DNA of 64,000 bases, from contig NZ_JAAORN010000001.1 in assembly GCF_017695975.1 (NCBI RefSeq), positions 868,001 through 932,000 of the forward strand, read 5' to 3'. This document shows positions 1 to 64,000 of this stretch, in pieces. A program made the translations under genes and the position numbers. The DNA comes from Prochlorococcus marinus CUG1417 (GTDB lineage: Bacteria; Cyanobacteriota; Cyanobacteriia; PCC-6307; Cyanobiaceae). The notes under the pieces were generated by a model, which saw only the letters and a list, made by a program, of their open reading frames with translations, was not told the origin of the DNA and searched no databases. Position 1 is the stretch's first letter. The number at the start of each line of letters is the position of its first letter.

Positions 1-197
1 TTGTTTGTATAAAAACTATAATTTGTCATTTCCTATAATTTATCTTATTATTTTAAAATTTACTTTTAAAAAATTAAAATTTATTTATTGATAAATATAA
101 AAAACATTCAAAAAATCATCAAAAATAAAACTCTTACTGATAAGTAAAAATTTTTAGCTCACTTTCTTATAAATTCGTTTATTGTAAAAAGAAAAAA

Positions 198-368
198 ATG
201 AAAAAAAACTTTAAGAAAGATTACCTTAATAGAGATGAAGTTAATGAAATGATTGAATCAGCTTTAAGGAGACACAATAGAAGATCTACAATAATATCAA
301 GTGTACTTGGCTGGATTCTAATAGGAGGTTATTCCTTTGGACTTTTTCAAGCAGTACAAAATGTCTAA
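198..368 (+). CDS. Small single-helix membrane protein, unknown
   Basis: A 56-residue frame starts at ATG 198 and ends at TAA 366-368. The N-terminal half is charged and probably helical (lysine-rich, with a RRHNRR cluster near residues 25-30). The C-terminal half is one hydrophobic helix, roughly residues 34-52, rich in Ile, Leu and Gly. Positive charges before the helix suggest the N-terminus stays in the cytoplasm. I recognise no family. Small proteins of this layout are common in Prochlorococcus. The AT-rich 197 bases before it hold no gene I can support. Confidence 0.6.
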   Translation: MKKNFKKDYLNRDEVNEMIESALRRHNRRSTIISSVLGWILIGGYSFGLFQAVQNV

Positions 369-431
369 TTAATCTTTTTTTTAGCTCAGAACTTGCTAGA
401 TGATAAATTAATATAAGACTAAGTATTCATC

Positions 432-653
432 ATGAGGGAATATATTAAGGCAAATCTTACAGTGATAAGAAAATTTATAAAAAAACGAAAAAAGTACACA
501 TCAAAATTAAATAATGCTTCGATAATGGAAGAATTCAAGGAATGGAGCAAAGATCCATTACCTGAGTCAGAATCAATTTGGACTTTACCTGACTTGACTA
601 GAAATGAAAGACTAAAAAATTTTTGTCGCTCAATTAAAAAGGAAATAAGATAA
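432..653 (+). CDS. Small basic hypothetical protein
   Basis: This 73-residue protein has no membrane segment. It has a lysine-rich stretch near residues 14-24 and a more acidic middle. Nothing in it matches a family I know. It lies 63 bases after the preceding small gene on the same strand and converges with the small membrane protein at 655-816, with only one base between the stops. The even codon use and clean ATG start support a real gene; the function is open. Confidence 0.5.
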   Translation: MREYIKANLTVIRKFIKKRKKYTSKLNNASIMEEFKEWSKDPLPESESIWTLPDLTRNERLKNFCRSIKKEIR

Positions 654-654
654 G

Positions 655-816
655 TTATTTACTACCTAGTTGTATATGATTTACTTTTAAGTAAAAATAT
701 CCTGCAAATCCCACTAAATTTAATATGACAACGAAAATCCAGGCTCCAATTGGCTGGTTGGAATCAAATTTTTTTATTTTAACTTTATCCTTTAGTCTTT
801 CAATATATTTAGCCAT
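655..816 (-). CDS. Small single-helix membrane protein, unknown
   Basis: The minus strand encodes 53 residues from ATG at 816 to TAA at 655. The first 20 residues are basic and charged. A hydrophobic helix follows at about residues 23-43 (sequence around PIGAWIFVV), and the tail is short and polar. It is a typical N-in single-helix protein. I do not recognise the family. Its stop lies right against the stop of the plus-strand gene at 432-653. Confidence 0.55.
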   Translation of the reverse strand: MAKYIERLKDKVKIKKFDSNQPIGAWIFVVILNLVGFAGYFYLKVNHIQLGSK

Positions 817-894
817 AATTAAAATATTAAAAAGATTATTCTTAATTATAGGGATTTAAATTGTAAGGGAATCTTAAATAAAATAAAATTTCTT

Positions 895-1020
895 TTAATT
901 AGAATTTTTATTGTCAAGTCTTTTTATGGGATATTTAATTAACTCCTTTTTGAGATTTTTTAAAAGTCTATTATGATTCAGAATTGTAAATTTTCTAGTA
1001 AAGGAATAATGCCATTTCAT
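895..1020 (-). CDS. Possible small basic protein
   Basis: The minus strand holds a 41-residue frame from ATG at 1020 to TAA at 895, lying in what would otherwise be a 300-base gap. The product would be strongly basic and soluble. There is no clear ribosome binding site and no recognisable family, so this could be chance. The only other content of the 817-1119 interval is the peroxiredoxin promoter at its right end. Confidence 0.3.
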   Translation of the reverse strand: MKWHYSFTRKFTILNHNRLLKNLKKELIKYPIKRLDNKNSN

Positions 1021-1036
1021 TGAATTAAAAAAAAAC

Positions 1037-1066
1037 TTGCTAATTCATTATTAATAAAATTATAAT
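1037..1066 (+). promoter_or_regulatory. Probable sigma-70 promoter of the peroxiredoxin gene
   Basis: A perfect TATAAT lies at 1061-1066, with TTGCTA 18 bases upstream at 1037-1042. Just downstream, GGTC-ATTCA-GACC (1076-1088) is an inverted repeat close to the expected start of transcription. It could be an operator or a 5' UTR hairpin. Assignment is by sequence only. Confidence 0.55.
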
Positions 1067-1119
1067 ATTTAATACGGTCATTCAGACCATACATAATTTA
1101 AATAAGGACAAATTTTTTC

Positions 1120-1704
1120 ATGAGCTTAAGAGTTGGCCAAGAAGCACCAGACTTTAGTGCTACAGCAGTATATGATCAAGAGTTTAAGGAGATTACACTT
1201 TCAGGTCTAAGAGGTAAATGGGTTGTTCTATTTTTTTACCCACTAGATTTTACTTTTGTATGTCCTACTGAAATCACTGCATTTAGTGATAGATACCAAG
1301 ATTTCTCAGCACTTAATACGGAAATACTTGGGGTATCAGTTGATAGCAAACACTGTCATTTAGCTTGGATACAAACCCCAAGAAATGAAGGTGGAATAGG
1401 TGATATTAACTATCCGTTAGTTTCTGACTTAAAAAGAGAAATCTGCCAAGCGTACAATGTCCTTAATGATGATGGAGAGGCCGATAGAGGTTTATTTCTT
1501 ATCAATCCTGAAGGAGTAGTTATGCATACGACTGTTAACAAGGCTCCTGTAGGTAGAAATGTTGATGAAACACTAAGGATTCTTCAAGGTTATCAATACG
1601 TTGCAGCGAACCCAGATGAAGTATGTCCAGCAAACTGGACCCCCGGAGAGAAAACAATGTTAGAGGATCCCAAAGGTAGCAAGGAATATTTTTCTGCGCT
1701 ATAG
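1120..1704 (+). CDS. Typical 2-Cys peroxiredoxin
   Basis: The product reduces hydrogen peroxide and organic peroxides at the expense of thioredoxin, in the cytoplasm. The peroxidatic cysteine is C48 in the FVCPTE motif. The resolving cysteine is C169 in EVCPANW. The GGIG motif (91-94) and the C-terminal YF (190-191) are the two marks of sensitive, easily over-oxidised eukaryotic-type peroxiredoxins. The length of 194 residues is normal. The ATG at 1120 follows an AAGGA at about 1106-1110. The promoter is visible at 1037-1066. The gene is monocistronic and converges on the gene at 1719-2471. Confidence 0.95.
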
Positions 1705-1718
1705 AAGGTTTAAAAATT

Positions 1719-2471
1719 TTAAGTAAGTATTGAGTAGTAAATAATTATAAAAAAATAAAAAATAAACATATTCAAAAAGGGGATGATATCCCTTTTTTGA
1801 GGTTTGGGTACGATCCAATCACTTAAATTAGTTTTATATGATATGAAGGACCACGTATAAAAAGAAATTTCTATGGAGACTAAGATAAAAAGATTAATTA
1901 AATTTAAGTCATTTAAACCAAAATATCTATAAATATGAAACTGATCATCAACACTAATATTATTTATTTGAAGATGCCAAAGATAGAGAGAAATCAAAAT
2001 AAAATTTACCAATATTATTTTCTTTAACAGAAACCTAGATTTCTTAAAAATTAATAAAATAGAAATTAAAAATATGAAAAAACTTAACTGTGGAATATCC
2101 TGTTTTGGTATATTAATTCCATCAAGAAATAAATTAAATATAAGATCAAAATTTATATATATATAATCAGCTATAAAGTAAGAAAGAAATATTAAATTTA
2201 TTGCTACTAAGAATAATAATCTTTTTCCTAAAATTATTTTTTCACTATGAATTTTATCCTTATTAAAATTATAGTATGTATAGTTTTTTAAAGAGTTTAA
2301 ACACACTATAGATGGACATATTGCTCCACTCAAATAGTAAAGTATCGAATAAAAGGAAATATCATTAATATTGAATGAATACAAATTAAACCATTGTTTT
2401 TGTACAAATGGAAGAATAAGTAAAAATAAAAATGTAACTAATAACTTCGTTGTATTATTTTTAATTATCAA
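1719..2471 (-). CDS. Multi-helix membrane protein, unknown
   Basis: The 250-residue product is very hydrophobic, with about six or seven likely membrane helices, starting with one at residues 10-25. Loops are short and lysine-rich. I see no transport or enzyme motif and do not recognise the family. It begins 33 bases after the stop of the FtsH-like gene on the same strand, so the two are probably co-transcribed. The partnership suggests, but does not prove, a shared job in the membrane. Base composition is even more AT-rich than its neighbour's. Confidence 0.7.
   Translation of the reverse strand: MIIKNNTTKLLVTFLFLLILPFVQKQWFNLYSFNINDISFYSILYYLSGAICPSIVCLNSLKNYTYYNFNKDKIHSEKIILGKRLLFLVAINLIFLSYFIADYIYINFDLIFNLFLDGINIPKQDIPQLSFFIFLISILLIFKKSRFLLKKIILVNFILISLYLWHLQINNISVDDQFHIYRYFGLNDLNLINLFILVSIEISFYTWSFISYKTNLSDWIVPKPQKRDIIPFLNMFIFYFFIIIYYSILT
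1772..1800 (+). terminator. Probable terminator of the peroxiredoxin gene, inside the opposite gene
   Basis: A stem of TCAAAAAGGG paired with CCCTTTTTTGA around a short AT loop ends in a T run on the plus strand. It lies about 70 bases past the peroxiredoxin stop. The position is inside the last codons of the convergent minus-strand gene, so one stretch serves as coding sequence and probably as terminator. Confidence 0.45.
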
Positions 2472-2504
2472 GAAAATATTTTTTTTTAATTTAAAACAAA
2501 TAAA

Positions 2505-4259
2505 TCAAACTTTCAACAATTTAGAAGTTGTTAATTTAAAAACTTTTTTATCTATAGTTTCTTGAATTAGAAGTATATCAACTAATTTATCTAATAAGAC
2601 TCTATTTTTTTTCAATATTTTTATTGAATTATTTAATGAAATTTTTGAAATATTTATGATTTCATTATCTATTCTAGAACTAGTATTTTCTGCTATGAGA
2701 GGCTTTCTTCTAAATAATCCATCTCCTAAATACATTTCATTATTATCAGATTCCATTGAAATTGGACCAATAATTGAGAATCCATATTTTGTTACCATTT
2801 CCCTTACGATATTTGTCGCATAAGAGATATCATTTAATGAGCATTGTGTAATTTCACTTTCACCAAAAACTATCGTTTCTGCCGCTCTTCCAGCTAAAGC
2901 AATTTCAATTTTTGAAAATAAAAATTTTTTTGAAATCAAGCCACTAGAAATTACATCTTCGTCAGGGCATATTTTTGTATATCCCCCTAAAGATCCAGAT
3001 CTAGGTAAGATCGTAATTTTATCAACTGATTCGATTCCATTTCTCACAGCAGATACAATAGCTCTACCTACCTCGTTATAAGCAATAATTTTTTTCATAT
3101 TTGGAGAAGTTATTAATGAACTTCTCAGGCCGATGGTAATTTTATCAAGAGCATTTTCTATATGAAGATCACTGATCAATTTAGATTCATCTCTTGCACA
3201 GTGAATAGCACTCTCATTCATCAAATTTGCAAGATCTGCTCCCGAAAATCCAACTGTCCTAGAAGCCCAATATCCTAAGTCAACTTCGCCTGAAAGTGGT
3301 TTGGAAAGTGAGTGAACTGAAAGAATTTTTTTTCTTCCATCTAAATCTGGAAGCATTACTTCAATTTTTCTATCAAATCTACCTGGTCTTAATAATGCTG
3401 CATCTAAAATATCTGGTCTATTTGTTGCTGCCAAAACAATAATCCCAGAATTATCAGCAAAACCATCTAATTCAGTTAAAAGCTGATTAAGGGTTTGTTC
3501 TCTTTCATCATTTCCTCCTCCGATCCCAGAACCTCTTTGCCTTCCTATAGAATCAATTTCATCAATGAAAATTATACAGGGAGATTTTTCCTTAGCCTTA
3601 GAAAAAAGATCGCGAACTCGGCTTGCACCAACACCAACAAAAAGTTCAACAAACTCTGATGCCGATATTGAGAGAAAAGGCACTCCTGATTCACCAGCAA
3701 TTGCTTTAGCCAATAAAGTTTTACCTGTTCCTGGTGGGCCAATTAAAAGAACTCCCTTAGGAACTTTTGCTCCAAGACTTTCAAATTTCTTTGGTTCTTT
3801 CAAAAATGTTATTACCTCTTTTAATTCCTCAGCGGCTTCAGGGACACCAGCTACATCATCGAATCGCGTTTCTACATCATCAATAGTTACAAATTTAGCT
3901 TGATTTTTGGTAAAACCAAAGGCTCTGGAAGCCAATTTTGATGTACTCCTCAATATTAAAACTACAGCTAATATAAAAATCAGGAAAAGGCTTATTGAAG
4001 CAAATGAATTTGCAGCTGAGGCTTCTTTTCTACTATTGTTAATAGTTAGATCCACCTTGTTTTCAGTAGCCTTTTCAAGGATTAATTGATCGTTGTAAAG
4101 GATAGGTATTTTAAATTTATCGCCATTTTTATATAGAACATCAATTTCTCTCTGCCTAGGATAGAAAAATATTGATTCTATTTTCCCCGTCTCTATATCT
4201 TTTAGAAGATCCGAATAACTTGATTTAGAATCTGAATATGAGAATTTTGATCTAAACAC
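2505..4259 (-). CDS. FtsH-like AAA protein with a destroyed protease zinc site
   Basis: FtsH is normally a membrane-bound hexameric AAA protease. Here the ATPase half is intact: Walker A GPPGTGKT at 174-181, Walker B IIFIDEID at 229-236, and the second region of homology with RPGRFD near 291-296. The protease half aligns along its whole length, but the zinc motif HEAGH reads NEVGR at 395-399 (bases 3063-3077), so both histidine ligands are gone. The distal Asp ligand remains at about D477 (LNDIS). The N-terminal region resembles the FtsH periplasmic domain, and a single membrane helix lies at about 88-104; the usual first helix is missing. The start is GTG at 4257-4259, with an in-frame stop three codons upstream. 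Such inactive relatives are called FtsHi in plastids. It probably works as an unfoldase, a chaperone or a regulator of true FtsH. Confidence 0.93.
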
Positions 4260-4390
4260 TAATCTTTACAAGTGATTAATAAAGCATATATGCTTATTTA
4301 AAAAATTGACGTATATAAACAAAATATACTCAAAAGTTTTGGAGATAACCAGTTAAAGGTTATATTATTATATGGAAATAAAAAAACAGA

Positions 4391-4561
4391 ATGGCTGTAC
4401 CAAAGAAGAAAAAATCAAAGAGCAAAAGGAACCAAAGGCACGCTGTTTGGAAAGGGAAAGCAGCAATAGCAGCTCAAAAAGCTATATCTTTAGGCAAATC
4501 AGTTTTAACTGGAAAAGCTCAAGGATTTGTTTATCCTATTGAAGAAGAAGAAGAAGAATAG
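4391..4561 (+). CDS. rpmF: 50S ribosomal protein L32
   Basis: The 56-residue protein starts [11 protein letters not shown], the signature of L32, followed by the RNQRHAVW segment. It is a small basic component of the large ribosomal subunit. Like chloroplast and cyanobacterial L32, it lacks the zinc-binding cysteine pairs. The tail is an unusual run of glutamates encoded by GAA repeats. The gene is transcribed away from the FtsH-like gene and converges with the Ycf20-like gene. Confidence 0.95.
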
Positions 4562-4564
4562 CTT

Positions 4565-4891
4565 TTAAGATCCCAATTTAAATGCTTCAAGTATAACGGC
4601 ATAAATTGCACCAATTCTTAATTTATCAACTACGGTCCATAGATAATAAAATTTTGAACTTGCGGAAGGTTTAATTCTTATAATGATTTCAATAAAAATG
4701 ATAATTATTGGAACCATAATTAACTCATTTTTACCTTCAGATATAAATTTTGTTAGAAAATTGGCAAACAAAAAATAACCTATCAAAACAGAAATTAGAC
4801 CAATAGATTTTTTCCTCCAAGTATCACTTAGAAACCCAAAAAATAAATTATTTAACTGATAGATGATTCTCGAAAAATTAGTTTTTTGCAT
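4565..4891 (-). CDS. Ycf20-like membrane protein (DUF565)
   Basis: The protein of 108 residues has the Ycf20 layout: an N-terminal RIIYQLNNL segment, a WRKKS turn, then three hydrophobic stretches, the middle one containing a conserved Glu (IEIIIRI). Ycf20 relatives in algae and plants are linked to non-photochemical quenching, but their molecular role is not settled. The gene overlaps the end of the upstream HAD gene by 14 bases, which implies co-transcription. Confidence 0.75.
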   Translation of the reverse strand: MQKTNFSRIIYQLNNLFFGFLSDTWRKKSIGLISVLIGYFLFANFLTKFISEGKNELIMVPIIIIFIEIIIRIKPSASSKFYYLWTVVDKLRIGAIYAVILEAFKLGS

Positions 4892-5642
4892 TACTAAAAG
4901 ACACTAAATAATCACTTAGAAAGCTAAAGTCAACATATGATTTTTTTAGTTTAGGACCTTTAATTACATTTGCCACATTATTCTCGTCACCAAGACTGTC
5001 TAGAATACAATCTAATTTAATATTTTTTTCAAGAACAACTGGGATATTTGAAGGAACAAAAATTGTGGGTAAGTTAGCTGCCAAGGAAGATTTTAATCCT
5101 GGGTTGGAGTCTTCGAAAACAATTGAGTTATTTTTGTTTATACCACTTAATTGAATTGCCTTTAAATAAGGAAATGGATTTGGTTTCTTTAATTCAACGT
5201 CTTCACTTGAAATAATGAACTCAAAAGGATTGAAGCCATGAAAAAGGTATTCAACAAGAAGATCAACTTGATTTCTTGAACTTGAAGTAACAATAAATTG
5301 TCTTACTTTTTTTCTATGTAATTCATTTATTAATCTAAAAACACCAGTTTTGAAACTAACACAATTTTTTTTTATAATTTCTAAATAATGAAACTGCTTT
5401 GTTTCATGAATCTTGAGAATTAAATCTTCTGAGAAATCATAATTATTCGATTTAGCGTAATAAGCAATCCTATTTTTACCCCCATTTATCTTCAAAAGTT
5501 TTATGTATTTATTTGTATCCCAATTCCAATTAATACCAAGATCATTGAAAGCATTATTAAAAGCAGGTAAATGTGCCTCTAATTCAGTATTTGCGATGGT
5601 ACCATCTAAATCCCAATAAACCCCCTCAAGATAAGTCACCAA
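4878..5642 (-). CDS. HAD-family phosphatase, CbbY-like
   Basis: This is a 254-residue soluble hydrolase of the haloacid dehalogenase superfamily. Motif I is YWDLDGT near residues 9-15, motif II is the VTSSS segment, motif III is the Lys in KKPNPFPY, and motif IV is the acidic IVFEDSNPG. The cap inserted after motif I is helical, as in CbbY and beta-phosphoglucomutase. The substrate is probably a sugar phosphate, but cannot be told from sequence. It leads a two-gene unit with the Ycf20-like gene. Confidence 0.85.
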   Translation of the reverse strand: MVTYLEGVYWDLDGTIANTELEAHLPAFNNAFNDLGINWNWDTNKYIKLLKINGGKNRIAYYAKSNNYDFSEDLILKIHETKQFHYLEIIKKNCVSFKTGVFRLINELHRKKVRQFIVTSSSRNQVDLLVEYLFHGFNPFEFIISSEDVELKKPNPFPYLKAIQLSGINKNNSIVFEDSNPGLKSSLAANLPTIFVPSNIPVVLEKNIKLDCILDSLGDENNVANVIKGPKLKKSYVDFSFLSDYLVSFSNAKN

Positions 5643-5654
5643 AAAGAATTACTT

Positions 5655-5732
5655 TTATTTACGGTAAAATACAAGAGCAATTATTGCTGGTCCTGCTAAC
5701 GCAACTACAGCCAAAGGAATAAGTGTTGCCAT
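5655..5732 (-). CDS. Tiny membrane protein, possibly a Psb30/Ycf12-like photosystem subunit
   Basis: A 25-residue peptide is encoded from ATG at 5732 to TAA at 5655. It is one hydrophobic helix (LIPLAVVALAGPAIIALVF) ending in a short basic tail YRK. The LAGPAIIAL core resembles Psb30/Ycf12 of photosystem II, but the peptide is shorter than usual and lacks the GNL end, so the name is tentative. Very small photosystem subunits are expected in cyanobacteria. It lies 12 bases upstream of the HAD gene, on the same strand. Confidence 0.5.
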   Translation of the reverse strand: MATLIPLAVVALAGPAIIALVFYRK

Positions 5733-5814
5733 GATAAATGAATATGTTTTGTGATACTATTTTTACAAATAAATGACGAAACTGTACTGATACGTTACAA
5801 GATTGAATTAAATT

Positions 5815-6162
5815 ATGAAATCATGGACATGTATAGAAAATTGCGGAGCTTGTTGTAAATTCGAATTGAATGAAAGAAGTGATTTGACTGACAAACTGAA
5901 CAAAGAAGATATAGCTTTGATAAATTCGATGACTGCTAAAGACGGTTGGTGTAAAAACCTAGACAGAGAAAATAAGAAATGCTTAATTTATGAAACCAGA
6001 CCACATTTTTGCCGGGTAAGTGAATTTTCAACTGCATTTAAAGGATATTTGAAATCTGGTGATAAATTTTTAATAGATTGCTGCAAACAACATATTTCAT
6101 CAAATTATGGATATCAAAGTAAAGAGATGAAAACTTATAAAATTGCTGTTTCAGAAAAATGA
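5815..6162 (+). CDS. YkgJ-family cysteine-cluster protein
   Basis: The 115-residue product carries the YkgJ arrangement: an N-terminal CIENCGACC cluster (residues 6-14), a central cysteine before LIYETRP and FCR, and a CC pair near the end. The family probably binds zinc or an iron-sulfur cluster; its role is unknown. Its last codon overlaps the start of the following UPF0016 half-gene by ATGA (6159-6162), so the three genes are translationally linked. A metal-related function is consistent with that neighbourhood. Confidence 0.85.
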   Translation: MKSWTCIENCGACCKFELNERSDLTDKLNKEDIALINSMTAKDGWCKNLDRENKKCLIYETRPHFCRVSEFSTAFKGYLKSGDKFLIDCCKQHISSNYGYQSKEMKTYKIAVSEK

Positions 6163-6485
6163 ATAGTAAATTAGAAAAAAAAGAAAACAATATAGAAAAA
6201 AGTTTTTTTTCTATATTCATAACGACTTTTACAACAATTTTTATTGCTGAACTTGGCGATAAAACTCAGATAGCAACATTAATGCTTTCTGCTGAATCCG
6301 GCAGGCCAATAATTGTTTTTCTTGGAAGTTCTCTAGCATTAATAAGCTCTAGCATAGTTGGGGTTCTTATTGGTAAATGGGTATCAAAAAAAATATCTCC
6401 TAGCAAATTTGCTTTATCTACTGGTGCTTTAATGATATTGATAAGTATATTTTTAGCATATGAAACTTTCAAAAATTATTTTTAA
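6159..6485 (+). CDS. Half-size UPF0016/GDT1-family cation transporter, first half
   Basis: The protein of 108 residues has three likely helices and one copy of the family motif AELGDKTQIATL near residues 30-41. Full UPF0016 proteins, such as yeast Gdt1 and cyanobacterial Mnx, have two such halves and move Mn2+ or Ca2+. The next gene supplies the other half. The N-terminus adds a charged stretch of about 17 residues before the first helix. By inference the two form a heterodimeric manganese exporter. Confidence 0.85.
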   Translation: MNSKLEKKENNIEKSFFSIFITTFTTIFIAELGDKTQIATLMLSAESGRPIIVFLGSSLALISSSIVGVLIGKWVSKKISPSKFALSTGALMILISIFLAYETFKNYF

Positions 6486-6797
6486 ATGGTTTTAAGTTTA
6501 TTACTATCAACATTTCTAACAGTTTTCATAGCTGAATTAGGTGACAAAACTCAACTAGCTACTTTAACTATAAGCGGCACTTCAAATAAACCATTAGCAG
6601 TTTTTCTAGGATCATCTTCAGCACTTGTTTTTGCGAGTTTACTAGGAGCTTTAACAGGCGGTTCTATTTCAAGTTTTTTACCCGAAGTAGTTCTTAAGTC
6701 AATAGCCTCCATTACATTTTTCATCATAGGTATAAGGCTTTTCATCAACTCTTTCTCCATCGAAAAAGAAGAAAAAGAAGAGAAAAAAAATAATTAG
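6486..6797 (+). CDS. Half-size UPF0016/GDT1-family cation transporter, second half
   Basis: This begins on the base after the stop of the first half-gene. Its 103 residues hold three helices, with the motif AELGDKTQLATL near residues 16-27. The tail is highly charged (KEEKEEKKNN). Both halves keep the acidic and Lys residues of the ExGDKT motif expected to line the ion path. The zero-base spacing suggests equal synthesis of two subunits. Confidence 0.85.
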   Translation: MVLSLLLSTFLTVFIAELGDKTQLATLTISGTSNKPLAVFLGSSSALVFASLLGALTGGSISSFLPEVVLKSIASITFFIIGIRLFINSFSIEKEEKEEKKNN

Positions 6798-6869
6798 TTT
6801 TAAGCTTGGATAATAAGGTGTAATAATGAAGTGTATACCACTAATTAATTAAATAATTTCATTTAGATC

Positions 6870-9092
6870 ATGTTCACAACATCTTCAATAATTGATAATC
6901 TTAATCAGTCGGAAGGGTTAGAATATAAAAAATTATGCAGATTATTAAAAATAACAAAGAAATCTGATAAAGATAAATTAGATATTGCTTTAACAGCTTT
7001 AGAAAAACTTGAAATAATTAATAAGAATGAAGATGATGAGTATACCTGCATAAAAAATAGTGATCATCTTGTCGCCAAAATAAGATGTAGTAGCAAAGGT
7101 TATTGCTTTGCTGTAAGGGGAAAAGAAGAAGAAGATATTTATATTAAAGAAAATCTACTTAACTATGCATGGAATGGAGATAAAGTTTTAGTAAGGATAA
7201 TAAAAGAGGGTTATAGAAGAAGATCACCTGAAGGAATTGTTGATTGTATTCTTGAAAGATCAAATCAAATACTTCTTTCTAAAGTTGAAATAATAAACAA
7301 TGATGTATATGCAATCCCAATAGACGATAGGATCCTTTCTAAAATTAAACTTCCAAAAGAGAATAAAAAATACACTTTCAAAGCAGACAATAAGAATATA
7401 GTAAAAGTTGAGATTGATAGATTTCCCATAGGTCAAGAAGAAGGACTAGGTCATGTGATACAAGAACTAAAACTAAACAATAATGAGGAATATGATACAG
7501 ACTTTGTTTTATCTAAAAGCAATATCGTTAAGTCATACAATTTAAATAATCTTGATTCAAAAAAAACAGAAAAAAGGGACAGGATAGACCTCACAGATAA
7601 AAACTCTTATTTATTCAAAAGTTGGAATTCTAATAATTCTCCAATGCTCCCAATGATTCAAATAGAGCAGGAAAAAAATAAAAGTACTAAATTATGGATA
7701 CATACAAATAATCTTGCAGAAAGAATAGATCTAACTAGTAAAAAATCTCTAGAAATATTATTTAAAGGCTTTGAATCTTTACCCTTATTAAATGATTGGC
7801 AAAACTACCTTAGTGAAGCCATAAGAAATGATTCTGAATTTAAACTTGATGAAAAGAATGAAGCAATAAGCCTCTGTCTGCATTTAGATAGTGATAATGA
7901 AATAATTAATTGGTCATTTCATCTTACTTTAGTAAAATGTTCTCTTATTGTTAGAAGTGAACATACTGAGGCGCTTCTAACTAGAAAAAGTAAATCAAGA
8001 ATAACCTCTCGCGTATTAAAACCTATAAAGGAATACATAGAAGATTTAGATAAAATACTTGAAATTTCATGTTCATTCAGACAAAGACATATTTTGGAGG
8101 GTAAGGTTGAAATTCCTTCGCCACTCAATAATATAGAAGCTCTAAAAGAATTTTTTATTCACAATCCAGCTGAATATTCAAAAGGATATTTTGAATCATT
8201 AAATAAGGGAGATTGCCAAACTTACCTTTCGTCAATACTGTATGAAGCTAATTTAATATGGTTTAAACATTCAAATCAATATGGCTTAAAAAGCGCAGGA
8301 TACATCTCAAAGGGAATAGATTACGTTAATGCAAATGAAATTATTAAATATTCAGAATTTATTGATAATGATATAGAGCTCAATGAAGATGGTAATTGCA
8401 CATTTAGTCAAGTAATTAAATTATGTGGCGATGATAATAAAAAAAGAATCTTACATAAACTTCTAATTAATGAATTTAATAACAATGAAATAAGGTTGAT
8501 ATCTAAAAATATTGATAATGATGAATCAGAAAAATTATTTATTTCTCCATGGACAATTCCTGGATTTGACTTCACCAATCTTATAAACCAGTACTGTATT
8601 TTTAATATGATAATAAATGGTAAGAAATCAAAGAAAAATAATATTAATCCAATCAATATATCGGAAAGTAATTCATTAGACTTAGTAAATTGGGATATAT
8701 TTAATTCGTCAATTTCAAAAAATCTAGAAATATTATTTAACAAATTTGTAATAGATAAACTTAATGAATTCAAGTACAAAGTGAACCAATACAAATCTAA
8801 TATGATAAATATAAAAAAAGTAAGAAAAGCAGAAAAATTACTAGGTAATATTTATAGTGGTTTTATATTATCAGTGCAAACATACGGTTTCTTCGTTGAG
8901 ATATCAGAACTAAATGTAGAGGGTTTAGTACACGTCAGCACTCTTAATAATGATTGGTATGAATACAGATCAAGGCAAAATCTATTGATTGGAAGAAAAT
9001 CTAAAAAATCATATAAAGTTGGAGATGCAATAGAAGTTAAAATCATAAAAGTAGATATTCTTAAATATCAAATTGATTTAGAATTAACATAA
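6870..9092 (+). CDS. RNase II-like (Zam-type) protein lacking the catalytic aspartates
   Basis: The layout is that of the RNase II/R family: a cold-shock-like N-terminal part (the IVDCILERS segment near residue 127 matches RNase R), an RNB region, and a C-terminal S1 RNA-binding domain at about 656-739. The RNB entry RIDLT is recognisable at 238-242, but the following TID...D.DDA segment, which supplies the four metal-binding aspartates, is absent, and the rest of the domain is strongly eroded. Cyanobacterial relatives are annotated Zam, after an acetazolamide-resistance locus in Synechocystis. It probably binds RNA without degrading it. At 740 residues the length is normal. Confidence 0.8.
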   Translation: MFTTSSIIDNLNQSEGLEYKKLCRLLKITKKSDKDKLDIALTALEKLEIINKNEDDEYTCIKNSDHLVAKIRCSSKGYCFAVRGKEEEDIYIKENLLNYAWNGDKVLVRIIKEGYRRRSPEGIVDCILERSNQILLSKVEIINNDVYAIPIDDRILSKIKLPKENKKYTFKADNKNIVKVEIDRFPIGQEEGLGHVIQELKLNNNEEYDTDFVLSKSNIVKSYNLNNLDSKKTEKRDRIDLTDKNSYLFKSWNSNNSPMLPMIQIEQEKNKSTKLWIHTNNLAERIDLTSKKSLEILFKGFESLPLLNDWQNYLSEAIRNDSEFKLDEKNEAISLCLHLDSDNEIINWSFHLTLVKCSLIVRSEHTEALLTRKSKSRITSRVLKPIKEYIEDLDKILEISCSFRQRHILEGKVEIPSPLNNIEALKEFFIHNPAEYSKGYFESLNKGDCQTYLSSILYEANLIWFKHSNQYGLKSAGYISKGIDYVNANEIIKYSEFIDNDIELNEDGNCTFSQVIKLCGDDNKKRILHKLLINEFNNNEIRLISKNIDNDESEKLFISPWTIPGFDFTNLINQYCIFNMIINGKKSKKNNINPINISESNSLDLVNWDIFNSSISKNLEILFNKFVIDKLNEFKYKVNQYKSNMINIKKVRKAEKLLGNIYSGFILSVQTYGFFVEISELNVEGLVHVSTLNNDWYEYRSRQNLLIGRKSKKSYKVGDAIEVKIIKVDILKYQIDLELT

Positions 9093-9157
9093 ATAAATGT
9101 CACTATATTTATTTTTGAAATATTAACCAAAAAATTTAAGATAACTTTTTTTGAATT

Positions 9158-9601
9158 ATGTTTAAAAAAAAATATTTATTATTAACTCTTCTTTTAATAA
9201 TAATTTTTCAAATTTTATTATACACAAATAATAATCAGAAGACTTCATTTAGATACTTTAAATGGACTCTCCAAGAAGTAAGTATAGGTAAATTAATCAG
9301 TATTTCTTTTTTTTCTGGTTTATTTGTAAGCACTTTATTGAATACAACTATTACTAGTACTAGTTTCAGAAAAAAAACCTTCGAAAATGTTGAAGATGAT
9401 TTTGTATCTCGCAATAACGATGAAAATATGGAACCAAACCTTGAGATGCCGCCACAAAGAGATATTAGAGAAACTCAACCAACAATTTCTGTTAATTACA
9501 GAGTTGTCAAAAATATGAATGATACTAATTTTAAAAAAGATATAAATTATTCAAATCCAGATAATGAAGATGACTGGGATAATACTGATAATGATTGGTA
9601 G
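9158..9601 (+). CDS. Two-helix membrane protein with acidic tail, unknown
   Basis: The first 70 residues hold two hydrophobic helices, about 5-24 and 46-66, separated by a short loop. The remainder is polar and rich in Asn, Asp and Glu, ending in repeated DW motifs (DDWDN, DNDW). The layout recalls LapA-type anchors, but I would not name it. It lies between the Zam-like gene and the DUF2996 gene, all on the plus strand. Confidence 0.6.
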   Translation: MFKKKYLLLTLLLIIIFQILLYTNNNQKTSFRYFKWTLQEVSIGKLISISFFSGLFVSTLLNTTITSTSFRKKTFENVEDDFVSRNNDENMEPNLEMPPQRDIRETQPTISVNYRVVKNMNDTNFKKDINYSNPDNEDDWDNTDNDW

Positions 9602-9661
9602 AAAAATAAATTAATTAAAAAAAATTTTTTAACTTATTATTTTTAACTTATAATAAGAAAA

Positions 9662-10252
9662 ATGGATTTTTTTATGGAAGAAAATTTAGATAAAAATAAT
9701 GAAGTAAATAATGAAATATCTGACAACACTACTAAATCAAAATCTGAGGAAATAAAAGAACTTAAATCAGAAAAAGTTATCAATATGGAATTAAATAATG
9801 GCGATTCTGAAAGTAATACTGCTTCTAAAGTTGTTACAAAAAATGAAATTGATATTCCCACCAAATCTATCCCTAAACCCAAAAAAGAACTGCCAATAGA
9901 GAAAAAGCCTTTCCAAGAATTTATTAACGTACATTTAATTCCTGCACTAAAGGAAGAGATTAATCAAAGAGGATTAGAAATAAAAAATATTAATCTCACA
10001 AACACCAATAGACCTATTGCTGGAGACAAATGTTGGGTAATAAATTGTGAAATTAAAGATACATGTAACTTTTGGTTATCCTTTGAGAAAGATGAAATTA
10101 GTTCATTAAAAAGTATTTCTTTATCAAAACCTAATCAAAAACCCAGCATTATTGAATCTTTTCTTATCGACGAAAAAAGAATTACCCTGAAGTTAATTAT
10201 TTCAAGAGTACTTCAGAGATTGAATGGACAAAAGTTAATTGGAGTTAATTAA
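9662..10252 (+). CDS. DUF2996 protein
   Basis: The last 110 residues form a DUF2996 domain, found across cyanobacteria and plastids, with the KPFQEFINVHLIPAL entry and a conserved GDKCWVI segment. About the first 80 residues are a low-complexity, charged linker rich in Glu, Lys and Asn. The Arabidopsis relative is linked to assembly of a photosynthetic complex, so a similar role is possible. The start may be ATG 9662 or ATG 9674; neither has a clear ribosome binding site. The gene precedes acsF on the same strand. Confidence 0.8.
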   Translation: MDFFMEENLDKNNEVNNEISDNTTKSKSEEIKELKSEKVINMELNNGDSESNTASKVVTKNEIDIPTKSIPKPKKELPIEKKPFQEFINVHLIPALKEEINQRGLEIKNINLTNTNRPIAGDKCWVINCEIKDTCNFWLSFEKDEISSLKSISLSKPNQKPSIIESFLIDEKRITLKLIISRVLQRLNGQKLIGVN

Positions 10253-10332
10253 AGAAACAATAACACCAAGTTAACTTTTCCCTCGAAAATACAAATAATA
10301 GTAAATAATAGTATTAATAAATTAAATAAAAA

Positions 10333-11505
10333 ATGACTCAATCAACTATTGAATCAAAAAATAAGAAAGATGTTAATAATGGGAAGATACCAGCGAAAGA
10401 AACAATTTTGTCTCCAAGATTCTACACAACAGACTTTGAGGCGATGGAAAATATGGATTTATCAATAAACGAGGAGGAATTGGAAGCTATATGTGAAGAA
10501 TTTAGGAAAGATTACAATAGGCATCATTTTGTAAGAAATAGTGAATTTGAAGGTGCTGCAGAAAAATTAGATCCTGAAACAAGAGAGCTTTTTGTTGATT
10601 TTCTTGAGGGAAGTTGTACTTCTGAATTTTCAGGTTTTTTACTTTACAAGGAACTTAGCAAAAGGATTAAAGATAAAAATCCCCTTCTTGCTGAATGCTT
10701 TGCACATATGGCCAGAGACGAAGCTAGACATGCAGGTTTTTTGAATAAGTCAATGAGTGACTTTGGCCTACAGTTAGATTTAGGCTTTTTAACAGCCAAT
10801 AAAGATTACACTTATTTCCCACCAAGAAGTATTTTTTACGCCACTTATCTATCTGAAAAAATAGGTTATTGGAGATACATAGCAATTTATAGGCATCTTG
10901 AAAAGAACCCAGATAGCAAGATTTTTCCACTATTTAATTACTTTGAGAATTGGTGTCAAGATGAAAATAGACATGGTGATTTCTTTGATGCATTAATGAA
11001 AGCACAACCACGTACCGTTAAATCATTAAGCCAAAAAATTACCATTGGGGGCTCTACCTTTACACATCCACTATTTGATTATTTTCATAGATTTAGATAC
11101 TTTTTGAACAATCTTCCATTAACATCTAAGTTGTGGTCTAGATTTTTCTTACTTGCTGTATTTGCAACTATGTATGCGAGGGATTTGGGAATCAAGAAAG
11201 ATTTCTACGCTTCTCTAGGATTAAATGCTAAAGATTACGACCAGTATGTTATCAACAAAACAAATGAAACTGCAGCTAGAGTTTTCCCTGTGGTAATGGA
11301 CGTTTATGATAAATCTTTTTATGGAAGATTAGACAAAATAGTAGAGAATAATAAGGTTCTTTCCGATATTGCAAACAGTGATGGAAATAAAGTATCTAAA
11401 ACTTTTAAGAAATTACCTAAATATTTATCAAACGGTTACCAGTTATTAAGACTATACTTATTAAAACCTCTTGATAGCAAAGATTTCCAACCTTCGATTA
11501 GATAA
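10333..11505 (+). CDS. acsF: Mg-protoporphyrin IX monomethyl ester oxidative cyclase
   Basis: This diiron enzyme uses oxygen to close the fifth ring of chlorophyll, giving divinyl protochlorophyllide. The iron ligands are seen as two ExxH motifs, DEARH near residue 132 and DENRH near residue 214, together with earlier glutamates. At 390 residues it has the family's usual length. It belongs to the same pathway as chlH at 24.4 kb. Codon use matches the neighbouring core genes. Conservation is strong across the whole length. Confidence 0.96.
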
Positions 11506-11536
11506 TCTTTAATATAAAGAAGATTTATAAAGTCAT

Positions 11537-12961
11537 ATGCTTTCGTCACAAATCAAATTTAATGAAATCACTTTTGGTTGTTGCAATAAAGATTTATTAG
11601 AAGAAATTATTTTCTATGGGATGGGACTTGGGGCTGATTTTGTAGAAATATTTATAGAGAATACAGACAACTCAAGCGTTCTAGCTGAAGATGATTTCAT
11701 TACAAGTGTAAGTCCATCATTTGGAAGGGGTGCTGGTATTAGAATCTTCAAAGATAAAAAGGATGGATTTGTAAGTACAAATGATTTAACAAAGAATGGC
11801 TTGATGAGGTCGGTATCACAAGCTATTGAGATGTTAGACATAACAGATAATAAAAATAGAGAAGTATTTAATGGTCTAGATAAACATAGGGACTATAGTT
11901 TATCCAAGAAAAAATGGATTAATGAAGTCCCATCGATTCATGAGATAAGTGAAAAACTATTAGTCAGCACAAAGGCTCTTAAAAAAAATAATAAAATAAT
12001 AACTAGAAAAGGAAGCTACTCAAGAAATCTCCAAGAGGTAATCATAGCCTCTAGCGATGGAACCTATGTCTCAGATATTAGGTTATATCAAACAGTTGGA
12101 CTCAACGTGATTGCTAGTGATGCCCAATATAGATCTAGTGGAAGTAGAAGATTTGGGTCGTCAGGAATGCCTAATGAATTCAGATTATGGGATCACGAAA
12201 AAGCAGCTAATGATGTATTCGAAAGCTCAATGAACATGCTATACGCAGATTATGTTGATGCTGGACAAATGCCTGTTGTATTAGCTAATAAATTTGGTGG
12301 TGTTATATTCCACGAAGCCTGCGGTCATTTACTTGAAACTACTCAAATAGAGAGAGGAACAACACCTTTTGAGAATAAATTGAATGAAAAAATTGCACAT
12401 GAATCCGTAACAGCAATAGATGAAGGAATTTCAGAGGGATCCTTTGGTTCATTATCAGTAGATGATGAAGGTATGGAACCCGAAAAATCAGTTCTTATAA
12501 AAGATGGAATTTTAAAAAAATTCATATCTGACAGGGCAGGTGAATTGAGAACTGGCCATAAAAGAACAGGAAGTGGAAGAAGACAAAATTATTCTTTTGC
12601 TGCAGCTTCACGAATGAGAAATACTTATATAGCTAAAGGTGAGCACTCTAAAGAGGATTTAATCAATAGTATTAGTGATGGTCTTTACTGCAAATCAATG
12701 GGTGGTGGCAGTGTAGGTGCTACAGGACAATTTAATTTTGCAGTAGAAGAAGGATATCTTATTAAAAATGGAAAATTAACTAATCCAGTAAAGGGAGCAA
12801 CTTTGATTGGTGAGGCTAAAGAAGTTATGCCAAAAATATCAATGTGCGGAAATGACCTCGAATTAGCTCCTGGATTCTGTGGATCCATCAGTGGAAGTGT
12901 CAACGTAACTGTAGGCCAACCTCATATTAAGGTTGATTCAATAACTGTTGGCGGAAGATAG
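11537..12961 (+). CDS. tldD: Metalloprotease TldD
   Basis: TldD is the catalytic half of the TldD/TldE zinc protease that trims peptides and unfolded segments. The HEACGH motif at 259-264 supplies the zinc ligands and the catalytic Glu. The C-terminal region carries the typical GGSVGATGQF and GTLxG-like glycine stretches. It lies three bases before pmbA, giving a two-subunit operon that continues into fmt. The length of 474 residues is normal. Confidence 0.94.
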   Translation: MLSSQIKFNEITFGCCNKDLLEEIIFYGMGLGADFVEIFIENTDNSSVLAEDDFITSVSPSFGRGAGIRIFKDKKDGFVSTNDLTKNGLMRSVSQAIEMLDITDNKNREVFNGLDKHRDYSLSKKKWINEVPSIHEISEKLLVSTKALKKNNKIITRKGSYSRNLQEVIIASSDGTYVSDIRLYQTVGLNVIASDAQYRSSGSRRFGSSGMPNEFRLWDHEKAANDVFESSMNMLYADYVDAGQMPVVLANKFGGVIFHEACGHLLETTQIERGTTPFENKLNEKIAHESVTAIDEGISEGSFGSLSVDDEGMEPEKSVLIKDGILKKFISDRAGELRTGHKRTGSGRRQNYSFAAASRMRNTYIAKGEHSKEDLINSISDGLYCKSMGGGSVGATGQFNFAVEEGYLIKNGKLTNPVKGATLIGEAKEVMPKISMCGNDLELAPGFCGSISGSVNVTVGQPHIKVDSITVGGR

Positions 12962-12964
12962 GTT

Positions 12965-14317
12965 ATGAATTCAAAAGAAATAACAACTCAAATCTCTGAA
13001 GCTGCAGATTCTCTAAATCTTAAAAAATGGGATTATGGTGCAAGCTTTTCTAATGATTATTCTGTGCAAGTAGATAAAGGTGAGGCTAAACAACTTAAGG
13101 CATCACAAAAGCAAATTTTAACTATAAGAGTTTGGAACGAATCTAATTTAGTTGGTATCACATCAACTAGTGATATAAGTGAATCTGGTATTAAAAAAGC
13201 TCTAAATCAGGCAAATATTGCATCTGATTTTGGCAACAAGAATGAGAGAACAGAATTCTCACCACTAGCCAAGGATCCTATTGAAGTTAAAGACTCAAAA
13301 AAAAGAAATCCTGTTGGTATAAAAAAATTACTTACTATTTTAAGAGAAGCAGAAGTAAAACTATTAGAAAGCCATGAATCCATAAAATCTGTTCCGTATA
13401 ATGGTCTATCTGAGAGTTTTTATGAGAGAGTTTATGCAAATAGTGATGGTGCCTTTCGTAGTTATACCAAGAGTCAAGCTGCACTTTATTTATATGCAAG
13501 AGCAGAAGAAAAAAATAAGAAACCTCGTAGCTCAGGTTCTGTAAAACTTGGATATGGAGTTGAAGATATAGATATAGAGTCGTGTATTAAAGACGCTTCT
13601 AATAAAACAATTTCTCATTTAAATTATTCATCTATTAAAACTCATAAATATTTAATATGTTTTTCTCCTGAGTCTTTTTTAACGATCATTAATGCCTTTA
13701 GTTCAATGTTTAATGCTAGAAGCATTTTAGATGGAGTTAGCTTATCTAATAAAAATTCTATTGGAGAGAAACTATCTACAGAAGCACTTAATATTTATGA
13801 TGATGGTCTTCACGAAAAGAATATTTCTTCATCACCATTTGATGGAGAGGGAACTCCTACGAAAAGACTATGTTTAATTAACAAAGGGAGACTTGAAAAT
13901 TTTATGCATTCCGAATCAACTGCAAGAATATTTAAAACAATGCCCACAGGCCACGCTGGACTAGGATCAAAAGTCTCAGTATCCCCTGATTGGATAGTAG
14001 TTGAGAAATCAGAGGAGAACTCAAATCTAAAAACATCATTAGATCACTCTACTTATGAGGGAGAATTTGTTTATATTGAAGAATTAAATGCAATTCATGC
14101 TGGTGTAAGAGCAAGTCAAGGTTCATTCTCTCTGCCATTTGATGGATGGCTCTATAAAAACGGTAAAAAAATCTCAATAGAATCTGCAACTGTAGCGGGG
14201 GATATCAAATATCTTTTGAAGAATATAGTAAATATTGAATCAAACCAAGAAGTTACAACAAGTGGAATTTCTCCACATATATGGGTAGATGAATTATCAA
14301 TAACAGGTGACGCGTGA
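12965..14317 (+). CDS. pmbA: TldE/PmbA, partner of TldD
   Basis: PmbA is the non-catalytic partner that forms a heterodimer with TldD. It shares the fold but has no HExxxH motif. The family features RVYANSDG, FDGEGTPT and the closing TSGISPHIWVDE segment are present. The 450-residue length is standard. It follows tldD by three bases and overlaps the GTG start of fmt by four bases, which points to coupled translation. Confidence 0.93.
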   Translation: MNSKEITTQISEAADSLNLKKWDYGASFSNDYSVQVDKGEAKQLKASQKQILTIRVWNESNLVGITSTSDISESGIKKALNQANIASDFGNKNERTEFSPLAKDPIEVKDSKKRNPVGIKKLLTILREAEVKLLESHESIKSVPYNGLSESFYERVYANSDGAFRSYTKSQAALYLYARAEEKNKKPRSSGSVKLGYGVEDIDIESCIKDASNKTISHLNYSSIKTHKYLICFSPESFLTIINAFSSMFNARSILDGVSLSNKNSIGEKLSTEALNIYDDGLHEKNISSSPFDGEGTPTKRLCLINKGRLENFMHSESTARIFKTMPTGHAGLGSKVSVSPDWIVVEKSEENSNLKTSLDHSTYEGEFVYIEELNAIHAGVRASQGSFSLPFDGWLYKNGKKISIESATVAGDIKYLLKNIVNIESNQEVTTSGISPHIWVDELSITGDA

Positions 14318-15300
14318 GAATTATATTCTGGGGAACACCTGAATATTCAATTGCGAGCCTTGATATTTTTATTAAATCTAAGCACGAGGTAATTGGAGTA
14401 GTTAGCCAACCCGATAAGAAAAGATCTAGGGGAAATAAATTAATATCCTCACCTGTTAAAAGCTTTGCCGAACAAGAATCTATAAAAATTTATACACCAA
14501 AAAAAATCAGGGGAAATATAGATTTTATAAATGAACTTAAATCACTATCTTGTGATCTATTTATCGTTATAGCTTACGGGAAAATATTACCCAAAGAGAT
14601 ATTGGAAATCCCAAAATTTGGATGTTGGAACGCGCATGCTTCATTACTTCCAAGATGGCGTGGTGCAGCCCCAATCCAATGGTCACTAATAAAAGGCGAT
14701 GAATTTACTGGTGTAGGAATTATGAAAATGAATGAGGGACTAGATACTGGTGACTTATTATTGGAAGAAAAAATTAAAATTGGTGATGAAGATAATTTAA
14801 ATACACTATCGGAAAAACTTAGTATTTTATCTGCAAAATTATTATTATATGCCACATCACTAATCGGAGAAAATATTTATAAAAATACTAATTCTCAATT
14901 AACAAAGCAAAATTCCCTTGGGAGAGAAATTACATACGCAAGAATGATTGAAAAATCAGACTTTAAAGTTGATTGGGATAATGAGGCAATTGAAATTTCT
15001 CAAAAAATAAAAGGATTATACCCTCGAGCAAATACAACTTTTAGAGGTAAGAACCTAAAAATACTTAAAATCAAAGTTTTGAGCAATGATGAAATTAAAA
15101 ATAAAAAATACCTTTTCATGGGCAATTATTCAAGACCAGGTATTATTCTTGCTGTAATAGAAAATGAAGGGATAATAATATCAACTAAAAATGATCCGGT
15201 TATTTTGTTAGAAGCAAAACTTGAAGGCAAAAACATTTCTAGCAAAAAGCAATTGATACAACAGTTAAAGCCATCAGTAGGTGAATATCTCTCAGATTAA
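14314..15300 (+). CDS. fmt: Methionyl-tRNA formyltransferase
   Basis: The enzyme formylates initiator Met-tRNA using 10-formyl-tetrahydrofolate. The N-terminal formyltransferase domain has the catalytic Asn-His region (CWNAHASLLPRWRG near residue 106), and the C-terminal domain carries LYPRA and the oligonucleotide-binding fold. The start is GTG in GTGA, overlapping the pmbA stop. The gene converges with terC with a four-base overlap. Its substrate tRNA is encoded at 38.1 kb. Confidence 0.95.
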   Translation: MRIIFWGTPEYSIASLDIFIKSKHEVIGVVSQPDKKRSRGNKLISSPVKSFAEQESIKIYTPKKIRGNIDFINELKSLSCDLFIVIAYGKILPKEILEIPKFGCWNAHASLLPRWRGAAPIQWSLIKGDEFTGVGIMKMNEGLDTGDLLLEEKIKIGDEDNLNTLSEKLSILSAKLLLYATSLIGENIYKNTNSQLTKQNSLGREITYARMIEKSDFKVDWDNEAIEISQKIKGLYPRANTTFRGKNLKILKIKVLSNDEIKNKKYLFMGNYSRPGIILAVIENEGIIISTKNDPVILLEAKLEGKNISSKKQLIQQLKPSVGEYLSD

Positions 15301-16010
15301 GTTTTAGATTCTTTTTTAGAGAATCCCCAAATGAAGGCAAAAAGAATCAAAAAATAAAAATAATAGTCTGGAAGAATGGATTCTTTAATTAACGTATTTA
15401 GTAAAAGTTTAATCCCCACTATTAAAATTGCTACGTAACCGGCTGTTTCTAATCTAGAAAATATATCCAGAAGTTTTAGAAAAATCCCCGATGTAAATCT
15501 TAAGGCTAATACTCCAATCACTGCTCCAAATATAATTAATATGTATTGATCACTGATAGCTACTGCAGTAGTGATACTATCTATTGAAAAAGCAAAATCA
15601 GTAATTGAAAGAAGCGCTACAACCCTTAAGAACCTAGAATTATTTTTATTATTATCTCTCCCATTTTCTGTGTTTTCTATATCTGAACTTAAAAAAACAT
15701 TTGAGAAGAATAAGTATATTAAATAAAAACCAGCAAAAACTCTAATAAGAACAAACTTTAGAAGAACATTAGATAATATGATCAGAATAATCCTAAATAA
15801 TAAAGATATTGTTATGCCAATATTTAAGGCTCTTGACCTTAATTCTGAACTGTCGAGAGATTTAGTAAGAGAAGCTAGTGCGACAGCATTATCCGCCGAT
15901 AATAATAATTCTAGAGCAATTAATATTGGTAAAAGTGTAAAGATTTCGTACCAACTATCTACCTGATCTAGTGTGGGTATAAAAGAATTTATTGCAGCTG
16001 AATCCATCAA
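15297..16010 (-). CDS. TerC-family membrane protein
   Basis: The 237-residue protein has about seven membrane helices and the TerC metal-binding signatures: SADNAVALA near residue 40 and the FSIDS motif near residue 130. TerC proteins move or buffer metals such as Mn2+ in bacteria, and in plastids they help insert thylakoid proteins. In this genome it could join the UPF0016 pair in manganese handling; that is inference. It is divergently transcribed from mfd across 71 bases. Confidence 0.87.
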   Translation of the reverse strand: MMDSAAINSFIPTLDQVDSWYEIFTLLPILIALELLLSADNAVALASLTKSLDSSELRSRALNIGITISLLFRIILIILSNVLLKFVLIRVFAGFYLIYLFFSNVFLSSDIENTENGRDNNKNNSRFLRVVALLSITDFAFSIDSITTAVAISDQYILIIFGAVIGVLALRFTSGIFLKLLDIFSRLETAGYVAILIVGIKLLLNTLIKESILPDYYFYFLILFAFIWGFSKKESKT

Positions 16011-16081
16011 ATATTATTCACAATCAGTATAAAATCTAATATAATATATCGGATATTTGTAATCAAGATTGATAACTATAA

Positions 16082-19000
16082 ATGAGTTTAAATACTTTAG
16101 TTAATTACATTTCGAACTCACAAATTACTTCTGAATTAATAAAAAGAATTTCAAAAAATAATGAATTAAATATTGTTGGGTCAAGTAGATATGCAAAATC
16201 AATAATCTTAGATAGCATCGCAAAAAAAGAGGAAAAAAATATATTATTAATTTGTCCTAATGTAGAAATTGCCTACAAATGGATTGGTTATTTTGAAAGT
16301 ATAAATGATAAAGCAGTTTTATATTATCCTCCAACAGAACATCTACCATACTCCTCAATTAATAAATCCAAAGAGATTGAATTTAGTCAGCTTACTGTTT
16401 TATCCAAATTAATAAAAAAAGAGAAAAATGAACTTAATATTGTTGTATCAACAGAAAGATCACTACAACCTCATCTAATAAATAAAAACTTATTAATTGA
16501 AAACAAGTTAGATTTGCAAAAAGGGGTTCAAATCGAGATTCAAGAATTAGCTAATAAACTTACTTTGCTTGGTTATACGAAGGATAATGTAACTTCAACA
16601 GAGGGATTCTGGAGTAGGAGAGGGGAAATAATAGATATTTATCCTGTCAATAATGAGTTTCCTATAAGATTAGAATTTTTTGATAATGTAATTGAGAAGA
16701 TAAGAGAATATGACCCCCATACACAGAAAACATTAGAAAGTATCAATAATATTGAAATAATACAGGCTGGATTTGATTTGCTAATAAAAGATAAGTTAAA
16801 TAATTTTTCTAAGAACGGTATCTTTAATTCAGATGATATAAATAAAAATAATCTTGATCGTTATTTAGGAATAATTGAAAAACAACCCTCAAATATAATA
16901 GATTTTATTGATAAAGAAACAATTCTTGTAATTGATGAATTAGAAGATTGTACGAAATTTGCAAATAATTGGTATCTAGATTCAGAAAGTAATTTTGATA
17001 ATTGTGAGTATGAATTAAATGAGAACCTTAAAAATAATGATATTAATTTAGACGTTAAACCTAATTTACATTTAAAGTTTGACAAAATATTAAATTCACT
17101 AAGAAATTTTAATTTGATAAAATTTTATGAATTTGAATCTAAAGTAAATATTAATAATAAATTTTTATTAAATGATAAAAGAATAAATTCATACTCTAAA
17201 AATATAGGTAAATTATCCAATGATATAAATAAAAATATAAAAAATAATGAAAAAGTATGGATATTATCAGCACAGCCATTGAGAACTAGGACTTTACTTT
17301 TTGAGCACGAATGTAATACAAACTTCTTAAACAATCCTAATAATATTGATGAAGCATTTAAGTCAATTAATAATTCAACTCCTTTAATTTTAAAAAATAA
17401 GAACAATTACGAAATCGAAGGTTTTTATCTTCCGATATGGAAAGTTGTCCTGATAACAGATAAAGAATTATTTTCACAACAATCTCTTTTTAATAATGTA
17501 TTCATAAGAAGAAAAAAAAGAAGTTTAAATTCAAATATAAATGTAAATAAAATTAGTCCCGGTGATTTTATAGTTCATAAAAATCATGGAATAGGAAAAT
17601 TTTTAAAAATAGAAAAAATAAATATAACTGGAGATTCAAGAGATTATTTAGTCATTCAGTATCAGGATGGGAAGATAAGTGTTGCCGCTGATCAACTTGG
17701 TAGTGTAAACAGATATAGATCAAGTGGAAAAATAAAGCCAAAAATAAATAAATTAGGAGGGACCGAATGGGAAAGAATAAAAGATAAAAATAAGAAACAA
17801 ATCAAAAAAGTTGCAGTCGATATTTTGAAACTTTATGCAAAGAGAGAAAAATTAAAGGGATACATTTACCCAAAAGATGGTCCTTGGCAAGATGAATTAG
17901 AGGAATCATTCCCTTATCAACCAACACCTGATCAAATTACTGCTGTAGAAGAAATAAAATCTGATATGGAAAGCGAAAAGCCAATGGATAGGCTAGTTTG
18001 TGGAGATGTAGGATTTGGCAAAACAGAAGTAGCTGTACGGGCTATTTTTAAGGCTATTACATCAGGTAAACAGGTAATATTACTAGCACCAACAACAATC
18101 CTAGCTCAGCAACATTGGAGAACAATAAACAATAGATTTTCACCTTACCCAATAAAAGTATCATTACTCAATAGATTCAAAACCGTTAATGAAAGAAAGG
18201 AAATCTATGCAGGCTTGAAAAATAACAAAATTGATTTAGTTGTAGCTACGCACCAAATTTTAGGAAAAGAATTAGAAATTAAAAACTTAGGACTACTTGT
18301 TATTGATGAAGAACAAAGATTTGGAGTAAGGCAAAAGGAGAAAATTAAAAAAATCAAAACCAACATAGACGTTTTAACTCTCTCGGCGACTCCAATTCCA
18401 AGGACTCTTTATATGAGCTTATCTGGGCTAAGACAAATGAGCTTACTTAATACTCCTCCTCCATCAAGAAGATCAATAAAAACATATTTATCTGAAATAG
18501 ATATGGATGTTATAAGAACTGCCATTAATCAAGAACTTGATAGGGGAGGTCAAATTTTTTATGTTCTTCCAAGAATTTCTGATATTGATCAAGCTGTAAA
18601 TAAATTAAAAAATATGTTTCCAAGCTTAAAATTTATTGTTGCTCATGGGCAAATGAACGAAACAGAGCTTGAAAATGCAATGATTGCCTTTAATAATGGA
18701 GAAGTAGATCTAATGATATGCACAACAATAATTGAAAGTGGATTAGACATTCCTAAAGTAAATACAATTATTATTGAAGATTCTCACAAATTTGGCCTTT
18801 CACAACTTTATCAACTTAGAGGAAGAGTTGGTAGAAGCGGTGTACAAGCGCATGCTTGGTTATTTTTTCCAAATATAAATAAAATTAATGACGCTGCAAA
18901 ACAAAGATTGAAAGCTATAAAAGACTTTTCAGAACTTGGAAGTGGCTACCAACTTGCAATGAAAGATATGGAAATAAGGGGTGTTGGTAGTTTACTAGGA

Positions 19001-19588
19001 GAAGATCAAAGTGGAAAGGTAAATGCTATTGGATATGATTTATATATAGAAATGCTCCATGAGGCTATTTCAGAAATCAGTGGGCAAGAAATACCAGAAG
19101 TTAGTGACACACAAATTGATCTACCAATAAATGCATTTATACCTGCAACTTGGATATTAAACAGAGATGAGAAGCTTGAAGCTTACAAATCTGCTACAGA
19201 ATGTTCTAATGATAATGAATTAACTGAATTAGCTACAGACTGGATTAATAGATATGGAACTTTGCCTAAGCCTGTCGAGTCATTAATAATGTTAATGAGA
19301 CTAAAATTACTCGCTAAGAGATGTGGTTTTAACAAAATTAAACTAAAAAAACCAAATATCGTTATAGAAACAAAATTAAAAAAAGCTACCTTTAAAATAC
19401 TTAAACGTACATTACCAAATAGTGTTCAAAATAAATTTAATTTTGATGAAGGGGAACAATGGTCCTTGATAACTATAAGAGGTTTAGGAGTTACTGAAAT
19501 TCAAAATCAAATTGATCAATTATTATATTGGTTTGGCTTATTTATTGAAGAAATAAAAAATTTTAAGCAAGATCTATTATTTAAGTAA
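16082..19588 (+). CDS. mfd: Transcription-repair coupling factor
   Basis: Mfd pushes stalled RNA polymerase off DNA damage and recruits UvrA. Domains in order are the UvrB-like region (about 1-350), the RNA polymerase-binding domain starting near ISPGDFIVH at about 492, the translocase with Walker A GDVGFGKT at 641-648 and DEEQ at 742-745, and the C-terminal TRCF domain. The 1168-residue length is normal. The stretch between about residues 240 and 470 is very rich in Asn, Lys and Ile, much more divergent than the translocase. Confidence 0.96.
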   Translation: MSLNTLVNYISNSQITSELIKRISKNNELNIVGSSRYAKSIILDSIAKKEEKNILLICPNVEIAYKWIGYFESINDKAVLYYPPTEHLPYSSINKSKEIEFSQLTVLSKLIKKEKNELNIVVSTERSLQPHLINKNLLIENKLDLQKGVQIEIQELANKLTLLGYTKDNVTSTEGFWSRRGEIIDIYPVNNEFPIRLEFFDNVIEKIREYDPHTQKTLESINNIEIIQAGFDLLIKDKLNNFSKNGIFNSDDINKNNLDRYLGIIEKQPSNIIDFIDKETILVIDELEDCTKFANNWYLDSESNFDNCEYELNENLKNNDINLDVKPNLHLKFDKILNSLRNFNLIKFYEFESKVNINNKFLLNDKRINSYSKNIGKLSNDINKNIKNNEKVWILSAQPLRTRTLLFEHECNTNFLNNPNNIDEAFKSINNSTPLILKNKNNYEIEGFYLPIWKVVLITDKELFSQQSLFNNVFIRRKKRSLNSNINVNKISPGDFIVHKNHGIGKFLKIEKINITGDSRDYLVIQYQDGKISVAADQLGSVNRYRSSGKIKPKINKLGGTEWERIKDKNKKQIKKVAVDILKLYAKREKLKGYIYPKDGPWQDELEESFPYQPTPDQITAVEEIKSDMESEKPMDRLVCGDVGFGKTEVAVRAIFKAITSGKQVILLAPTTILAQQHWRTINNRFSPYPIKVSLLNRFKTVNERKEIYAGLKNNKIDLVVATHQILGKELEIKNLGLLVIDEEQRFGVRQKEKIKKIKTNIDVLTLSATPIPRTLYMSLSGLRQMSLLNTPPPSRRSIKTYLSEIDMDVIRTAINQELDRGGQIFYVLPRISDIDQAVNKLKNMFPSLKFIVAHGQMNETELENAMIAFNNGEVDLMICTTIIESGLDIPKVNTIIIEDSHKFGLSQLYQLRGRVGRSGVQAHAWLFFPNINKINDAAKQRLKAIKDFSELGSGYQLAMKDMEIRGVGSLLGEDQSGKVNAIGYDLYIEMLHEAISEISGQEIPEVSDTQIDLPINAFIPATWILNRDEKLEAYKSATECSNDNELTELATDWINRYGTLPKPVESLIMLMRLKLLAKRCGFNKIKLKKPNIVIETKLKKATFKILKRTLPNSVQNKFNFDEGEQWSLITIRGLGVTEIQNQIDQLLYWFGLFIEEIKNFKQDLLFK

Positions 19589-19667
19589 GAATAAATTATT
19601 AAAAAATTATTTAAAAACCGCGAAAAAGTTTAATTTCGGCTAGGTTTATAAAAATTTAATTTTCTAC

Positions 19668-19829
19668 ATGGGTGAATATATAGACGTCGGAGTTCAAAGT
19701 TCAATTTTACCTCTAACAATTGTATTGTCATCACTAGTTTTGGGAATTTATGCACTTTTAGGAGTCGAGACAGAAAACGATGATGATGATTCAGATTCTG
19801 GAAGTGGCGGTCTCATGCAACCAATTTGA
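19668..19829 (+). CDS. Small single-helix protein with acidic tail
   Basis: The 53-residue product has one helix at about 13-32 and then a tail with an aspartate run and a Gly-Ser-rich end. Small proteins of this form occur widely in cyanobacteria, but I cannot assign a function. It begins 79 bases after mfd on the same strand. A loose hairpin (CGAAA pairing with TTTCG within AAACC/GGTTT) lies between them at about 19614-19648. It might separate the transcripts. Confidence 0.65.
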   Translation: MGEYIDVGVQSSILPLTIVLSSLVLGIYALLGVETENDDDDSDSGSGGLMQPI

Positions 19830-19831
19830 GA

Positions 19832-20200
19832 TTATTTATAATTTATAATTCTAGTTTTTCTACTAGCAATCCTGACTATCCTATTGAAAATTCCTATAAA
19901 TAAAATCAAGGTTACAAGATAAGAAATAAAAATAAAAAGTACCAAAAATACATCAGATAAGTTTGAAAAGAGATCAATAATTAATAAAAATATTCTATTT
20001 AAAGCTGTTGGGACATTTTGTAGAAGCGAACTCTTATTAGGTATTAAATAATTTATATAAATTAAAAAAAGACCGGAAATAAACATTAAAACAGATTCGA
20101 TAAATAGTCTCTTTTTAGGCTTTCTTCTTAAACTTAATTTTTTTTTAAAAATATATTTACCAGACTTCTTATTCAAATTAGGGATGTTTAAATCTGCCAT
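19832..20200 (-). CDS. Membrane protein, unknown
   Basis: The 122-residue protein starts with a basic cytoplasmic segment of about 30 residues (many Lys and Arg), followed by a helix at about 33-51 and a long hydrophobic region at about 66-108 that probably makes two more helices. The end is basic. No known family is recognised. It stands alone on the minus strand, with its stop three bases from that of the preceding plus-strand gene. Confidence 0.6.
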   Translation of the reverse strand: MADLNIPNLNKKSGKYIFKKKLSLRRKPKKRLFIESVLMFISGLFLIYINYLIPNKSSLLQNVPTALNRIFLLIIDLFSNLSDVFLVLFIFISYLVTLILFIGIFNRIVRIASRKTRIINYK

Positions 20201-20291
20201 ACATCAAAACTCAAAGAATAAATTAATAATTTACTTTGAAAAGAAAATTATCCTATACTATCGTTTTTACAGTTATGATGCTATAAGGGGA

Positions 20292-20882
20292 TTATTTTGG
20301 ATTAACTAGTTCATTTTTTTCGTTATTTTCAAGTGGATTATAAAAATAAATAAGAGTCGAGGAAAGAAGAGCTAAAGAGCAAATTGAGATGAAAGGAGGT
20401 ATAAAAAAATTTAGAAATTTAACTTTATTTTTAAATGAAAAATTTACCTTTTTAGGATCATTATTAAAAACAGAAGATTTTTTTATCTTAACTTCAGATG
20501 ATTCATTTAACTGATCAAAACAATTAACAATATCAGACAATAATGAATTGCCAATCTTTATAATTAATGGTTTAACATCTGGCTTAGAGCTTTTGAGAAC
20601 AATATTATGAAGGTGGAGATTCTCAGCTTTTATATCTATCAATTTGGACTCATATAATGGGATTTTATTAGTTATTAGAAGATTTGAATATATATAAAAT
20701 GCATCCATAATTTGAACTAAATGGTCAATTTTGCCTTCAATAAGTGGTTTACCAATAATCTTTAAATTCCATTCTGAAATTATTGATATTTGAACATTAT
20801 TTTCATTGTTTGAATAATCAGGTAATCCTATTATTTCAAGACTAACTGAAGATTGATGAAACGATAATTTATTCTGCAGCAT
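20292..20882 (-). CDS. DUF4335 protein
   Basis: The protein belongs to a cyanobacterial family of unknown role that travels with DUF3038. The N-terminal 145 residues form the conserved soluble domain, including the start pattern of a leucine-rich strand and the segment LIEGKIDHLVQIMDA. A single helix lies near the C-terminus at about 160-180. The gene starts one base after the stop of the DUF3038 gene on the same strand, so the two are an operon and may act as partners. Confidence 0.8.
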   Translation of the reverse strand: MLQNKLSFHQSSVSLEIIGLPDYSNNENNVQISIISEWNLKIIGKPLIEGKIDHLVQIMDAFYIYSNLLITNKIPLYESKLIDIKAENLHLHNIVLKSSKPDVKPLIIKIGNSLLSDIVNCFDQLNESSEVKIKKSSVFNNDPKKVNFSFKNKVKFLNFFIPPFISICSLALLSSTLIYFYNPLENNEKNELVNPK

Positions 20883-20883
20883 A

Positions 20884-21408
20884 TTAAAAATTAACTAGAA
20901 AATTCTTTAACTTTTTATTACCGTCATTAGAAATACAAAACGCTAACATTAACAAAGATTTTATGATTATTCCATCATTTTCAGTTTGATTTAAAAGCTT
21001 TTTAACTCTCATACTATTTATATTAAATCTTTCTTTAATTAACTCTATAAATCTTTTTTGAAAATCGTTCCAGACAACTGGATTCTTCTTAGAATCTTCT
21101 CTAGAGTTAAGTATCTCTCTAATATAAGGATATAAATATTTAGACATTTCAACAGTTATAAGTATTAAGGCATCAAATTCATCTGATTTAATATTGTTAT
21201 TAATATAAGATTTTCTCAAGGGATTATTATTCCTTAGTTTCCAAATAGTAATTTTATTTGGCAAAAACTCATTTAAGTTGAGTCTATTTGATAAAGCATA
21301 AAAAGAGTCAATACCATTTAAATCTATGGTCTCGAGTATTAGTATTAATAAATCAAGCTTTTCTATAGATCGCCTTGATACCTTATTTACTTTAGTTAAA
21401 ACAGTAAT
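20884..21408 (-). CDS. DUF3038 protein, with a non-standard start codon
   Basis: The conserved DUF3038 domain includes LDLLILILETIDL and, later, KITIWKLRNNNPLRK. The first segment lies upstream of every ATG, GTG or TTG in the frame: the only standard start is TTG at 21264, which would cut 48 residues including conserved ones. The frame stays open back to TAA at 21418-21420. ATT at 21406-21408 is preceded by an AAAGAGA ribosome-binding-like sequence four bases away, so AUU initiation is the likeliest reading, giving 174 residues. The function of the family is unknown. Confidence 0.75.
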   Translation of the reverse strand: MTVLTKVNKVSRRSIEKLDLLILILETIDLNGIDSFYALSNRLNLNEFLPNKITIWKLRNNNPLRKSYINNNIKSDEFDALILITVEMSKYLYPYIREILNSREDSKKNPVVWNDFQKRFIELIKERFNINSMRVKKLLNQTENDGIIIKSLLMLAFCISNDGNKKLKNFLVNF

Positions 21409-21432
21409 TGTTCTCTTTTAAAATATTATTAA

Positions 21433-21438
21433 ATTATA
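21433..21438 (-). promoter_or_regulatory. Probable -10 box of the DUF3038-DUF4335 operon
   Basis: On the minus strand a perfect TATAAT lies 24 bases before the proposed ATT start at 21408. No good -35 is visible, as is common in this genome. The short leader this implies fits the proposed start better than the TTG 170 bases downstream. Confidence 0.45.
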
Positions 21439-21450
21439 ACAGAATTATCA

Positions 21451-21645
21451 TTAGATTTTTTGAAATAAAAATGAATATAACTTATCTAGTTCTTCAATAG
21501 TTAGCATTCCATAACTCCATAATAATATTGGTAATGGAGTGTTATTTTTTATAGATAATTTTATGCCAAGTTCAATAGTAGATTCATCTAAACCTAATAC
21601 ATTGAATAAATAAGTTATCATTTCTTTAGATAAATTATTATTCAT
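21451..21645 (-). CDS. DUF2949 protein
   Basis: The 64-residue protein matches the cyanobacterial DUF2949 family: a helix, the segment TPLPILLWSYGMLTIEEL, and a second helix. It is small and soluble, with no known role. It starts five bases after the monooxygenase stop and is the last gene of the minus-strand operon that begins with dapB. Confidence 0.75.
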   Translation of the reverse strand: MNNNLSKEMITYLFNVLGLDESTIELGIKLSIKNNTPLPILLWSYGMLTIEELDKLYSFLFQKI

Positions 21646-21650
21646 GAATT

Positions 21651-22823
21651 CTATTTAATACTTGAGTAAATGAGAGATTTAGTCATTTGATTTAGAACTA
21701 ATTTTCTAGTAAAAAGAAATTTATTTAAAAGTAAAAATGAAAATTTCCTAATTGGAAATAAAAAAACGTTTCTATTAGCAAAAATTGAAATCAATGAGTC
21801 AGTTATAAAAATAGTGAAGATAATATCTAAAATCCTGCTAGAAAAATATTTAAATTTAAATAATATCAATTGCATTTTAGTAGTAGCATTATTTTTATTA
21901 AAAAGATCATAGATAGTATTAACATCTCTCCAACAAGTATTTAGACCCTGACCACCAACAGGATGAAATGTATGAAATGCATCTCCTACAAAAACTAATT
22001 TTTTAAAATTTAAAAATGGTAGATTTAAAGATAATGAAACAGGAAAAATATTAAATTCACCAATTATTTGGTCCAACTTAAATCCATTTGGCAAGATTGT
22101 TGATAAATTGTCCATTAAAAAATTCTTGTCAGAATTTAACCTTTCAATTGCCTTAAATGTACTGGAAGTCCAAATTACTTGATATAAGTTTTTTTCTAAA
22201 GGTAATAATGCAAGAGGGCCTTCTTTTCTAAAAATTTCATAAGCTCGCTTTTCACAATGACCTCTAAGAGAAACTTTAAAAGTTAAACAAGACTGACTAT
22301 AAGATTTTTTTATATCTACAAAATCTATGGATTTTTTATCAAGTGAGTTTGCCCCTGTTGAAAAGAATTGATAATCAAATAATATTTTTTTACGTAACAA
22401 TCTCTGTGGTGTCATAAAAAAAATATTTTCATAGTTATCAATCTCTTGAAAAAATACGTTCATAAGATCCGAATGTCTAACTACCCAGCCAATATTTTCA
22501 GCAGAACTTATATCATCATCTAAGTCAGAAGTACATAAGTTGGTAAAAGAAGAAGTTACGCTATCTGAAATTGAAAGGGTATCGAAGCCAAATAAAAATG
22601 GTTCTAATTTTTCCCAAAGTCTGAATTTAGATAAGATTTTTCTTGTTGAGTGAGTTATTGCATAAGTTTTATCTTTATCAATTAATCTATCTTTTGTTAA
22701 TAAATCAGTTAAAAAAATATTGCAATCAAATTTTGAAAGTACAATTGAAAGTAATAAACCTGTGGGACCTGATCCAACAATTTTAAAATTGAGTTTGTTT
22801 TTCATCAAATTATATTTCATCAA
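21651..22823 (-). CDS. UbiH/VisC-like FAD monooxygenase
   Basis: The protein has the FAD-binding entry GSGPTGLLLS near residue 17 and the second FAD motif GDAFHTFHPVGGQGLN near residue 275, as in UbiH-type aromatic hydroxylases. The usual substrate is a quinone precursor ring, so plastoquinone-related or tocopherol-related chemistry is possible but unproven. The C-terminal 80 residues are hydrophobic and basic. It starts on the base directly after the upstream gene's stop, so the two are coupled. Confidence 0.85.
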   Translation of the reverse strand: MMKYNLMKNKLNFKIVGSGPTGLLLSIVLSKFDCNIFLTDLLTKDRLIDKDKTYAITHSTRKILSKFRLWEKLEPFLFGFDTLSISDSVTSSFTNLCTSDLDDDISSAENIGWVVRHSDLMNVFFQEIDNYENIFFMTPQRLLRKKILFDYQFFSTGANSLDKKSIDFVDIKKSYSQSCLTFKVSLRGHCEKRAYEIFRKEGPLALLPLEKNLYQVIWTSSTFKAIERLNSDKNFLMDNLSTILPNGFKLDQIIGEFNIFPVSLSLNLPFLNFKKLVFVGDAFHTFHPVGGQGLNTCWRDVNTIYDLFNKNNATTKMQLILFKFKYFSSRILDIIFTIFITDSLISIFANRNVFLFPIRKFSFLLLNKFLFTRKLVLNQMTKSLIYSSIK

Positions 22824-23465
22824 CTATCTATTCAAATAAATATAGCAAATTTCCTCAAATGCTGGTCTTAATAAATAGGGGTACTCACCAACCCATAAGT
22901 TAGTTTCAGGAAGCCATGCATCGGTCAAATAAAAATCTCTGTCAAAATTACGGTTATTAGATGTTATTAAACATCTAATACTCGAACCCACCCTAATTTG
23001 ACTATGCTTATTTTCCATAGGAAAACTTAATTTTTCCAAATAACCATCTTCATCTTCTAATTCAAGTACTAACCAAGTTCTTTTGTTTTCGATAACTTCT
23101 AATCGACCTTGCCTATTAGATTGTTCTCTTGAACTTTCAATCTTTTCTGTTTTATAGATATCTGATACGTAGCCATCAAATATAGAAAAAAATTTATATT
23201 TTCTTAACTGCAAATTTTTTCTACTTGATTCAAGAATTGGGCCCCAGATGATATACAAAAAGAAACCTACACATAAGAATAACCAGAAATTATTAGTTTG
23301 ATCTCCAGTCGAACTAATAATTAATGAGATAAATCCACCAATTGAAGAAATTATTACTCTTTGAAGAATTTTTCTCGGATTCCCCAACGCGTACTTAAAT
23401 TGACTTCCTGTACCAACTGCAGGAATTAGTTTTGAAATTTGACTTGAATTAATTGGAATTATCAT
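22824..23465 (-). CDS. Membrane protein with soluble C-terminal domain, unknown
   Basis: The 213-residue protein has two helices at about 37-75 and then a soluble domain of about 130 residues rich in charged strands. Homologues are found in cyanobacteria between dapB and the monooxygenase gene and are sometimes called phosphate ABC permease, a label the sequence does not support. It starts one base after the dapB stop and abuts the monooxygenase start, so it is in the middle of a tight operon. Confidence 0.7.
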   Translation of the reverse strand: MIIPINSSQISKLIPAVGTGSQFKYALGNPRKILQRVIISSIGGFISLIISSTGDQTNNFWLFLCVGFFLYIIWGPILESSRKNLQLRKYKFFSIFDGYVSDIYKTEKIESSREQSNRQGRLEVIENKRTWLVLELEDEDGYLEKLSFPMENKHSQIRVGSSIRCLITSNNRNFDRDFYLTDAWLPETNLWVGEYPYLLRPAFEEICYIYLNR

Positions 23466-23466
23466 T

Positions 23467-24315
23467 TTAAAAAATCAATTTTTCAAGTCCGTAAACTAAA
23501 ATTTCATAATTACCAATTTTTTTAATAGCCTGTAAAACTCCTGGCATATATGCCTTTCTATCAATAGTGTCATGCTTAATTGTGTAGGTTTCACCAGGAG
23601 ATCCCATAATTACTAACTGATGAGCGAGTAATCCTGGTAATCGTACAGAATGTATATTAATTCCTGAATCTCTGAGCCCACCCCGTACACCTTTCAATGA
23701 CTCAGACTCGTTTACTAAATTCTGATTAAATTTCTTTGGATATTCTTCAATCATTTCTGCAGTTTTTATACAAGTCCCACTAGGAGAATCAGCTTTTTGA
23801 TTATGGTGCATTTCTATTAATTCAATATTGTCATAAAACCTTGCAGCTACAGATGCCGCCTGCTGAAGAAGAACCATACCTACTGAAAAATTAGGAATTA
23901 TTGCACAACCAACCGATGCTTTCTCAGCAAAAACAGACAAATCTTGTATTTGCGAAGGGCTGAGACCTGTAGTTCCTACTACTGGTGATACACCATATGC
24001 AATAGCTGATCTGGTATTTTCATATACAGAATCAGGATGAGTAAAATCAACCAGCACAGGTTTGATTTTTTCATTTCTATAATTTTGACTGACAGAACAC
24101 AAAGTTCCTTCAAAATCATTTGAAACAAAAACATCACAATTTTTCACCTTCAATAATTCAGAAATATTTGAGCCATTGTTCTTTTCGTTTATGTCGATTG
24201 CTGCAACAAGTTCACAATCATTAGAATTTAAAACAGTATTAACAACTTCGCTACCCATTCTGCCTAAAGCTCCGGATACTAGTACTGGTATGGGTTTTTT
24301 AGAATTTTCAATCAT
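23467..24315 (-). CDS. dapB: 4-hydroxy-tetrahydrodipicolinate reductase
   Basis: DapB reduces the cyclic product of DapA with NAD(P)H in the lysine and diaminopimelate pathway, which feeds peptidoglycan. The nucleotide-binding GALGRMG lies at residues 15-21. The catalytic [12 protein letters not shown] segment lies near residue 168. At 282 residues the length is normal. It is the first gene of a four-gene minus-strand operon and is divergent from chlH. Confidence 0.95.
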
Positions 24316-24417
24316 TTTTTTAAAAAATTTTTTTTTAAAGGTTGTTACACGCTATTTATATTGCACACAATAACGTCTTTTCATTCGTAGGCTGGTAGAA
24401 ATACTTAAAGAAAATCA

Positions 24418-27400
24418 ATGTTTACGCAGGTCCGCTCAGCAAACCGCAGAGTATCTCCTGTTGAGGATAACAAACACAAAGTTGTAATAAAAGCAGTTTA
24501 TGTTGTCCTTGAGCCACAATACCAAAATTCCTTAACGGAAGCTGCAAAGTCAATAAATAAAATGAATGGTCCAATAGGTATAGACCTTAGCGGCTATCTT
24601 ATTGAAGAACTTAGGAATGATAGTAATTTTGAAGATTTTAAAGAAGATATAGCTAATGCGGATATATTCGTTGCTTCTCTAATTTTCATTGAAGACCTTG
24701 CTCAAAAAGTGGTTGATGCAGTATCTCCATTTAAAGACAAACTTAAAGCATCAATTATTTTCCCCTCCATGCCAGAGGTAATGAGATTAAATAAGCTAGG
24801 TTCATTTAGTATGGCCCAACTTGGTCAATCTAAAAGTATTATTGGAGATTTAATAAAAAAGAAAAAAGAATCTGATGGAGCAAGTTTCCAAGATTCAATG
24901 TTGAAGTTATTAAATACACTACCTTCAATACTTAAATATTTACCAGTAGAAAAAGCTCAAGATGCTAGAACATTTATTCTTAGTTTTCAGTATTGGTTAG
25001 GTGGTACCACTGAGAATTTAAAAAACTTCTTGTTAATGATTTCTGAAAAGTACGCTGTTTCAGAGATCATAAAAGATCAAATAGAAGAATTCAAAATTCA
25101 AGACCCTGAAACATTCCCAGATTTAGGAATTTGGCATCCTCTTGCTCCTTGCATGTTTGAAAGCCTTAAAGAATATCAAAATTGGGAAAATAATAGGAAA
25201 GATATAAATCCTAAAAATGACAAAACTCCAACAATAGGCTTAGTTCTTCAAAGGAGTCATATCGTTACGGGAGATGATGCTCATTACGTTGCTGTTATTC
25301 AAGAATTGGAATACAGAGGTGCGAGAGTACTACCTATCTTCTGTGGAGGTTTAGATTTTTCTAAACCAGTTAATGAATTTTACTATGATTCCATAAATAA
25401 GGATCAACCTATAGTAGATGGAGTTGTATCTCTAACAGGATTTGCACTAGTTGGTGGGCCAGCAAGACAAGATCATCCTAAAGCTATTGAAGCCCTAAAA
25501 AGGTTAAATAGACCATATATGGTTGCACTTCCATTAGTCTTCCAAACAACACAAGAATGGGAAGATAGTGATCTAGGTTTACACCCTGTTCAGGTAGCAC
25601 TTCAGATTGCAATTCCAGAGCTTGACGGTGCTATTGAACCTATTATTCTCTCAGGTCGTGATGATGCTACAGGTAAAGCGCATACGCTCCAAGATCGAGT
25701 TGATGTCATAGCTGAAAGAGCAATAAAATGGTCAACTTTAAGGGTTAAACAAAGAAAGGATAAAAAATTAGCCATCACAGTATTTAGTTTTCCACCAGAC
25801 AAAGGAAATGTTGGTACGGCAGCATACTTAAATGTTTTTGGTTCGATTTATAGAGTACTTCTTGAAATGAAATCGAAAGGATATCAAATAGATGAACTTC
25901 CAAGTAATTCAAAAGAATTAATGGAAAAAGTAATTAACAATCCCGAAGCAATGGATGGCTCTCCTGAGTTAAATATTGCTCATAAGATGTCAGTTAAAGA
26001 ATACGAAGAGTACACACCATATTCACAAAGACTTGAAGAAAATTGGGGTAAACCTCCTGGGAACCTTAATAGTGATGGACAAAACCTTCTTATCTATGGA
26101 AAACATTTTGGAAATGTTTTTATAGGAGTTCAACCTACATTCGGTTATGAAGGAGATCCTATGAGATTGCTCTATTCAAGAAGTGCTAGTCCTCATCATG
26201 GTTTTGCTGCTTATTACACCTATGTAGAAAAAATCTGGGGGGCTGATGCTGTTCTTCATTTTGGAACTCACGGCTCACTTGAATTTATGCCTGGGAAACA
26301 GATGGGCATGAGTGAAACTTGCTATCCAGATTCTCTCATTGGATCATTGCCTAATTTGTATTACTATGCTGCGAATAATCCATCTGAAGCAACAATTGCG
26401 AAGAGAAGAGGATATGCTTCAACTATTAGTTATCTGACTCCTCCAGCGGAAAATGCAGGACTCTACAAAGGACTCAAAGAACTAAGTGAACTTGTTGGTT
26501 CTTATCAACAATTAAGAGAAAATAGCAGGGGTATTCAAATTGTTAATGCAATAGTTGAGACTTCTAAACAATGTAACCTTGATAAAGATGTAGAGCTTCC
26601 TTCAAAAGACATAGAAGAACTTTCAATAGATGAAAGAGATTTATTTGTTGGGAATGTCTATAAACAGTTGATGGAAATTGAAAGTAGATTGTTACCTTGC
26701 GGTCTTCATACTATTGGAGAAGCTCCAACAGCTGAAGAAGCTGTTGCAACACTTGTAAATATTGCATCTTTAGAGAGAGAACAAGAAGGATTAAGATCTC
26801 TTCCTGGATTACTCGCGGAATCCATCGGTCTAACTATTGAACAAATTTATGATGGTAATAATAGAGGTGAACTTAAATTTGTAGAGTTAAATGAAAAAAT
26901 CATAAAAACATCAAGAGAGTCGATTTTTGCGATGGTCAACTCTTTAAAAATTGTTAATGGCAGAGTTTATTTAGAAAAATCACTTCTTTCCAAACTTTTC
27001 GATTTACTTAAAGTTTTTGGTTTAAATCTACCCACCCCTTGGCTAAGAGTATGCAGATTAAACGGATTTAATGAAGTTAACCAGAAGGAATTAAATAAAT
27101 TATTTGATTACTTACTTTTCTGTCTGGAACAGGTCTGCGCTGACAAAGAAATGGATAGCCTCATTAAAGCACTAGATGGAAATTATGTTTTACCTGGTCC
27201 AGGTGGAGATCCTATAAGAAATCCAGGCGTTTTACCAAGTGGTAAAAATATCCATGCGCTTGATCCTCAGTCAATCCCAACTACAGCAGCAGTAGCTGCA
27301 GCAAAGTCTGTTGTTGACAAATTAATTGAAAAACAAAAAGAAGAGCAAGGAACTTGGCCTGAAACAATAGCTTGTGTTTTATGGGGTACTGATAACATCA

Positions 27401-28428
27401 AAACTTACGGAGAATCACTGGCACAAATCTTATGGTTTGTTGGGGTAAAACCAAAACCAGATTCTGTTGGAAGAATTAACAAACTAGAATTAATCCCTTT
27501 AGAAGAATTAGGTAGGCCAAGAATAGATGTAGTAGTTAACTGTTCAGGAGTATTTAGAGATCTATTTATTAATCAAATGGCATTAATAGATCAGGCAGTC
27601 AAATTAGCAGCTGAAGCTGATGAACCATTGGAATCTAATTTTGTAAGGAAACATTCACTAGAACAAGCAGAAAAAGAAGGTACTTCTATCAGAGAAGCTT
27701 CAGCGAGAGTATTCTCTAATGCAAGTGGAAGTTACAGTTCAAATGTTAATTTAGCCGTAGAAAATTCAACATGGGAGGAAGAAAATGAATTACAAGAAAT
27801 GTATTTATCTCGCAAAACATATGCCTTTAACGCCGATAATCCAGGTGAGATGAATCAAAAAAGAGAGGTATTTGAGTCAGTCATGAAAACAGCAGATGTT
27901 ACATTTCAAAACCTTGATTCTTCAGAGATTTCATTAACAGATGTAAGTCATTATTTTGATTCTGATCCAACAAAATTGATCAAGACATTAAGAGATGACG
28001 GAAAAGAACCAAGTAGCTACATAGCTGATACAACAACTTCTAATGCTCAAGTTAGAACACTTGGAGAAACTATCAGATTAGACTCAAGAACAAAACTTTT
28101 AAATCCTAAGTGGTATGAAGGTATGCTCAAATCTGGCTACGAAGGAGTTAGAGAACTTTCTAACAGACTTAATTACACCCTTGGTTGGAGTGCGACAAGT
28201 GGTCAAGTAGATAATTTTGTATATGAAGAAACTAATGAAACATTTATAAATGACGAAGAGATGAGGAAAAGATTAATGGATCTTAATCCTAATAGTTTCA
28301 GAAGAATTGTTGGAACGTTGCTAGAAGTCAATGGTAGGGGATATTGGGAAACTTCAGATGAGAATATAGAACAGTTGAAAGAACTATACCAAGAGGTAGA
28401 GGATAAAATCGAAGGAGTTAAAGAATAA
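24418..28428 (+). CDS. chlH: Magnesium chelatase subunit H
   Basis: ChlH is the large subunit that binds protoporphyrin IX and inserts Mg2+, with ChlI and ChlD, at the branch point to chlorophyll. The protein is full length at 1336 residues. The conserved segments [22 protein letters not shown] and the late PNPSFRR-like [14 protein letters not shown] are present. The gene has its own upstream region of about 100 bases, shared with divergent dapB. It converges with folP with an eight-base gap. Confidence 0.97.
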
Positions 28429-28436
28429 TTAATTTA

Positions 28437-29282
28437 TTATTTTCTGTAAATTTTATCTGCTACTTTCAGGATTTGATAATTTAGTTTGACGTTGTGAACT
28501 CTCACAATGTCAATATTAAATTGAGAACAAAGACAACTTATTGCAAGTGTTCCTATGTCCCTTCCTTTTGGATTTTTCTCATTCAAAATTTCTCCTATAA
28601 ATCTCTTCCTAGATGCACCTATCAAAATTGGCAAATTCCATTTTTTAAATTCATCTAAGTTTCTCAAGATTTCCAAATTATGATTGATATCCTTTGAAAA
28701 ACCTATTCCAGGATCCACTATTATATTTCTTTCAGATATATTTTTTTCTAAAGCATTCTTTATTAAATTATCAAGCGAGCACTTAACATCATTCAATACA
28801 TTCTGGTAATTAGAGAGTTGATTCATGTTTTGACTATTACCACGACTATGAGTTATTACGAATGGACAGTTGAATTTTGATACAACATCCAAAATTTTTA
28901 TATCTCTTCTTCCTCCCGTGACATCATTTATCCAATCAGCACCATTTAAAAGAGCTTCGTAAGCCACTTCAGAATTAAAAGTATCAATAGAAATTAAAAC
29001 ATCTGGAAATTCAGATTTTATTAATTTTAGATATGGGATCAATCTTTTAATTTCTATACTAGATCCAACTTCTTCAGCCCCAGGTCTCGTACTTTGAGCA
29101 CCAAGATCAACAACATCAACACCATTACTCAAGAAATGATTTACTTGACCCAAAACTTTTTTTGAAGTATTTAATTCCCCACCATCACTAAATGAATCAG
29201 GAGTTAAATTAATAACTCCCATAATCGAAGTTTTTTGGCCCCAGTCTTTTGGCCATGGATTTTTCTTATTGATAATTTGCAA
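28437..29282 (-). CDS. folP: Dihydropteroate synthase
   Basis: FolP joins p-aminobenzoate to the pterin diphosphate in folate synthesis. Both signature regions are seen: [14 protein letters not shown] near residue 22 and the [11 protein letters not shown] loop near residue 60. The later IVDPGIGF and GASRKRF segments complete the TIM barrel active site. The start overlaps the end of tpiA by 17 bases, so the two genes share a transcript. Confidence 0.95.
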
Positions 29283-29991
29283 TTCTTGCGAAACTATTCG
29301 GATCTAATGAAGCCCCTCCAACTAACACCCCATCTATATCACTCATAGACATGATTTCGTCAATATTATTAGGTTTGACAGATCCTCCATATTGAATAAT
29401 TACATCATCAAAACCTATTAATTTCCTAATCAAAGAACATATCTTATTAGCGTCTTCTGCCTCACATGTTTTACCAGTGCCGATAGCCCATATTGGTTCA
29501 TAGGCAACAATTAAATTAGATGGGTCTGTATTTTCTAATCCTTGTTCAACCTGTCTAGTAATAACTCTATCAGCTTCTCCTCTCTCTCTTTGTTCTAATG
29601 TTTCTCCTACACAAACTATTGGAGTAAGTCCACTAGCTTGAGCAAAAACTGCTCTTTTATTAATTTGTTCATCACTTTCACTAAAATATTTCCTTGGTTC
29701 ACTATGTCCAACAATTGCATATGAGACACCATGTTCAATAAGCATTTTTGGAGATATTTCTGCAGTAAATGCTCCTTGATCTTCCCAATGAATATTTTGG
29801 CTAGAAATTTCTAAATAATCAAAATCAGAATGATCAGAAAAGGTTGAAATAGCTGTAAAAGGTGGAGCAATAACAACTTTACGATCGTCTTTAATATTTT
29901 TTATTAAAGGAATAAACTCTTCTAAATAGGATTTAGCTTCAGCACAAGTCATGTGCATTTTCCAATTACCAGCAATTACAGAATTTCTCAA
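29266..29991 (-). CDS. tpiA: Triose-phosphate isomerase
   Basis: TpiA interconverts glyceraldehyde 3-phosphate and dihydroxyacetone phosphate, serving both glycolysis and the Calvin cycle. The active-site Asn-Lys is in GNWKMH (8-13), the histidine is in [11 protein letters not shown], and the catalytic glutamate is in [11 protein letters not shown]. The usual GHSERR reads GHSEPR here, a small variation. It is co-transcribed with folP. Confidence 0.96.
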
Positions 29992-30043
29992 AATACTATC
30001 TCCAAGAAAAATATACTAATACAAAGTGAGTTGAATACGCTAA

Positions 30044-30220
30044 CTATTCAAAAATTAATTCATTTTTTAGAAATATTACTTTATCTCCCTTGTTTAATTT
30101 CCTTCCTCTCCTAGTCTCAATTGCACCATTAACCTTAACAGAACCGGATTTAATAAAAATTTTTGCTTCGCCACCAGAAGATACCAAATTTTTCCATTTT
30201 AAGAATTGATCCAATTTCAT
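30044..30220 (-). CDS. S4-domain RNA-binding protein, YbcJ-like
   Basis: A 58-residue frame runs from ATG at 30220 to TAG at 30044. It consists of almost nothing but an S4 fold: MKLDQFLKW, then SGGEAKIFIKSGSVKVNG, then RRGRKLNKGDKV. Stand-alone S4 proteins of this size (YbcJ, RlbA) bind structured RNA, often the ribosome. It lies 52 bases upstream of tpiA on the same strand. Confidence 0.85.
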   Translation of the reverse strand: MKLDQFLKWKNLVSSGGEAKIFIKSGSVKVNGAIETRRGRKLNKGDKVIFLKNELIFE

Positions 30221-30278
30221 TGTTTTTTATACCCAAAGATATTGATAAAGTAGGATAAACATTTAAATATATAATATC

Positions 30279-31985
30279 TTGAGGCTAATACCACCAGTCA
30301 GACCATATTCAAATAGGTTTATCAAGGGTTTTATATGCATGCTTATTTACGTAGCTTGTTGGCCTTTATTAGCTTATTTAGCTGGAAATTTAATACCAGC
30401 AATTGGGTCAGGTGATCTTTCAAAAGTTTCTAGCATAATAATTAAGTCTTTATTTGTATTTTTAGTTCAGAAAACTGCTCAATTTGGACAGGATGTATTC
30501 ATAGCAAAACCATCCTTAGAAATTAGTGAAGTTATGAGAGGAAATTTATTTAGCAGAATTCAAAAAATAAAGATGAATTCTGTTGAAAATATTTCAGCCG
30601 GGGACATCACATATAGACTTACAGAAGATGCAGACAGGGTAAGCGAAGTTATTTATAAAACTGCTCAAGATACTATTCCATGCACTTTACAGTTGTTAGC
30701 GGTAATAATCTACATGTTTTATTTAGACTGGTCACTAACAGTATCAACATTCGTTTTAGCACCATTGATTATTCTTTCAGTTAACAGTTTTGGAAGAAGA
30801 GTTTTAATAGCATCTGAAAAAAGTCAAGAATCAACAAGTAATTTAGCTGGTTTAATAGGTGAATCTATAAATGGAATGTCTACGATAAGAGCTTTTGCTG
30901 CAGAAAATTGGATTGAGAAAAGATTTTATAAAAGATTAAGTACAAATAAAAAAGCAAAATATAAAACATTGAAACTACTTGCATTTCAACATCCAGTTGT
31001 AGGATTTGTTGAAGCATTTGGAATATTAGCAATATTAGGTTTAGGAGCCGCAAGAATCAATCTAGGCCTTCTAACAAGCGAAGAATTTAGTAGTTTTTTT
31101 GCTGCAATATTAATGCTTATTGATCCAATAAGCCATGTGAGTACAAATTTTAATGACTATAAGCAGGCAGAAGCCTCAATAAAAAGGTTAAAAAACATAA
31201 ATCAAGAACCTGTCGAAGATGATAAAGAAAATTTACGAAGGCTATCCAATTTTGAAGGCAAAATAAGTTTCAAGAAAGTATATTTCGCTTACAAAAAAGA
31301 TAATCAAGTACTTAAAAATATCAATTTAGAAATCAAAAGAGGTGAAGTCACAGCCTTTGTTGGAGCTTCTGGGGCTGGCAAAAGTACAATGTTGGCTTTG
31401 ATATTAAAGTTTTTATCTCCAAATAATGGGGACATTTTTATAGATGATAAAAATCTCAAAATATTAAATACAAAAGATATTAGAAAAAATATTGCATTAG
31501 TACAACAACAGCCTTTTTTATTTTCAGGAACAATTATTGATGTAATAAGAATGGGCAGAAATTTCACCAAAGAAGAAGTTATAGAATCAGCAAGAATAGC
31601 AAACGCTCACAACTTCATTCAAAAGCTTCCTGAGAAATATGAAACTAAGATAACTGAAAGAGGATCAAATTTCTCGGGGGGGCAGATCCAGAGGATAGCA
31701 ATTGCAAGAGCAATACTTGGAAACCCATCAGTTCTTCTTTTAGACGAGGCCACAAGTGCGTTAGATGCAGAATCAGAATCTGAAGTCCAAGAAGGACTTA
31801 ATAGAGCGATGAAAGATAGAACAGTTATCGTAATTGCTCATAGATTAGCTACTACTCAAGAGGCAAATAAAATAGTTGTTTTCGATAAAGGTGAAATTAT
31901 TGAAGTTGGGAAACACATAGATTTGATCAATAAATCAGGAATTTATAAAGAATTATGTGAAAAACAATTGATTAAAAAATTATAA
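30279..31985 (+). CDS. ABC exporter with fused membrane and ATPase domains
   Basis: The protein has six membrane helices in the first 300 residues and a C-terminal ATPase with Walker A GASGAGKST from residue 363, signature FSGGQ from about 465 and Walker B LLLDEATSALD. It is a half-transporter of the MsbA/lipid or drug exporter type that works as a dimer. The substrate cannot be told. The start is TTG at 30279; an in-frame stop is four codons upstream, and no ATG lies between. Confidence 0.9.
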   Translation: MRLIPPVRPYSNRFIKGFICMLIYVACWPLLAYLAGNLIPAIGSGDLSKVSSIIIKSLFVFLVQKTAQFGQDVFIAKPSLEISEVMRGNLFSRIQKIKMNSVENISAGDITYRLTEDADRVSEVIYKTAQDTIPCTLQLLAVIIYMFYLDWSLTVSTFVLAPLIILSVNSFGRRVLIASEKSQESTSNLAGLIGESINGMSTIRAFAAENWIEKRFYKRLSTNKKAKYKTLKLLAFQHPVVGFVEAFGILAILGLGAARINLGLLTSEEFSSFFAAILMLIDPISHVSTNFNDYKQAEASIKRLKNINQEPVEDDKENLRRLSNFEGKISFKKVYFAYKKDNQVLKNINLEIKRGEVTAFVGASGAGKSTMLALILKFLSPNNGDIFIDDKNLKILNTKDIRKNIALVQQQPFLFSGTIIDVIRMGRNFTKEEVIESARIANAHNFIQKLPEKYETKITERGSNFSGGQIQRIAIARAILGNPSVLLLDEATSALDAESESEVQEGLNRAMKDRTVIVIAHRLATTQEANKIVVFDKGEIIEVGKHIDLINKSGIYKELCEKQLIKKL

Positions 31986-32015
31986 AGTTATTTTATTTAT
32001 TAAAAGCCTAATACC

Positions 32016-32234
32016 ATGAGTGAAAACAAAAAAGATTCTGCTAATCCAGTTTTAACATTTGAAGGAAAGAAGTATTTGATAAATGAACTTTCAAATGACA
32101 TAAAAGAATCTATAAAGGGATTACAAATAGCAGAAACGCAACTTAAAATGCATGAAGATACTCAGAAATTACTTTCAATTAGTAGAAACTATTTAGCGAA
32201 TCAATTAAGAGAAAAACTAAAAAACTTAGAGTAA
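32016..32234 (+). CDS. Small protein, DUF6447-like
   Basis: The 72-residue protein has a short strand-rich entry (LTFEGKKYLINEL) and then a long helix of the type ETQLKMHEDTQKLLSISRNYLANQL. The layout resembles DUF6447, small proteins of unknown role. It follows the ABC exporter by 30 bases and ends four bases from the convergent carB stop. Confidence 0.6.
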   Translation: MSENKKDSANPVLTFEGKKYLINELSNDIKESIKGLQIAETQLKMHEDTQKLLSISRNYLANQLREKLKNLE

Positions 32235-32238
32235 AATT

Positions 32239-35200
32239 CTAATAATTATGAATTTCTTGTAAAGAGTAAGTATCAATATTATTAATTTGCAAAGCTTTTA
32301 TTGCTTTAATTGCTGCCTTTGCCCCAGGAATGGTTGTAAAAGTAGGAATATTATATTCTAAAGCAGCACGTCTTAGATAAGTGTCGTCATGAAGAGCCTG
32401 AGAACCTATTGGAGTATTAATTATTAATTGAACTAATCCAGAACGAATTAGGTCCTCTATATTTGGTCTCCCTTCATGTACTTTTAGTACTTCTTCAACT
32501 TTAATCCCTAAATCTAACAAGTATGCAGCTGTTCCTTTTGTTGCAATTAATTTAAATCCTAAAATCAAAAGTTCCCTAGCAATTTCTTCAAGATTTTTTT
32601 TATCTAAGTCATTAGTAGACAAAAAAGCTACTCCTTCTGAAGGAACACCATTTCCTGCTGCTAATTCCGACTTAGCATAAGCAATTCCGAAATCCTTAGC
32701 TAAACCCATTACTTCTCCAGTAGATTTCATTTCAGGACCTAGGAGTGTATCAGATCCAGGAAATCTTTTAAAAGGTAAAACAGCTTCTTTTACTGCTTGA
32801 TATTTTGGAGAAAATTCTTTGGTGAAATTAATATCTTCTAATGTTAAACCTTGCATTAATTGAGTAGCTAATTTTGCAACTGGTTTACCAATAGCCTTTG
32901 AAACAAATGGTACTGTTCTTGAGGCTCTTGGATTTGCCTCAAGAATAAATAGTTTGGTTTCTTTATTGTTTAAATTTATCACTGCAAATTGCAAATTTAT
33001 CAAGCCAATAACATTCAGTCTTTTTGCAATTAATTTAGTCCAAAGTTTTACATTATCTATAGTTGAAGCCGATAGAGAAATTGCTGGTAAGCAACAAGCC
33101 GAATCACCAGAATGAATTCCTGCAGGTTCCACATGTTCCATTAGACCAGCAATGACAACTGATCCTTCTGAATCACATAAAGCATCAACGTCTATCTCAA
33201 TAGCATTATTCAAATATTGATCAAGAAGAATTGGATGGTCAGGTGATACCTTAACTGCTTCAGAAATGTATCTTGATAATTCACTTTCATCTTTAACAAT
33301 TTCCATTGCCCTACCGCCTAAAACATAAGAGGGTCTTACAACTAAAGGGAATCCAATATTCTTTGCTACCACTTGTGCTTCGTTTTGATTGCGAGCAATA
33401 CCGTTTAAAGGTTGTCTAATACTTAATTCTTCGAGTATTTTTGTAAATTCCTCTCTGTCTTCTGCTATATCAATGGAGATTGGAGAAGTTCCGAGAATTT
33501 TTGAACCAGTTTTGAACCCATCATCAGTTTTAAGCCATTCAAATAAAGGTAATGATAATTTGAGAGGAGTTTGTCCTCCAAATTGAACGATCAATCCATA
33601 AGGATTTTCAGCTTCTATTATATTGAGCACATCTTCCAAAGTAACAGGCTCAAAATATAAAATATCACTGGTATCGTAATCGGTTGATACAGTTTCTGGG
33701 TTGCTATTAACCATTATTGTTTTGTAACCATTTGTTGAAGCTTGATATGAAGCATGACAACAGCAGTAATCAAATTCTATTCCCTGACCAATTCTGTTTG
33801 GACCTCCTCCAAGAATCATAATTTTTTTGGAATTATTATTTTCTGAAATCTCGCAATCAAGAATTTCGGTATTCAAGTTAATAAAACTTTCTTCGTAAGT
33901 TGAATAATGATAAGGAGTCGAAGATGAGAACTCTGCTGAACAAGTATCAACTGTTTTATAAATTGGCATTATATTTAAACTTTTTCTATATTTTCTAACT
34001 TCATAAAAATTAGTATTAGTTAAATTTGCTATCTGTTGATCAGAAAAGCCTAATTGTTTAGCATGTAGCATCAAATCCCTATCAAGATCATAAAGCTTTT
34101 TTGCTTTCAAAAATTCAAGTTCAAAATTATAGATATTACGTAGTTTCTCTATAAACCATAAATCTATATTAGTAACTTCATGAATATAAGAATTAGTTTT
34201 GCCAAACTGCATAGCTTTTTTAACTATAAGAATTCTTTCAGAAGTTGGGTTCCTTAAACTATTCCTCATGTGATTCTCGTCATTAAATTCTTCTAACGAA
34301 TCACATTCCCATCCAAAAATGCCTATTTCTAAGGACCTTAATGCTTTCTGAAATGATTCTTCAAAGGAACGCCCGATTGCCATTGACTCACCTACGGATT
34401 TCATAGCAGTACTTAGGGTATTTGAGGAGCCTTTAAACTTTTCAAAGGCAAATCTAGGAATTTTGGTAACGACATAATCAATTGAAGGTTCAAAACATGC
34501 AGGTGTTTTTTTTGTAATATCATTAGTTATCTCATCGAGTGTATAACCAACTGATAATAAAGCTGCAATCTTAGCTATTGGGAATCCAGTTGCTTTACTT
34601 GCCAAAGCAGATGATCTACTCACACGAGGATTCATTTCAATAACAATAACTTCTCCATTAGATGGATTTATTGCAAATTGAATGTTACTTCCTCCAGTTT
34701 CAACGCCTACCTCTCTAATGATTTTCAATGACAAGTCCCTCAGTCTCTGATATTCCTTGTCTGTGAGAGTTTGGGCGGGAGCTACAGTAATAGAATCTCC
34801 AGTATGAACACCCATGGGGTCTAAATTTTCAATACTGCAAACTATTACGACATTATCTGCAGTATCTCTCATTACTTCTAATTCAAATTCCTTCCATCCG
34901 ATGAGTGATTTCTCAATCAATATTTGATTACTTGGACTTTCCTCTAAACCTGTTTTACACAATTCAACAAATTCTTCAAGGTTAAAAGCGATTCCACCTC
35001 CTACCCCACCAAGAGTAAATGCAGGCCTAATTATTAGAGGATAAGAATTAATTTTTTTTGATACGTCTTTTGCTTCACTTAGGTTTGATGCAATTCCTGA
35101 TGGGCATACATTTACATTTATTTTTTCCATTGATTCCTTAAACAATTTCCTATCTTCAGCTTTATTAATAGCTTTTAAATCAGCGCCAATTAATTCAACT

Positions 35201-35535
35201 TTATTTTTTTTTAAAAAATCTGATTCTGATAATTTAACCGCAAGGTTCAAAGCAGTTTGACCTCCCATAGTGGGTAAGATTGCATCAGGTTTTTCTCTTA
35301 AAATGATCTGAGAAACAATTTCAGGAGTTAATGGTTCAATATATGTTTTACTTGCAATCTCAGGATCAGTCATTATCGATGCAGGATTTGAATTTATTAA
35401 AATAATTTCGTAACCAGCTTTTCTTAAAGCTTTGCAAGCTTGGGTGCCAGAATAATCAAATTCGCATGCTTGTCCTATAACAATTGGTCCTGAACCTAGA
35501 ATAAGTATTTTTTTAAGATCACCTCTTTGAGGCAT
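32239..35535 (-). CDS. carB: Carbamoyl-phosphate synthase large subunit
   Basis: CarB makes carbamoyl phosphate for arginine and pyrimidine synthesis, using ammonia passed from CarA. The protein is full length, 1098 residues, with two ATP-grasp halves. The first begins [20 protein letters not shown] and the second starts near residue 565 with [19 protein letters not shown]. The C-terminal MGS-like allosteric domain ([17 protein letters not shown]) is present. No carA lies in this window. Confidence 0.97.
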
Positions 35536-35644
35536 AATTAAAAACCTTTATTTATTTTATGCTACTTATAAATTATCAGATGTTAATCAAGTTACTTGAA
35601 AAGCAACATTTGTTTCTATAGTATTGAAAGAAAATTAATTTTTT

Positions 35645-36283
35645 ATGAGCGAACTTCAGCGACTTAAAAGTTTGTTGCCTCCAGAAAATGAAAGTTGGGT
35701 ATTTGTTGAAGCTGCTGCTGCTATCGATCCACCTTTAATAACACTTGAGGAAATTGGTCGCGACGAAGTTGAAATACAAATAGATCTAGACGAATGGGAT
35801 AACTTTGCAATTGACCATAGAAATTTATTATTTTGGCACGAGGTAGGGAAAATTCAAAATGACACAATTCCTAGAGATGGATGGGAAATGGCTGCTCTTG
35901 CTATAGGACTTGGAGGAGCAATAGGGGAATTGTGGGTACAAGATGGGCTTTTATTATTACTTGCTCTTGGTTTATCGAGTTTTGCAGGATATAGATTATA
36001 TTTAAAAAATAATTCCGAAAAAAAACTTCAAGATGCTATTTTTGCGGACGAAAGAGCTATAGATCTTGCTTGTAGATTTGGGTATAGTATCCCAAATGCT
36101 TATAAAAGTCTTGGAGGAGCACTAAAGGAATTAATCGAGAAAACTAGAAAAAAGAAACGAAGAAGTTTTTTTGAGGACAGATTAGATGCCCTAAGAAAAA
36201 GTGCTGAAAAAGCTAGATCAGAATTATCTCAGCAAGAAGGTTCAGAGAAATCAGTCTCGAGCGAAAATGTATATGGACAATAA
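35645..36283 (+). CDS. DUF3318 protein
   Basis: This is a cyanobacterial family of unknown role. The N-terminal 90 residues are soluble, with the motif VFVEAAAAIDPPLI; two hydrophobic segments lie at about 81-118; the C-terminal part is a basic helical region. Its last 17 bases overlap the start of rsfS. It leads a four-gene plus-strand operon. Confidence 0.8.
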   Translation: MSELQRLKSLLPPENESWVFVEAAAAIDPPLITLEEIGRDEVEIQIDLDEWDNFAIDHRNLLFWHEVGKIQNDTIPRDGWEMAALAIGLGGAIGELWVQDGLLLLLALGLSSFAGYRLYLKNNSEKKLQDAIFADERAIDLACRFGYSIPNAYKSLGGALKELIEKTRKKKRRSFFEDRLDALRKSAEKARSELSQQEGSEKSVSSENVYGQ

Positions 36284-36617
36284 ACGTTTGGTTTTAATGG
36301 CAGCTAAAGCTTGTGATGAAAAAAAGGCAAAAGATATAAAACTTATAAAAATTGACAAGGTATCTTTCATAAGTGAATGGATATTAATTGCAGAAGGATT
36401 ATCTGATGTACAAGTTAGATCTATAACTAACTCAGTTGAGGGAGAGCTGAGAGAGAAGGCTAAAATTGAACCGATACGAAAAGAAGGTGTTAACGAGGCG
36501 AAATGGGCTTTACTTGATTATGGAGATTTAATTGTAAATATTTTTCAACCAGAAATAAGAAAATTTTATGACCTTGAATCATTCTGGAGTAATGGGGTTA
36601 ATCTTACATTTCCATAA
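36267..36617 (+). CDS. rsfS: Ribosomal silencing factor RsfS (Iojap)
   Basis: RsfS binds protein L14 and keeps ribosomal subunits apart when nutrients are scarce. The protein shows the family pattern: AAKACDEKKAKDIKLIKI, then FISEWILIAEG and WALLDYGDLIVNIF. I place the start at ATG 36267, or ATG 36273 two codons later; an earlier in-frame ATG at 36201 would add residues with no family match. It overlaps the DUF3318 gene by 17 bases. Confidence 0.9.
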   Translation: MYMDNKRLVLMAAKACDEKKAKDIKLIKIDKVSFISEWILIAEGLSDVQVRSITNSVEGELREKAKIEPIRKEGVNEAKWALLDYGDLIVNIFQPEIRKFYDLESFWSNGVNLTFP

Positions 36618-36627
36618 TTTTCATTAT

Positions 36628-37122
36628 ATGAACGAATCTAAATGTCCAGTTCCTAGAGAGCAACAGCCTACAAATGAATTTATTGAATTATCAAAATCTA
36701 TAATTTTTTCTTGGCCAAAAACAAAAAAAACATTAATCATCATATTGCTTAAATTTTGGGTTGTTGCTTTTGTTCTATTTCTAGTTATTTCTTCAGGAAG
36801 TATCTATTTCAAAACGTCCCTCTTAAAATATATTCTATTAAGTGTTTTTAGTAGCTTATCAATACCTCTCATAATTACTATCAGGTTATATCTTGGTTGG
36901 AGACATGTTTTTAAGAGATTGACATCTGAAAGAGTTGAGTATGAAGAATCCGGTTGGCATGACGGTCAGGTATGGCTAAAACCGTTAGTTTTAAAAGAAA
37001 AAGAATCACTTATTGCCTCAGTAGAGGTGAAGCCTATTTTAAAAAATTTAATTCAAACTATTTCAATTATTTCAATCTTAATTTTATCTGGCACTTTACT
37101 CTTTCAATATAACAATTTCTAG
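36628..37122 (+). CDS. CGLD27 family membrane protein (DUF1230)
   Basis: The protein of 164 residues begins with the characteristic CPVPREQQPTNEF motif, followed by two helices at about 40-60 and 70-90, a soluble WHDGQVW segment and a last helix at the C-terminus. CGLD27 relatives occur in plants, algae and cyanobacteria and have been linked to iron and photosynthesis. The ATG at 36628 begins 10 bases after rsfS. The preceding ATG at 36568 is rejected because it lies inside rsfS. Confidence 0.82.
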   Translation: MNESKCPVPREQQPTNEFIELSKSIIFSWPKTKKTLIIILLKFWVVAFVLFLVISSGSIYFKTSLLKYILLSVFSSLSIPLIITIRLYLGWRHVFKRLTSERVEYEESGWHDGQVWLKPLVLKEKESLIASVEVKPILKNLIQTISIISILILSGTLLFQYNNF

Positions 37123-38088
37123 ATGAGTTTAAACTTCAAAAACCTATATACATCAAACAATCCTCCCTTACAAGCCACCTTAATGAGAGGTTCAAATATT
37201 GAATCTATCCATAAAATTCATGCTGTCATTAGTGATAAAAAAGGGAGGGTTTTAATGTGTGCAGGCAATCCAGAATATAAAAGTTTCATAAGGTCAGCAT
37301 TAAAGCCTTTTCAGGCAATACCATTTGTTAGCAGTGGAGCAGCAGCAAAAATCAATAATGATTCAAAATCAATTGCATTAGCATGTGGTTCACATAGTGG
37401 ATCAAAACTTCATTCAAGAGAAGCCTTCAAAATTTTATGGGAATATGACATCGACATTAATAATCTAAAATGTCCAAAAACAAAGACAAGTCCTTTAGAA
37501 CATAATTGCTCAGGTAAACACGCTGCTTTTCTAGCTACGTGTAAAAAAATGAATTGGCCACTAGATAGTTACTTAAAGGGAGATCATCCACTTCAAATTG
37601 AAATATTCAGAATTGTTTCTGAATTACTTGAAATTCCTAGATCTGAAATAAACGCAGAACGTGATGATTGTGGTGCTCCAACTCTTTACTTAAAACTAAT
37701 AGAAATGTCCAAGTTATATTCTCTTCTTAGTAGTTCTGAAAATGCTGAATTAGAGCAAATTAGTAGAGCTATGACTACTAATCCAATAATGATAAGTGAC
37801 AACAATAAATTTGATACTGAAATAATCAAGGGTTCTCATGGACAAGTCATAGGTAAAGGTGGTGCTGAGGGAATACAGTGCTTATGTAAGGTAAATGAAG
37901 GGATAGGACTTGCCTTGAAAGTAGAAGACGGTTCAAAAAGAGCTAAGCAAGCTGTGAGTCTTCACTTATTAAAACAGTTAGAGTGGATTTCTGATTTAAG
38001 AATTCAAGACATTGAAGAAAAGGTGTTTAATTTTTCTGAAGGAGTTCGAATTGAAGTTGAAGGTCAATTAAAATTCCAAGAATCCTAA
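37123..38088 (+). CDS. L-asparaginase, thermolabile (PF06089) type
   Basis: The 321-residue protein matches the Rhizobium asparaginase II family: RSALKPFQAIPFV, then CGSHSG and HNCSGKHAAFLA, and DDCGAPTLYL. It would hydrolyse asparagine to aspartate and ammonia. It starts on the base after the CGLD27 stop and is the last gene of the operon. It has no signal peptide, so it is cytoplasmic. Confidence 0.87.
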   Translation: MSLNFKNLYTSNNPPLQATLMRGSNIESIHKIHAVISDKKGRVLMCAGNPEYKSFIRSALKPFQAIPFVSSGAAAKINNDSKSIALACGSHSGSKLHSREAFKILWEYDIDINNLKCPKTKTSPLEHNCSGKHAAFLATCKKMNWPLDSYLKGDHPLQIEIFRIVSELLEIPRSEINAERDDCGAPTLYLKLIEMSKLYSLLSSSENAELEQISRAMTTNPIMISDNNKFDTEIIKGSHGQVIGKGGAEGIQCLCKVNEGIGLALKVEDGSKRAKQAVSLHLLKQLEWISDLRIQDIEEKVFNFSEGVRIEVEGQLKFQES

Positions 38089-38133
38089 ATAATTAGAAAA
38101 AATAACACTTTCAGATGTATGCTATGTATATGA

Positions 38134-38210
<77 letters not shown>

Positions 38211-38215
38211 TTTAT

Positions 38216-38239
38216 AAGCAGCTTTAAGGCTGCTTTTTT
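38216..38239 (+). terminator. Rho-independent terminator of the tRNA gene
   Basis: AAGCAGC and GCTGCTT pair around a TTTAAG loop, followed by a run of T. It lies six bases after the CCA end of the tRNA. Confidence 0.8.
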
Positions 38240-38579
38240 AGTTTTTGCAGTAAATTTGCAGCAATCAATACAGAATTTATAAACTGAAAATTTTTATATC
38301 ATATTGAAAGAAGCTTATTGGTAAATATTAGAGATCCTTTTGCATGGAGAATTTCAAATCAACTCTCACAAATAAACCAATTATGATAAAGAATATTCCA
38401 ATGTAAGAATTTAAAGTCAGTTCCAAATTATTTAATACAGTTTCTTTTGAAATTTTAACTCATAAATCATTTCTAATAAATAGTTCAAAAAAAAGAATTT
38501 AAAAAAATCATATTATTCCTTTTTTTATTAACTAAGTATCTTATTTAAAGTATATTGACATTTATAAATTAAGAAATAC
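38240..38579. other. Gene-poor interval after the tRNA
   Basis: I find no well-supported gene in these 340 bases. A minus-strand frame of 42 codons at 38298-38426 starts at TTG and would encode one hydrophobic helix, but it has no good ribosome binding site. No repeat of the tRNA 3' end is visible here. The stretch otherwise looks like plain AT-rich spacer. Confidence 0.4.
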
Positions 38580-38726
38580 ATGCAGAACTTACTACAGCGT
38601 GATCTAGGTTCAATCTTGCTCTCGATAGCTGTTATTTTAGGGTGGCTAGGGTTGTTCTTTGTCTTCTTAAGAATATTAACAGTTACAATAAAGAGAATCC
38701 TTGAAGCGATTTTCAAAGAATCTTAA
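38580..38726 (+). CDS. Small single-helix membrane protein
   Basis: A 48-residue frame from ATG 38580 to TAA 38724-38726 encodes a hydrophobic helix at about 10-32 followed by a basic amphipathic tail. The GC content is a little above its surroundings, which supports coding. The family is not recognised. Confidence 0.6.
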   Translation: MQNLLQRDLGSILLSIAVILGWLGLFFVFLRILTVTIKRILEAIFKES

Positions 38727-38796
38727 TAATTTAGATTAATCAATAGTACGTAAAGAGCCACATAATTCGTCTATCAATAAGTATAATGACCTAAAA

Positions 38797-39186
38797 ATGT
38801 CAATTTTAGATAAAACTAAAATAGGAAATTCTGTTCAAGTCAATTTAGAGCTATCAAAGGATAGGCTTACCAAAGATATTATTGAAGCTATAAGTGTTTC
38901 TTCAGTGGGAAAGATAAGTGATTTTAGAATAACTGATGGTAAAGGTATAGGAGTCGTTTTGCAATTATCTAATGGAAAAGAACAATGGTTTTTTGAAGAT
39001 GAAATTGATCTTCTCGACGAAAATGGTGATGTAATAAAAAAAATTAATGAAAAAATAGAAAACAATAATTTTATATTCAATATTTTAAAAGACTTAAATT
39101 ATGAAAATAAAAATAAGGTTAATGAATTATTAAATCCATTAAACTTTTTTCTATGGTTAGTTGTATCGTTTAAAGATATTTTTTAA
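38797..39186 (+). CDS. DUF2862 protein
   Basis: The first 75 residues match the cyanobacterial DUF2862 pattern: GNSVQVNLELSKDRL, then GKISDFRITDGKGIGVVLQL and QWFFEDEIDLLD, a small beta domain. The last 50 residues are extra, polar and then hydrophobic (FFLWLVVSF), and might anchor it in a membrane. Function is unknown. It is a single gene before the ABC cluster. Confidence 0.78.
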   Translation: MSILDKTKIGNSVQVNLELSKDRLTKDIIEAISVSSVGKISDFRITDGKGIGVVLQLSNGKEQWFFEDEIDLLDENGDVIKKINEKIENNNFIFNILKDLNYENKNKVNELLNPLNFFLWLVVSFKDIF

Positions 39187-39262
39187 ATCATAAATTTTTT
39201 ATTCTAAGATGGTGAGGATTTAAAAATTCAAATAAAAACAAAAAAATATTTTCAAAATTGAA

Positions 39263-40258
39263 ATGGATAAAAATATTATCGATGTAAAAAATTTGTCCAA
39301 GTCATTTAATATCTCTTCTAAAGAACCAGGAATCAAAGGTACAATTAAACATTTTTTCAATAGACGAACACAAAGTTTAAAAGTTATAAAAGATATAAGT
39401 TTTGAAATTAAAGAGGGAGAAATAGTAGGTTTTCTAGGTGCTAATGGAGCTGGGAAAACAACAATTTTAAAAATGCTCTGTGGCTTAATTTATCCAAGTC
39501 AAGGTTCAATTTTAGTTTCAGGATACTTACCCTTCAGAAGAAAAGAAAATTTCCTAAAAAATATAACCTTAATAATGGGTCAAAAACAACAACTTATTTG
39601 GGATCTTCCACCAATAGAGTCATTTTATTTGAATGCATCAATATATGACTTAGATAAGTTCGAAGCAAAAAAAAGAATAAAAAAATTATCAGACATGCTT
39701 GAAATTGGTGAAGAGCTTTTCATTCCTGTTAGAAAATTATCACTGGGTCAGCGTATGAAGTCAGAATTACTAGCAGCATTGATACATGAACCAAATATTC
39801 TATTTTTAGACGAGCCAACACTTGGTTTAGATATCAATGCACAAAGGAATTTAAGAAAATTCCTTCAAAAATATAATGAGGAAACTAATGCAACGATTTG
39901 TTTAACGAGTCATTACATGAAAGACATTACATCTTTATGCAAGAGGGTTATATGTGTTCATAATGGATCCATCTCTTATGATGGAAAACTTGATCTATTA
40001 TTAAAAAAATTATCTCCTGTCAAAGAAATATTAATAGTTTGCAGCTCAGAAGAAGATGCAAATAAATTAGAAAATTCAGGATTTAATGTTAAAAATAAAG
40101 CAAAGAATGAAATCACAATAATAATTGACAATAACTCAATTACATCTTCATTGAAAACAATCCTAAATAATTTTGATATTGAAGACCTTTATATAAATGA
40201 ACCCCCCATAGATGAAATTATTGGGAAAATATTAATTAAAAAAAATTATGATATCTAG
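39263..40258 (+). CDS. ABC-2 type transporter ATP-binding protein
   Basis: This is the ATPase of a three-gene ABC-2 exporter. Walker A GANGAGKT lies at 59-66, the signature is LSLGQ and Walker B is FLDEPTLGLD. The C-terminal 100 residues are the extension usual in this group. The end overlaps the first permease gene by 11 bases. The substrate is unknown. Confidence 0.9.
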   Translation: MDKNIIDVKNLSKSFNISSKEPGIKGTIKHFFNRRTQSLKVIKDISFEIKEGEIVGFLGANGAGKTTILKMLCGLIYPSQGSILVSGYLPFRRKENFLKNITLIMGQKQQLIWDLPPIESFYLNASIYDLDKFEAKKRIKKLSDMLEIGEELFIPVRKLSLGQRMKSELLAALIHEPNILFLDEPTLGLDINAQRNLRKFLQKYNEETNATICLTSHYMKDITSLCKRVICVHNGSISYDGKLDLLLKKLSPVKEILIVCSSEEDANKLENSGFNVKNKAKNEITIIIDNNSITSSLKTILNNFDIEDLYINEPPIDEIIGKILIKKNYDI

Positions 40259-41042
40259 CTTGATTAACAGAAAAATTTTCACTTTATTAAAAGTGCAATA
40301 TTCAAACATGCTGGAATACAGGGTAGAGATCGCATTATGGGCGATTTCAGGGATTATTCCCTTTTTTATGTTAAATATATGGACAAATAATAACCTTAAT
40401 GAATCCATAAACATAAGTAATATTATGCTTTCGAGGTATTTTTTGTGTGCATTTTTTGTAAGGCAGTTTTCAGTAGTTTGGGTAGTATTTAGCTTTGAAG
40501 AAGATACTCTTATGGGGAAAGTATCTCCTTATTTAATTCAACCTTTAAATCCATTTTTTAGGTATTTTGCACAACATCTAGCGGAACAAATAACAAGATT
40601 TCCTTTCGCTTTGATAATATCATTTTTCTTTTTTATATTTAATCGAGAAAGCATATGGATCCCAAGTTTAAGTATTTTTTTATTATCTATAATATCGACT
40701 TTCTTATCTTTCTTGATTCAATTTTTAATTCAATCAATAATTGCATGTCTATGTTTCTGGACGGAAAAAGCATCATCAATTGAAAGATTGTTATTTATCC
40801 CTACATTATTTCTCTCAGGTCTTTTAGCACCAGTTGCTTCCTTTCCAGAATATGTGAAATCCTGGATTTATTTAACCCCTTTTCCTTATCTAATTGACTT
40901 CCCTGCAAACTTACTATCAGGAAATGCGACAAATATTATTGGAGGATTTAGTATGCAAATATTATGGATTCTTTTTCTTTTACCATTATTTAGAAAAATA
41001 TGGTCGTCAGGAACCAAAAAATATACCGCCATGGGATCATGA
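40248..41042 (+). CDS. ABC-2 type transporter permease, first subunit
   Basis: The 264-residue protein has six likely helices and resembles the ABC2_membrane_6 (DUF990) family, with the segment VSPYLIQPLNPFFRYFAQHLAEQ between helices. It overlaps the ATPase gene at its start and the next permease gene (ATGA) at its stop. Confidence 0.85.
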   Translation: MISSLINRKIFTLLKVQYSNMLEYRVEIALWAISGIIPFFMLNIWTNNNLNESINISNIMLSRYFLCAFFVRQFSVVWVVFSFEEDTLMGKVSPYLIQPLNPFFRYFAQHLAEQITRFPFALIISFFFFIFNRESIWIPSLSIFLLSIISTFLSFLIQFLIQSIIACLCFWTEKASSIERLLFIPTLFLSGLLAPVASFPEYVKSWIYLTPFPYLIDFPANLLSGNATNIIGGFSMQILWILFLLPLFRKIWSSGTKKYTAMGS

Positions 41043-41833
41043 AAACAAGAAAATATTTAAAAGTTTACAGAAAATTTTTACATACTTCTCTAGCTTCTGA
41101 ATTGGAGTATAAAACGAATATATTAATTGATTTAGTTACTGCAATTTTAAGTTTAATAGGGAGTATTTTTTTATTATCAATTTTCTTTCAAAACAATAAC
41201 AGTATTGGAGGCTGGGAATTTGAACAGGCACTAATAATTCAAGGTATTTATACAATATTAAATGGGATAACCAATACATGGTTCAACCCTAATCTTACAG
41301 AAATAGTTAAACACATAAGAGAAGGAACCTTAGATTTTGTACTTTTAAAACCTATTGATAGTCAATTTTTTATTTCCTTAAAAAAATTAACTCCTTCTGG
41401 CTTTTTAGAAATAATGCTTGGATTTTTCTTATTGTTATACTGCATCAAAATAAATCAAATAAATTTCAATTTAAGTTTTCTGATTTTATCTTTGATTACC
41501 ATAATATGTTCAATTTGTATTTTATATAGCTTATGGTTTTTTATTTCTACAACAACTATTTGGTTTGTGAAGACGTGGAACGCAACAGAAGTATTAAGAT
41601 CATTCCTTTATATTGGAAGATTTCCTTTGAATTCATTTTCATTTACTCTTAGAATTTTTTTTAGTGTATTTGTTCCTATTGCATTTATAACCACAATACC
41701 TTCTGAGGTTTTCCTAGGTATTTCTGAAATATGGAAAATATTGCTCGAAGTTTTTGTTGCTATGGTATTTCTTTTTACTTCTAGAAAGTTTTGGTTATTT
41801 GCATTAAGATTCTATTCTTCAGCCTCTAGCTAA
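41039..41833 (+). CDS. ABC-2 type transporter permease, second subunit
   Basis: This is a second permease of the same family, also six helices, with the matching segment IREGTLDFVLLKPIDSQF. The ATG at 41039 overlaps the first permease's TGA; an earlier in-frame codon at 41000 lies inside that gene and is rejected. Two different permeases with one ATPase suggest a heterodimeric exporter. Such systems move polysaccharides, lipids or drugs. Confidence 0.85.
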   Translation: MKTRKYLKVYRKFLHTSLASELEYKTNILIDLVTAILSLIGSIFLLSIFFQNNNSIGGWEFEQALIIQGIYTILNGITNTWFNPNLTEIVKHIREGTLDFVLLKPIDSQFFISLKKLTPSGFLEIMLGFFLLLYCIKINQINFNLSFLILSLITIICSICILYSLWFFISTTTIWFVKTWNATEVLRSFLYIGRFPLNSFSFTLRIFFSVFVPIAFITTIPSEVFLGISEIWKILLEVFVAMVFLFTSRKFWLFALRFYSSASS

Positions 41834-41836
41834 ATT

Positions 41837-42103
41837 TTATTTAACGAACTCCTTACAAAATTCCCAAATTCTTTGTTTACTTTTCAGATTAGAAAGCCTT
41901 GCAAGTTTCTTGAAATTAGATTTTGTTTTTTCAACAGATAAAAGTTTACAGTTGTAGTCAATTAGATAATGTCTTGAAATTATTCTTAATTTAAATGAAG
42001 CATCACATAAGATAATAATTAAAACAAGTGCTGAAATAGTCCTCAAAGCAAGTGAAAATTTCTCTAAATAATTTTTATTTTCCGTTTTTAATTCAAACTT
42101 CAT
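41837..42103 (-). CDS. Hypothetical protein with one helix
   Basis: The 88-residue product has a hydrophobic helix at about 20-37 and a long basic C-terminus. It overlaps the gene upstream on the same strand by one base, so it is co-transcribed with it. It converges with the ABC-2 permease, three bases apart. No family is recognised. Confidence 0.5.
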   Translation of the reverse strand: MKFELKTENKNYLEKFSLALRTISALVLIIILCDASFKLRIISRHYLIDYNCKLLSVEKTKSNFKKLARLSNLKSKQRIWEFCKEFVK

Positions 42104-42330
42104 TATTTAACTATATGCTGAGGGCACTTAATTGCAGCAATTGCCACAGCTGTAACTTTAAAATTTTCTGATTTCTCAATGACCTTTTTAACTTCTAATG
42201 GTCCATATTTATTACTTGCATCACTGTATGAAAGAAGTAAAGATTTATAATTATCATGACCTACATCTCTATATTTACAGAAATTATCTCCAACATAGTT
42301 TAGAAGGGTTAGTAATGTTAATTCAATCAT
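42103..42330 (-). CDS. Hypothetical protein
   Basis: This 75-residue soluble protein starts at ATG 42330. Two cysteines (in FCKYRD and IKCPQH) and a short helix are visible, but no family is recognised. It is the first of a pair with the gene at 41837-42103. Confidence 0.5.
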   Translation of the reverse strand: MIELTLLTLLNYVGDNFCKYRDVGHDNYKSLLLSYSDASNKYGPLEVKKVIEKSENFKVTAVAIAAIKCPQHIVK

Positions 42331-42499
42331 TTATGCTTTTTAATCAACAAAGTTCTTACGAATAATACAATGCATGTCCTCTATAACAAGTTTAATTACT
42401 AAAAAATACTTTAAATCATGAAATATGATAATTATTAGCAAATTTTAAATTTAAAAAATCATTTCAATATCACAAGAGACACATAGGTGAAAATTATTA

Positions 42500-42630
42500 A
42501 AACACTATCTGTAGTGTAACTCGATCAATCATAAAGCACTATAGATAGGGGGTTGCAATTTTTGAGAAATTGGTTTAAAAATAAGGTTCCCCATCACCCG
42601 GCCTTACATTTGTAAGGCCTTTTTTTTTTC
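42500..42630 (+). ncRNA. Structured RNA candidate with strong terminator
   Basis: A 490-base gap (42331-42821) holds no credible gene but several stems in a row on the plus strand: ACACTA/TAGTGT at 42502-42517, a hairpin of CAATTT/AAATTG at 42556-42572 enclosed by GGGG (42548) and CCCC (42589-42592), then a perfect eight-pair terminator. The order of a 5' hairpin, internal domain and terminator is that of a small regulatory RNA of about 90-130 bases. It does not match 6S, tmRNA or SRP RNA as I know them. The exact 5' end is uncertain. Confidence 0.5.
42600..42629 (+). terminator. Strong Rho-independent terminator
   Basis: GGCCTTAC and GTAAGGCC pair perfectly around ATTT, followed by ten T. 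It has no coding gene directly upstream on this strand, which is the main reason to suspect an RNA gene. Confidence 0.85.
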
Positions 42631-42821
42631 TTTTATAAATAAGGATAAAAATTAAAGTATTTATATGCAATAATTATTTTTTAAAGCTAGGATTTTCAAA
42701 ATAACATAATTAGATATATTTTTTTTTAAGAAACGTACGAAGATGTACATAGAATAGTTCCTTACTTTTTAATCATAGTTTGATAAAAAACTGTTATTAT
42801 TAACTAAATGTCAAGAATATT

Positions 42822-43163
42822 ATGCATAGACAAGATGCAATTTACCTTGATCAACTATGTCCCAAGATAAGCAATAAAACTTGGAGAGAATCACTTAATA
42901 AACTTACAAAATATAAATGCATTTACTGCGGCAAACCCTCAGAATCACTTGATCATCTTCAACCAATGTCAAAAGGTGGTACAAATAGTACAAGTAATTG
43001 CGTACCATGTTGTTTGTCTTGCAATGGTAATAAGTCAGATTCAGAAGTTCTTAATTGGTATAGAAAACAAAATTTTTATGATCCTAGGAGGGCTATGGCA
43101 ATTCGCGCATGGTTTAATGATGATTTAAGATTAGCTTCCGTTCTATTAAAAAACTTAAATTGA
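42822..43163 (+). CDS. HNH endonuclease
   Basis: The 113-residue protein has the HNH fold: CIYC at 33-36, then LDHLQP with the first His at 45, the Asn-containing TNSTSNC segment and CLSC at 64-67. The two Cys pairs would hold a structural zinc ion. The C-terminal segment FYDPRRAMAIRAWF is common in small cyanobacterial and phage HNH proteins. It stands alone in the variable region. It could be a former homing nuclease or one kept for repair. Confidence 0.85.
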   Translation: MHRQDAIYLDQLCPKISNKTWRESLNKLTKYKCIYCGKPSESLDHLQPMSKGGTNSTSNCVPCCLSCNGNKSDSEVLNWYRKQNFYDPRRAMAIRAWFNDDLRLASVLLKNLN

Positions 43164-43248
43164 ATAAAGGAATTGTAAATTTGTTTAGATTCAGAAAATT
43201 TCTTTATCAGGGTTAAATATAGTTTCCTAAATGAACAGATTATCTTAT

Positions 43249-43440
43249 TTAAATTATTTTTTCTTCGAAAGACATTTTACTGTTCTTGAAAATTGCAATA
43301 TTAGAGTAGTCTTCTCTCCACAATATTGGCGAATCTATAACCTTTCTCTCGGGTGATTTTACTGAAAAAATCAAGCCAAATACAAAAAGAACTGTAATCA
43401 AGATTATAGTTACTACTAATTTGTCTGAGATATTATTCAT
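43249..43440 (-). CDS. Small single-helix membrane protein
   Basis: The 63-residue product has one helix at about 8-27 followed by a basic soluble tail. It lies ten bases downstream of the secreted protein gene at 43451-43852, on the same strand. No family recognised. Confidence 0.5.
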   Translation of the reverse strand: MNNISDKLVVTIILITVLFVFGLIFSVKSPERKVIDSPILWREDYSNIAIFKNSKMSFEEKII

Positions 43441-43450
43441 ATACCTTAAT

Positions 43451-43852
43451 CTATCTAGAGAAATTTATGTCAGGAGTTGTTTTTTCATAAATTTCAAGAA
43501 AATAAGATTTAAAATAATTAACTCCCTCCTTTCCAATTAGTCCAAATGACCATCCACAATCATTTACTACCTGTAATGAAATTTGATTTGCCAGATCATC
43601 TTTCTCAATCCATTTTTTTTGGGGATTGTAAGAAAAAGATATAATATTTTCAGTTTTAACTATTGCCGATTTCATTGCTTCATCTTTAGAAAACCCATTT
43701 TGAATAGATTTACAATATTTTCTCGAAAAATTATTAGAGATCCTATTTTGGAGCAAACTCACACTAGGATCTGAAGTATCAAACGCTAAACCTATTGACG
43801 GAAAAAATAAATGATTTATAAAGATAAATAAACCCAAAAGGAACTTTAACAA
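43451..43852 (-). CDS. Small secreted two-cysteine protein, paralogue of 62491-62883
   Basis: The 133-residue product starts with a signal peptide of about 23 residues ending at a GLA-like site. The mature part has one cysteine in FSRKYCKSI and another in VVNDCGWSF. The spacing and the pattern of helices match the protein at 62491-62883. A disulfide in the periplasm is likely. The family is unknown and may be confined to marine picocyanobacteria. Confidence 0.65.
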   Translation of the reverse strand: MLKFLLGLFIFINHLFFPSIGLAFDTSDPSVSLLQNRISNNFSRKYCKSIQNGFSKDEAMKSAIVKTENIISFSYNPQKKWIEKDDLANQISLQVVNDCGWSFGLIGKEGVNYFKSYFLEIYEKTTPDINFSR

Positions 43853-44016
43853 TACTTATTAAGATAATATTTATAAATATCATAATAGTTTTTTTTTAGT
43901 ATTTTCAATTAAATCGTGTAGTTTTTAGAAACAAAATTAAATTTCAATTTATTAAATTATAAAAGTAATGAGATAAGTTCAGCAATAATAGTTTGAGGTT
44001 TATTCGACTACTAAAT

Positions 44017-44238
44017 ATGTACGAACCATTAATGACATTGCTATTCTTTCCTGACTGGACAAATGGATTACCTTCAGACTTTTTAATACTTCATTTTTTT
44101 GTAGGAGCTGTGATTTTTCCATTCAACATGATTCATGCTAAAGCAAGAAAAATTGACAGTCAGAATCCTCAGGAAGCAGCTAATGGATATAAGAATTCAG
44201 ACAATACCACTTTCTTTGGTTACGAAGAAATCAATTAA
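44017..44238 (+). CDS. Small membrane-associated protein, unknown
   Basis: From ATG at 44017 the product has 73 residues: a hydrophobic region at about 5-45 interrupted by a DWTNGLPSD loop, then a polar tail ending in FGYEEIN. A TTG at 43993 would extend it by eight residues. No family recognised. Confidence 0.55.
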   Translation: MYEPLMTLLFFPDWTNGLPSDFLILHFFVGAVIFPFNMIHAKARKIDSQNPQEAANGYKNSDNTTFFGYEEIN

Positions 44239-44274
44239 ATTTGACTGAAAGTTTTTCAAGGAAGTTCTGAATTG

Positions 44275-44499
44275 ATGATAATTTCCCTTAATACAGCTTT
44301 AGATCTCAAAATTTTCAGTCCTAGTGAACCCATAGGTATATTGATACTTTTTTTAGGATTAATATTTACTGGTATGATTTTCTACATTATTTATGCTGTA
44401 AGCACTAATAAAGAATCTCTAGAAGATAAAAAAATAAGAACAAAAAAAGAATCTTTGCAAAAAGAGAAAATCGGAAAATTGTTTCCTAAGAAAAAATAA
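44275..44499 (+). CDS. Small single-helix membrane protein with basic tail
   Basis: The product has one helix at about 19-42 and then a very basic tail of about 30 residues (many Lys). The start is ATG 44275, with TTG directly before it. It follows the previous gene by 36 bases. Function unknown. Confidence 0.55.
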   Translation: MIISLNTALDLKIFSPSEPIGILILFLGLIFTGMIFYIIYAVSTNKESLEDKKIRTKKESLQKEKIGKLFPKKK

Positions 44500-44623
44500 A
44501 TTTAATTGTTTTATTACTACTAAGAAATCTATTTATATTATTTATTATCAAATCTGTAGGATCCAAAAACATTAGTTTTAGCTCGTCTAAATTAAACATC
44601 TTCATAAAGCCTAATCTTAACAT
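44486..44623 (-). CDS. Possible small protein
   Basis: The minus strand holds a 45-codon frame from ATG at 44623 to TAG at 44486, overlapping the tail of the opposite gene by 14 bases. A short GAG lies just before the ATG. Nothing is recognised in it; it may be chance. Confidence 0.3.
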   Translation of the reverse strand: MLRLGFMKMFNLDELKLMFLDPTDLIINNINRFLSSNKTIKFIFS

Positions 44624-44720
44624 CTCAATTATTTATAAGAGTATTTAATTATTTTTTATGAAGCAAAAATATTTTCATATCTAGAAATAAATGTTAAAAA
44701 TGAAGAAATGATTTTATATT

Positions 44721-45224
44721 TTGGAGAATTTAGCTCAATATCTATACCTTGCTAGTGGTTTAAATAATGGAGAAGGGTTTTGGATTGTGGGAATAAAAAA
44801 TTGCGATGAAATGATTCTTGAGGATAAAAATCTTTTAGATTGCCATAGAAAAGAATTAATTGGAAATGAATCAGCTAAAGATATTCTTTTAGCAATTAAC
44901 TTAAACATAAATAATTTATTAAATGAACTAAAGGACAAAAATTTTTTAATTAAAAAACCTAAAATGGGAATCTCATTTGATATACCTTTAGAAATATTGG
45001 AAAATATTTTTGATTTTTGGTTAGATATTTATAAAAATCAAGAGGCATGGGAAGCTTGTCTAGGTCTTCTTAAAGTTAGAAAAAGGATTTCCCTCACAAG
45101 CCTAATTGAAAGCCAGAGTTTGAAGGGTAACTCTAAAAAATGGGCTATAAAAATTGAAACTTTACATAGTTATGTACCTTCTTCACTTGGGATTGAGAAA
45201 TTAAATGAGCCCATGTGGGAATGA
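44721..45224 (+). CDS. Hypothetical soluble protein
   Basis: The 167-residue protein starts at TTG 44721 with MENLAQYLYLASGL. It is mostly helical, without membrane segments. A FWIVG strand and a WEACLGLLKVRKR helix are the clearest features. No family recognised. The next gene starts 75 bases later. Confidence 0.6.
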   Translation: MENLAQYLYLASGLNNGEGFWIVGIKNCDEMILEDKNLLDCHRKELIGNESAKDILLAINLNINNLLNELKDKNFLIKKPKMGISFDIPLEILENIFDFWLDIYKNQEAWEACLGLLKVRKRISLTSLIESQSLKGNSKKWAIKIETLHSYVPSSLGIEKLNEPMWE

Positions 45225-45299
45225 TTTTATCTTTAAATACTCAAAATATTTACTTAGTAGAATATTTAAGTAAAAATAATATTACCTAATAATTTAAAA

Positions 45300-45485
45300 A
45301 TGAACAAGCCATATTCCTTTAGTATTGATCAAATGAACGGGATTGTCGAGGATACATATTCCAAGATAATAAATGAATGTGAAAATTTAAAGAAAAATAC
45401 TAATTGTCCAAATGAACAGGTTGTAGCACTTTTAAGTGTAATTGCATCAAATTATGCAACTACAACAGAAAAAAAAGGAAATTAA
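45300..45485 (+). CDS. Small helical hypothetical protein
   Basis: The 61-residue protein has two predicted helices with two cysteines (NECEN and NTNCPN). It ends one base before the phosphoribosyltransferase gene, so it probably leads that operon. Function unknown. Confidence 0.6.
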   Translation: MNKPYSFSIDQMNGIVEDTYSKIINECENLKKNTNCPNEQVVALLSVIASNYATTTEKKGN

Positions 45486-45486
45486 G

Positions 45487-45882
45487 ATGACAATTTATTT
45501 TACGTGGAGCGAATTTGATAAAAGTGTAGAACAAATAGCTAATGAATGTAGGTTTAAAGAGTTTTCAGGAATATATGGAGTTCCTCGTGGTGGATTATGT
45601 CTTGCAGTAGCACTAAGCCATAAATTAAAAATTGAATTAATATTAAAACCAAAAAAAAATTCACTAATAGTAGATGATGTTTATGAAACCGGTAATACAT
45701 TAAAGTCCTTCAAGAATATTGAAGGAGCAATGTTTTTTGTACTATTTAGTAAAATCAAACCTATATGGTGGAATACAGTTCATATTTCAAAAAAAAGCCA
45801 ATGGATTGTTTTTCCCTGGGAAAATACTTTAAATTCAAAAAGTGACCGCGAAGAGTACATCAAAAAAAGAGGTTTAATTTGA
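45487..45882 (+). CDS. Nucleobase phosphoribosyltransferase
   Basis: The protein of 131 residues has the PRPP-binding loop LIVDDVYETGNT at 60-71, a GVPRGGL loop at 31-37 and an SQWIVFPWE end as in xanthine/guanine phosphoribosyltransferases. It would salvage a free base into a nucleotide. I set the start at ATG 45487; an earlier in-frame ATG would lie inside the preceding gene. Its stop TGA overlaps the TTG start of the next gene. Confidence 0.82.
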   Translation: MTIYFTWSEFDKSVEQIANECRFKEFSGIYGVPRGGLCLAVALSHKLKIELILKPKKNSLIVDDVYETGNTLKSFKNIEGAMFFVLFSKIKPIWWNTVHISKKSQWIVFPWENTLNSKSDREEYIKKRGLI

Positions 45883-46337
45883 AAAAGAAATTATATTTGG
45901 CTAATCCATATGGATTTTCAAAACAAACTAAAACCCTCTTAAATGAATTTATTGAAATCTTTAATGATTTAAATGTAGAAGTATTTGAACCTTTTGAGAG
46001 AGCAAAACCATTAATAAAACATGAAAGTGACTGGGCATATCAGGTTGCAAGAAGTAATTTTCAAGATTTAAAAGAATGTGATTGTATTTTTGCGATTGTT
46101 AATGGAAATCCACCAGATGAAGGGGTAATGATTGAATTAGGTATCGCAATTGCTTTAAAAAAGGAAATCTTTTTATTCAGGGATGATTTTAGAAATTGTG
46201 CTGATAGCAATCAATACCCATTAAACCTAATGTTATTTCTTGGACTGCCTAAAGATAATTGGGAAAAATATTATTTTGAATCATTACAAGATATAAAAAG
46301 TAATAAAAAAAGATTTGTGGACTGGGCTGAAAATTAG
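45879..46337 (+). CDS. Nucleoside 2-deoxyribosyltransferase family protein
   Basis: The 152-residue protein has the family entry LYLANPYGF and the active-site region PPDEGVMIELGIA, in which E86 would be the nucleophile. These enzymes cleave or exchange the base of deoxynucleosides. The start is TTG in TTGA, overlapping the phosphoribosyltransferase stop, so translation is coupled. Together they could free a base from DNA-derived nucleosides and reload it on PRPP. Confidence 0.83.
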   Translation: MKKKLYLANPYGFSKQTKTLLNEFIEIFNDLNVEVFEPFERAKPLIKHESDWAYQVARSNFQDLKECDCIFAIVNGNPPDEGVMIELGIAIALKKEIFLFRDDFRNCADSNQYPLNLMLFLGLPKDNWEKYYFESLQDIKSNKKRFVDWAEN

Positions 46338-46422
46338 CAAAGTAAACAATCACTCCACAAGTAGAAATTTTAATTTTAAATATATCTGTTAAAGTGCTAG
46401 AATAAAATTTATTTAGAAAATT

Positions 46423-46599
46423 TTGACACAAGTTACAGTAGGTGAGAACGAGGGAATTGAATCTGCCCTTAGAAGATTTAAGAGACAAGTATCTAAATCT
46501 GGAATCTTTGCAGATTTAAAAAGACTTAGGCATCATGAAACCCCTATTGAAAAATACAAAAGGAAGTTGCAACAGAGAAGAAAAGCAAGAAGAAGATAA
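46423..46599 (+). CDS. rpsU: 30S ribosomal protein S21
   Basis: A 58-residue protein starts at TTG 46423 and shows the S21 pattern: an [11 protein letters not shown] helix, [15 protein letters not shown] and a strongly basic RRKARRR end. It is a small protein of the 30S subunit that helps initiation. It is the only ribosomal gene in the variable stretch. Confidence 0.95.
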
Positions 46600-46676
46600 T
46601 CTGCTACAACTTTTAAATTTTTTATAAATCTTTAATATTATTAGTTTTTAGAGACGTTTATAAATAAAAAATTTAA

Positions 46677-47009
46677 CTATTTTAGTTTTTTTAGCTTCTT
46701 AACAAGATTTATTCCTACTCCTGACACAGCGAGAAGTTCTTTCTCATCAGCAGCGATAACAGCCTTAGTAGTTTTAAATCCAGCCTCATACAAAGCTTTT
46801 GCGGATTTTGCTCCAACACCTGGAAGTGTGGTTAAAGTTTCAATATTTTTCTTAGAATTAACCGTCTTGGTTTTTGTCTTGGTTTTGGTTTTGGTTTTTG
46901 AAGATTTTGCAGACTTAGCTGCTTTTTTTTCTTTCTTTAAAGGAGTTTCAGTTGTTACTGCACTTTTAAATAGAATTGATTTTAGTTTGCTTAGAAATTT
47001 AGAAATCAT
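46677..47009 (-). CDS. Helix-hairpin-helix DNA-binding protein with Thr-Lys repeats
   Basis: The 110-residue protein has a basic N-terminal arm of about 55 residues with a TKTKTKTKT run, encoded by a short tandem repeat at about 46865-46905. The C-terminal half is two helix-hairpin-helix motifs (LPGVGAKSAKALYEAG and VSGVGINLVKKL), as in DUF4332 and RNA polymerase alpha-end folds. It would bind DNA without sequence specificity. Confidence 0.75.
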   Translation of the reverse strand: MISKFLSKLKSILFKSAVTTETPLKKEKKAAKSAKSSKTKTKTKTKTKTVNSKKNIETLTTLPGVGAKSAKALYEAGFKTTKAVIAADEKELLAVSGVGINLVKKLKKLK

Positions 47010-47283
47010 TGCAATATATAAGTAATAAAATTAGCTCTTCAATTTAATATATTTAATATATTATCAAATTCTAGGGGATTTAATAATAAAACAATAGCTA
47101 ATTAAATAGAGGTAATTTATTTACAATTATATAAAGACACAGATTTAATATTTATGCAAGCTTACAAGCAATTGCAGGGTGTTATAAATTTGTCTAATTA
47201 AGTATAAAAAAAATGTACATACAAAAATTAAAAGTATTTATTATTAGTAAAGTTAAAATCTTAATAAAGAGCAGATCATAAAA
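47010..47283. other. Intergenic interval with nothing recognised
   Basis: These 274 bases separate the divergent HhH and kinase genes. They are very AT-rich, with many TATA-like sites but no distinct hairpin, repeat or frame of useful length. Confidence 0.4.
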
Positions 47284-47880
47284 ATGAAGCTTATCTTCAT
47301 AAGTGGACCTTCTGGAAGCGGTAAAACAACTTTATCTAATCAAATAATAAAAAATAATAAAAATGGTATTGTTTTAAGTACCGACAACTACTACAAAACT
47401 GGGTTTATAAGTAAATTACTATCAAAATTTGTGGAAAGTTATTTTGATAGGAGTATTAGTTTTAATAAAAAACTATTCAAAAAAGATTTTGATTTTATTT
47501 ATAAGAATGGAGTTTCAATTCGGGATCGTTATTATAATTTCGAAAAGAAAACCATTCAAATTATTTCAAACGAAACAAATAATATTAGTTTTTTAATTAT
47601 TGAAGGTATTTTTGCCAAAGAATTATCAAGCATTTTAAATATTAAAGATTATTATTTTTTAGAAATAAAAACTAAAAAAAATGAGTGCATGAAGAGAGTT
47701 GTCCAAAGGGATATAAAAGAAAGGGGGAAAAATAAAAAACAAGCTGAAAATGATTTCTTAAAATCCTGGGACATTTACTACGAAAAATGGGAACCCAATA
47801 GCACAAAAAATAATACAAATAGATTCATTATTGAAAAAAACTCTGATGTAGATAACATTATGAAAAAATTATTTAATTAA
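47284..47880 (+). CDS. Uridine kinase-like P-loop protein
   Basis: The 198-residue protein has a P-loop GPSGSGKT at 8-15, the STDNYYKTGF motif that in uridine kinases binds the nucleoside, and IIEGIFAKEL as the Walker B region. The RDIKERGK segment serves as a lid. It would phosphorylate a nucleoside or a related alcohol. The last 12 bases overlap the end of the opposite oxidoreductase gene. Confidence 0.83.
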   Translation: MKLIFISGPSGSGKTTLSNQIIKNNKNGIVLSTDNYYKTGFISKLLSKFVESYFDRSISFNKKLFKKDFDFIYKNGVSIRDRYYNFEKKTIQIISNETNNISFLIIEGIFAKELSSILNIKDYYFLEIKTKKNECMKRVVQRDIKERGKNKKQAENDFLKSWDIYYEKWEPNSTKNNTNRFIIEKNSDVDNIMKKLFN

Positions 47881-49035
47881 ATCATTAATTTTTTTTTCTA
47901 ATATTAAAGCACTTAATATTGAGCCTTCAATCCTGCCAAATCCATCTCCTTCAAACCAGTCTCCGCAAAATCCAATTCTATATTTTCTACTAACTTGTAA
48001 AGATAATGGAACGGCAATGCCGGAAGGTTGAGAAGCTCTCCATTTCATAATAGAAATTTTTTCATCAAAAGTTAATTTATTTACTTCAGAATTATCTTCA
48101 AAGAGTTTATTGAAATTTGCAATTATTTTTTGTTTAAAAATTTCTTCATCTTTTGCATTTAAATAAGAATCAATGAACTCCTTATTTTTTGAATGTATTA
48201 CGATACCTAATTTATTATTATCTTGTTGCTGAAAAATAATTCTTTCAAATCTAAATCTTTTTTCTAAATTTTTTTTTAAATAAAAATACCTTTGTTTCTT
48301 AGAATAAAAATCTTTATAACTATAATTTTCATTTGTATAAATTAAAAAAGTTAACCTAGGAATAAATGTTTGTTCTTCTAAGAAATTTAATAGTAAATCT
48401 ATTTTTTTATCATAATTTAAAGGAATAGCTTTTCTTAATGGAATTTGATTTATGTTTAATATTTTCAATGACCTTTTATGTAATAACAAATTAGTTGAAC
48501 AAATAAGATATTTAGATTTAAATTTATCTCCATTTTTTGATGTAAGTACCCATTCATTATGATTAAACTTCAAATCAACTATTAAAGTTTCAAAGTAAAA
48601 ATCAATTTTGTCCTTTAAATCATTAGATTCAATTATATTTTGCGATAATTGACTCATAGAACCCAATGATAGATAATTAACACCGCAAGAAAATTCTGAC
48701 TTTTTTTTTCTTTCTAAAATAGAATCTTCATTTAAAAAAAATGTATCAGAGTCGTCAATTTTAATAAATTTATTTTCCAATAATTCATCAATATAACTTT
48801 TTAATAGAAGATTATTTTTACTGTTAGATATATTAAAATTTGGAGCCCCATGGTTTAGTTTCCATCCTTTAAATCTTTTGCTTATTCTTGTACTTGATCT
48901 CCCTCCAAGTCCGCGACCAATTTCAACTAATGCAATTTTTTTTTTACTATTATTTTTCAGATACTTCGAAGCAAAGACACACGCAGATATTCCTCCACCT
49001 ATTATTACTAAGTCATATTTTAAATCAATTTGCAT
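47869..49035 (-). CDS. FAD-dependent oxidoreductase, renalase-like
   Basis: The protein of 388 residues has the FAD entry IIGGGISACVFA near 11-22, the ARG-like GRGLGGRSST segment, and a C-terminal FCGDWFEGDGFGRIEGS region that closes the FAD site, as in renalase and amine oxidases. The substrate is unknown. The gene follows the MetF-like gene by 20 bases on the same strand. Confidence 0.83.
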   Translation of the reverse strand: MQIDLKYDLVIIGGGISACVFASKYLKNNSKKKIALVEIGRGLGGRSSTRISKRFKGWKLNHGAPNFNISNSKNNLLLKSYIDELLENKFIKIDDSDTFFLNEDSILERKKKSEFSCGVNYLSLGSMSQLSQNIIESNDLKDKIDFYFETLIVDLKFNHNEWVLTSKNGDKFKSKYLICSTNLLLHKRSLKILNINQIPLRKAIPLNYDKKIDLLLNFLEEQTFIPRLTFLIYTNENYSYKDFYSKKQRYFYLKKNLEKRFRFERIIFQQQDNNKLGIVIHSKNKEFIDSYLNAKDEEIFKQKIIANFNKLFEDNSEVNKLTFDEKISIMKWRASQPSGIAVPLSLQVSRKYRIGFCGDWFEGDGFGRIEGSILSALILEKKINDLIK

Positions 49036-49054
49036 AATTAACTATTCACAGAAA

Positions 49055-49858
49055 TTATCCTTCATTTTCTAAAAATCTATAAACAGAATCAAGTTTCTCT
49101 GATGATGAAAAATCAGATTCAATTACAGGTGTAATATTATTTTTCTTATAAAAACTAACTAAATCGTTTGTGAAATCAAAAAAATTATCCAAGGCATATA
49201 AATACTTTTCAGATATATATACCTCTTTCCAAGGACGAAATTTAAACCGTGCTATAAATTGTTTAGAAGGAATAAATAAACTTCCAAATAAATTTATTTT
49301 TTCTTCTTTTGCTACTTTTTTAAGATAAGTCACCTCATTCTGAAGAACTTTAATATCTGTACCATATTGAAACCAAATTGAATTTATTAATCCAGTCGAA
49401 ATTTTCCTTTCCAACCTTTCTCTTTCTGAAGAAATATTATAATATTTTTGCAAATATGGATTGTAAGCTATACCTAATTTAACTTTTAAATTTTTTTCTT
49501 TTTTTAAATAAGCTAATACATCAACTGAGTTAAAATTTTTTTTCTTATTTGATCCCGACACAAGAAGAATTTCATGCTTTTTATTAGTCTTAGAACTTTT
49601 AACAAAATCTAAAAAATCCTGATACGATTTTTCTTTATTTTTTGAATATTGATGATAAAGACTATAGTGATAAGTAACATTAAATTCATTATAATTTTTA
49701 GATATATATTTAATAGTTGAATTAAATAAATCCTTCTTTATAAGTCCTTTACATGGAATATTGATATTTTTTATATTATTTAATTTGCAGAAATTAAGTT
49801 TATTGTCTAACTGAGAAATATTTTTAAATGACAATTCAAATCTTATATTACTATTCAT
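49055..49858 (-). CDS. Divergent MetF-like TIM-barrel protein
   Basis: Several segments align in order with methylenetetrahydrofolate reductase: RFELSF at the first strand (canonical FEFFPP), ILLVSGS for VALRGD, LGIAYNPYLQ for the AYPEVHP strand, ERERLERKISTGLINSIWFQ for the DLLNLKRKVDAGA helix-strand, and SLFIPSKQF for GILPVSNF. The Asp of RGD, which contacts FAD in E. coli MetF, is Ser here. Length is 267 residues, slightly short. It may bind a different cofactor or reduce a different C1 unit. It pairs with the FAD oxidoreductase downstream. Confidence 0.6.
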   Translation of the reverse strand: MNSNIRFELSFKNISQLDNKLNFCKLNNIKNINIPCKGLIKKDLFNSTIKYISKNYNEFNVTYHYSLYHQYSKNKEKSYQDFLDFVKSSKTNKKHEILLVSGSNKKKNFNSVDVLAYLKKEKNLKVKLGIAYNPYLQKYYNISSERERLERKISTGLINSIWFQYGTDIKVLQNEVTYLKKVAKEEKINLFGSLFIPSKQFIARFKFRPWKEVYISEKYLYALDNFFDFTNDLVSFYKKNNITPVIESDFSSSEKLDSVYRFLENEG

Positions 49859-49890
49859 TATTTAGTAGTCATATTTAATCAATCAATATA

Positions 49891-50124
49891 TTAACGAAAA
49901 CACGCATCTGCTACGATTCTTATTTTAGAAGTTGTCTTTTTTTTCTTTCCCTTTAGCAAATAACTGGGGGAAATCTCTAATGCAGCTTTTAAAGAAATTT
50001 TATCTTCTGCTGATTTTACAATAATTCGATTAAAACATTTCCAATTTTTTGGTATTACTAAACCAGGCCATGATAAATAAAGACCTAAAAAAATCCCGAA
50101 AAATAAAAATAAAAAAAATCTCAT
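49891..50124 (-). CDS. Small exported or anchored protein, unknown
   Basis: The 77-residue product starts with a hydrophobic segment at about 3-20, possibly a signal anchor, followed by a basic soluble part with one cysteine at each end (WKCFN and ADACF). A disulfide outside the membrane is conceivable. No family recognised. Confidence 0.5.
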   Translation of the reverse strand: MRFFLFLFFGIFLGLYLSWPGLVIPKNWKCFNRIIVKSAEDKISLKAALEISPSYLLKGKKKKTTSKIRIVADACFR

Positions 50125-50290
50125 AACAAATAATATTTTTAATTTTACTAATTAAAATAAAAAAAATAGCAAAAATGTATTGGAAAATAATTTATAAATT
50201 ATTTCCTTTCTTCTTATCGCAGATATTTAATCCATGTAAGATTTTCATGAACACGAGAGGTTAGAATAAAAAAAAGTATTATTTTAGAAT

Positions 50291-50695
50291 ATGGCTAGCC
50301 AAGATTATCTAATTGCAATAGCTTTAATAGAGCAAAACCTAGTAAGAGCAATGCCTCTTGGAGGTAAAGAAATTAAAGATAATTTAGATGAATCAGAAAA
50401 TTTCAAGAAACTTGGAGAAGAGGTAATTTTAAATCTCTTAATGAGAGTGTTTCAAAGAAGTGATGAAGGTTCTTTAAAAAGGGCTTCTGAAGAAAAAGGT
50501 TTGCTCCTTGTTCATATGCATCCTAAAAGAATGCAGAAAGAGCTTCCATTCATTAAATCTGAATGGATAAGAGATGGAGATACACAACAGTTTCTTAAAT
50601 ACCTTGGTAATCTCTCAAAAGAGGTATGGACTGCATCTTTCGTAAAATACAAAGGGATTGAATTTACTTCTATTTCGAAGAATGATGAGATCTAA
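50291..50695 (+). CDS. Conserved soluble protein, unknown
   Basis: The 134-residue protein is helical, with the segments YLIAIALIEQNLVRAMPLGG and LLLVHMHPKRMQKELPF. It has no membrane segment. Codon use is ordinary, and it looks like a conserved Prochlorococcus protein, but I cannot name a family. Confidence 0.65.
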   Translation: MASQDYLIAIALIEQNLVRAMPLGGKEIKDNLDESENFKKLGEEVILNLLMRVFQRSDEGSLKRASEEKGLLLVHMHPKRMQKELPFIKSEWIRDGDTQQFLKYLGNLSKEVWTASFVKYKGIEFTSISKNDEI

Positions 50696-50716
50696 AATAA
50701 ATTAAAAATATTTTTT

Positions 50717-51397
50717 TCAAAGAATTTCTTTCTTTATAATATTATTTTCCCTTGTAACTCTAAAGCAGTTTCTACCATTACCAAAATCTACTGAAGAATA
50801 TTCACTATTATTTTTGATGTGCAAGGCACAATTGCCCTCAATACATATACAAGATTCAATAATTTCTCTCTGAATAAGATCATTTACGTATGGTTCCCTT
50901 TCTTTTTCTTCATCGAAATGCGGACAAGCAATGCCTTTAACTATTCCTAAACAATCAATTATGGCTAATTCTTCGGCATAAGAATCGGTTATACCTTTAT
51001 CAAACCAACAAATAGCCCCAGCACTTACACCACTCATCACAATTCCTTTTTCATAAGCATTTCGCAAAATTTCATGCAAATTCCATTCTTTCCAGACAGC
51101 TAACATACTTTTTGTATTTCCTCCGCCAACATAAATGATGTCTTGCGTTAAAACTTTATCTTCTAAGTTTTCTGTTCTAGAGAAGAAATCAATATGGCTT
51201 GTTATACAATCAAGTTTAGAAAATGCTCTATAAAAATTTAGTTTGTACAAACTACTATCCCCAGATGCTGTTGGAATAAAGCAAATTTTAGGTCTTTTTT
51301 TATTACTTAAAGAAACTAAATATTTTTCAATTTCAAGAGAGCCTAATGAACGTCCAAACCCTCCTCCCCCAATTGCGACTATATTTTTACTAAGCAT
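50717..51397 (-). CDS. Peptidase E-like (S51) hydrolase
   Basis: The protein of 226 residues has the S51 features: AIGGGGFGRS near 8-17, IYVGGGNTKSML, and the nucleophile elbow GVSAGA with S125. The family includes aspartyl dipeptidase and cyanophycinase. It lacks the extra domains of cyanophycinase, so dipeptidase is the likelier role. It is divergent from the acetyltransferase gene with 20 bases between. Confidence 0.87.
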   Translation of the reverse strand: MLSKNIVAIGGGGFGRSLGSLEIEKYLVSLSNKKRPKICFIPTASGDSSLYKLNFYRAFSKLDCITSHIDFFSRTENLEDKVLTQDIIYVGGGNTKSMLAVWKEWNLHEILRNAYEKGIVMSGVSAGAICWFDKGITDSYAEELAIIDCLGIVKGIACPHFDEEKEREPYVNDLIQREIIESCICIEGNCALHIKNNSEYSSVDFGNGRNCFRVTRENNIIKKEIL

Positions 51398-51417
51398 ATT
51401 AAATAATAAATTTGTAT

Positions 51418-51897
51418 ATGAATTTAAGACAAATTACCATTAAAGATCAACTTGAATTAAAGAAAGTCTATTTTGATTCAATTCAATCCTTAGATGAAAA
51501 AATTTATTGTCAAGAAAAAAAAAGAGCCTGGTCAAGCCAAGCTTGGAATAACCCAAATTTTGATAAGTCAATAATTAAAGGAAAAGGATGGCTTATAAGT
51601 AAAAAAGGAATTGTTATTGCTTTTGCCACAAGATATCCCACAGATAAAATTGCGCTATTTTACTGTAAAGGTAAATTTCAGAGAAAAGGCTACGGCTCAA
51701 AGTTACTTCATAAATTAGAAGATGAAGCAAAGAAAGAAGGTTTAGACTCTATTTATACTGAAGCAAGCTTAATAAGTTATAAATTATTTCTTAAAAATGA
51801 ATGGGAAATTATACGTAAAGAAAAAGTTATTATAAATAACATTTTTTTTGAAAGATATAAAATGACTAAAACTATAAAATCAATTAATAATGTCTAG
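51418..51897 (+). CDS. GNAT-family acetyltransferase
   Basis: The 159-residue protein has the acetyl-CoA-binding motif FQRKGYGSKLL and the preceding strand IALFYCKG, typical of GNAT. The following EAKKEGLDSIYTEAS segment is also standard. The acceptor is unknown. The start is ATG 51418; TTG 51412 is two codons earlier. Its last bases overlap the next gene. Confidence 0.83.
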   Translation: MNLRQITIKDQLELKKVYFDSIQSLDEKIYCQEKKRAWSSQAWNNPNFDKSIIKGKGWLISKKGIVIAFATRYPTDKIALFYCKGKFQRKGYGSKLLHKLEDEAKKEGLDSIYTEASLISYKLFLKNEWEIIRKEKVIINNIFFERYKMTKTIKSINNV

Positions 51898-52213
51898 CAA
51901 AAAAAAGAGCTTAATCTTAATTCAAAGAGTTGTAATTTGGACGTTGTACTTTTTTTCAGGATTTATACTTTATTCAAAAAATGGTATTCTGCCCTCTTTT
52001 TTAATTACTTTTTCAAGAATTATTTACCCATTATCTGTTTTCTGGCTGCAAATAAGAATAAAAAAAAGAACCAATTTTTTGCCTATTAATTCAAACATGA
52101 CAACTTCGCAGCTATGGTTCAATTTATTACCCGTAATTGCATCTCTGTTAACCGTAATTTTTTCTTTAACTAATTCTTTTTTCTACATTCTAGGAAAATT
52201 AATTAATTCTTAA
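51890..52213 (+). CDS. Three-helix membrane protein, unknown
   Basis: The 107-residue product has likely helices at about 10-30, 35-54 and 77-100. Loops are short and basic. The start overlaps the acetyltransferase stop by eight bases, so the two are co-transcribed. No family recognised. Confidence 0.6.
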   Translation: MSSKKKSLILIQRVVIWTLYFFSGFILYSKNGILPSFLITFSRIIYPLSVFWLQIRIKKRTNFLPINSNMTTSQLWFNLLPVIASLLTVIFSLTNSFFYILGKLINS

Positions 52214-52317
52214 ATTAAATAAACTATATATCTCTTTTTTGCATAATAAATTTCTCTCATAAAAAACATAATGTAAAGAAATTTGCCTTTTAAATATATT
52301 TGTTTAAATTTTAAATA

Positions 52318-52482
52318 GTGATCAATACATTCATGAAAAATATTTCATTAAAGGGAAATATTAATTTTGACAAAAAGAAAGACATAAATGATTATGAATT
52401 ATTCTCCTTAAAAATCACAGATAGTTTATATAAAAAAGATATTGGAAAATTTCTTGAGACCCTTTCCTCTCACTTTATTTAG
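52318..52482 (+). CDS. Small soluble protein, unknown
   Basis: A 54-residue frame from GTG 52318 (or ATG 52333) to TAG 52480-52482 fills the otherwise empty stretch 52214-52539. The product is polar, with alternating basic and acidic residues and a helical end. No family recognised. Confidence 0.5.
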   Translation: MINTFMKNISLKGNINFDKKKDINDYELFSLKITDSLYKKDIGKFLETLSSHFI

Positions 52483-52539
52483 AAAAATATTTTTTTTCTA
52501 ATCTTCAAATTCAAACAGTACTATATAATAAATAAAATT

Positions 52540-52893
52540 TTGAGCGATAATAAGTTAAATCCTAAGAATACTCCAATGCAATTATTTCTTGCTGACTGCC
52601 AATTTCCAGATATTGAAAATCAAGTAAAAGCTTATCAATTATTTGTGGAGGCATGGGAAAACGGTGAAATCGCTAAATCAGATAAAACAGACAAATTTGA
52701 GATGTTATTTAGAGTGCATGCCCCAGGGGAAGGTAGGGTGGTTTGTTTATGTAAGGCACATAGTGATAAAGAAATTTTTGCGCATTTTGCACCATGGAGA
52801 GCTAAATTTGGCATCCATATGGAATTTACACCTGTAATAAGTTGTCAAAATATTGTTGATTACCATAAAGATTTATTTAAAACTTTAATGTAA
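52540..52893 (+). CDS. DUF3303 protein
   Basis: The 117-residue protein matches the small DUF3303 family: MQLFLADCQFPD, GRVVCLCKAHSDKEIFAHFAPW and a strand before TPVISC. It is a small beta-alpha domain like those of dimeric alpha-beta barrels. The start is TTG 52540, or ATG twelve codons later. Function unknown. Confidence 0.78.
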   Translation: MSDNKLNPKNTPMQLFLADCQFPDIENQVKAYQLFVEAWENGEIAKSDKTDKFEMLFRVHAPGEGRVVCLCKAHSDKEIFAHFAPWRAKFGIHMEFTPVISCQNIVDYHKDLFKTLM

Positions 52894-52916
52894 TTACCTT
52901 AGATCTCAAATTTATC

Positions 52917-53093
52917 GTGAATAAACTTTTTCCCAATCTTCTTTCTAAAAGAAATAGCAATTTAGTATCTTCTAAAAAAAGCCCCAAAGAAGAAGAAAAT
53001 GTTAAATCTAAACCATTAATAATATTTGGTTTTGTCCTTTCATTAACATCGATATTTTTACTTTTATTCACCATTAATAATAAATTTGGATGA
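52917..53093 (+). CDS. Small single-helix protein with basic N-terminus
   Basis: A 58-residue frame from GTG 52917 to TGA 53091-53093 has a basic, polar first half and one helix at about 34-52. It lies 23 bases after the DUF3303 gene. No family recognised. Confidence 0.55.
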   Translation: MNKLFPNLLSKRNSNLVSSKKSPKEEENVKSKPLIIFGFVLSLTSIFLLLFTINNKFG

Positions 53094-53172
53094 TATTTGA
53101 GTAATTAGAACTATTACATGGGAACATATTTGTTCTATTATTAATTTAATTAATTTAAAAATAACTAACTAT

Positions 53173-53289
53173 ATGGCATTTAATGAAGGGGGAATGGCAT
53201 CAGGCCTTCTTATCATTGCAGTATCAATAGTTTTTGCTGCAGGTTTTGGATTTATAGTCTTGCATTTTGTCCCTGGAACTCCATTTTAG
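53173..53289 (+). CDS. Tiny single-helix membrane protein
   Basis: The 38-residue frame encodes one helix (LLIIAVSIVFAAGFGFIVL), preceded by a short Gly-rich head and ending in HFVPGTPF. It resembles small photosystem or cytochrome b6f subunits in size, but I do not recognise it. The start follows TAACTAACTAT with no strong ribosome binding site. Confidence 0.6.
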   Translation: MAFNEGGMASGLLIIAVSIVFAAGFGFIVLHFVPGTPF

Positions 53290-53321
53290 GTTATCCAACT
53301 TAATTAAATTTACAAAACATC

Positions 53322-53588
53322 TTAAACATCAACAGTTTCTAAATCCTGCATTTTATTATCATCAATATTAGATTTCTTTAATCTATATGCATAAATTAAA
53401 GATCCTAGAGCTATGGTACTAGATGCAAAAATTCCTGATATGAGTATCAAAGCGAAAAGACCCCCTATTAGTCCCCCTTTTAATCTAAGCAAATTTGATT
53501 TAATTAAAAGTATTAATAAAAAAACGATAGTGCCTTTTAGAGAAGTAATCTTCAAAAAAGTAAATGGATAAAAAGGATTCAACAACAT
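53322..53588 (-). CDS. Two-helix membrane protein, unknown
   Basis: The 88-residue product has two or three hydrophobic stretches at about 15-30, 37-54 and 57-68 and a charged C-terminus. No family recognised. It lies beyond a terminator from the gene upstream on the same strand. Confidence 0.55.
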   Translation of the reverse strand: MLLNPFYPFTFLKITSLKGTIVFLLILLIKSNLLRLKGGLIGGLFALILISGIFASSTIALGSLIYAYRLKKSNIDDNKMQDLETVDV

Positions 53589-53642
53589 TTCTTGTCAGAA
53601 TATAAATTAATCAGATTCTAAAAATAAATATTGAAAACCGCA

Positions 53643-53668
53643 TAAAAAAAGACTCAAATGAGTCTTTT
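53643..53668 (-). terminator. Rho-independent terminator, symmetrical
   Basis: AAAAGACTC and GAGTCTTTT pair around AAAT. On the minus strand a T run follows, fitting a terminator for the gene at 53699-53836. Confidence 0.8.
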
Positions 53669-53698
53669 AAAAATCCATATTAAATTAAATTTAATAAA

Positions 53699-53836
53699 TT
53701 AAGCATCGGGGTCAAAATTCTTTAGGTTTGGACCAGCAACAAGACCAACAAGACCAAAAAGGACTAAAGAACCAATTCCAAAGCCTGCTGCCCAAGGATT
53801 GAAACCACCTAAGGCAAAGGAAGCTAATAAATTCAT
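53699..53836 (-). CDS. Small hydrophobic protein, unknown
   Basis: The 45-residue product has one hydrophobic, glycine-rich segment (GIGSLVLFGLVGLVAG) flanked by NPW and a short acidic tail NFDPDA. I choose ATG at 53836; an upstream in-frame ATG at 53905 would add an unlike 23-residue segment. Its own terminator and higher GC suggest good expression. It could be a photosynthesis accessory subunit, but the family is not recognised. Confidence 0.6.
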   Translation of the reverse strand: MNLLASFALGGFNPWAAGFGIGSLVLFGLVGLVAGPNLKNFDPDA

Positions 53837-54035
53837 GATTGTAAAACATAATATCTCCGAGTAAGCATACAGATTTTTATGAAAAATATACCTATATTGA
53901 GACATTTCTTTGTAATTATGAGAATCTTTTTGCTATCCCTTTAATAAAAATCCCCAAAAATTTTTATTTTTTGTTTTATTATCAAAGCAACACTACTTTG
54001 TTGGCGTACTTTAAGACAATTAAAACTTTTTTGTA

Positions 54036-54416
54036 ATGACTTCCAACTATACATTTATTTTTGATGGAGAATGCCCATTCTGCAACCATTTTGCTGAGCT
54101 CCTAGAAATCAAAAGCAAGATAACTAATATTAAAATTCTCGATGGCCGCAAAAATTTAACTTTAATTAAATCCCTCTTAGATAAAGGTTATGACCTAGAT
54201 AAAGGAGCTATTCTTTTAAAAGATGAAGATATCTTTCATGGAGCAGATGCAATAAATACTATTTGCAAACAGATAAATAATCCTTCGAGTAGTTTACTTT
54301 TGTTACTTTCTAGAGTCTTCAAATCATCTAAACGAACAAACCTGATTTTTCCTTTACTAGTGAGAGCTAGAAGATTTGCATTGATATCAAAAGGTATATC
54401 AATATCTCTAGTGTAA
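54036..54416 (+). CDS. DCC-family thiol protein (DUF393)
   Basis: The 126-residue protein has the DCC motif FDGECPFC with cysteines at 13 and 16, resembling a thioredoxin CxxC. The HGADAI and final RRFAL segments are conserved in the family. It is probably a thiol-disulfide oxidoreductase of unknown substrate. It stands alone on the plus strand. Confidence 0.88.
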   Translation: MTSNYTFIFDGECPFCNHFAELLEIKSKITNIKILDGRKNLTLIKSLLDKGYDLDKGAILLKDEDIFHGADAINTICKQINNPSSSLLLLLSRVFKSSKRTNLIFPLLVRARRFALISKGISISLV

Positions 54417-54523
54417 AAATAAAAACTTTCTAAATATTAAATAACATATTTATAAGCTTCTGTATCAATAAATGATAATTGATTATTTCTTAGCTAGAAC
54501 TAAGGTATAACAACAAGTATTAA

Positions 54524-54709
54524 ATGATAGAAAACTTCAATCCATTTATTTCATTGGGCGGCGATAACCAAAAAGTTAATCATATGGCTGAAGCGGCACT
54601 TGAAATGAATTTAACTTGCAATGACTTAAAGAAAGATTTAAATTTAACTGATGGTGATGTAGTGGATATGTTGCAACTAGTCATGGATAGGTTTAAAAAT
54701 AGTAATTAA
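54524..54709 (+). CDS. Small soluble conserved protein
   Basis: The 61-residue product has no membrane segment; a helix at about 17-36 and another near the end are likely. It ends 45 bases before the next gene on the same strand. I do not recognise the family, though the sequence looks conserved rather than random. Confidence 0.6.
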   Translation: MIENFNPFISLGGDNQKVNHMAEAALEMNLTCNDLKKDLNLTDGDVVDMLQLVMDRFKNSN

Positions 54710-54754
54710 GTAAATATCGTAATTAGTTAATCACTATATATCTATTATTTTTTA

Positions 54755-55057
54755 ATGAAAACAGTACAAATTGAGTTTTCAAAATATGAATTAGTTAACT
54801 TTTTATGGCCTGAATTAATAGAAGACTACGGATTTGATAAAGCAAGAAAAATAGTTTCTCAAGCTATTGACTTACAAAAAATGAATGGGACTAAAAATAG
54901 CACCATGCCAATCATATTTTCAGGAACAGGAGGATTAGCTCTGATACCAATACAAATGCTTGAAAAAGAAAACTTTGAGATTAGTTATAAAGATAATCAA
55001 GTTTTAATATTTAATCTAAAAAGAAAGTCATTTCAAATCTTAAATGAAGCAAACTAA
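54755..55057 (+). CDS. Hypothetical soluble protein
   Basis: The 100-residue product has a helical first half (WPELIEDYGFDKARKIVSQAI) and a strand-rich second half containing a GTGGLALIPIQ segment. No family is recognised. It is probably in one unit with the gene before it. Confidence 0.6.
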   Translation: MKTVQIEFSKYELVNFLWPELIEDYGFDKARKIVSQAIDLQKMNGTKNSTMPIIFSGTGGLALIPIQMLEKENFEISYKDNQVLIFNLKRKSFQILNEAN

Positions 55058-55123
55058 TCTAAATTAGTAATTTCTCGATAAAGCCAAAATTACCCTATAG
55101 TCTAATAAAACAATTAATTAATA

Positions 55124-55840
55124 ATGACTTTTGAAGCTACCTACCTCGGTTCAAATGGTTGGCTTATAAAATTTAAAAAAACCAATTTAATTATTGATCC
55201 TTGGCTCAAAGGAGATTTAATATTTCCTCCAGGTGAGTGGTTTTTTAAAGGATCATTAGCAGAAGAAATTTCAATAGATAAAAAAATAGATATTATTTTG
55301 TTAACCCAAGGATTACCTGACCACTGTCATGTTCCAACATTAGAAATGTTCAGAAAGGATATTCCTATAATTTGCCCTAAAAGTGCTGTTGAAACATTAA
55401 AAAAAGTTGGTTTTAATTCAATTAAAGTGCTTAAGCCAGCTGAAAAGACAAATCATTTTAATTTAAGTTTTGAAGCCACTGCAGGGGCTCCAGTACCACA
55501 AATAGAAAACGGATATATTGTTAAAGATGATCAAGATAATGGGTTTTATATTGAACCACATGGATATCTTGATGAAAATTTAAACAAGCAAAATCTTGAT
55601 GCAGTCATTACTCCTACAAAAAATTTAGAATTACCCCTAGTAGGTTCTTTTGTAAAAGGTGCTGATGTAATCCCTAAATTGATTAACAAATTTAATCCAA
55701 AATATATACTTTCAAGCACGATAGGCGGAGATGCAAAATATTCAGGTTTCTTAAATAATTTTATTTCGGTTCAGGATTATGAAGAGGAATTAAATTGTAA
55801 TCTTGTAGATCTTAAGAGTATGCAATCTATTATGATTTAA
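55124..55840 (+). CDS. MBL-fold metallo-hydrolase-like protein
   Basis: The 238-residue protein has the UlaG-like beta-lactamase fold: YLGSNGWLI, NLIIDPWL and the active-site loop LLTQGLPDHCH at 59-69. The usual HxHxDH reads QGLPDH, keeping Asp66, His67 and His69. Cyanobacterial and plant relatives share this variant. Activity and substrate are unknown; metal binding may be reduced. Confidence 0.82.
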   Translation: MTFEATYLGSNGWLIKFKKTNLIIDPWLKGDLIFPPGEWFFKGSLAEEISIDKKIDIILLTQGLPDHCHVPTLEMFRKDIPIICPKSAVETLKKVGFNSIKVLKPAEKTNHFNLSFEATAGAPVPQIENGYIVKDDQDNGFYIEPHGYLDENLNKQNLDAVITPTKNLELPLVGSFVKGADVIPKLINKFNPKYILSSTIGGDAKYSGFLNNFISVQDYEEELNCNLVDLKSMQSIMI

Positions 55841-55911
55841 ATCGATCGAAAAAGATCTTTAATTAAATTATTTATGATGAAAGTAAATTTACTTTAAAAG
55901 GAGCTCAAAAA

Positions 55912-56277
55912 ATTCATTCATTTTTTATTACCTCAATACTATTATTAGCTTTAAATAGTAACTATGTATGTGAAAATTCAAAGCTTAATATTGTGATGAG
56001 AAATAATATTAATGGTGACTTTTCCATAGTAGAAAAAATATCTGAGTTAAAGCCAGGAGCAATTATAAATATTAATTGGAATAAAAAAAAGCTTATGCTT
56101 CCATATTCTCTAAAAAAAGATTATATTTCCTTTACAGATAAAAAATGGGACTGGAGGTACCAATTTAATAAGGACGGATCACCTGATATTAATAATCCTT
56201 CTTTATATGAATTACTTCCCTCAGGAAAAGTTAAAGCACATTTCTGTCAATCAGAAGATAAAAGTTCTAACTTATAA
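55912..56277 (+). CDS. Probable exported protein with a non-standard start codon
   Basis: The conserved-looking soluble part starts at GTG 55993, giving 95 residues. The frame stays open upstream, however, and there encodes a signal-peptide-like segment (SFFITSILLLALNS) ending near a cysteine. A strong AAGGAG lies at 55898-55903, exactly eight bases before an in-frame ATT at 55912. No ATG, GTG or TTG falls between. So translation from AUU, giving 121 residues, is likely, or an ATG was lost recently. The mature part contains KPGAIININW and a DWRYQF segment, which I do not recognise. Confidence 0.6.
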   Translation: MHSFFITSILLLALNSNYVCENSKLNIVMRNNINGDFSIVEKISELKPGAIININWNKKKLMLPYSLKKDYISFTDKKWDWRYQFNKDGSPDINNPSLYELLPSGKVKAHFCQSEDKSSNL

Positions 56278-56327
56278 TTGCAAAATAAATATTCTAAATT
56301 TTTTAACATCTGAATTTCTTTGTAAAG

Positions 56328-58934
56328 ATGAACAATCTAATAAATCAAAAAAGTATTTCAAGAAATGTAAAACTTAAAGATTACAAAGTTTTTGATTATG
56401 AAATTCCAGAAATCTTTTTGGACTTCGTTATTAAGAAAAATGCTGTAAATGTTACGACCAAAATAAAATTGGTAAAAAAGAATAAGAATTCAAGAAATCT
56501 AATTCTTGATGGTACTGATATATTAATAAAGAAAATATTTATAGATGACTCATTACTAGAAGATAAATACTACAAACAGCAAGAGAATAATTTAAAAATT
56601 AAAAATATCAATAAAGATAATTTTTTATTAAAAATAGAAGGAATTATTAAACCAAAGAAAAATACATCCCTTTTAGGAATGTATGAGAGTAATGGAATTA
56701 TAACTACGCAATGTGAGGCAGAGGGATTCAGAAGAATAAGTTTTCACTCTGACAGGCCTGATATTCTAAGCAAATACACTGTGAGAATTGAGGCCGACAA
56801 GAATGATTATCCCGTTTTACTTTCAAATGGCAACATCGTAAAAGAAAATGATCTTACAAATAATCGACATGAAATAATTTGGGAAGACCCATATCCAAAA
56901 CCCTCATATCTATTTGCATTGGTAGCGGGTAAGCTTAATTGTGTAAAAGATAATTTCATAACAAAATCGAATAAAAAAGTAAAACTAAATATTTATGTTG
57001 AGTATGGTGATGAAAAATATGTGCAACATGCAATAAGTTCCTTACAGAAATCCATGAGATGGGACGAAGATAAATATAACCTTGAATACGATTTGTCATT
57101 GTTCAATATAGTTGCAATCAGGCACTTTAATATGGGAGCAATGGAAAATAAAAGTCTCAATATTTTCAACTCAAAACTAATACTCGCTAATTCTGAAACA
57201 TCAACTGATGAGGAATTAGAGAGAATAGAGGGTGTAATCGCCCATGAATACTTCCATAATTGGACAGGTAACAGAGTAACTTGCAGGGATTGGTTTCAAT
57301 TATCTCTTAAAGAGGGTTTAACAGTATTCAGAGATCAACAGTTCACAGCAGACCTTCATAATCACGAAATCAAGAGACTTGAGGATGCAAAATTTCTTAG
57401 AAGAAATCAATTTAGAGAGGATTCTGGTCCAACATCGCATCCTGTAATGCCAGAAAGATACCAAGAAATAGACAATTTCTACACGACCACGATATACGAA
57501 AAAGGATCAGAAATAATTAGAATGCTTAATAAGCTTGTAAAAGATGAAAATTTCTATAAAGGATTTAGTAATTACATCTCAACATATGATGGGAAGGCAG
57601 CAACAATAGACCAATTTGTCGAAAAAATTCTTGAGCATAATAAGGAAATTGATCCTGAAGAATTTAAAGTCTGGTACAAGCAAAATGGCACACCGAAAGT
57701 TAAATTAAAGAGAATCTGGGATCAAACATCTGAAAAACTAACAATTCAAGCCTCTCAAAGTAATCCAATAAAGAAAAACCCATATAATAATTTACCTCTA
57801 ATAATTCCCATAAATCTGGCTATATTTTTCGGAGACCATAAAACAATAGAAAAAACAGTAGTTTTAAAAACAAAAAAACAAGAATTTATTTTTAGGAATG
57901 TTAGATCACACCTCCAAATCCCTCTTGTAACTTATTTTCGCGAATTCTCATCACCAGTTGATTGGGAATCTGACACTACCTTGGATGAAAAATTTTTAAT
58001 CTTAAAATATGAGAAAGATTTTTTTACATTATCTAATACTGTAAGAGAATTATTTAATAAGATCATTTTATGCAGATTAGATGAAAAGCCAGATCACAAA
58101 GTTGAAAATAAATTAATAACCACTTTAATATCATTTATAAGAAATAAAGATATAAATTTGTCTCTTTTATCAGAATTACTAAGTATTCCGACATTTGCTG
58201 AAATTGAATCAGAGATAGAAAATATAGACCCTTTAAAGATATATAAAACTATTGACGAATTAAATCATTTATTCGGTACCAAATTAAAAGAAGAATTATA
58301 TTTTAAGCTCCAAGAAATAGAGGAAAATCTAGATAAAGTTTGGCCAGAAGGTAAAAATGAAAGAAAACTAATCGAAACCATTTGGAAACTACTCTTGCAT
58401 AGTAATGATGAGGAAATCAAAGGCAAAATAATTAATTATGTCGATAGTAATTCGATGACGCTAGCAAAAGCTGCATTGAATTCTTTCAGTAGGATTAATT
58501 GTCCTGAAAGAAAAATTATTTCAAATATATTCTTCAATAAATGGAAAAATAATAGTGTCGTTTTGGATAGTTGGTTCTCATTCAATGCATCTATAGAAAT
58601 TGATGAAAAAACAAACAGCCTTGAAAAATTATTTGAAAATAAGTTTTTTGATTCAAAATCACCAAACACTTTAAGAGCTATATTAAATACTTTCGTAACA
58701 AAAAATAGTACTTTTCATGCAATGGATGGTTCTGGTTATAAATATATTGCAAAAAAGATAATTGACTTTGATAGTTTAAATCCAATCGTAATTTCCCGTT
58801 TTGTGAAAGTATTTAGTAGATACAATTATTATTCAGACCCTTATAAAAGTAATATGGTTGAGACAATCAAGCAGATTAAAAAAAATAAACTATCAACAAA
58901 TACTAAAGAGGTTTTAGATGCAATAATAGAGTGA
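56328..58934 (+). CDS. pepN: Aminopeptidase N
   Basis: PepN removes N-terminal residues from peptides in the cytoplasm. The substrate-binding GAMEN lies at 270-274 and the zinc motif HEYFH at 306-310, with the third ligand Glu about 19 residues later in LKEGLTVF. The 868-residue length suits the gluzincin M1 family of E. coli type. It is the largest gene of this stretch and is monocistronic. Confidence 0.95.
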   Translation: MNNLINQKSISRNVKLKDYKVFDYEIPEIFLDFVIKKNAVNVTTKIKLVKKNKNSRNLILDGTDILIKKIFIDDSLLEDKYYKQQENNLKIKNINKDNFLLKIEGIIKPKKNTSLLGMYESNGIITTQCEAEGFRRISFHSDRPDILSKYTVRIEADKNDYPVLLSNGNIVKENDLTNNRHEIIWEDPYPKPSYLFALVAGKLNCVKDNFITKSNKKVKLNIYVEYGDEKYVQHAISSLQKSMRWDEDKYNLEYDLSLFNIVAIRHFNMGAMENKSLNIFNSKLILANSETSTDEELERIEGVIAHEYFHNWTGNRVTCRDWFQLSLKEGLTVFRDQQFTADLHNHEIKRLEDAKFLRRNQFREDSGPTSHPVMPERYQEIDNFYTTTIYEKGSEIIRMLNKLVKDENFYKGFSNYISTYDGKAATIDQFVEKILEHNKEIDPEEFKVWYKQNGTPKVKLKRIWDQTSEKLTIQASQSNPIKKNPYNNLPLIIPINLAIFFGDHKTIEKTVVLKTKKQEFIFRNVRSHLQIPLVTYFREFSSPVDWESDTTLDEKFLILKYEKDFFTLSNTVRELFNKIILCRLDEKPDHKVENKLITTLISFIRNKDINLSLLSELLSIPTFAEIESEIENIDPLKIYKTIDELNHLFGTKLKEELYFKLQEIEENLDKVWPEGKNERKLIETIWKLLLHSNDEEIKGKIINYVDSNSMTLAKAALNSFSRINCPERKIISNIFFNKWKNNSVVLDSWFSFNASIEIDEKTNSLEKLFENKFFDSKSPNTLRAILNTFVTKNSTFHAMDGSGYKYIAKKIIDFDSLNPIVISRFVKVFSRYNYYSDPYKSNMVETIKQIKKNKLSTNTKEVLDAIIE

Positions 58935-58948
58935 TTAATTGATAATAT

Positions 58949-59170
58949 TTAACTAAATATAATAACAACAATTGTAAATATTAAAAACAAAATAAATACA
59001 AAATACTTATTAATAAAAATATAATCAAATACATTTTGATTATTATCTTTATTCCACTTTTTATTTACGTATTCCTTAGTTATAAATTTATTAGGTCTAC
59101 CACAATATAAACATGTTGGGGAGGTTTTTAAAATTAAATTTTTACATTGGGGGCATTTTTTTTTATCCAT
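58949..59170 (-). CDS. Zinc-ribbon membrane protein
   Basis: The 73-residue product starts with a zinc ribbon of two CxxC pairs, CPQC and CLYC, within the first 25 residues. The C-terminal 23 residues are one hydrophobic helix. It is an anchored small zinc protein of unknown role. Confidence 0.7.
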   Translation of the reverse strand: MDKKKCPQCKNLILKTSPTCLYCGRPNKFITKEYVNKKWNKDNNQNVFDYIFINKYFVFILFLIFTIVVIIFS

Positions 59171-59327
59171 AATTTAATATTACTGAATAAAATTGAAATC
59201 AGAAGAAATAAAATTAGTAATTTAAATTTTATTATATTTAAAATAATTAAATATCATTGCAAAAAAAAATTTGATTCTAACTATTTAAAAAAATTCAATA
59301 TAATGAAAAATTAGTTTTTGGTTTGAA

Positions 59328-59489
59328 ATGTTTGCTATTGCACTTGGAATGTCCCCTATCGAAAAAATCACTGTTGCAATATCTGCTTCAATTTTTATAA
59401 TCGCCTTTACATGGGTTTCGATTAAGGGTGATTTAAGAAAACTTGCTAATGAACTTATTGAAGATAATGAAAATAATCAAGATAATTAA
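59328..59489 (+). CDS. Small single-helix membrane protein
   Basis: A 53-residue frame from ATG 59328 to TAA 59487-59489 has one helix at about 12-32 and an acidic, Asn-rich tail. No family recognised. Confidence 0.6.
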   Translation: MFAIALGMSPIEKITVAISASIFIIAFTWVSIKGDLRKLANELIEDNENNQDN

Positions 59490-59503
59490 AAAAATCTTTT
59501 AAC

Positions 59504-59704
59504 CTACTTTGCATGCAAAGTAGGATAATCAATAATATGCCTAATTTCTTTTAGAGAAGAACCATAAATTTTTTCACCATTTAGGTGAACACCAATCCAT
59601 TTTTCCTTTTGATTGAAAAAATTACTTTTAGTAGTATCCCTCCCGAGATAATCATTATTATCCCAATTTAAAGTTATATTCCACCCTTTATAATTTTCTA
59701 TCAT
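59504..59704 (-). CDS. Hypothetical soluble protein
   Basis: From ATG at 59704 the product has 66 residues with several tryptophans and a strand pattern (GWNITLNWD, KWIGVHLNGEKIYG). The longer frame from 59746 adds an unlikely segment. Not recognised. Confidence 0.55.
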   Translation of the reverse strand: MIENYKGWNITLNWDNNDYLGRDTTKSNFFNQKEKWIGVHLNGEKIYGSSLKEIRHIIDYPTLHAK

Positions 59705-59797
59705 TATGAAATAAAGAACATACTCAAATAATACCCAGAGAGACATAAAACAAAAACAAAGGAAATAAGTATTTTTTTCGTTATTTTTATTTAATAA

Positions 59798-60973
59798 TTA
59801 TGTAGTACTGACTTTTATTTTACGAGCAGCTTCATCTGCATTTTTTCGAGCCAAATCAATGTCTGAATTTGATGAGAGAACAACACCCATTCTTCTGCCT
59901 TTTCTGGAAACAGGTTTGCCAAATATGAGAACTTTTGTCTTTTCAAATGCTAATGCTTCATTAAGACCCTCATAAATAGGGTTTAAACTCTCTTGGTTAG
60001 AAAGTATAACTCTGGTGGCAGAGGGTTCTATTAGATCTATATGCGGTATTGGTAAATTTAAAAAAGCCCTTAAATGCAATTCAAATTCATTAATATTTTG
60101 ACTAACTAATGTAACCATACCGGTATCGTGAGGTCTTGGAGATAATTCTGAAAATATAACCTCACTTCCTTTTATAAAAAACTCTACTCCGTATAATCCA
60201 GCTCCATTAAGGTTATTTAATATTTTACTTGTCATTTTCTTGGCTTCAATAATTAAAGACTCCTTAATATCTAAAGGTTGCCAACTACATTGATAGTCTC
60301 CATTAGATTGAAGATGTCCAATTGGTGAACAAAAAATATTTTCACCATTTTCTTTTCTTACAGTTAAAAGAGTAAACTCAAAATCAAAATTAATAAATTC
60401 TTCAATAATTACACCTTTAACCTTTCCTCTTGAATTTGCTTGTGCCTGTTTCCAAGCATTTTGTAGATCATTTTTTGTTTCAACCAAACTCTGCCCTTTT
60501 CCTGAAGAGCTCATTAAAGGCTTAAGTAAAAGTGGGAATCCAATTTCAACTGCTTTTTTTTCTAAATCATCAAATTCAAAAATATAATCAAACTTAGCAG
60601 TTTTAATCTTTAAATCTTTAGCAGCCAAGTCTCTAATTTTATCTCTATTCATTGTAATTTCTACAGTTCTGGCGTTGGGAACAATATTGAATCCTTCATC
60701 CTCGAGTTCTTTTAGAGCTTCAATTGAAAGTGACTCTATTTCTGGAACAACATAGTCAGGCTTAAATTCTTTTATAACATTTTTTAATATATTTTTATCT
60801 CCCATATCAATTACTCTTGAATAATCAGCAACTTGCATTGCAGGTGCTTTTGCATATCGATCAATTGCAATAACTTCTAATCCTAATCTTTTAGATTCTA
60901 TTACTAATTCTTTTCCAAGCTCGCCACTACCAAGCAATAAAATTATCTTTTTAGAAAAAATCGACTCTTTCAT
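59798..60973 (-). CDS. purT: Formate-dependent GAR transformylase
   Basis: PurT adds formate to glycinamide ribonucleotide with ATP in purine synthesis, replacing the folate route of PurN. The ATP-grasp protein begins with LLGSGELGKELVIE, has PLMSSSGKGQS as the glycine-rich ATP loop, and ends with KPVSRKGRRMGVVL. The length of 391 residues is standard. The gene at 60986-61228 lies 12 bases upstream on the same strand. Confidence 0.96.
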   Translation of the reverse strand: MKESIFSKKIILLLGSGELGKELVIESKRLGLEVIAIDRYAKAPAMQVADYSRVIDMGDKNILKNVIKEFKPDYVVPEIESLSIEALKELEDEGFNIVPNARTVEITMNRDKIRDLAAKDLKIKTAKFDYIFEFDDLEKKAVEIGFPLLLKPLMSSSGKGQSLVETKNDLQNAWKQAQANSRGKVKGVIIEEFINFDFEFTLLTVRKENGENIFCSPIGHLQSNGDYQCSWQPLDIKESLIIEAKKMTSKILNNLNGAGLYGVEFFIKGSEVIFSELSPRPHDTGMVTLVSQNINEFELHLRAFLNLPIPHIDLIEPSATRVILSNQESLNPIYEGLNEALAFEKTKVLIFGKPVSRKGRRMGVVLSSNSDIDLARKNADEAARKIKVSTT

Positions 60974-60985
60974 ATATATAAAAAC

Positions 60986-61228
60986 TTATTCGTCATCACC
61001 AGAAGGTTGTGAAGAGGTATCATCTGTGATTTTTTTATCTTTAGAATAACTAAATAAAAAATTCCTACCAAACCAATTTTGACTTCGCATACTATTAGTT
61101 ATTGATCTTGAAATTGCTCCTAAAAAAAAGATTCCAATCATTGCCCAAATAATTCTTTCTAAAGCAATTGCAGGTGAAAAACCTTGACCGGAATTAATAA
61201 TTTCAGTAAGTGGGTCTAAAGGGTCCAA
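60986..61228 (-). CDS. Single-helix membrane protein, unknown
   Basis: The 80-residue product starts at TTG 61228 with MDPLDPLTEI. A helix lies at about 25-42; the tail is polar and acidic with GDDE at the end. It precedes purT by 12 bases and is likely co-transcribed. No family recognised. Confidence 0.6.
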   Translation of the reverse strand: MDPLDPLTEIINSGQGFSPAIALERIIWAMIGIFFLGAISRSITNSMRSQNWFGRNFLFSYSKDKKITDDTSSQPSGDDE

Positions 61229-61373
61229 TTTTAAACTGATTAATAATATTTATTATAAAGGGTTAAATAAATGAAAAATTAAAACTTATAAAAGAAATAA
61301 CCATAACCACCAGATAAATTAAACACAATAAAGTCTATACAATGCTATCTTCAAAGGGTGATTTTTTTTAGAC

Positions 61374-61853
61374 ATGCAAGTTGACGTACAAAATACTACT
61401 GTTCTTTCCGCTGACGGATCATCCATAAAACTTGGCGAATATTCGGGAGAAGTAATTTTAGTTGTTAATGTAGCTAGTTATTGCGGAAATACTGCTCAGT
61501 ATGAGGATCTTCAAAAGCTACATGATTTATATTCAAGCAAAGGCCTAAGAATACTTGCTTTCCCTTGTAATGATTTTGGAAAACAAGAACCCGACTCTCT
61601 TTCAGAAATAAAAGATTTTTGCACAACAAAATATGGAGTTAAGTTTGAAATCTATGAAAAAGTTCATGCCAAAGGCAACACCACAGAACCATACACTACC
61701 CTTAACAAAGTTGAACCCGAGGGAGATGTTGAATGGAATTTCGAGAAGTTTTTGATAGGGAAAGATAGTAAAGTAATTGCAAGATTCAAACCAGGCGTTA
61801 AACCGTTTGACGAAAACTTTATAGCAGCTATCGAAGTAGCTTTAGATTCATAA
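61374..61853 (+). CDS. Glutathione peroxidase, cysteine type
   Basis: The protein has the catalytic Cys at C37 in NVASYCGNTAQY, Gln71 in CNDFGKQEP and a Trp in VEWNFEKF, the peroxidase triad. With Cys in place of Sec it is probably thioredoxin-dependent, as in plants and other bacteria. The 159-residue length is normal. With the peroxiredoxin at 1.1 kb it forms part of the peroxide defence. Confidence 0.93.
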   Translation: MQVDVQNTTVLSADGSSIKLGEYSGEVILVVNVASYCGNTAQYEDLQKLHDLYSSKGLRILAFPCNDFGKQEPDSLSEIKDFCTTKYGVKFEIYEKVHAKGNTTEPYTTLNKVEPEGDVEWNFEKFLIGKDSKVIARFKPGVKPFDENFIAAIEVALDS

Positions 61854-61978
61854 CAACCTTCTCTTCTTATCATTAAAATATTAAAAAATAAAACTCCTTA
61901 AATAAAAAAAACAAATTATCCTTAAAATCCCCGGTTTTAGTATTCAAGCCTGTTTAGTAATATTTAATTTAAACCTTG

Positions 61979-62443
61979 TTAATTTTCAGAATCAACTTCT
62001 ACGTCAATTATTTCATCGTTAACGGTTCTTTTTTTAGGTTTAATTGATTTCACCTCTGGCTCTATTGTTTCTGCTTTAACTTCATTTTCTTCTGCTTCCT
62101 CTGCCTTTACTTCTGGCTCTATTGTTTCTGCTTTAACTTCACTTTCTTCTGCTTCCTCTGCCTTTACTTCTGGCTCTATTGTTTCTGCTTTAACTTCATT
62201 TTCTTCTGCTTCCTCTGCCTTTACTTCTGACTCTACTTTTTCTTCTTTAACTTCACTTTCTTCTGCTTCCTCTGCTTTTACTTCTGAATTTGCTGAGCTT
62301 TTATCTTCATCTTTACTTAAGAGGAACTTTAATAGTTTTTTGAATAATAAGAAACCTTTTTCAACTCTTTTTGGACCTAAAATTAAAAGCAAAATTACTA
62401 ATATTATGAATATTTCAGGTGAATTTAAACCTAATAGTTTCAT
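61979..62443 (-). CDS. TatA/B-like protein with four tandem 19-residue repeats
   Basis: The N-terminus has a helix at about 8-22 followed by GPKRVEKG and a basic amphipathic helix, the layout of TatA/TatB. The FG before PK is LG here. Residues 53-128 are four copies of a 19-residue repeat built on EVKAEEAEE and EVKAETIE. The tail is short and mixed in charge. It may be a Tat component or a TatA-like scaffold; the repeats are a lineage-specific extension. Confidence 0.75.
   Translation of the reverse strand: MKLLGLNSPEIFIILVILLLILGPKRVEKGFLLFKKLLKFLLSKDEDKSSANSEVKAEEAEESEVKEEKVESEVKAEEAEENEVKAETIEPEVKAEEAEESEVKAETIEPEVKAEEAEENEVKAETIEPEVKSIKPKKRTVNDEIIDVEVDSEN
62060..62287 (-). repeat. Four tandem 57-base coding repeats
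   Basis: Four units of 57 bases lie head to tail inside the TatA-like gene. The last three are nearly identical and the first differs at several bases. The unit is a multiple of three, so copy-number change keeps the frame. Confidence 0.9.
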
Positions 62444-62490
62444 AAAATTTCATATTCTATTTATATTTTAGTACATGCTAAAAATTTAAT

Positions 62491-62883
62491 CTAATTATTC
62501 TCAAAAGTTGGCAAATAGAGTTCCCTATTTGATGCAATTAAACCTTCTTCTTTAAAAAAAATCTCTAGGTCTTTTAGATCATTTATATCTACAAATTCAC
62601 CACAATTATCTAATATATTATTATGGGTGAAGTTCCATAAATCAGCCAAATATTCGTCATCATCTGGAAATGCTACAAATTTCAAATAAGTATTATTCAA
62701 CGCATATTCACTAGCAAAATCAGAATCTAAACCTTCCCTCTTAGCATCACAAAAAACTTTAGCAAATCTTTTGCCTACAGAAGTTTGAGCACTTGATAAA
62801 TCTAAATTACCTTGCATAGCATTTACATTTATTGGTGCAATAAAAATAATTATTGGAAGGAAAATAGATACTAATATAAACAA
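62491..62883 (-). CDS. Small secreted two-cysteine protein, paralogue of 43451-43852
   Basis: The 130-residue product starts with a signal peptide (cleavage near NVNA at about residue 22). The mature part has cysteines in KVFCDAKREG and LDNCGEF, matching the spacing and context in the paralogue (RKYCKSIQNG and VNDCGW). A periplasmic disulfide is likely. The family is unknown. Confidence 0.65.
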   Translation of the reverse strand: MFILVSIFLPIIIFIAPINVNAMQGNLDLSSAQTSVGKRFAKVFCDAKREGLDSDFASEYALNNTYLKFVAFPDDDEYLADLWNFTHNNILDNCGEFVDINDLKDLEIFFKEEGLIASNRELYLPTFENN

Positions 62884-63055
62884 GAAAAATTTCCTTTTTA
62901 AATTTCAACTCAGCATAAACTAGCAAAAAAAGTAATCAATTAGGCCTATTTTAGTAAAAGCACTTATTATAAATTAAGAAATAAATAGAAAACATAAAAT
63001 CAGCTCCATATCTAAATTTATAATAAAGAAAAAAATTAAATCAATTAAAAATTAT

Positions 63056-64000
63056 ATGTCTTCATATATAAGGCTAAAAGGAAGGGGAGTTAACAGGATA
63101 ATTACGAGTAAGGTAATGCTATCGCCATTAGCAGGAGTTACGGATAATATTTTTAGACGACTCGTACGTAAATGGGCTCCAAACTCTTTACTTTTTACAG
63201 AAATGATAAATGCCACAAGTCTTAAAAAAGGATATGGCACACAAAAAATCAATCAAATAGATTTAGAAGAAGGTCCAATTGGAGTACAAATATTTGATAA
63301 TAGGCCATATGCTGTTTCTGAAGCTGCGAAACAAGCTGAGGACTCTGGAGCTTTCTTAATCGATATAAATATGGGCTGTCCAGTAAAAAAAATCGCAAAG
63401 AAAGGTGGAGGCAGTGCCTTAATTAAAGACAGAAAACTTGCTATAGAATTAGTCAAAAATGTTGTAAAAGCTGTTAGTGTTCCAGTAACAGTAAAAACAA
63501 GACTCGGATGGGATAGTAAAGAAGAGAATATAGAGGATTTCTTATTTAAACTTCAAGATGCGGGAGCAACGATGATCACACTTCATGGAAGAACAAGAAA
63601 ACAGGGGTTTTCAGGCAAGTCAGATTGGGAAATGATCGGGAGACTTAAAAAGTTGTTGGAAATTCCAGTAATTGCTAATGGAGATATCAAAAATCCAGAT
63701 GACGCTCTTAATTGTTTAAAAAAAACAAATGCTGATGGTGTAATGATTGGACGAGGAATTTTAGGATCGCCATGGAAAATTGGAGAAATAGATTATGCTC
63801 TTAGAGAAAATAAAAATTTTAAAGAACCAAACACAGAAGAAAAACTATATTTAATTATTGAGCATCTTGATGAATTAATAAAAGAAAAAGGAGATCACGG
63901 ATTGCTTATTGCAAGAAAACATATCTCATGGACATGCAAAGACTTTAAAGGAGCATCAAATTTGAGAAATAACTTGGTTAGAGCTGTTGACAAAAATGAA
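63056..64000 (+). CDS. dus: tRNA-dihydrouridine synthase, cut by the window end
   Basis: The frame runs open from ATG 63056 to the last base, giving 315 residues so far. The FMN-binding start LSPLAGVTDNIFRRL, the catalytic Cys in INMGCPVKK, LHGRTRKQGFSG and the FMN phosphate site MIGRGILG are all present. It is closest to DusB in type. It reduces specific uridines in tRNA. The start has no strong ribosome binding site; the next in-frame ATG is 20 codons on. Confidence 0.93.
   Translation, partial: MSSYIRLKGRGVNRIITSKVMLSPLAGVTDNIFRRLVRKWAPNSLLFTEMINATSLKKGYGTQKINQIDLEEGPIGVQIFDNRPYAVSEAAKQAEDSGAFLIDINMGCPVKKIAKKGGGSALIKDRKLAIELVKNVVKAVSVPVTVKTRLGWDSKEENIEDFLFKLQDAGATMITLHGRTRKQGFSGKSDWEMIGRLKKLLEIPVIANGDIKNPDDALNCLKKTNADGVMIGRGILGSPWKIGEIDYALRENKNFKEPNTEEKLYLIIEHLDELIKEKGDHGLLIARKHISWTCKDFKGASNLRNNLVRAVDKNE

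Follow-up and report, generated by a model that had tools for sequence, protein, structure and literature searches.

A zinc-motif-less FtsH shared by Prochlorococcus lineages carries Lys or Arg at the site of the second zinc histidine

The window analyzed here is a stretch of 64,000 nucleotides from Prochlorococcus marinus CUG1417, and its ftsH gene (2505..4259, minus strand) encodes a protein of 584 amino acids in which the zinc motif of the family is lost. The same loss was found across the genus and in several related lineages, and the position of the second zinc histidine was occupied by Lys or Arg in 69 of 69 copies with a decayed motif and by His in 81 of 81 copies with an active one. 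We propose, with a probability of about 0.6, that this sequence pattern reflects a non-cutting, ATP-driven subunit that would work in a mixed hexamer with an active type-A FtsH, with Lys/Arg holding the M41 domain. The ATPase work and the type-A partner are what we infer.

Results

The ftsH gene of CUG1417 and its domains

The open reading frame begins with GTG, and the residues at the HExxH position, 395-399, read NEVGR (3063..3077, minus strand). A preliminary description of this DNA had reported this replacement together with intact ATPase motifs and a distal Asp, and a second reading of the sequence confirmed all three. The Walker A motif GPPGTGKT (residues 174-181; 3717..3740, minus strand) and the Walker B motif FIDEID (residues 231-236; 3552..3569, minus strand) are intact, and the arginine-finger segment and the pore loop are in place. 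By alignment, Asp477 (2829..2831, minus strand) stands at the position of the distal zinc ligand, and ortholog comparison put Arg399 (3063..3065, minus strand) at that of the second histidine. Pfam analysis placed an AAA+ ATPase domain, lid included, at about residues 131-378 (3126..3869, minus strand; AAA E-value 1.4e-46), a Peptidase_M41 domain at residues 384-574 (2538..3110, minus strand; 1.2e-43, with 149.7 bits against a cut-off of 29.9), and, as a weak match (1.2e-5), an FtsH_ext domain at residues 14-72 (4044..4220, minus strand). The score with the NCBIfam FtsH model TIGR01241 was 644.9 bits (cut-off, 600). Walker A, Walker B, SRH, pore loop, and C-terminal M41 domain thus place the protein in the FtsH/M41 family, while two features of catalytic FtsH are missing: HExxH, and the second of the two N-terminal membrane helices. 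Hydropathy gave only one helix, at about residues 85-107 (3939..4007, minus strand), which spans residues 81-108 in the model. The predicted structure (mean pLDDT 78, pTM 0.58) retained the M41 fold and its helices, and matched FtsH structures over the ATPase and M41 domains (4ww0_A, Z 36.7, 407 residues aligned, rmsd 4.4).

The CUG1417 genome (1.65 Mb in two contigs) contains four M41 genes; apart from the NEVGR copy, these read HEAGH, HEVGH, and HEVGH. Thrift with zinc as the cause of the loss is not favored, since these three keep the zinc motif.

Isoform and gene neighborhood

The phylogenetic tree, the gene order, and published strain primers identified the protein as the picocyanobacterial FtsH4. 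The FtsH4 primers of PMC6300248 matched exactly the orthologs of ftsH in MED4 (L079) and MIT9313 (L104). In total, 11 of 12 primers found a match: all five MED4 primers tried matched only loci of genome G014 and six of the seven MIT9313 primers matched loci of G131, the MIT9313 FtsH3 forward primer having no match among the loci compared. A quick isoform tree was built with 22 best matches from other cyanobacteria, nine named records, and 14 picocyanobacterial paralogs. In this tree, midpoint-rooted and without a Synechocystis sequence, ftsH and its orthologs were neighbors of these best matches and separate from the remaining three isoforms. The FtsH1 label is taken from PMC6300248, where Prochlorococcus FtsH1, 2, 3, and 4 are equated with Synechocystis FtsH2, 3, 4, and 1, and where the relation of FtsH4 to FtsH1 is described as 'less obvious' than those of the other isoforms. 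By this published assignment the gene encodes a type-B FtsH of the Synechocystis FtsH1 line, with which the tree is consistent. The type-A copy of CUG1417 (L001/L154), with HEAGH, is the picocyanobacterial FtsH2, of the Synechocystis FtsH3 line. The numbering of FtsH proteins differs between papers (cf. L175, L304, L181, and L180), which invites mix-ups.

Upstream of ftsH lies a divergent ORF (4391..4561, plus strand) that, from its sequence, we take to be rpmF, encoding ribosomal protein L32. It is followed by a DUF565 gene (4565..4891, minus strand) and a gene for a HAD-family hydrolase (4878..5642, minus strand), both identified by Pfam and locus comparison. This order of HAD hydrolase, DUF565, divergent rpmF, and ftsH was common to the window and to all eight related loci compared. 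Also adjoining ftsH is an ORF of 250 amino acids (1719-2471, minus strand), hydrophobic and membrane-protein-like, for which Pfam gave no match; MED4 has a counterpart in the same place with 46% identity, and the ORF was not found in the seven other loci compared.

Distribution of the zinc-motif loss

The genus search found the ortholog in at least 52 of 61 genomes, the nine without a match being all at most 86% complete, and the family search added four more genus genomes with the ortholog. The motif was read in 54 of the 56 copies (all but those of G011 and G020) and was NEVGR in 53, as in MED4 and Prochlorococcus sp. AG-442-M23 (L182), and NEGGR in one. Asn395 (AAC or AAT) and Arg399 (AGA, CGT, or CGA) were shared by all 54. 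The suggestion of the preliminary description that an FtsH without zinc histidines is stably kept in a very small genome, and its question of whether NEVGR or a similar change is fixed at this locus, are both answered in the affirmative by these copies. A sequence error or a strain-specific mutation is ruled out, because 54 copies from 54 genomes share N395 and R399 with synonymous codon changes, and nothing was found that counts in its favor. All 54 copies kept the catalytic Glu, and 52 of them the distal Asp, as might be expected if FtsH4 were still a protease, with another set of residues or another metal arrangement restoring cleavage. This is very improbable: the CUG1417 protein has neither zinc histidine, Glu or Asp is lost as well in other decayed lineages, and Lys and Arg are poor zinc ligands.

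Outside the genus, orthologs were read in 95 of 116 genomes among the matches listed in the family search. An active motif was present in 81 of them (46 HEVGH and 35 HEIGH), and the other 14 were decayed, with QIIGK in three, HEIGK and HQIGK in two each, and NEVGK, HEAGR, NEAGK, NEIGR, YEIGR, QQVGR, and RESAR in one each. A fifteenth decayed copy, very diverged and with RNASK, was found in G063, which brought the decayed copies read to 69 (54 from the genus and 15 from outside). The preliminary description had held that HEAGH in close relatives would speak for a strain-specific mutation or an error; it occurs in 0 of the 54 genus copies, and beyond the genus it is HE(V/I)GH that 81 orthologs keep. 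It had missed both the decayed spellings outside the genus and the constant Lys/Arg at the second histidine. MIT9313 keeps the active motif HEIGH, and the genome that we take to be RCC307 has HEVGH at the locus; those presumed to be SS120 (G070), NATL2A, and MIT9211 carry the decayed motifs NEAGK, QIIGK, and NEVGK, respectively.

The G063 copy (L164, from base 343) was the most diverged of all and reads GSPGTGKT and RAGRFDK besides RNASK; it is an open frame of 574 amino acids in a complete genome, and its ATPase may be changing as well.

G063 apart, 20 of the 116 non-genus genomes had no ortholog among the matches listed, in a search where a copy scoring below about 520 bits could be missed, as that of G063 was. 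Nineteen of the 20 (all but G115) were scanned for M41: fragments were present in G119 and G165, and G171 contains a short stretch of M41 with a low score. Only G086 among the 20 is at least 95% complete. A repeat search of G086, G133, G074, G098, and G164, with the MIT9313 copy as query, gave no FtsH4-like match. G086 (99% complete) has three M41 genes only and falls somewhere outside both decayed groups; with no FtsH4-like match either, this lineage may therefore have lost the isoform entirely.

The scan of other genome contigs returned mostly other FtsH types among the 80 loci listed. Among viral contigs, the best 80 of 112 relatives included none more than 52% identical, and all had HEAGH, HEGGH, or HESGH. 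These 80 IMG/VR contigs (L312-L391) thus carry FtsH genes with an intact HExGH, which are either phage-borne or mis-sorted host genes.

Number of losses

The main ortholog tree was built on 63 rows, without L164, which was used only in the quick isoform tree, where its long branch meets that of L150. After removal of the motif columns, the 21 decayed rows formed one clade (bootstrap 99, SH-aLRT 97), adjoining three active orthologs of one genus, g52. The N-domain and ATPase columns alone gave the same clade with a weak support of 49. Constraining our own genus to group with the active g52 rows cost 44 log-units (AU p 0.062), and constraining the other decayed rows with g52 cost 22 (AU p 0.196), both p values being above 0.05. 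When the FtsH2-type paralogs of 32 genomes were placed in a tree, our genus and G098 stood together (95/95) and eleven other decayed genomes were grouped (93/92), the joint base of both groups being weakly placed with respect to the active genomes. A single loss after the MIT9313 line had split off is favored by these sequences, because the decayed copies form one clade; we do not call it shown, because the AU tests reject neither alternative tree at 0.05, and two losses, both to a basic residue, are compatible with them.

Conservation of Lys/Arg at the second histidine position

At this site, the tree of 21 decayed rows required at least five changes between Lys and Arg and no departure from them, and of the 195 columns of the M41 domain it was the only one made of both K and R alone. 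Under LG simulation, which assumed a single decayed clade and a root node chosen by name, about 0.3% of the sites rooted in K/R with five changes remained K/R at every one of the 21 tips (14/4595, 21/6912, and 34/12649 under three rate settings). The other zinc-site positions drift among the decayed copies: the first histidine is N, H, Q, Y, or R; the Glu is E, Q, I, or N and is lost in the QIIGK, QQVGR, HQIGK, and RNASK lineages; and the distal Asp is D, E, N, Q, or H. Three residues before this Asp, the site of Ser474 (2838..2840, minus strand) was Ser in 16 of the 17 decayed rows taken into the comparison and Ala in 81 of 81 active copies.

Since HEIGK and HEAGR retain the first histidine, the sequences suggest that the second histidine changed before the other ligands. 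The basic residue would replace the charge of zinc and so steady the M41 domain, and if there were two losses, both to a basic residue, the charge argument would be the stronger for it. From this one may draw the more sweeping picture of an FtsH1/FtsH3-type protease that is by nature permanently half-active, in which all type-B subunits would be zinc-free motors, the cation of Lys/Arg would sit at the place of zinc, and the M41 ring would be metal-free there. The second histidine would have changed in an ancestor shared by most Prochlorococcus, or on two separate occasions, each time to a basic residue, and the remaining ligands would then have drifted while the charge stayed fixed. We advance this picture tentatively, at clearly less than even odds.

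The first membrane helix and the start codon

The GTG start was found in 54 of 54 genus copies, and hydropathy gave one helix before the ATPase in all of them and in each of 14 decayed copies from outside the genus. The absence of the usual first helix had been taken in the preliminary description as a second sign of inactivation, and this part of it does not stand. Among the 81 active orthologs, 59, including that of MIT9313, have one helix and a closed frame, and 13 have a second hydrophobic stretch; the other nine were unscored for it, because their frames run on past the end of the DNA retrieved. Since 59 of 81 active orthologs likewise are without it, the missing helix is not tied to the zinc loss and, judging from these frames, has a separate history; as part of the inactivation it is ruled out.

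A missed start codon is unlikely with GTG in 54 of 54 copies, yet L017 and L026 have a longer frame, open upstream of the GTG and with a weakly hydrophobic stretch (19-residue mean of 1.23 against a cut of 1.4). The equivalent stretch of the window, just upstream of 4259, is interrupted by a stop. It is possible that the stretch in L017 and L026 is due to chance in AT-rich DNA or is a relic of the lost first helix. By eye, the FtsH1-type proteins of other cyanobacteria (L263-L290) often have a weakly hydrophobic, signal-peptide-like N-terminus with an Ala-X-Ala-like end (PALAQ, PAFAQ, PGLAQ), as in a cleaved signal, and seem to have this in place of the standard first helix.

Constraint and rate of evolution

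Among the 54 genus copies, the dN/dS calculated from 1049 pairs with dS of 0.1-1 was 0.079 for the N-terminal part, 0.040 for the ATPase, and 0.115 for the M41 domain. The selection on the ATPase half that the preliminary description had proposed to look for is present, and it is stronger there than on the protease half. In 11 matched genomes, the ATPase and M41 values were 0.047 and 0.101 for the NEVGR FtsH, 0.015 and 0.036 for the FtsH2-type paralog, and 0.008 and 0.021 for the type-A paralog, figures that are rough for the paralog comparison, with dS near or above 1. The ATPase domain of the NEVGR FtsH thus had a dN/dS about 3-6 times those of the two active paralogs. By these estimates the gene evolves several times faster than its paralogs, yet under clear purifying selection, protease domain included.

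The M41/ATPase ratio of tree lengths was 2.31 in decayed rows, 1.62 in active rows, and 2.19 in paralog rows, a moderate acceleration of M41 in the decayed rows relative to the active ones. Within the genus, the M41/ATPase dN ratio was 2.52, versus 2.53 in an active paralog, and the range of 1.44-3.22 in four active ortholog genera spans this value. A simple story of a relaxed protease is weakened by the match with the active paralog, and on these ratios the protease domain appears only partly relaxed. Throughout the 21 decayed rows, Walker B, RPGRFDR, and a further stretch of 13 residues were unchanged, Walker A varied solely at its second Pro, in two rows, and the pore loop showed V/I swaps only.

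A relic in decay, about to be lost, would account for the faster evolution, for the very diverged G063 copy with its altered RNASK, GSPGTGKT, and RAGRFDK, and for G098, a genome 84% complete that stands beside our genus in the paralog tree and gave no copy. We find it scarcely credible, as all 27 genomes of the decayed genera with a completeness of at least 95% (18 of the genus and nine others) retain the gene as an open frame, frequent frameshifts were not seen, dN/dS is far below 1 in every domain, and the motif residues stayed fixed under synonymous turnover.

The conserved pore loop and ATPase motifs would equally suit a homo-hexamer that serves as an ATP-driven unfoldase, membrane extractor, or translocation motor, with neither proteolysis nor a type-A partner, in the manner of the plastid Ycf2-FtsHi motor. 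Solved chains of that motor also matched the model (8xku_E, Z 27.1, 435 aligned, rmsd 11.5; 8xqw_E, Z 25.6, 516 aligned, rmsd 21.2), and plastid FtsHi proteins act in protein import (PMC11266112). The conservation of M41 does not separate such a motor from a mixed hexamer, and descent counts against it, the gene coming from the FtsH1 type, which in Synechocystis pairs with FtsH3 (PMC9020784). We consider the homo-hexamer unlikely, though the foremost of the rivals.

Discussion

In the reading that we prefer, the mixed hexamer with a type-A partner, the type-B subunit of the FtsH1 line would have lost peptide cleavage in the high-light and several low-light lineages of Prochlorococcus, probably in one ancestor, while the MIT9313 line kept it. 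FtsH4 would still hydrolyze ATP and pull substrates, and would assemble with the type-A FtsH (HEAGH) into a mixed hexamer in which the type-A subunits alone cut. Lys/Arg would supply the positive charge that formerly came from zinc and keep M41 folded without the metal. In Synechocystis, FtsH1 and FtsH2, both of type B, each pair with FtsH3, of type A (PMC9020784), and the FtsH1/3 complex is essential (PMC9020784, PMC11287208). According to the review PMC9020784, protease-dead type-B subunits support PSII repair and ATPase-dead ones do not. A type-B motor without cutting would fit this published rule and would leave the type-A HEAGH copy as the cutter. The preliminary description had also put forward a mixed hexamer with an active FtsH, and what is published on the family makes this plausible.

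Some points count against the mixed hexamer. First, FtsH4 looks like a minor transcript in MED4, because the FtsH transcript pool of this strain is described as balanced among isoforms 1-3 (PMC6300248), which counts against a large role. Second, a figure of an ocean metaproteome study names only FtsH1-3 (PMC11262661). Third, the gene appears from its dN/dS to evolve faster than the active paralogs. That the gene is retained though its transcript seems low (PMC6300248) would also agree with a dominant brake, i.e., a dead subunit that lowers the dose of active FtsH hexamers, with the type-A pool adjusted through the ratio of the two. The same sequence facts serve this explanation, nothing in them separates a brake from a constitutive structural partner, and we judge it improbable.

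Inactive FtsH proteins are already known in plastids, and one SS120 copy is already in print. Mishra et al. (2019; PMC6460958) noted one FtsHi in Prochlorococcus marinus SS120, repeated in PMC8197885, and set it beside the chlorophyll b of this strain. It is almost certainly of the same gene line as the NEVGR FtsH of CUG1417. That report concerned one copy in one strain; here, the loss is seen in many lineages and MIT9313 keeps HEIGH. MIT9313 also has chlorophyll b, and its active motif therefore counts against a link between this pigment and FtsHi. Searches of the open-access literature gave no earlier description of the fixation across lineages, of the invariant Lys/Arg, or of a helix history independent of the zinc loss.

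The likeness to plastid FtsHi put forward in the preliminary description holds as an analogy. Like FtsHi1, 2, 4, and 5 of the Ycf2-FtsHi import motor, the CUG1417 protein has the FtsH fold, has kept AAA+, and has lost the zinc motif. Of the plastid motifs TEVGV, NEAAM, REAAV, and WAAGR (PMC11266112), only that of FtsHi5 is basic at the site of the second histidine. In a tree of cyanobacterial sequences, the CUG1417 protein nests among active picocyanobacterial orthologs, and there is no plastid import for it to serve. Among the structural matches, its identity was 38% and 34% to the plastid motor chains, versus 43-54% to the bacterial FtsH chains listed.

Two further systems were compared by description. 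Synechocystis FtsH1 (Slr1390), of the FtsH1/FtsH3 complex, belongs to the same isoform line according to PMC6300248, and FtsH1/3 degrades Fur (PMC11287208), whereas the Prochlorococcus copy has no zinc site. The engineered protease-dead type-B FtsH of Zhang et al. (2010, as cited in PMC9020784) combines ATPase, no proteolysis, and an active type-A partner; what was engineered there would be a natural, fixed state here, if our reading holds. Tables that assign to this isoform a role parallel to that of Synechocystis FtsH1 (PMC11262661, Table 1) need a caveat for the lineages described here.

The constant Lys/Arg suggests a route by which a metallopeptidase fold may outlive the loss of its metal. 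One of the most abundant of all photosynthetic organisms, Prochlorococcus has few spare genes, so a zinc-less FtsH that persists across its lineages must be of use in some way other than cutting. In plants, where inactive FtsH subunits have so far mostly been studied, FtsHi null mutants are embryo-lethal. The Prochlorococcus protein would offer a bacterial test case for the role of such subunits, and also for whether a mixed FtsH hexamer can do with some of its active sites.
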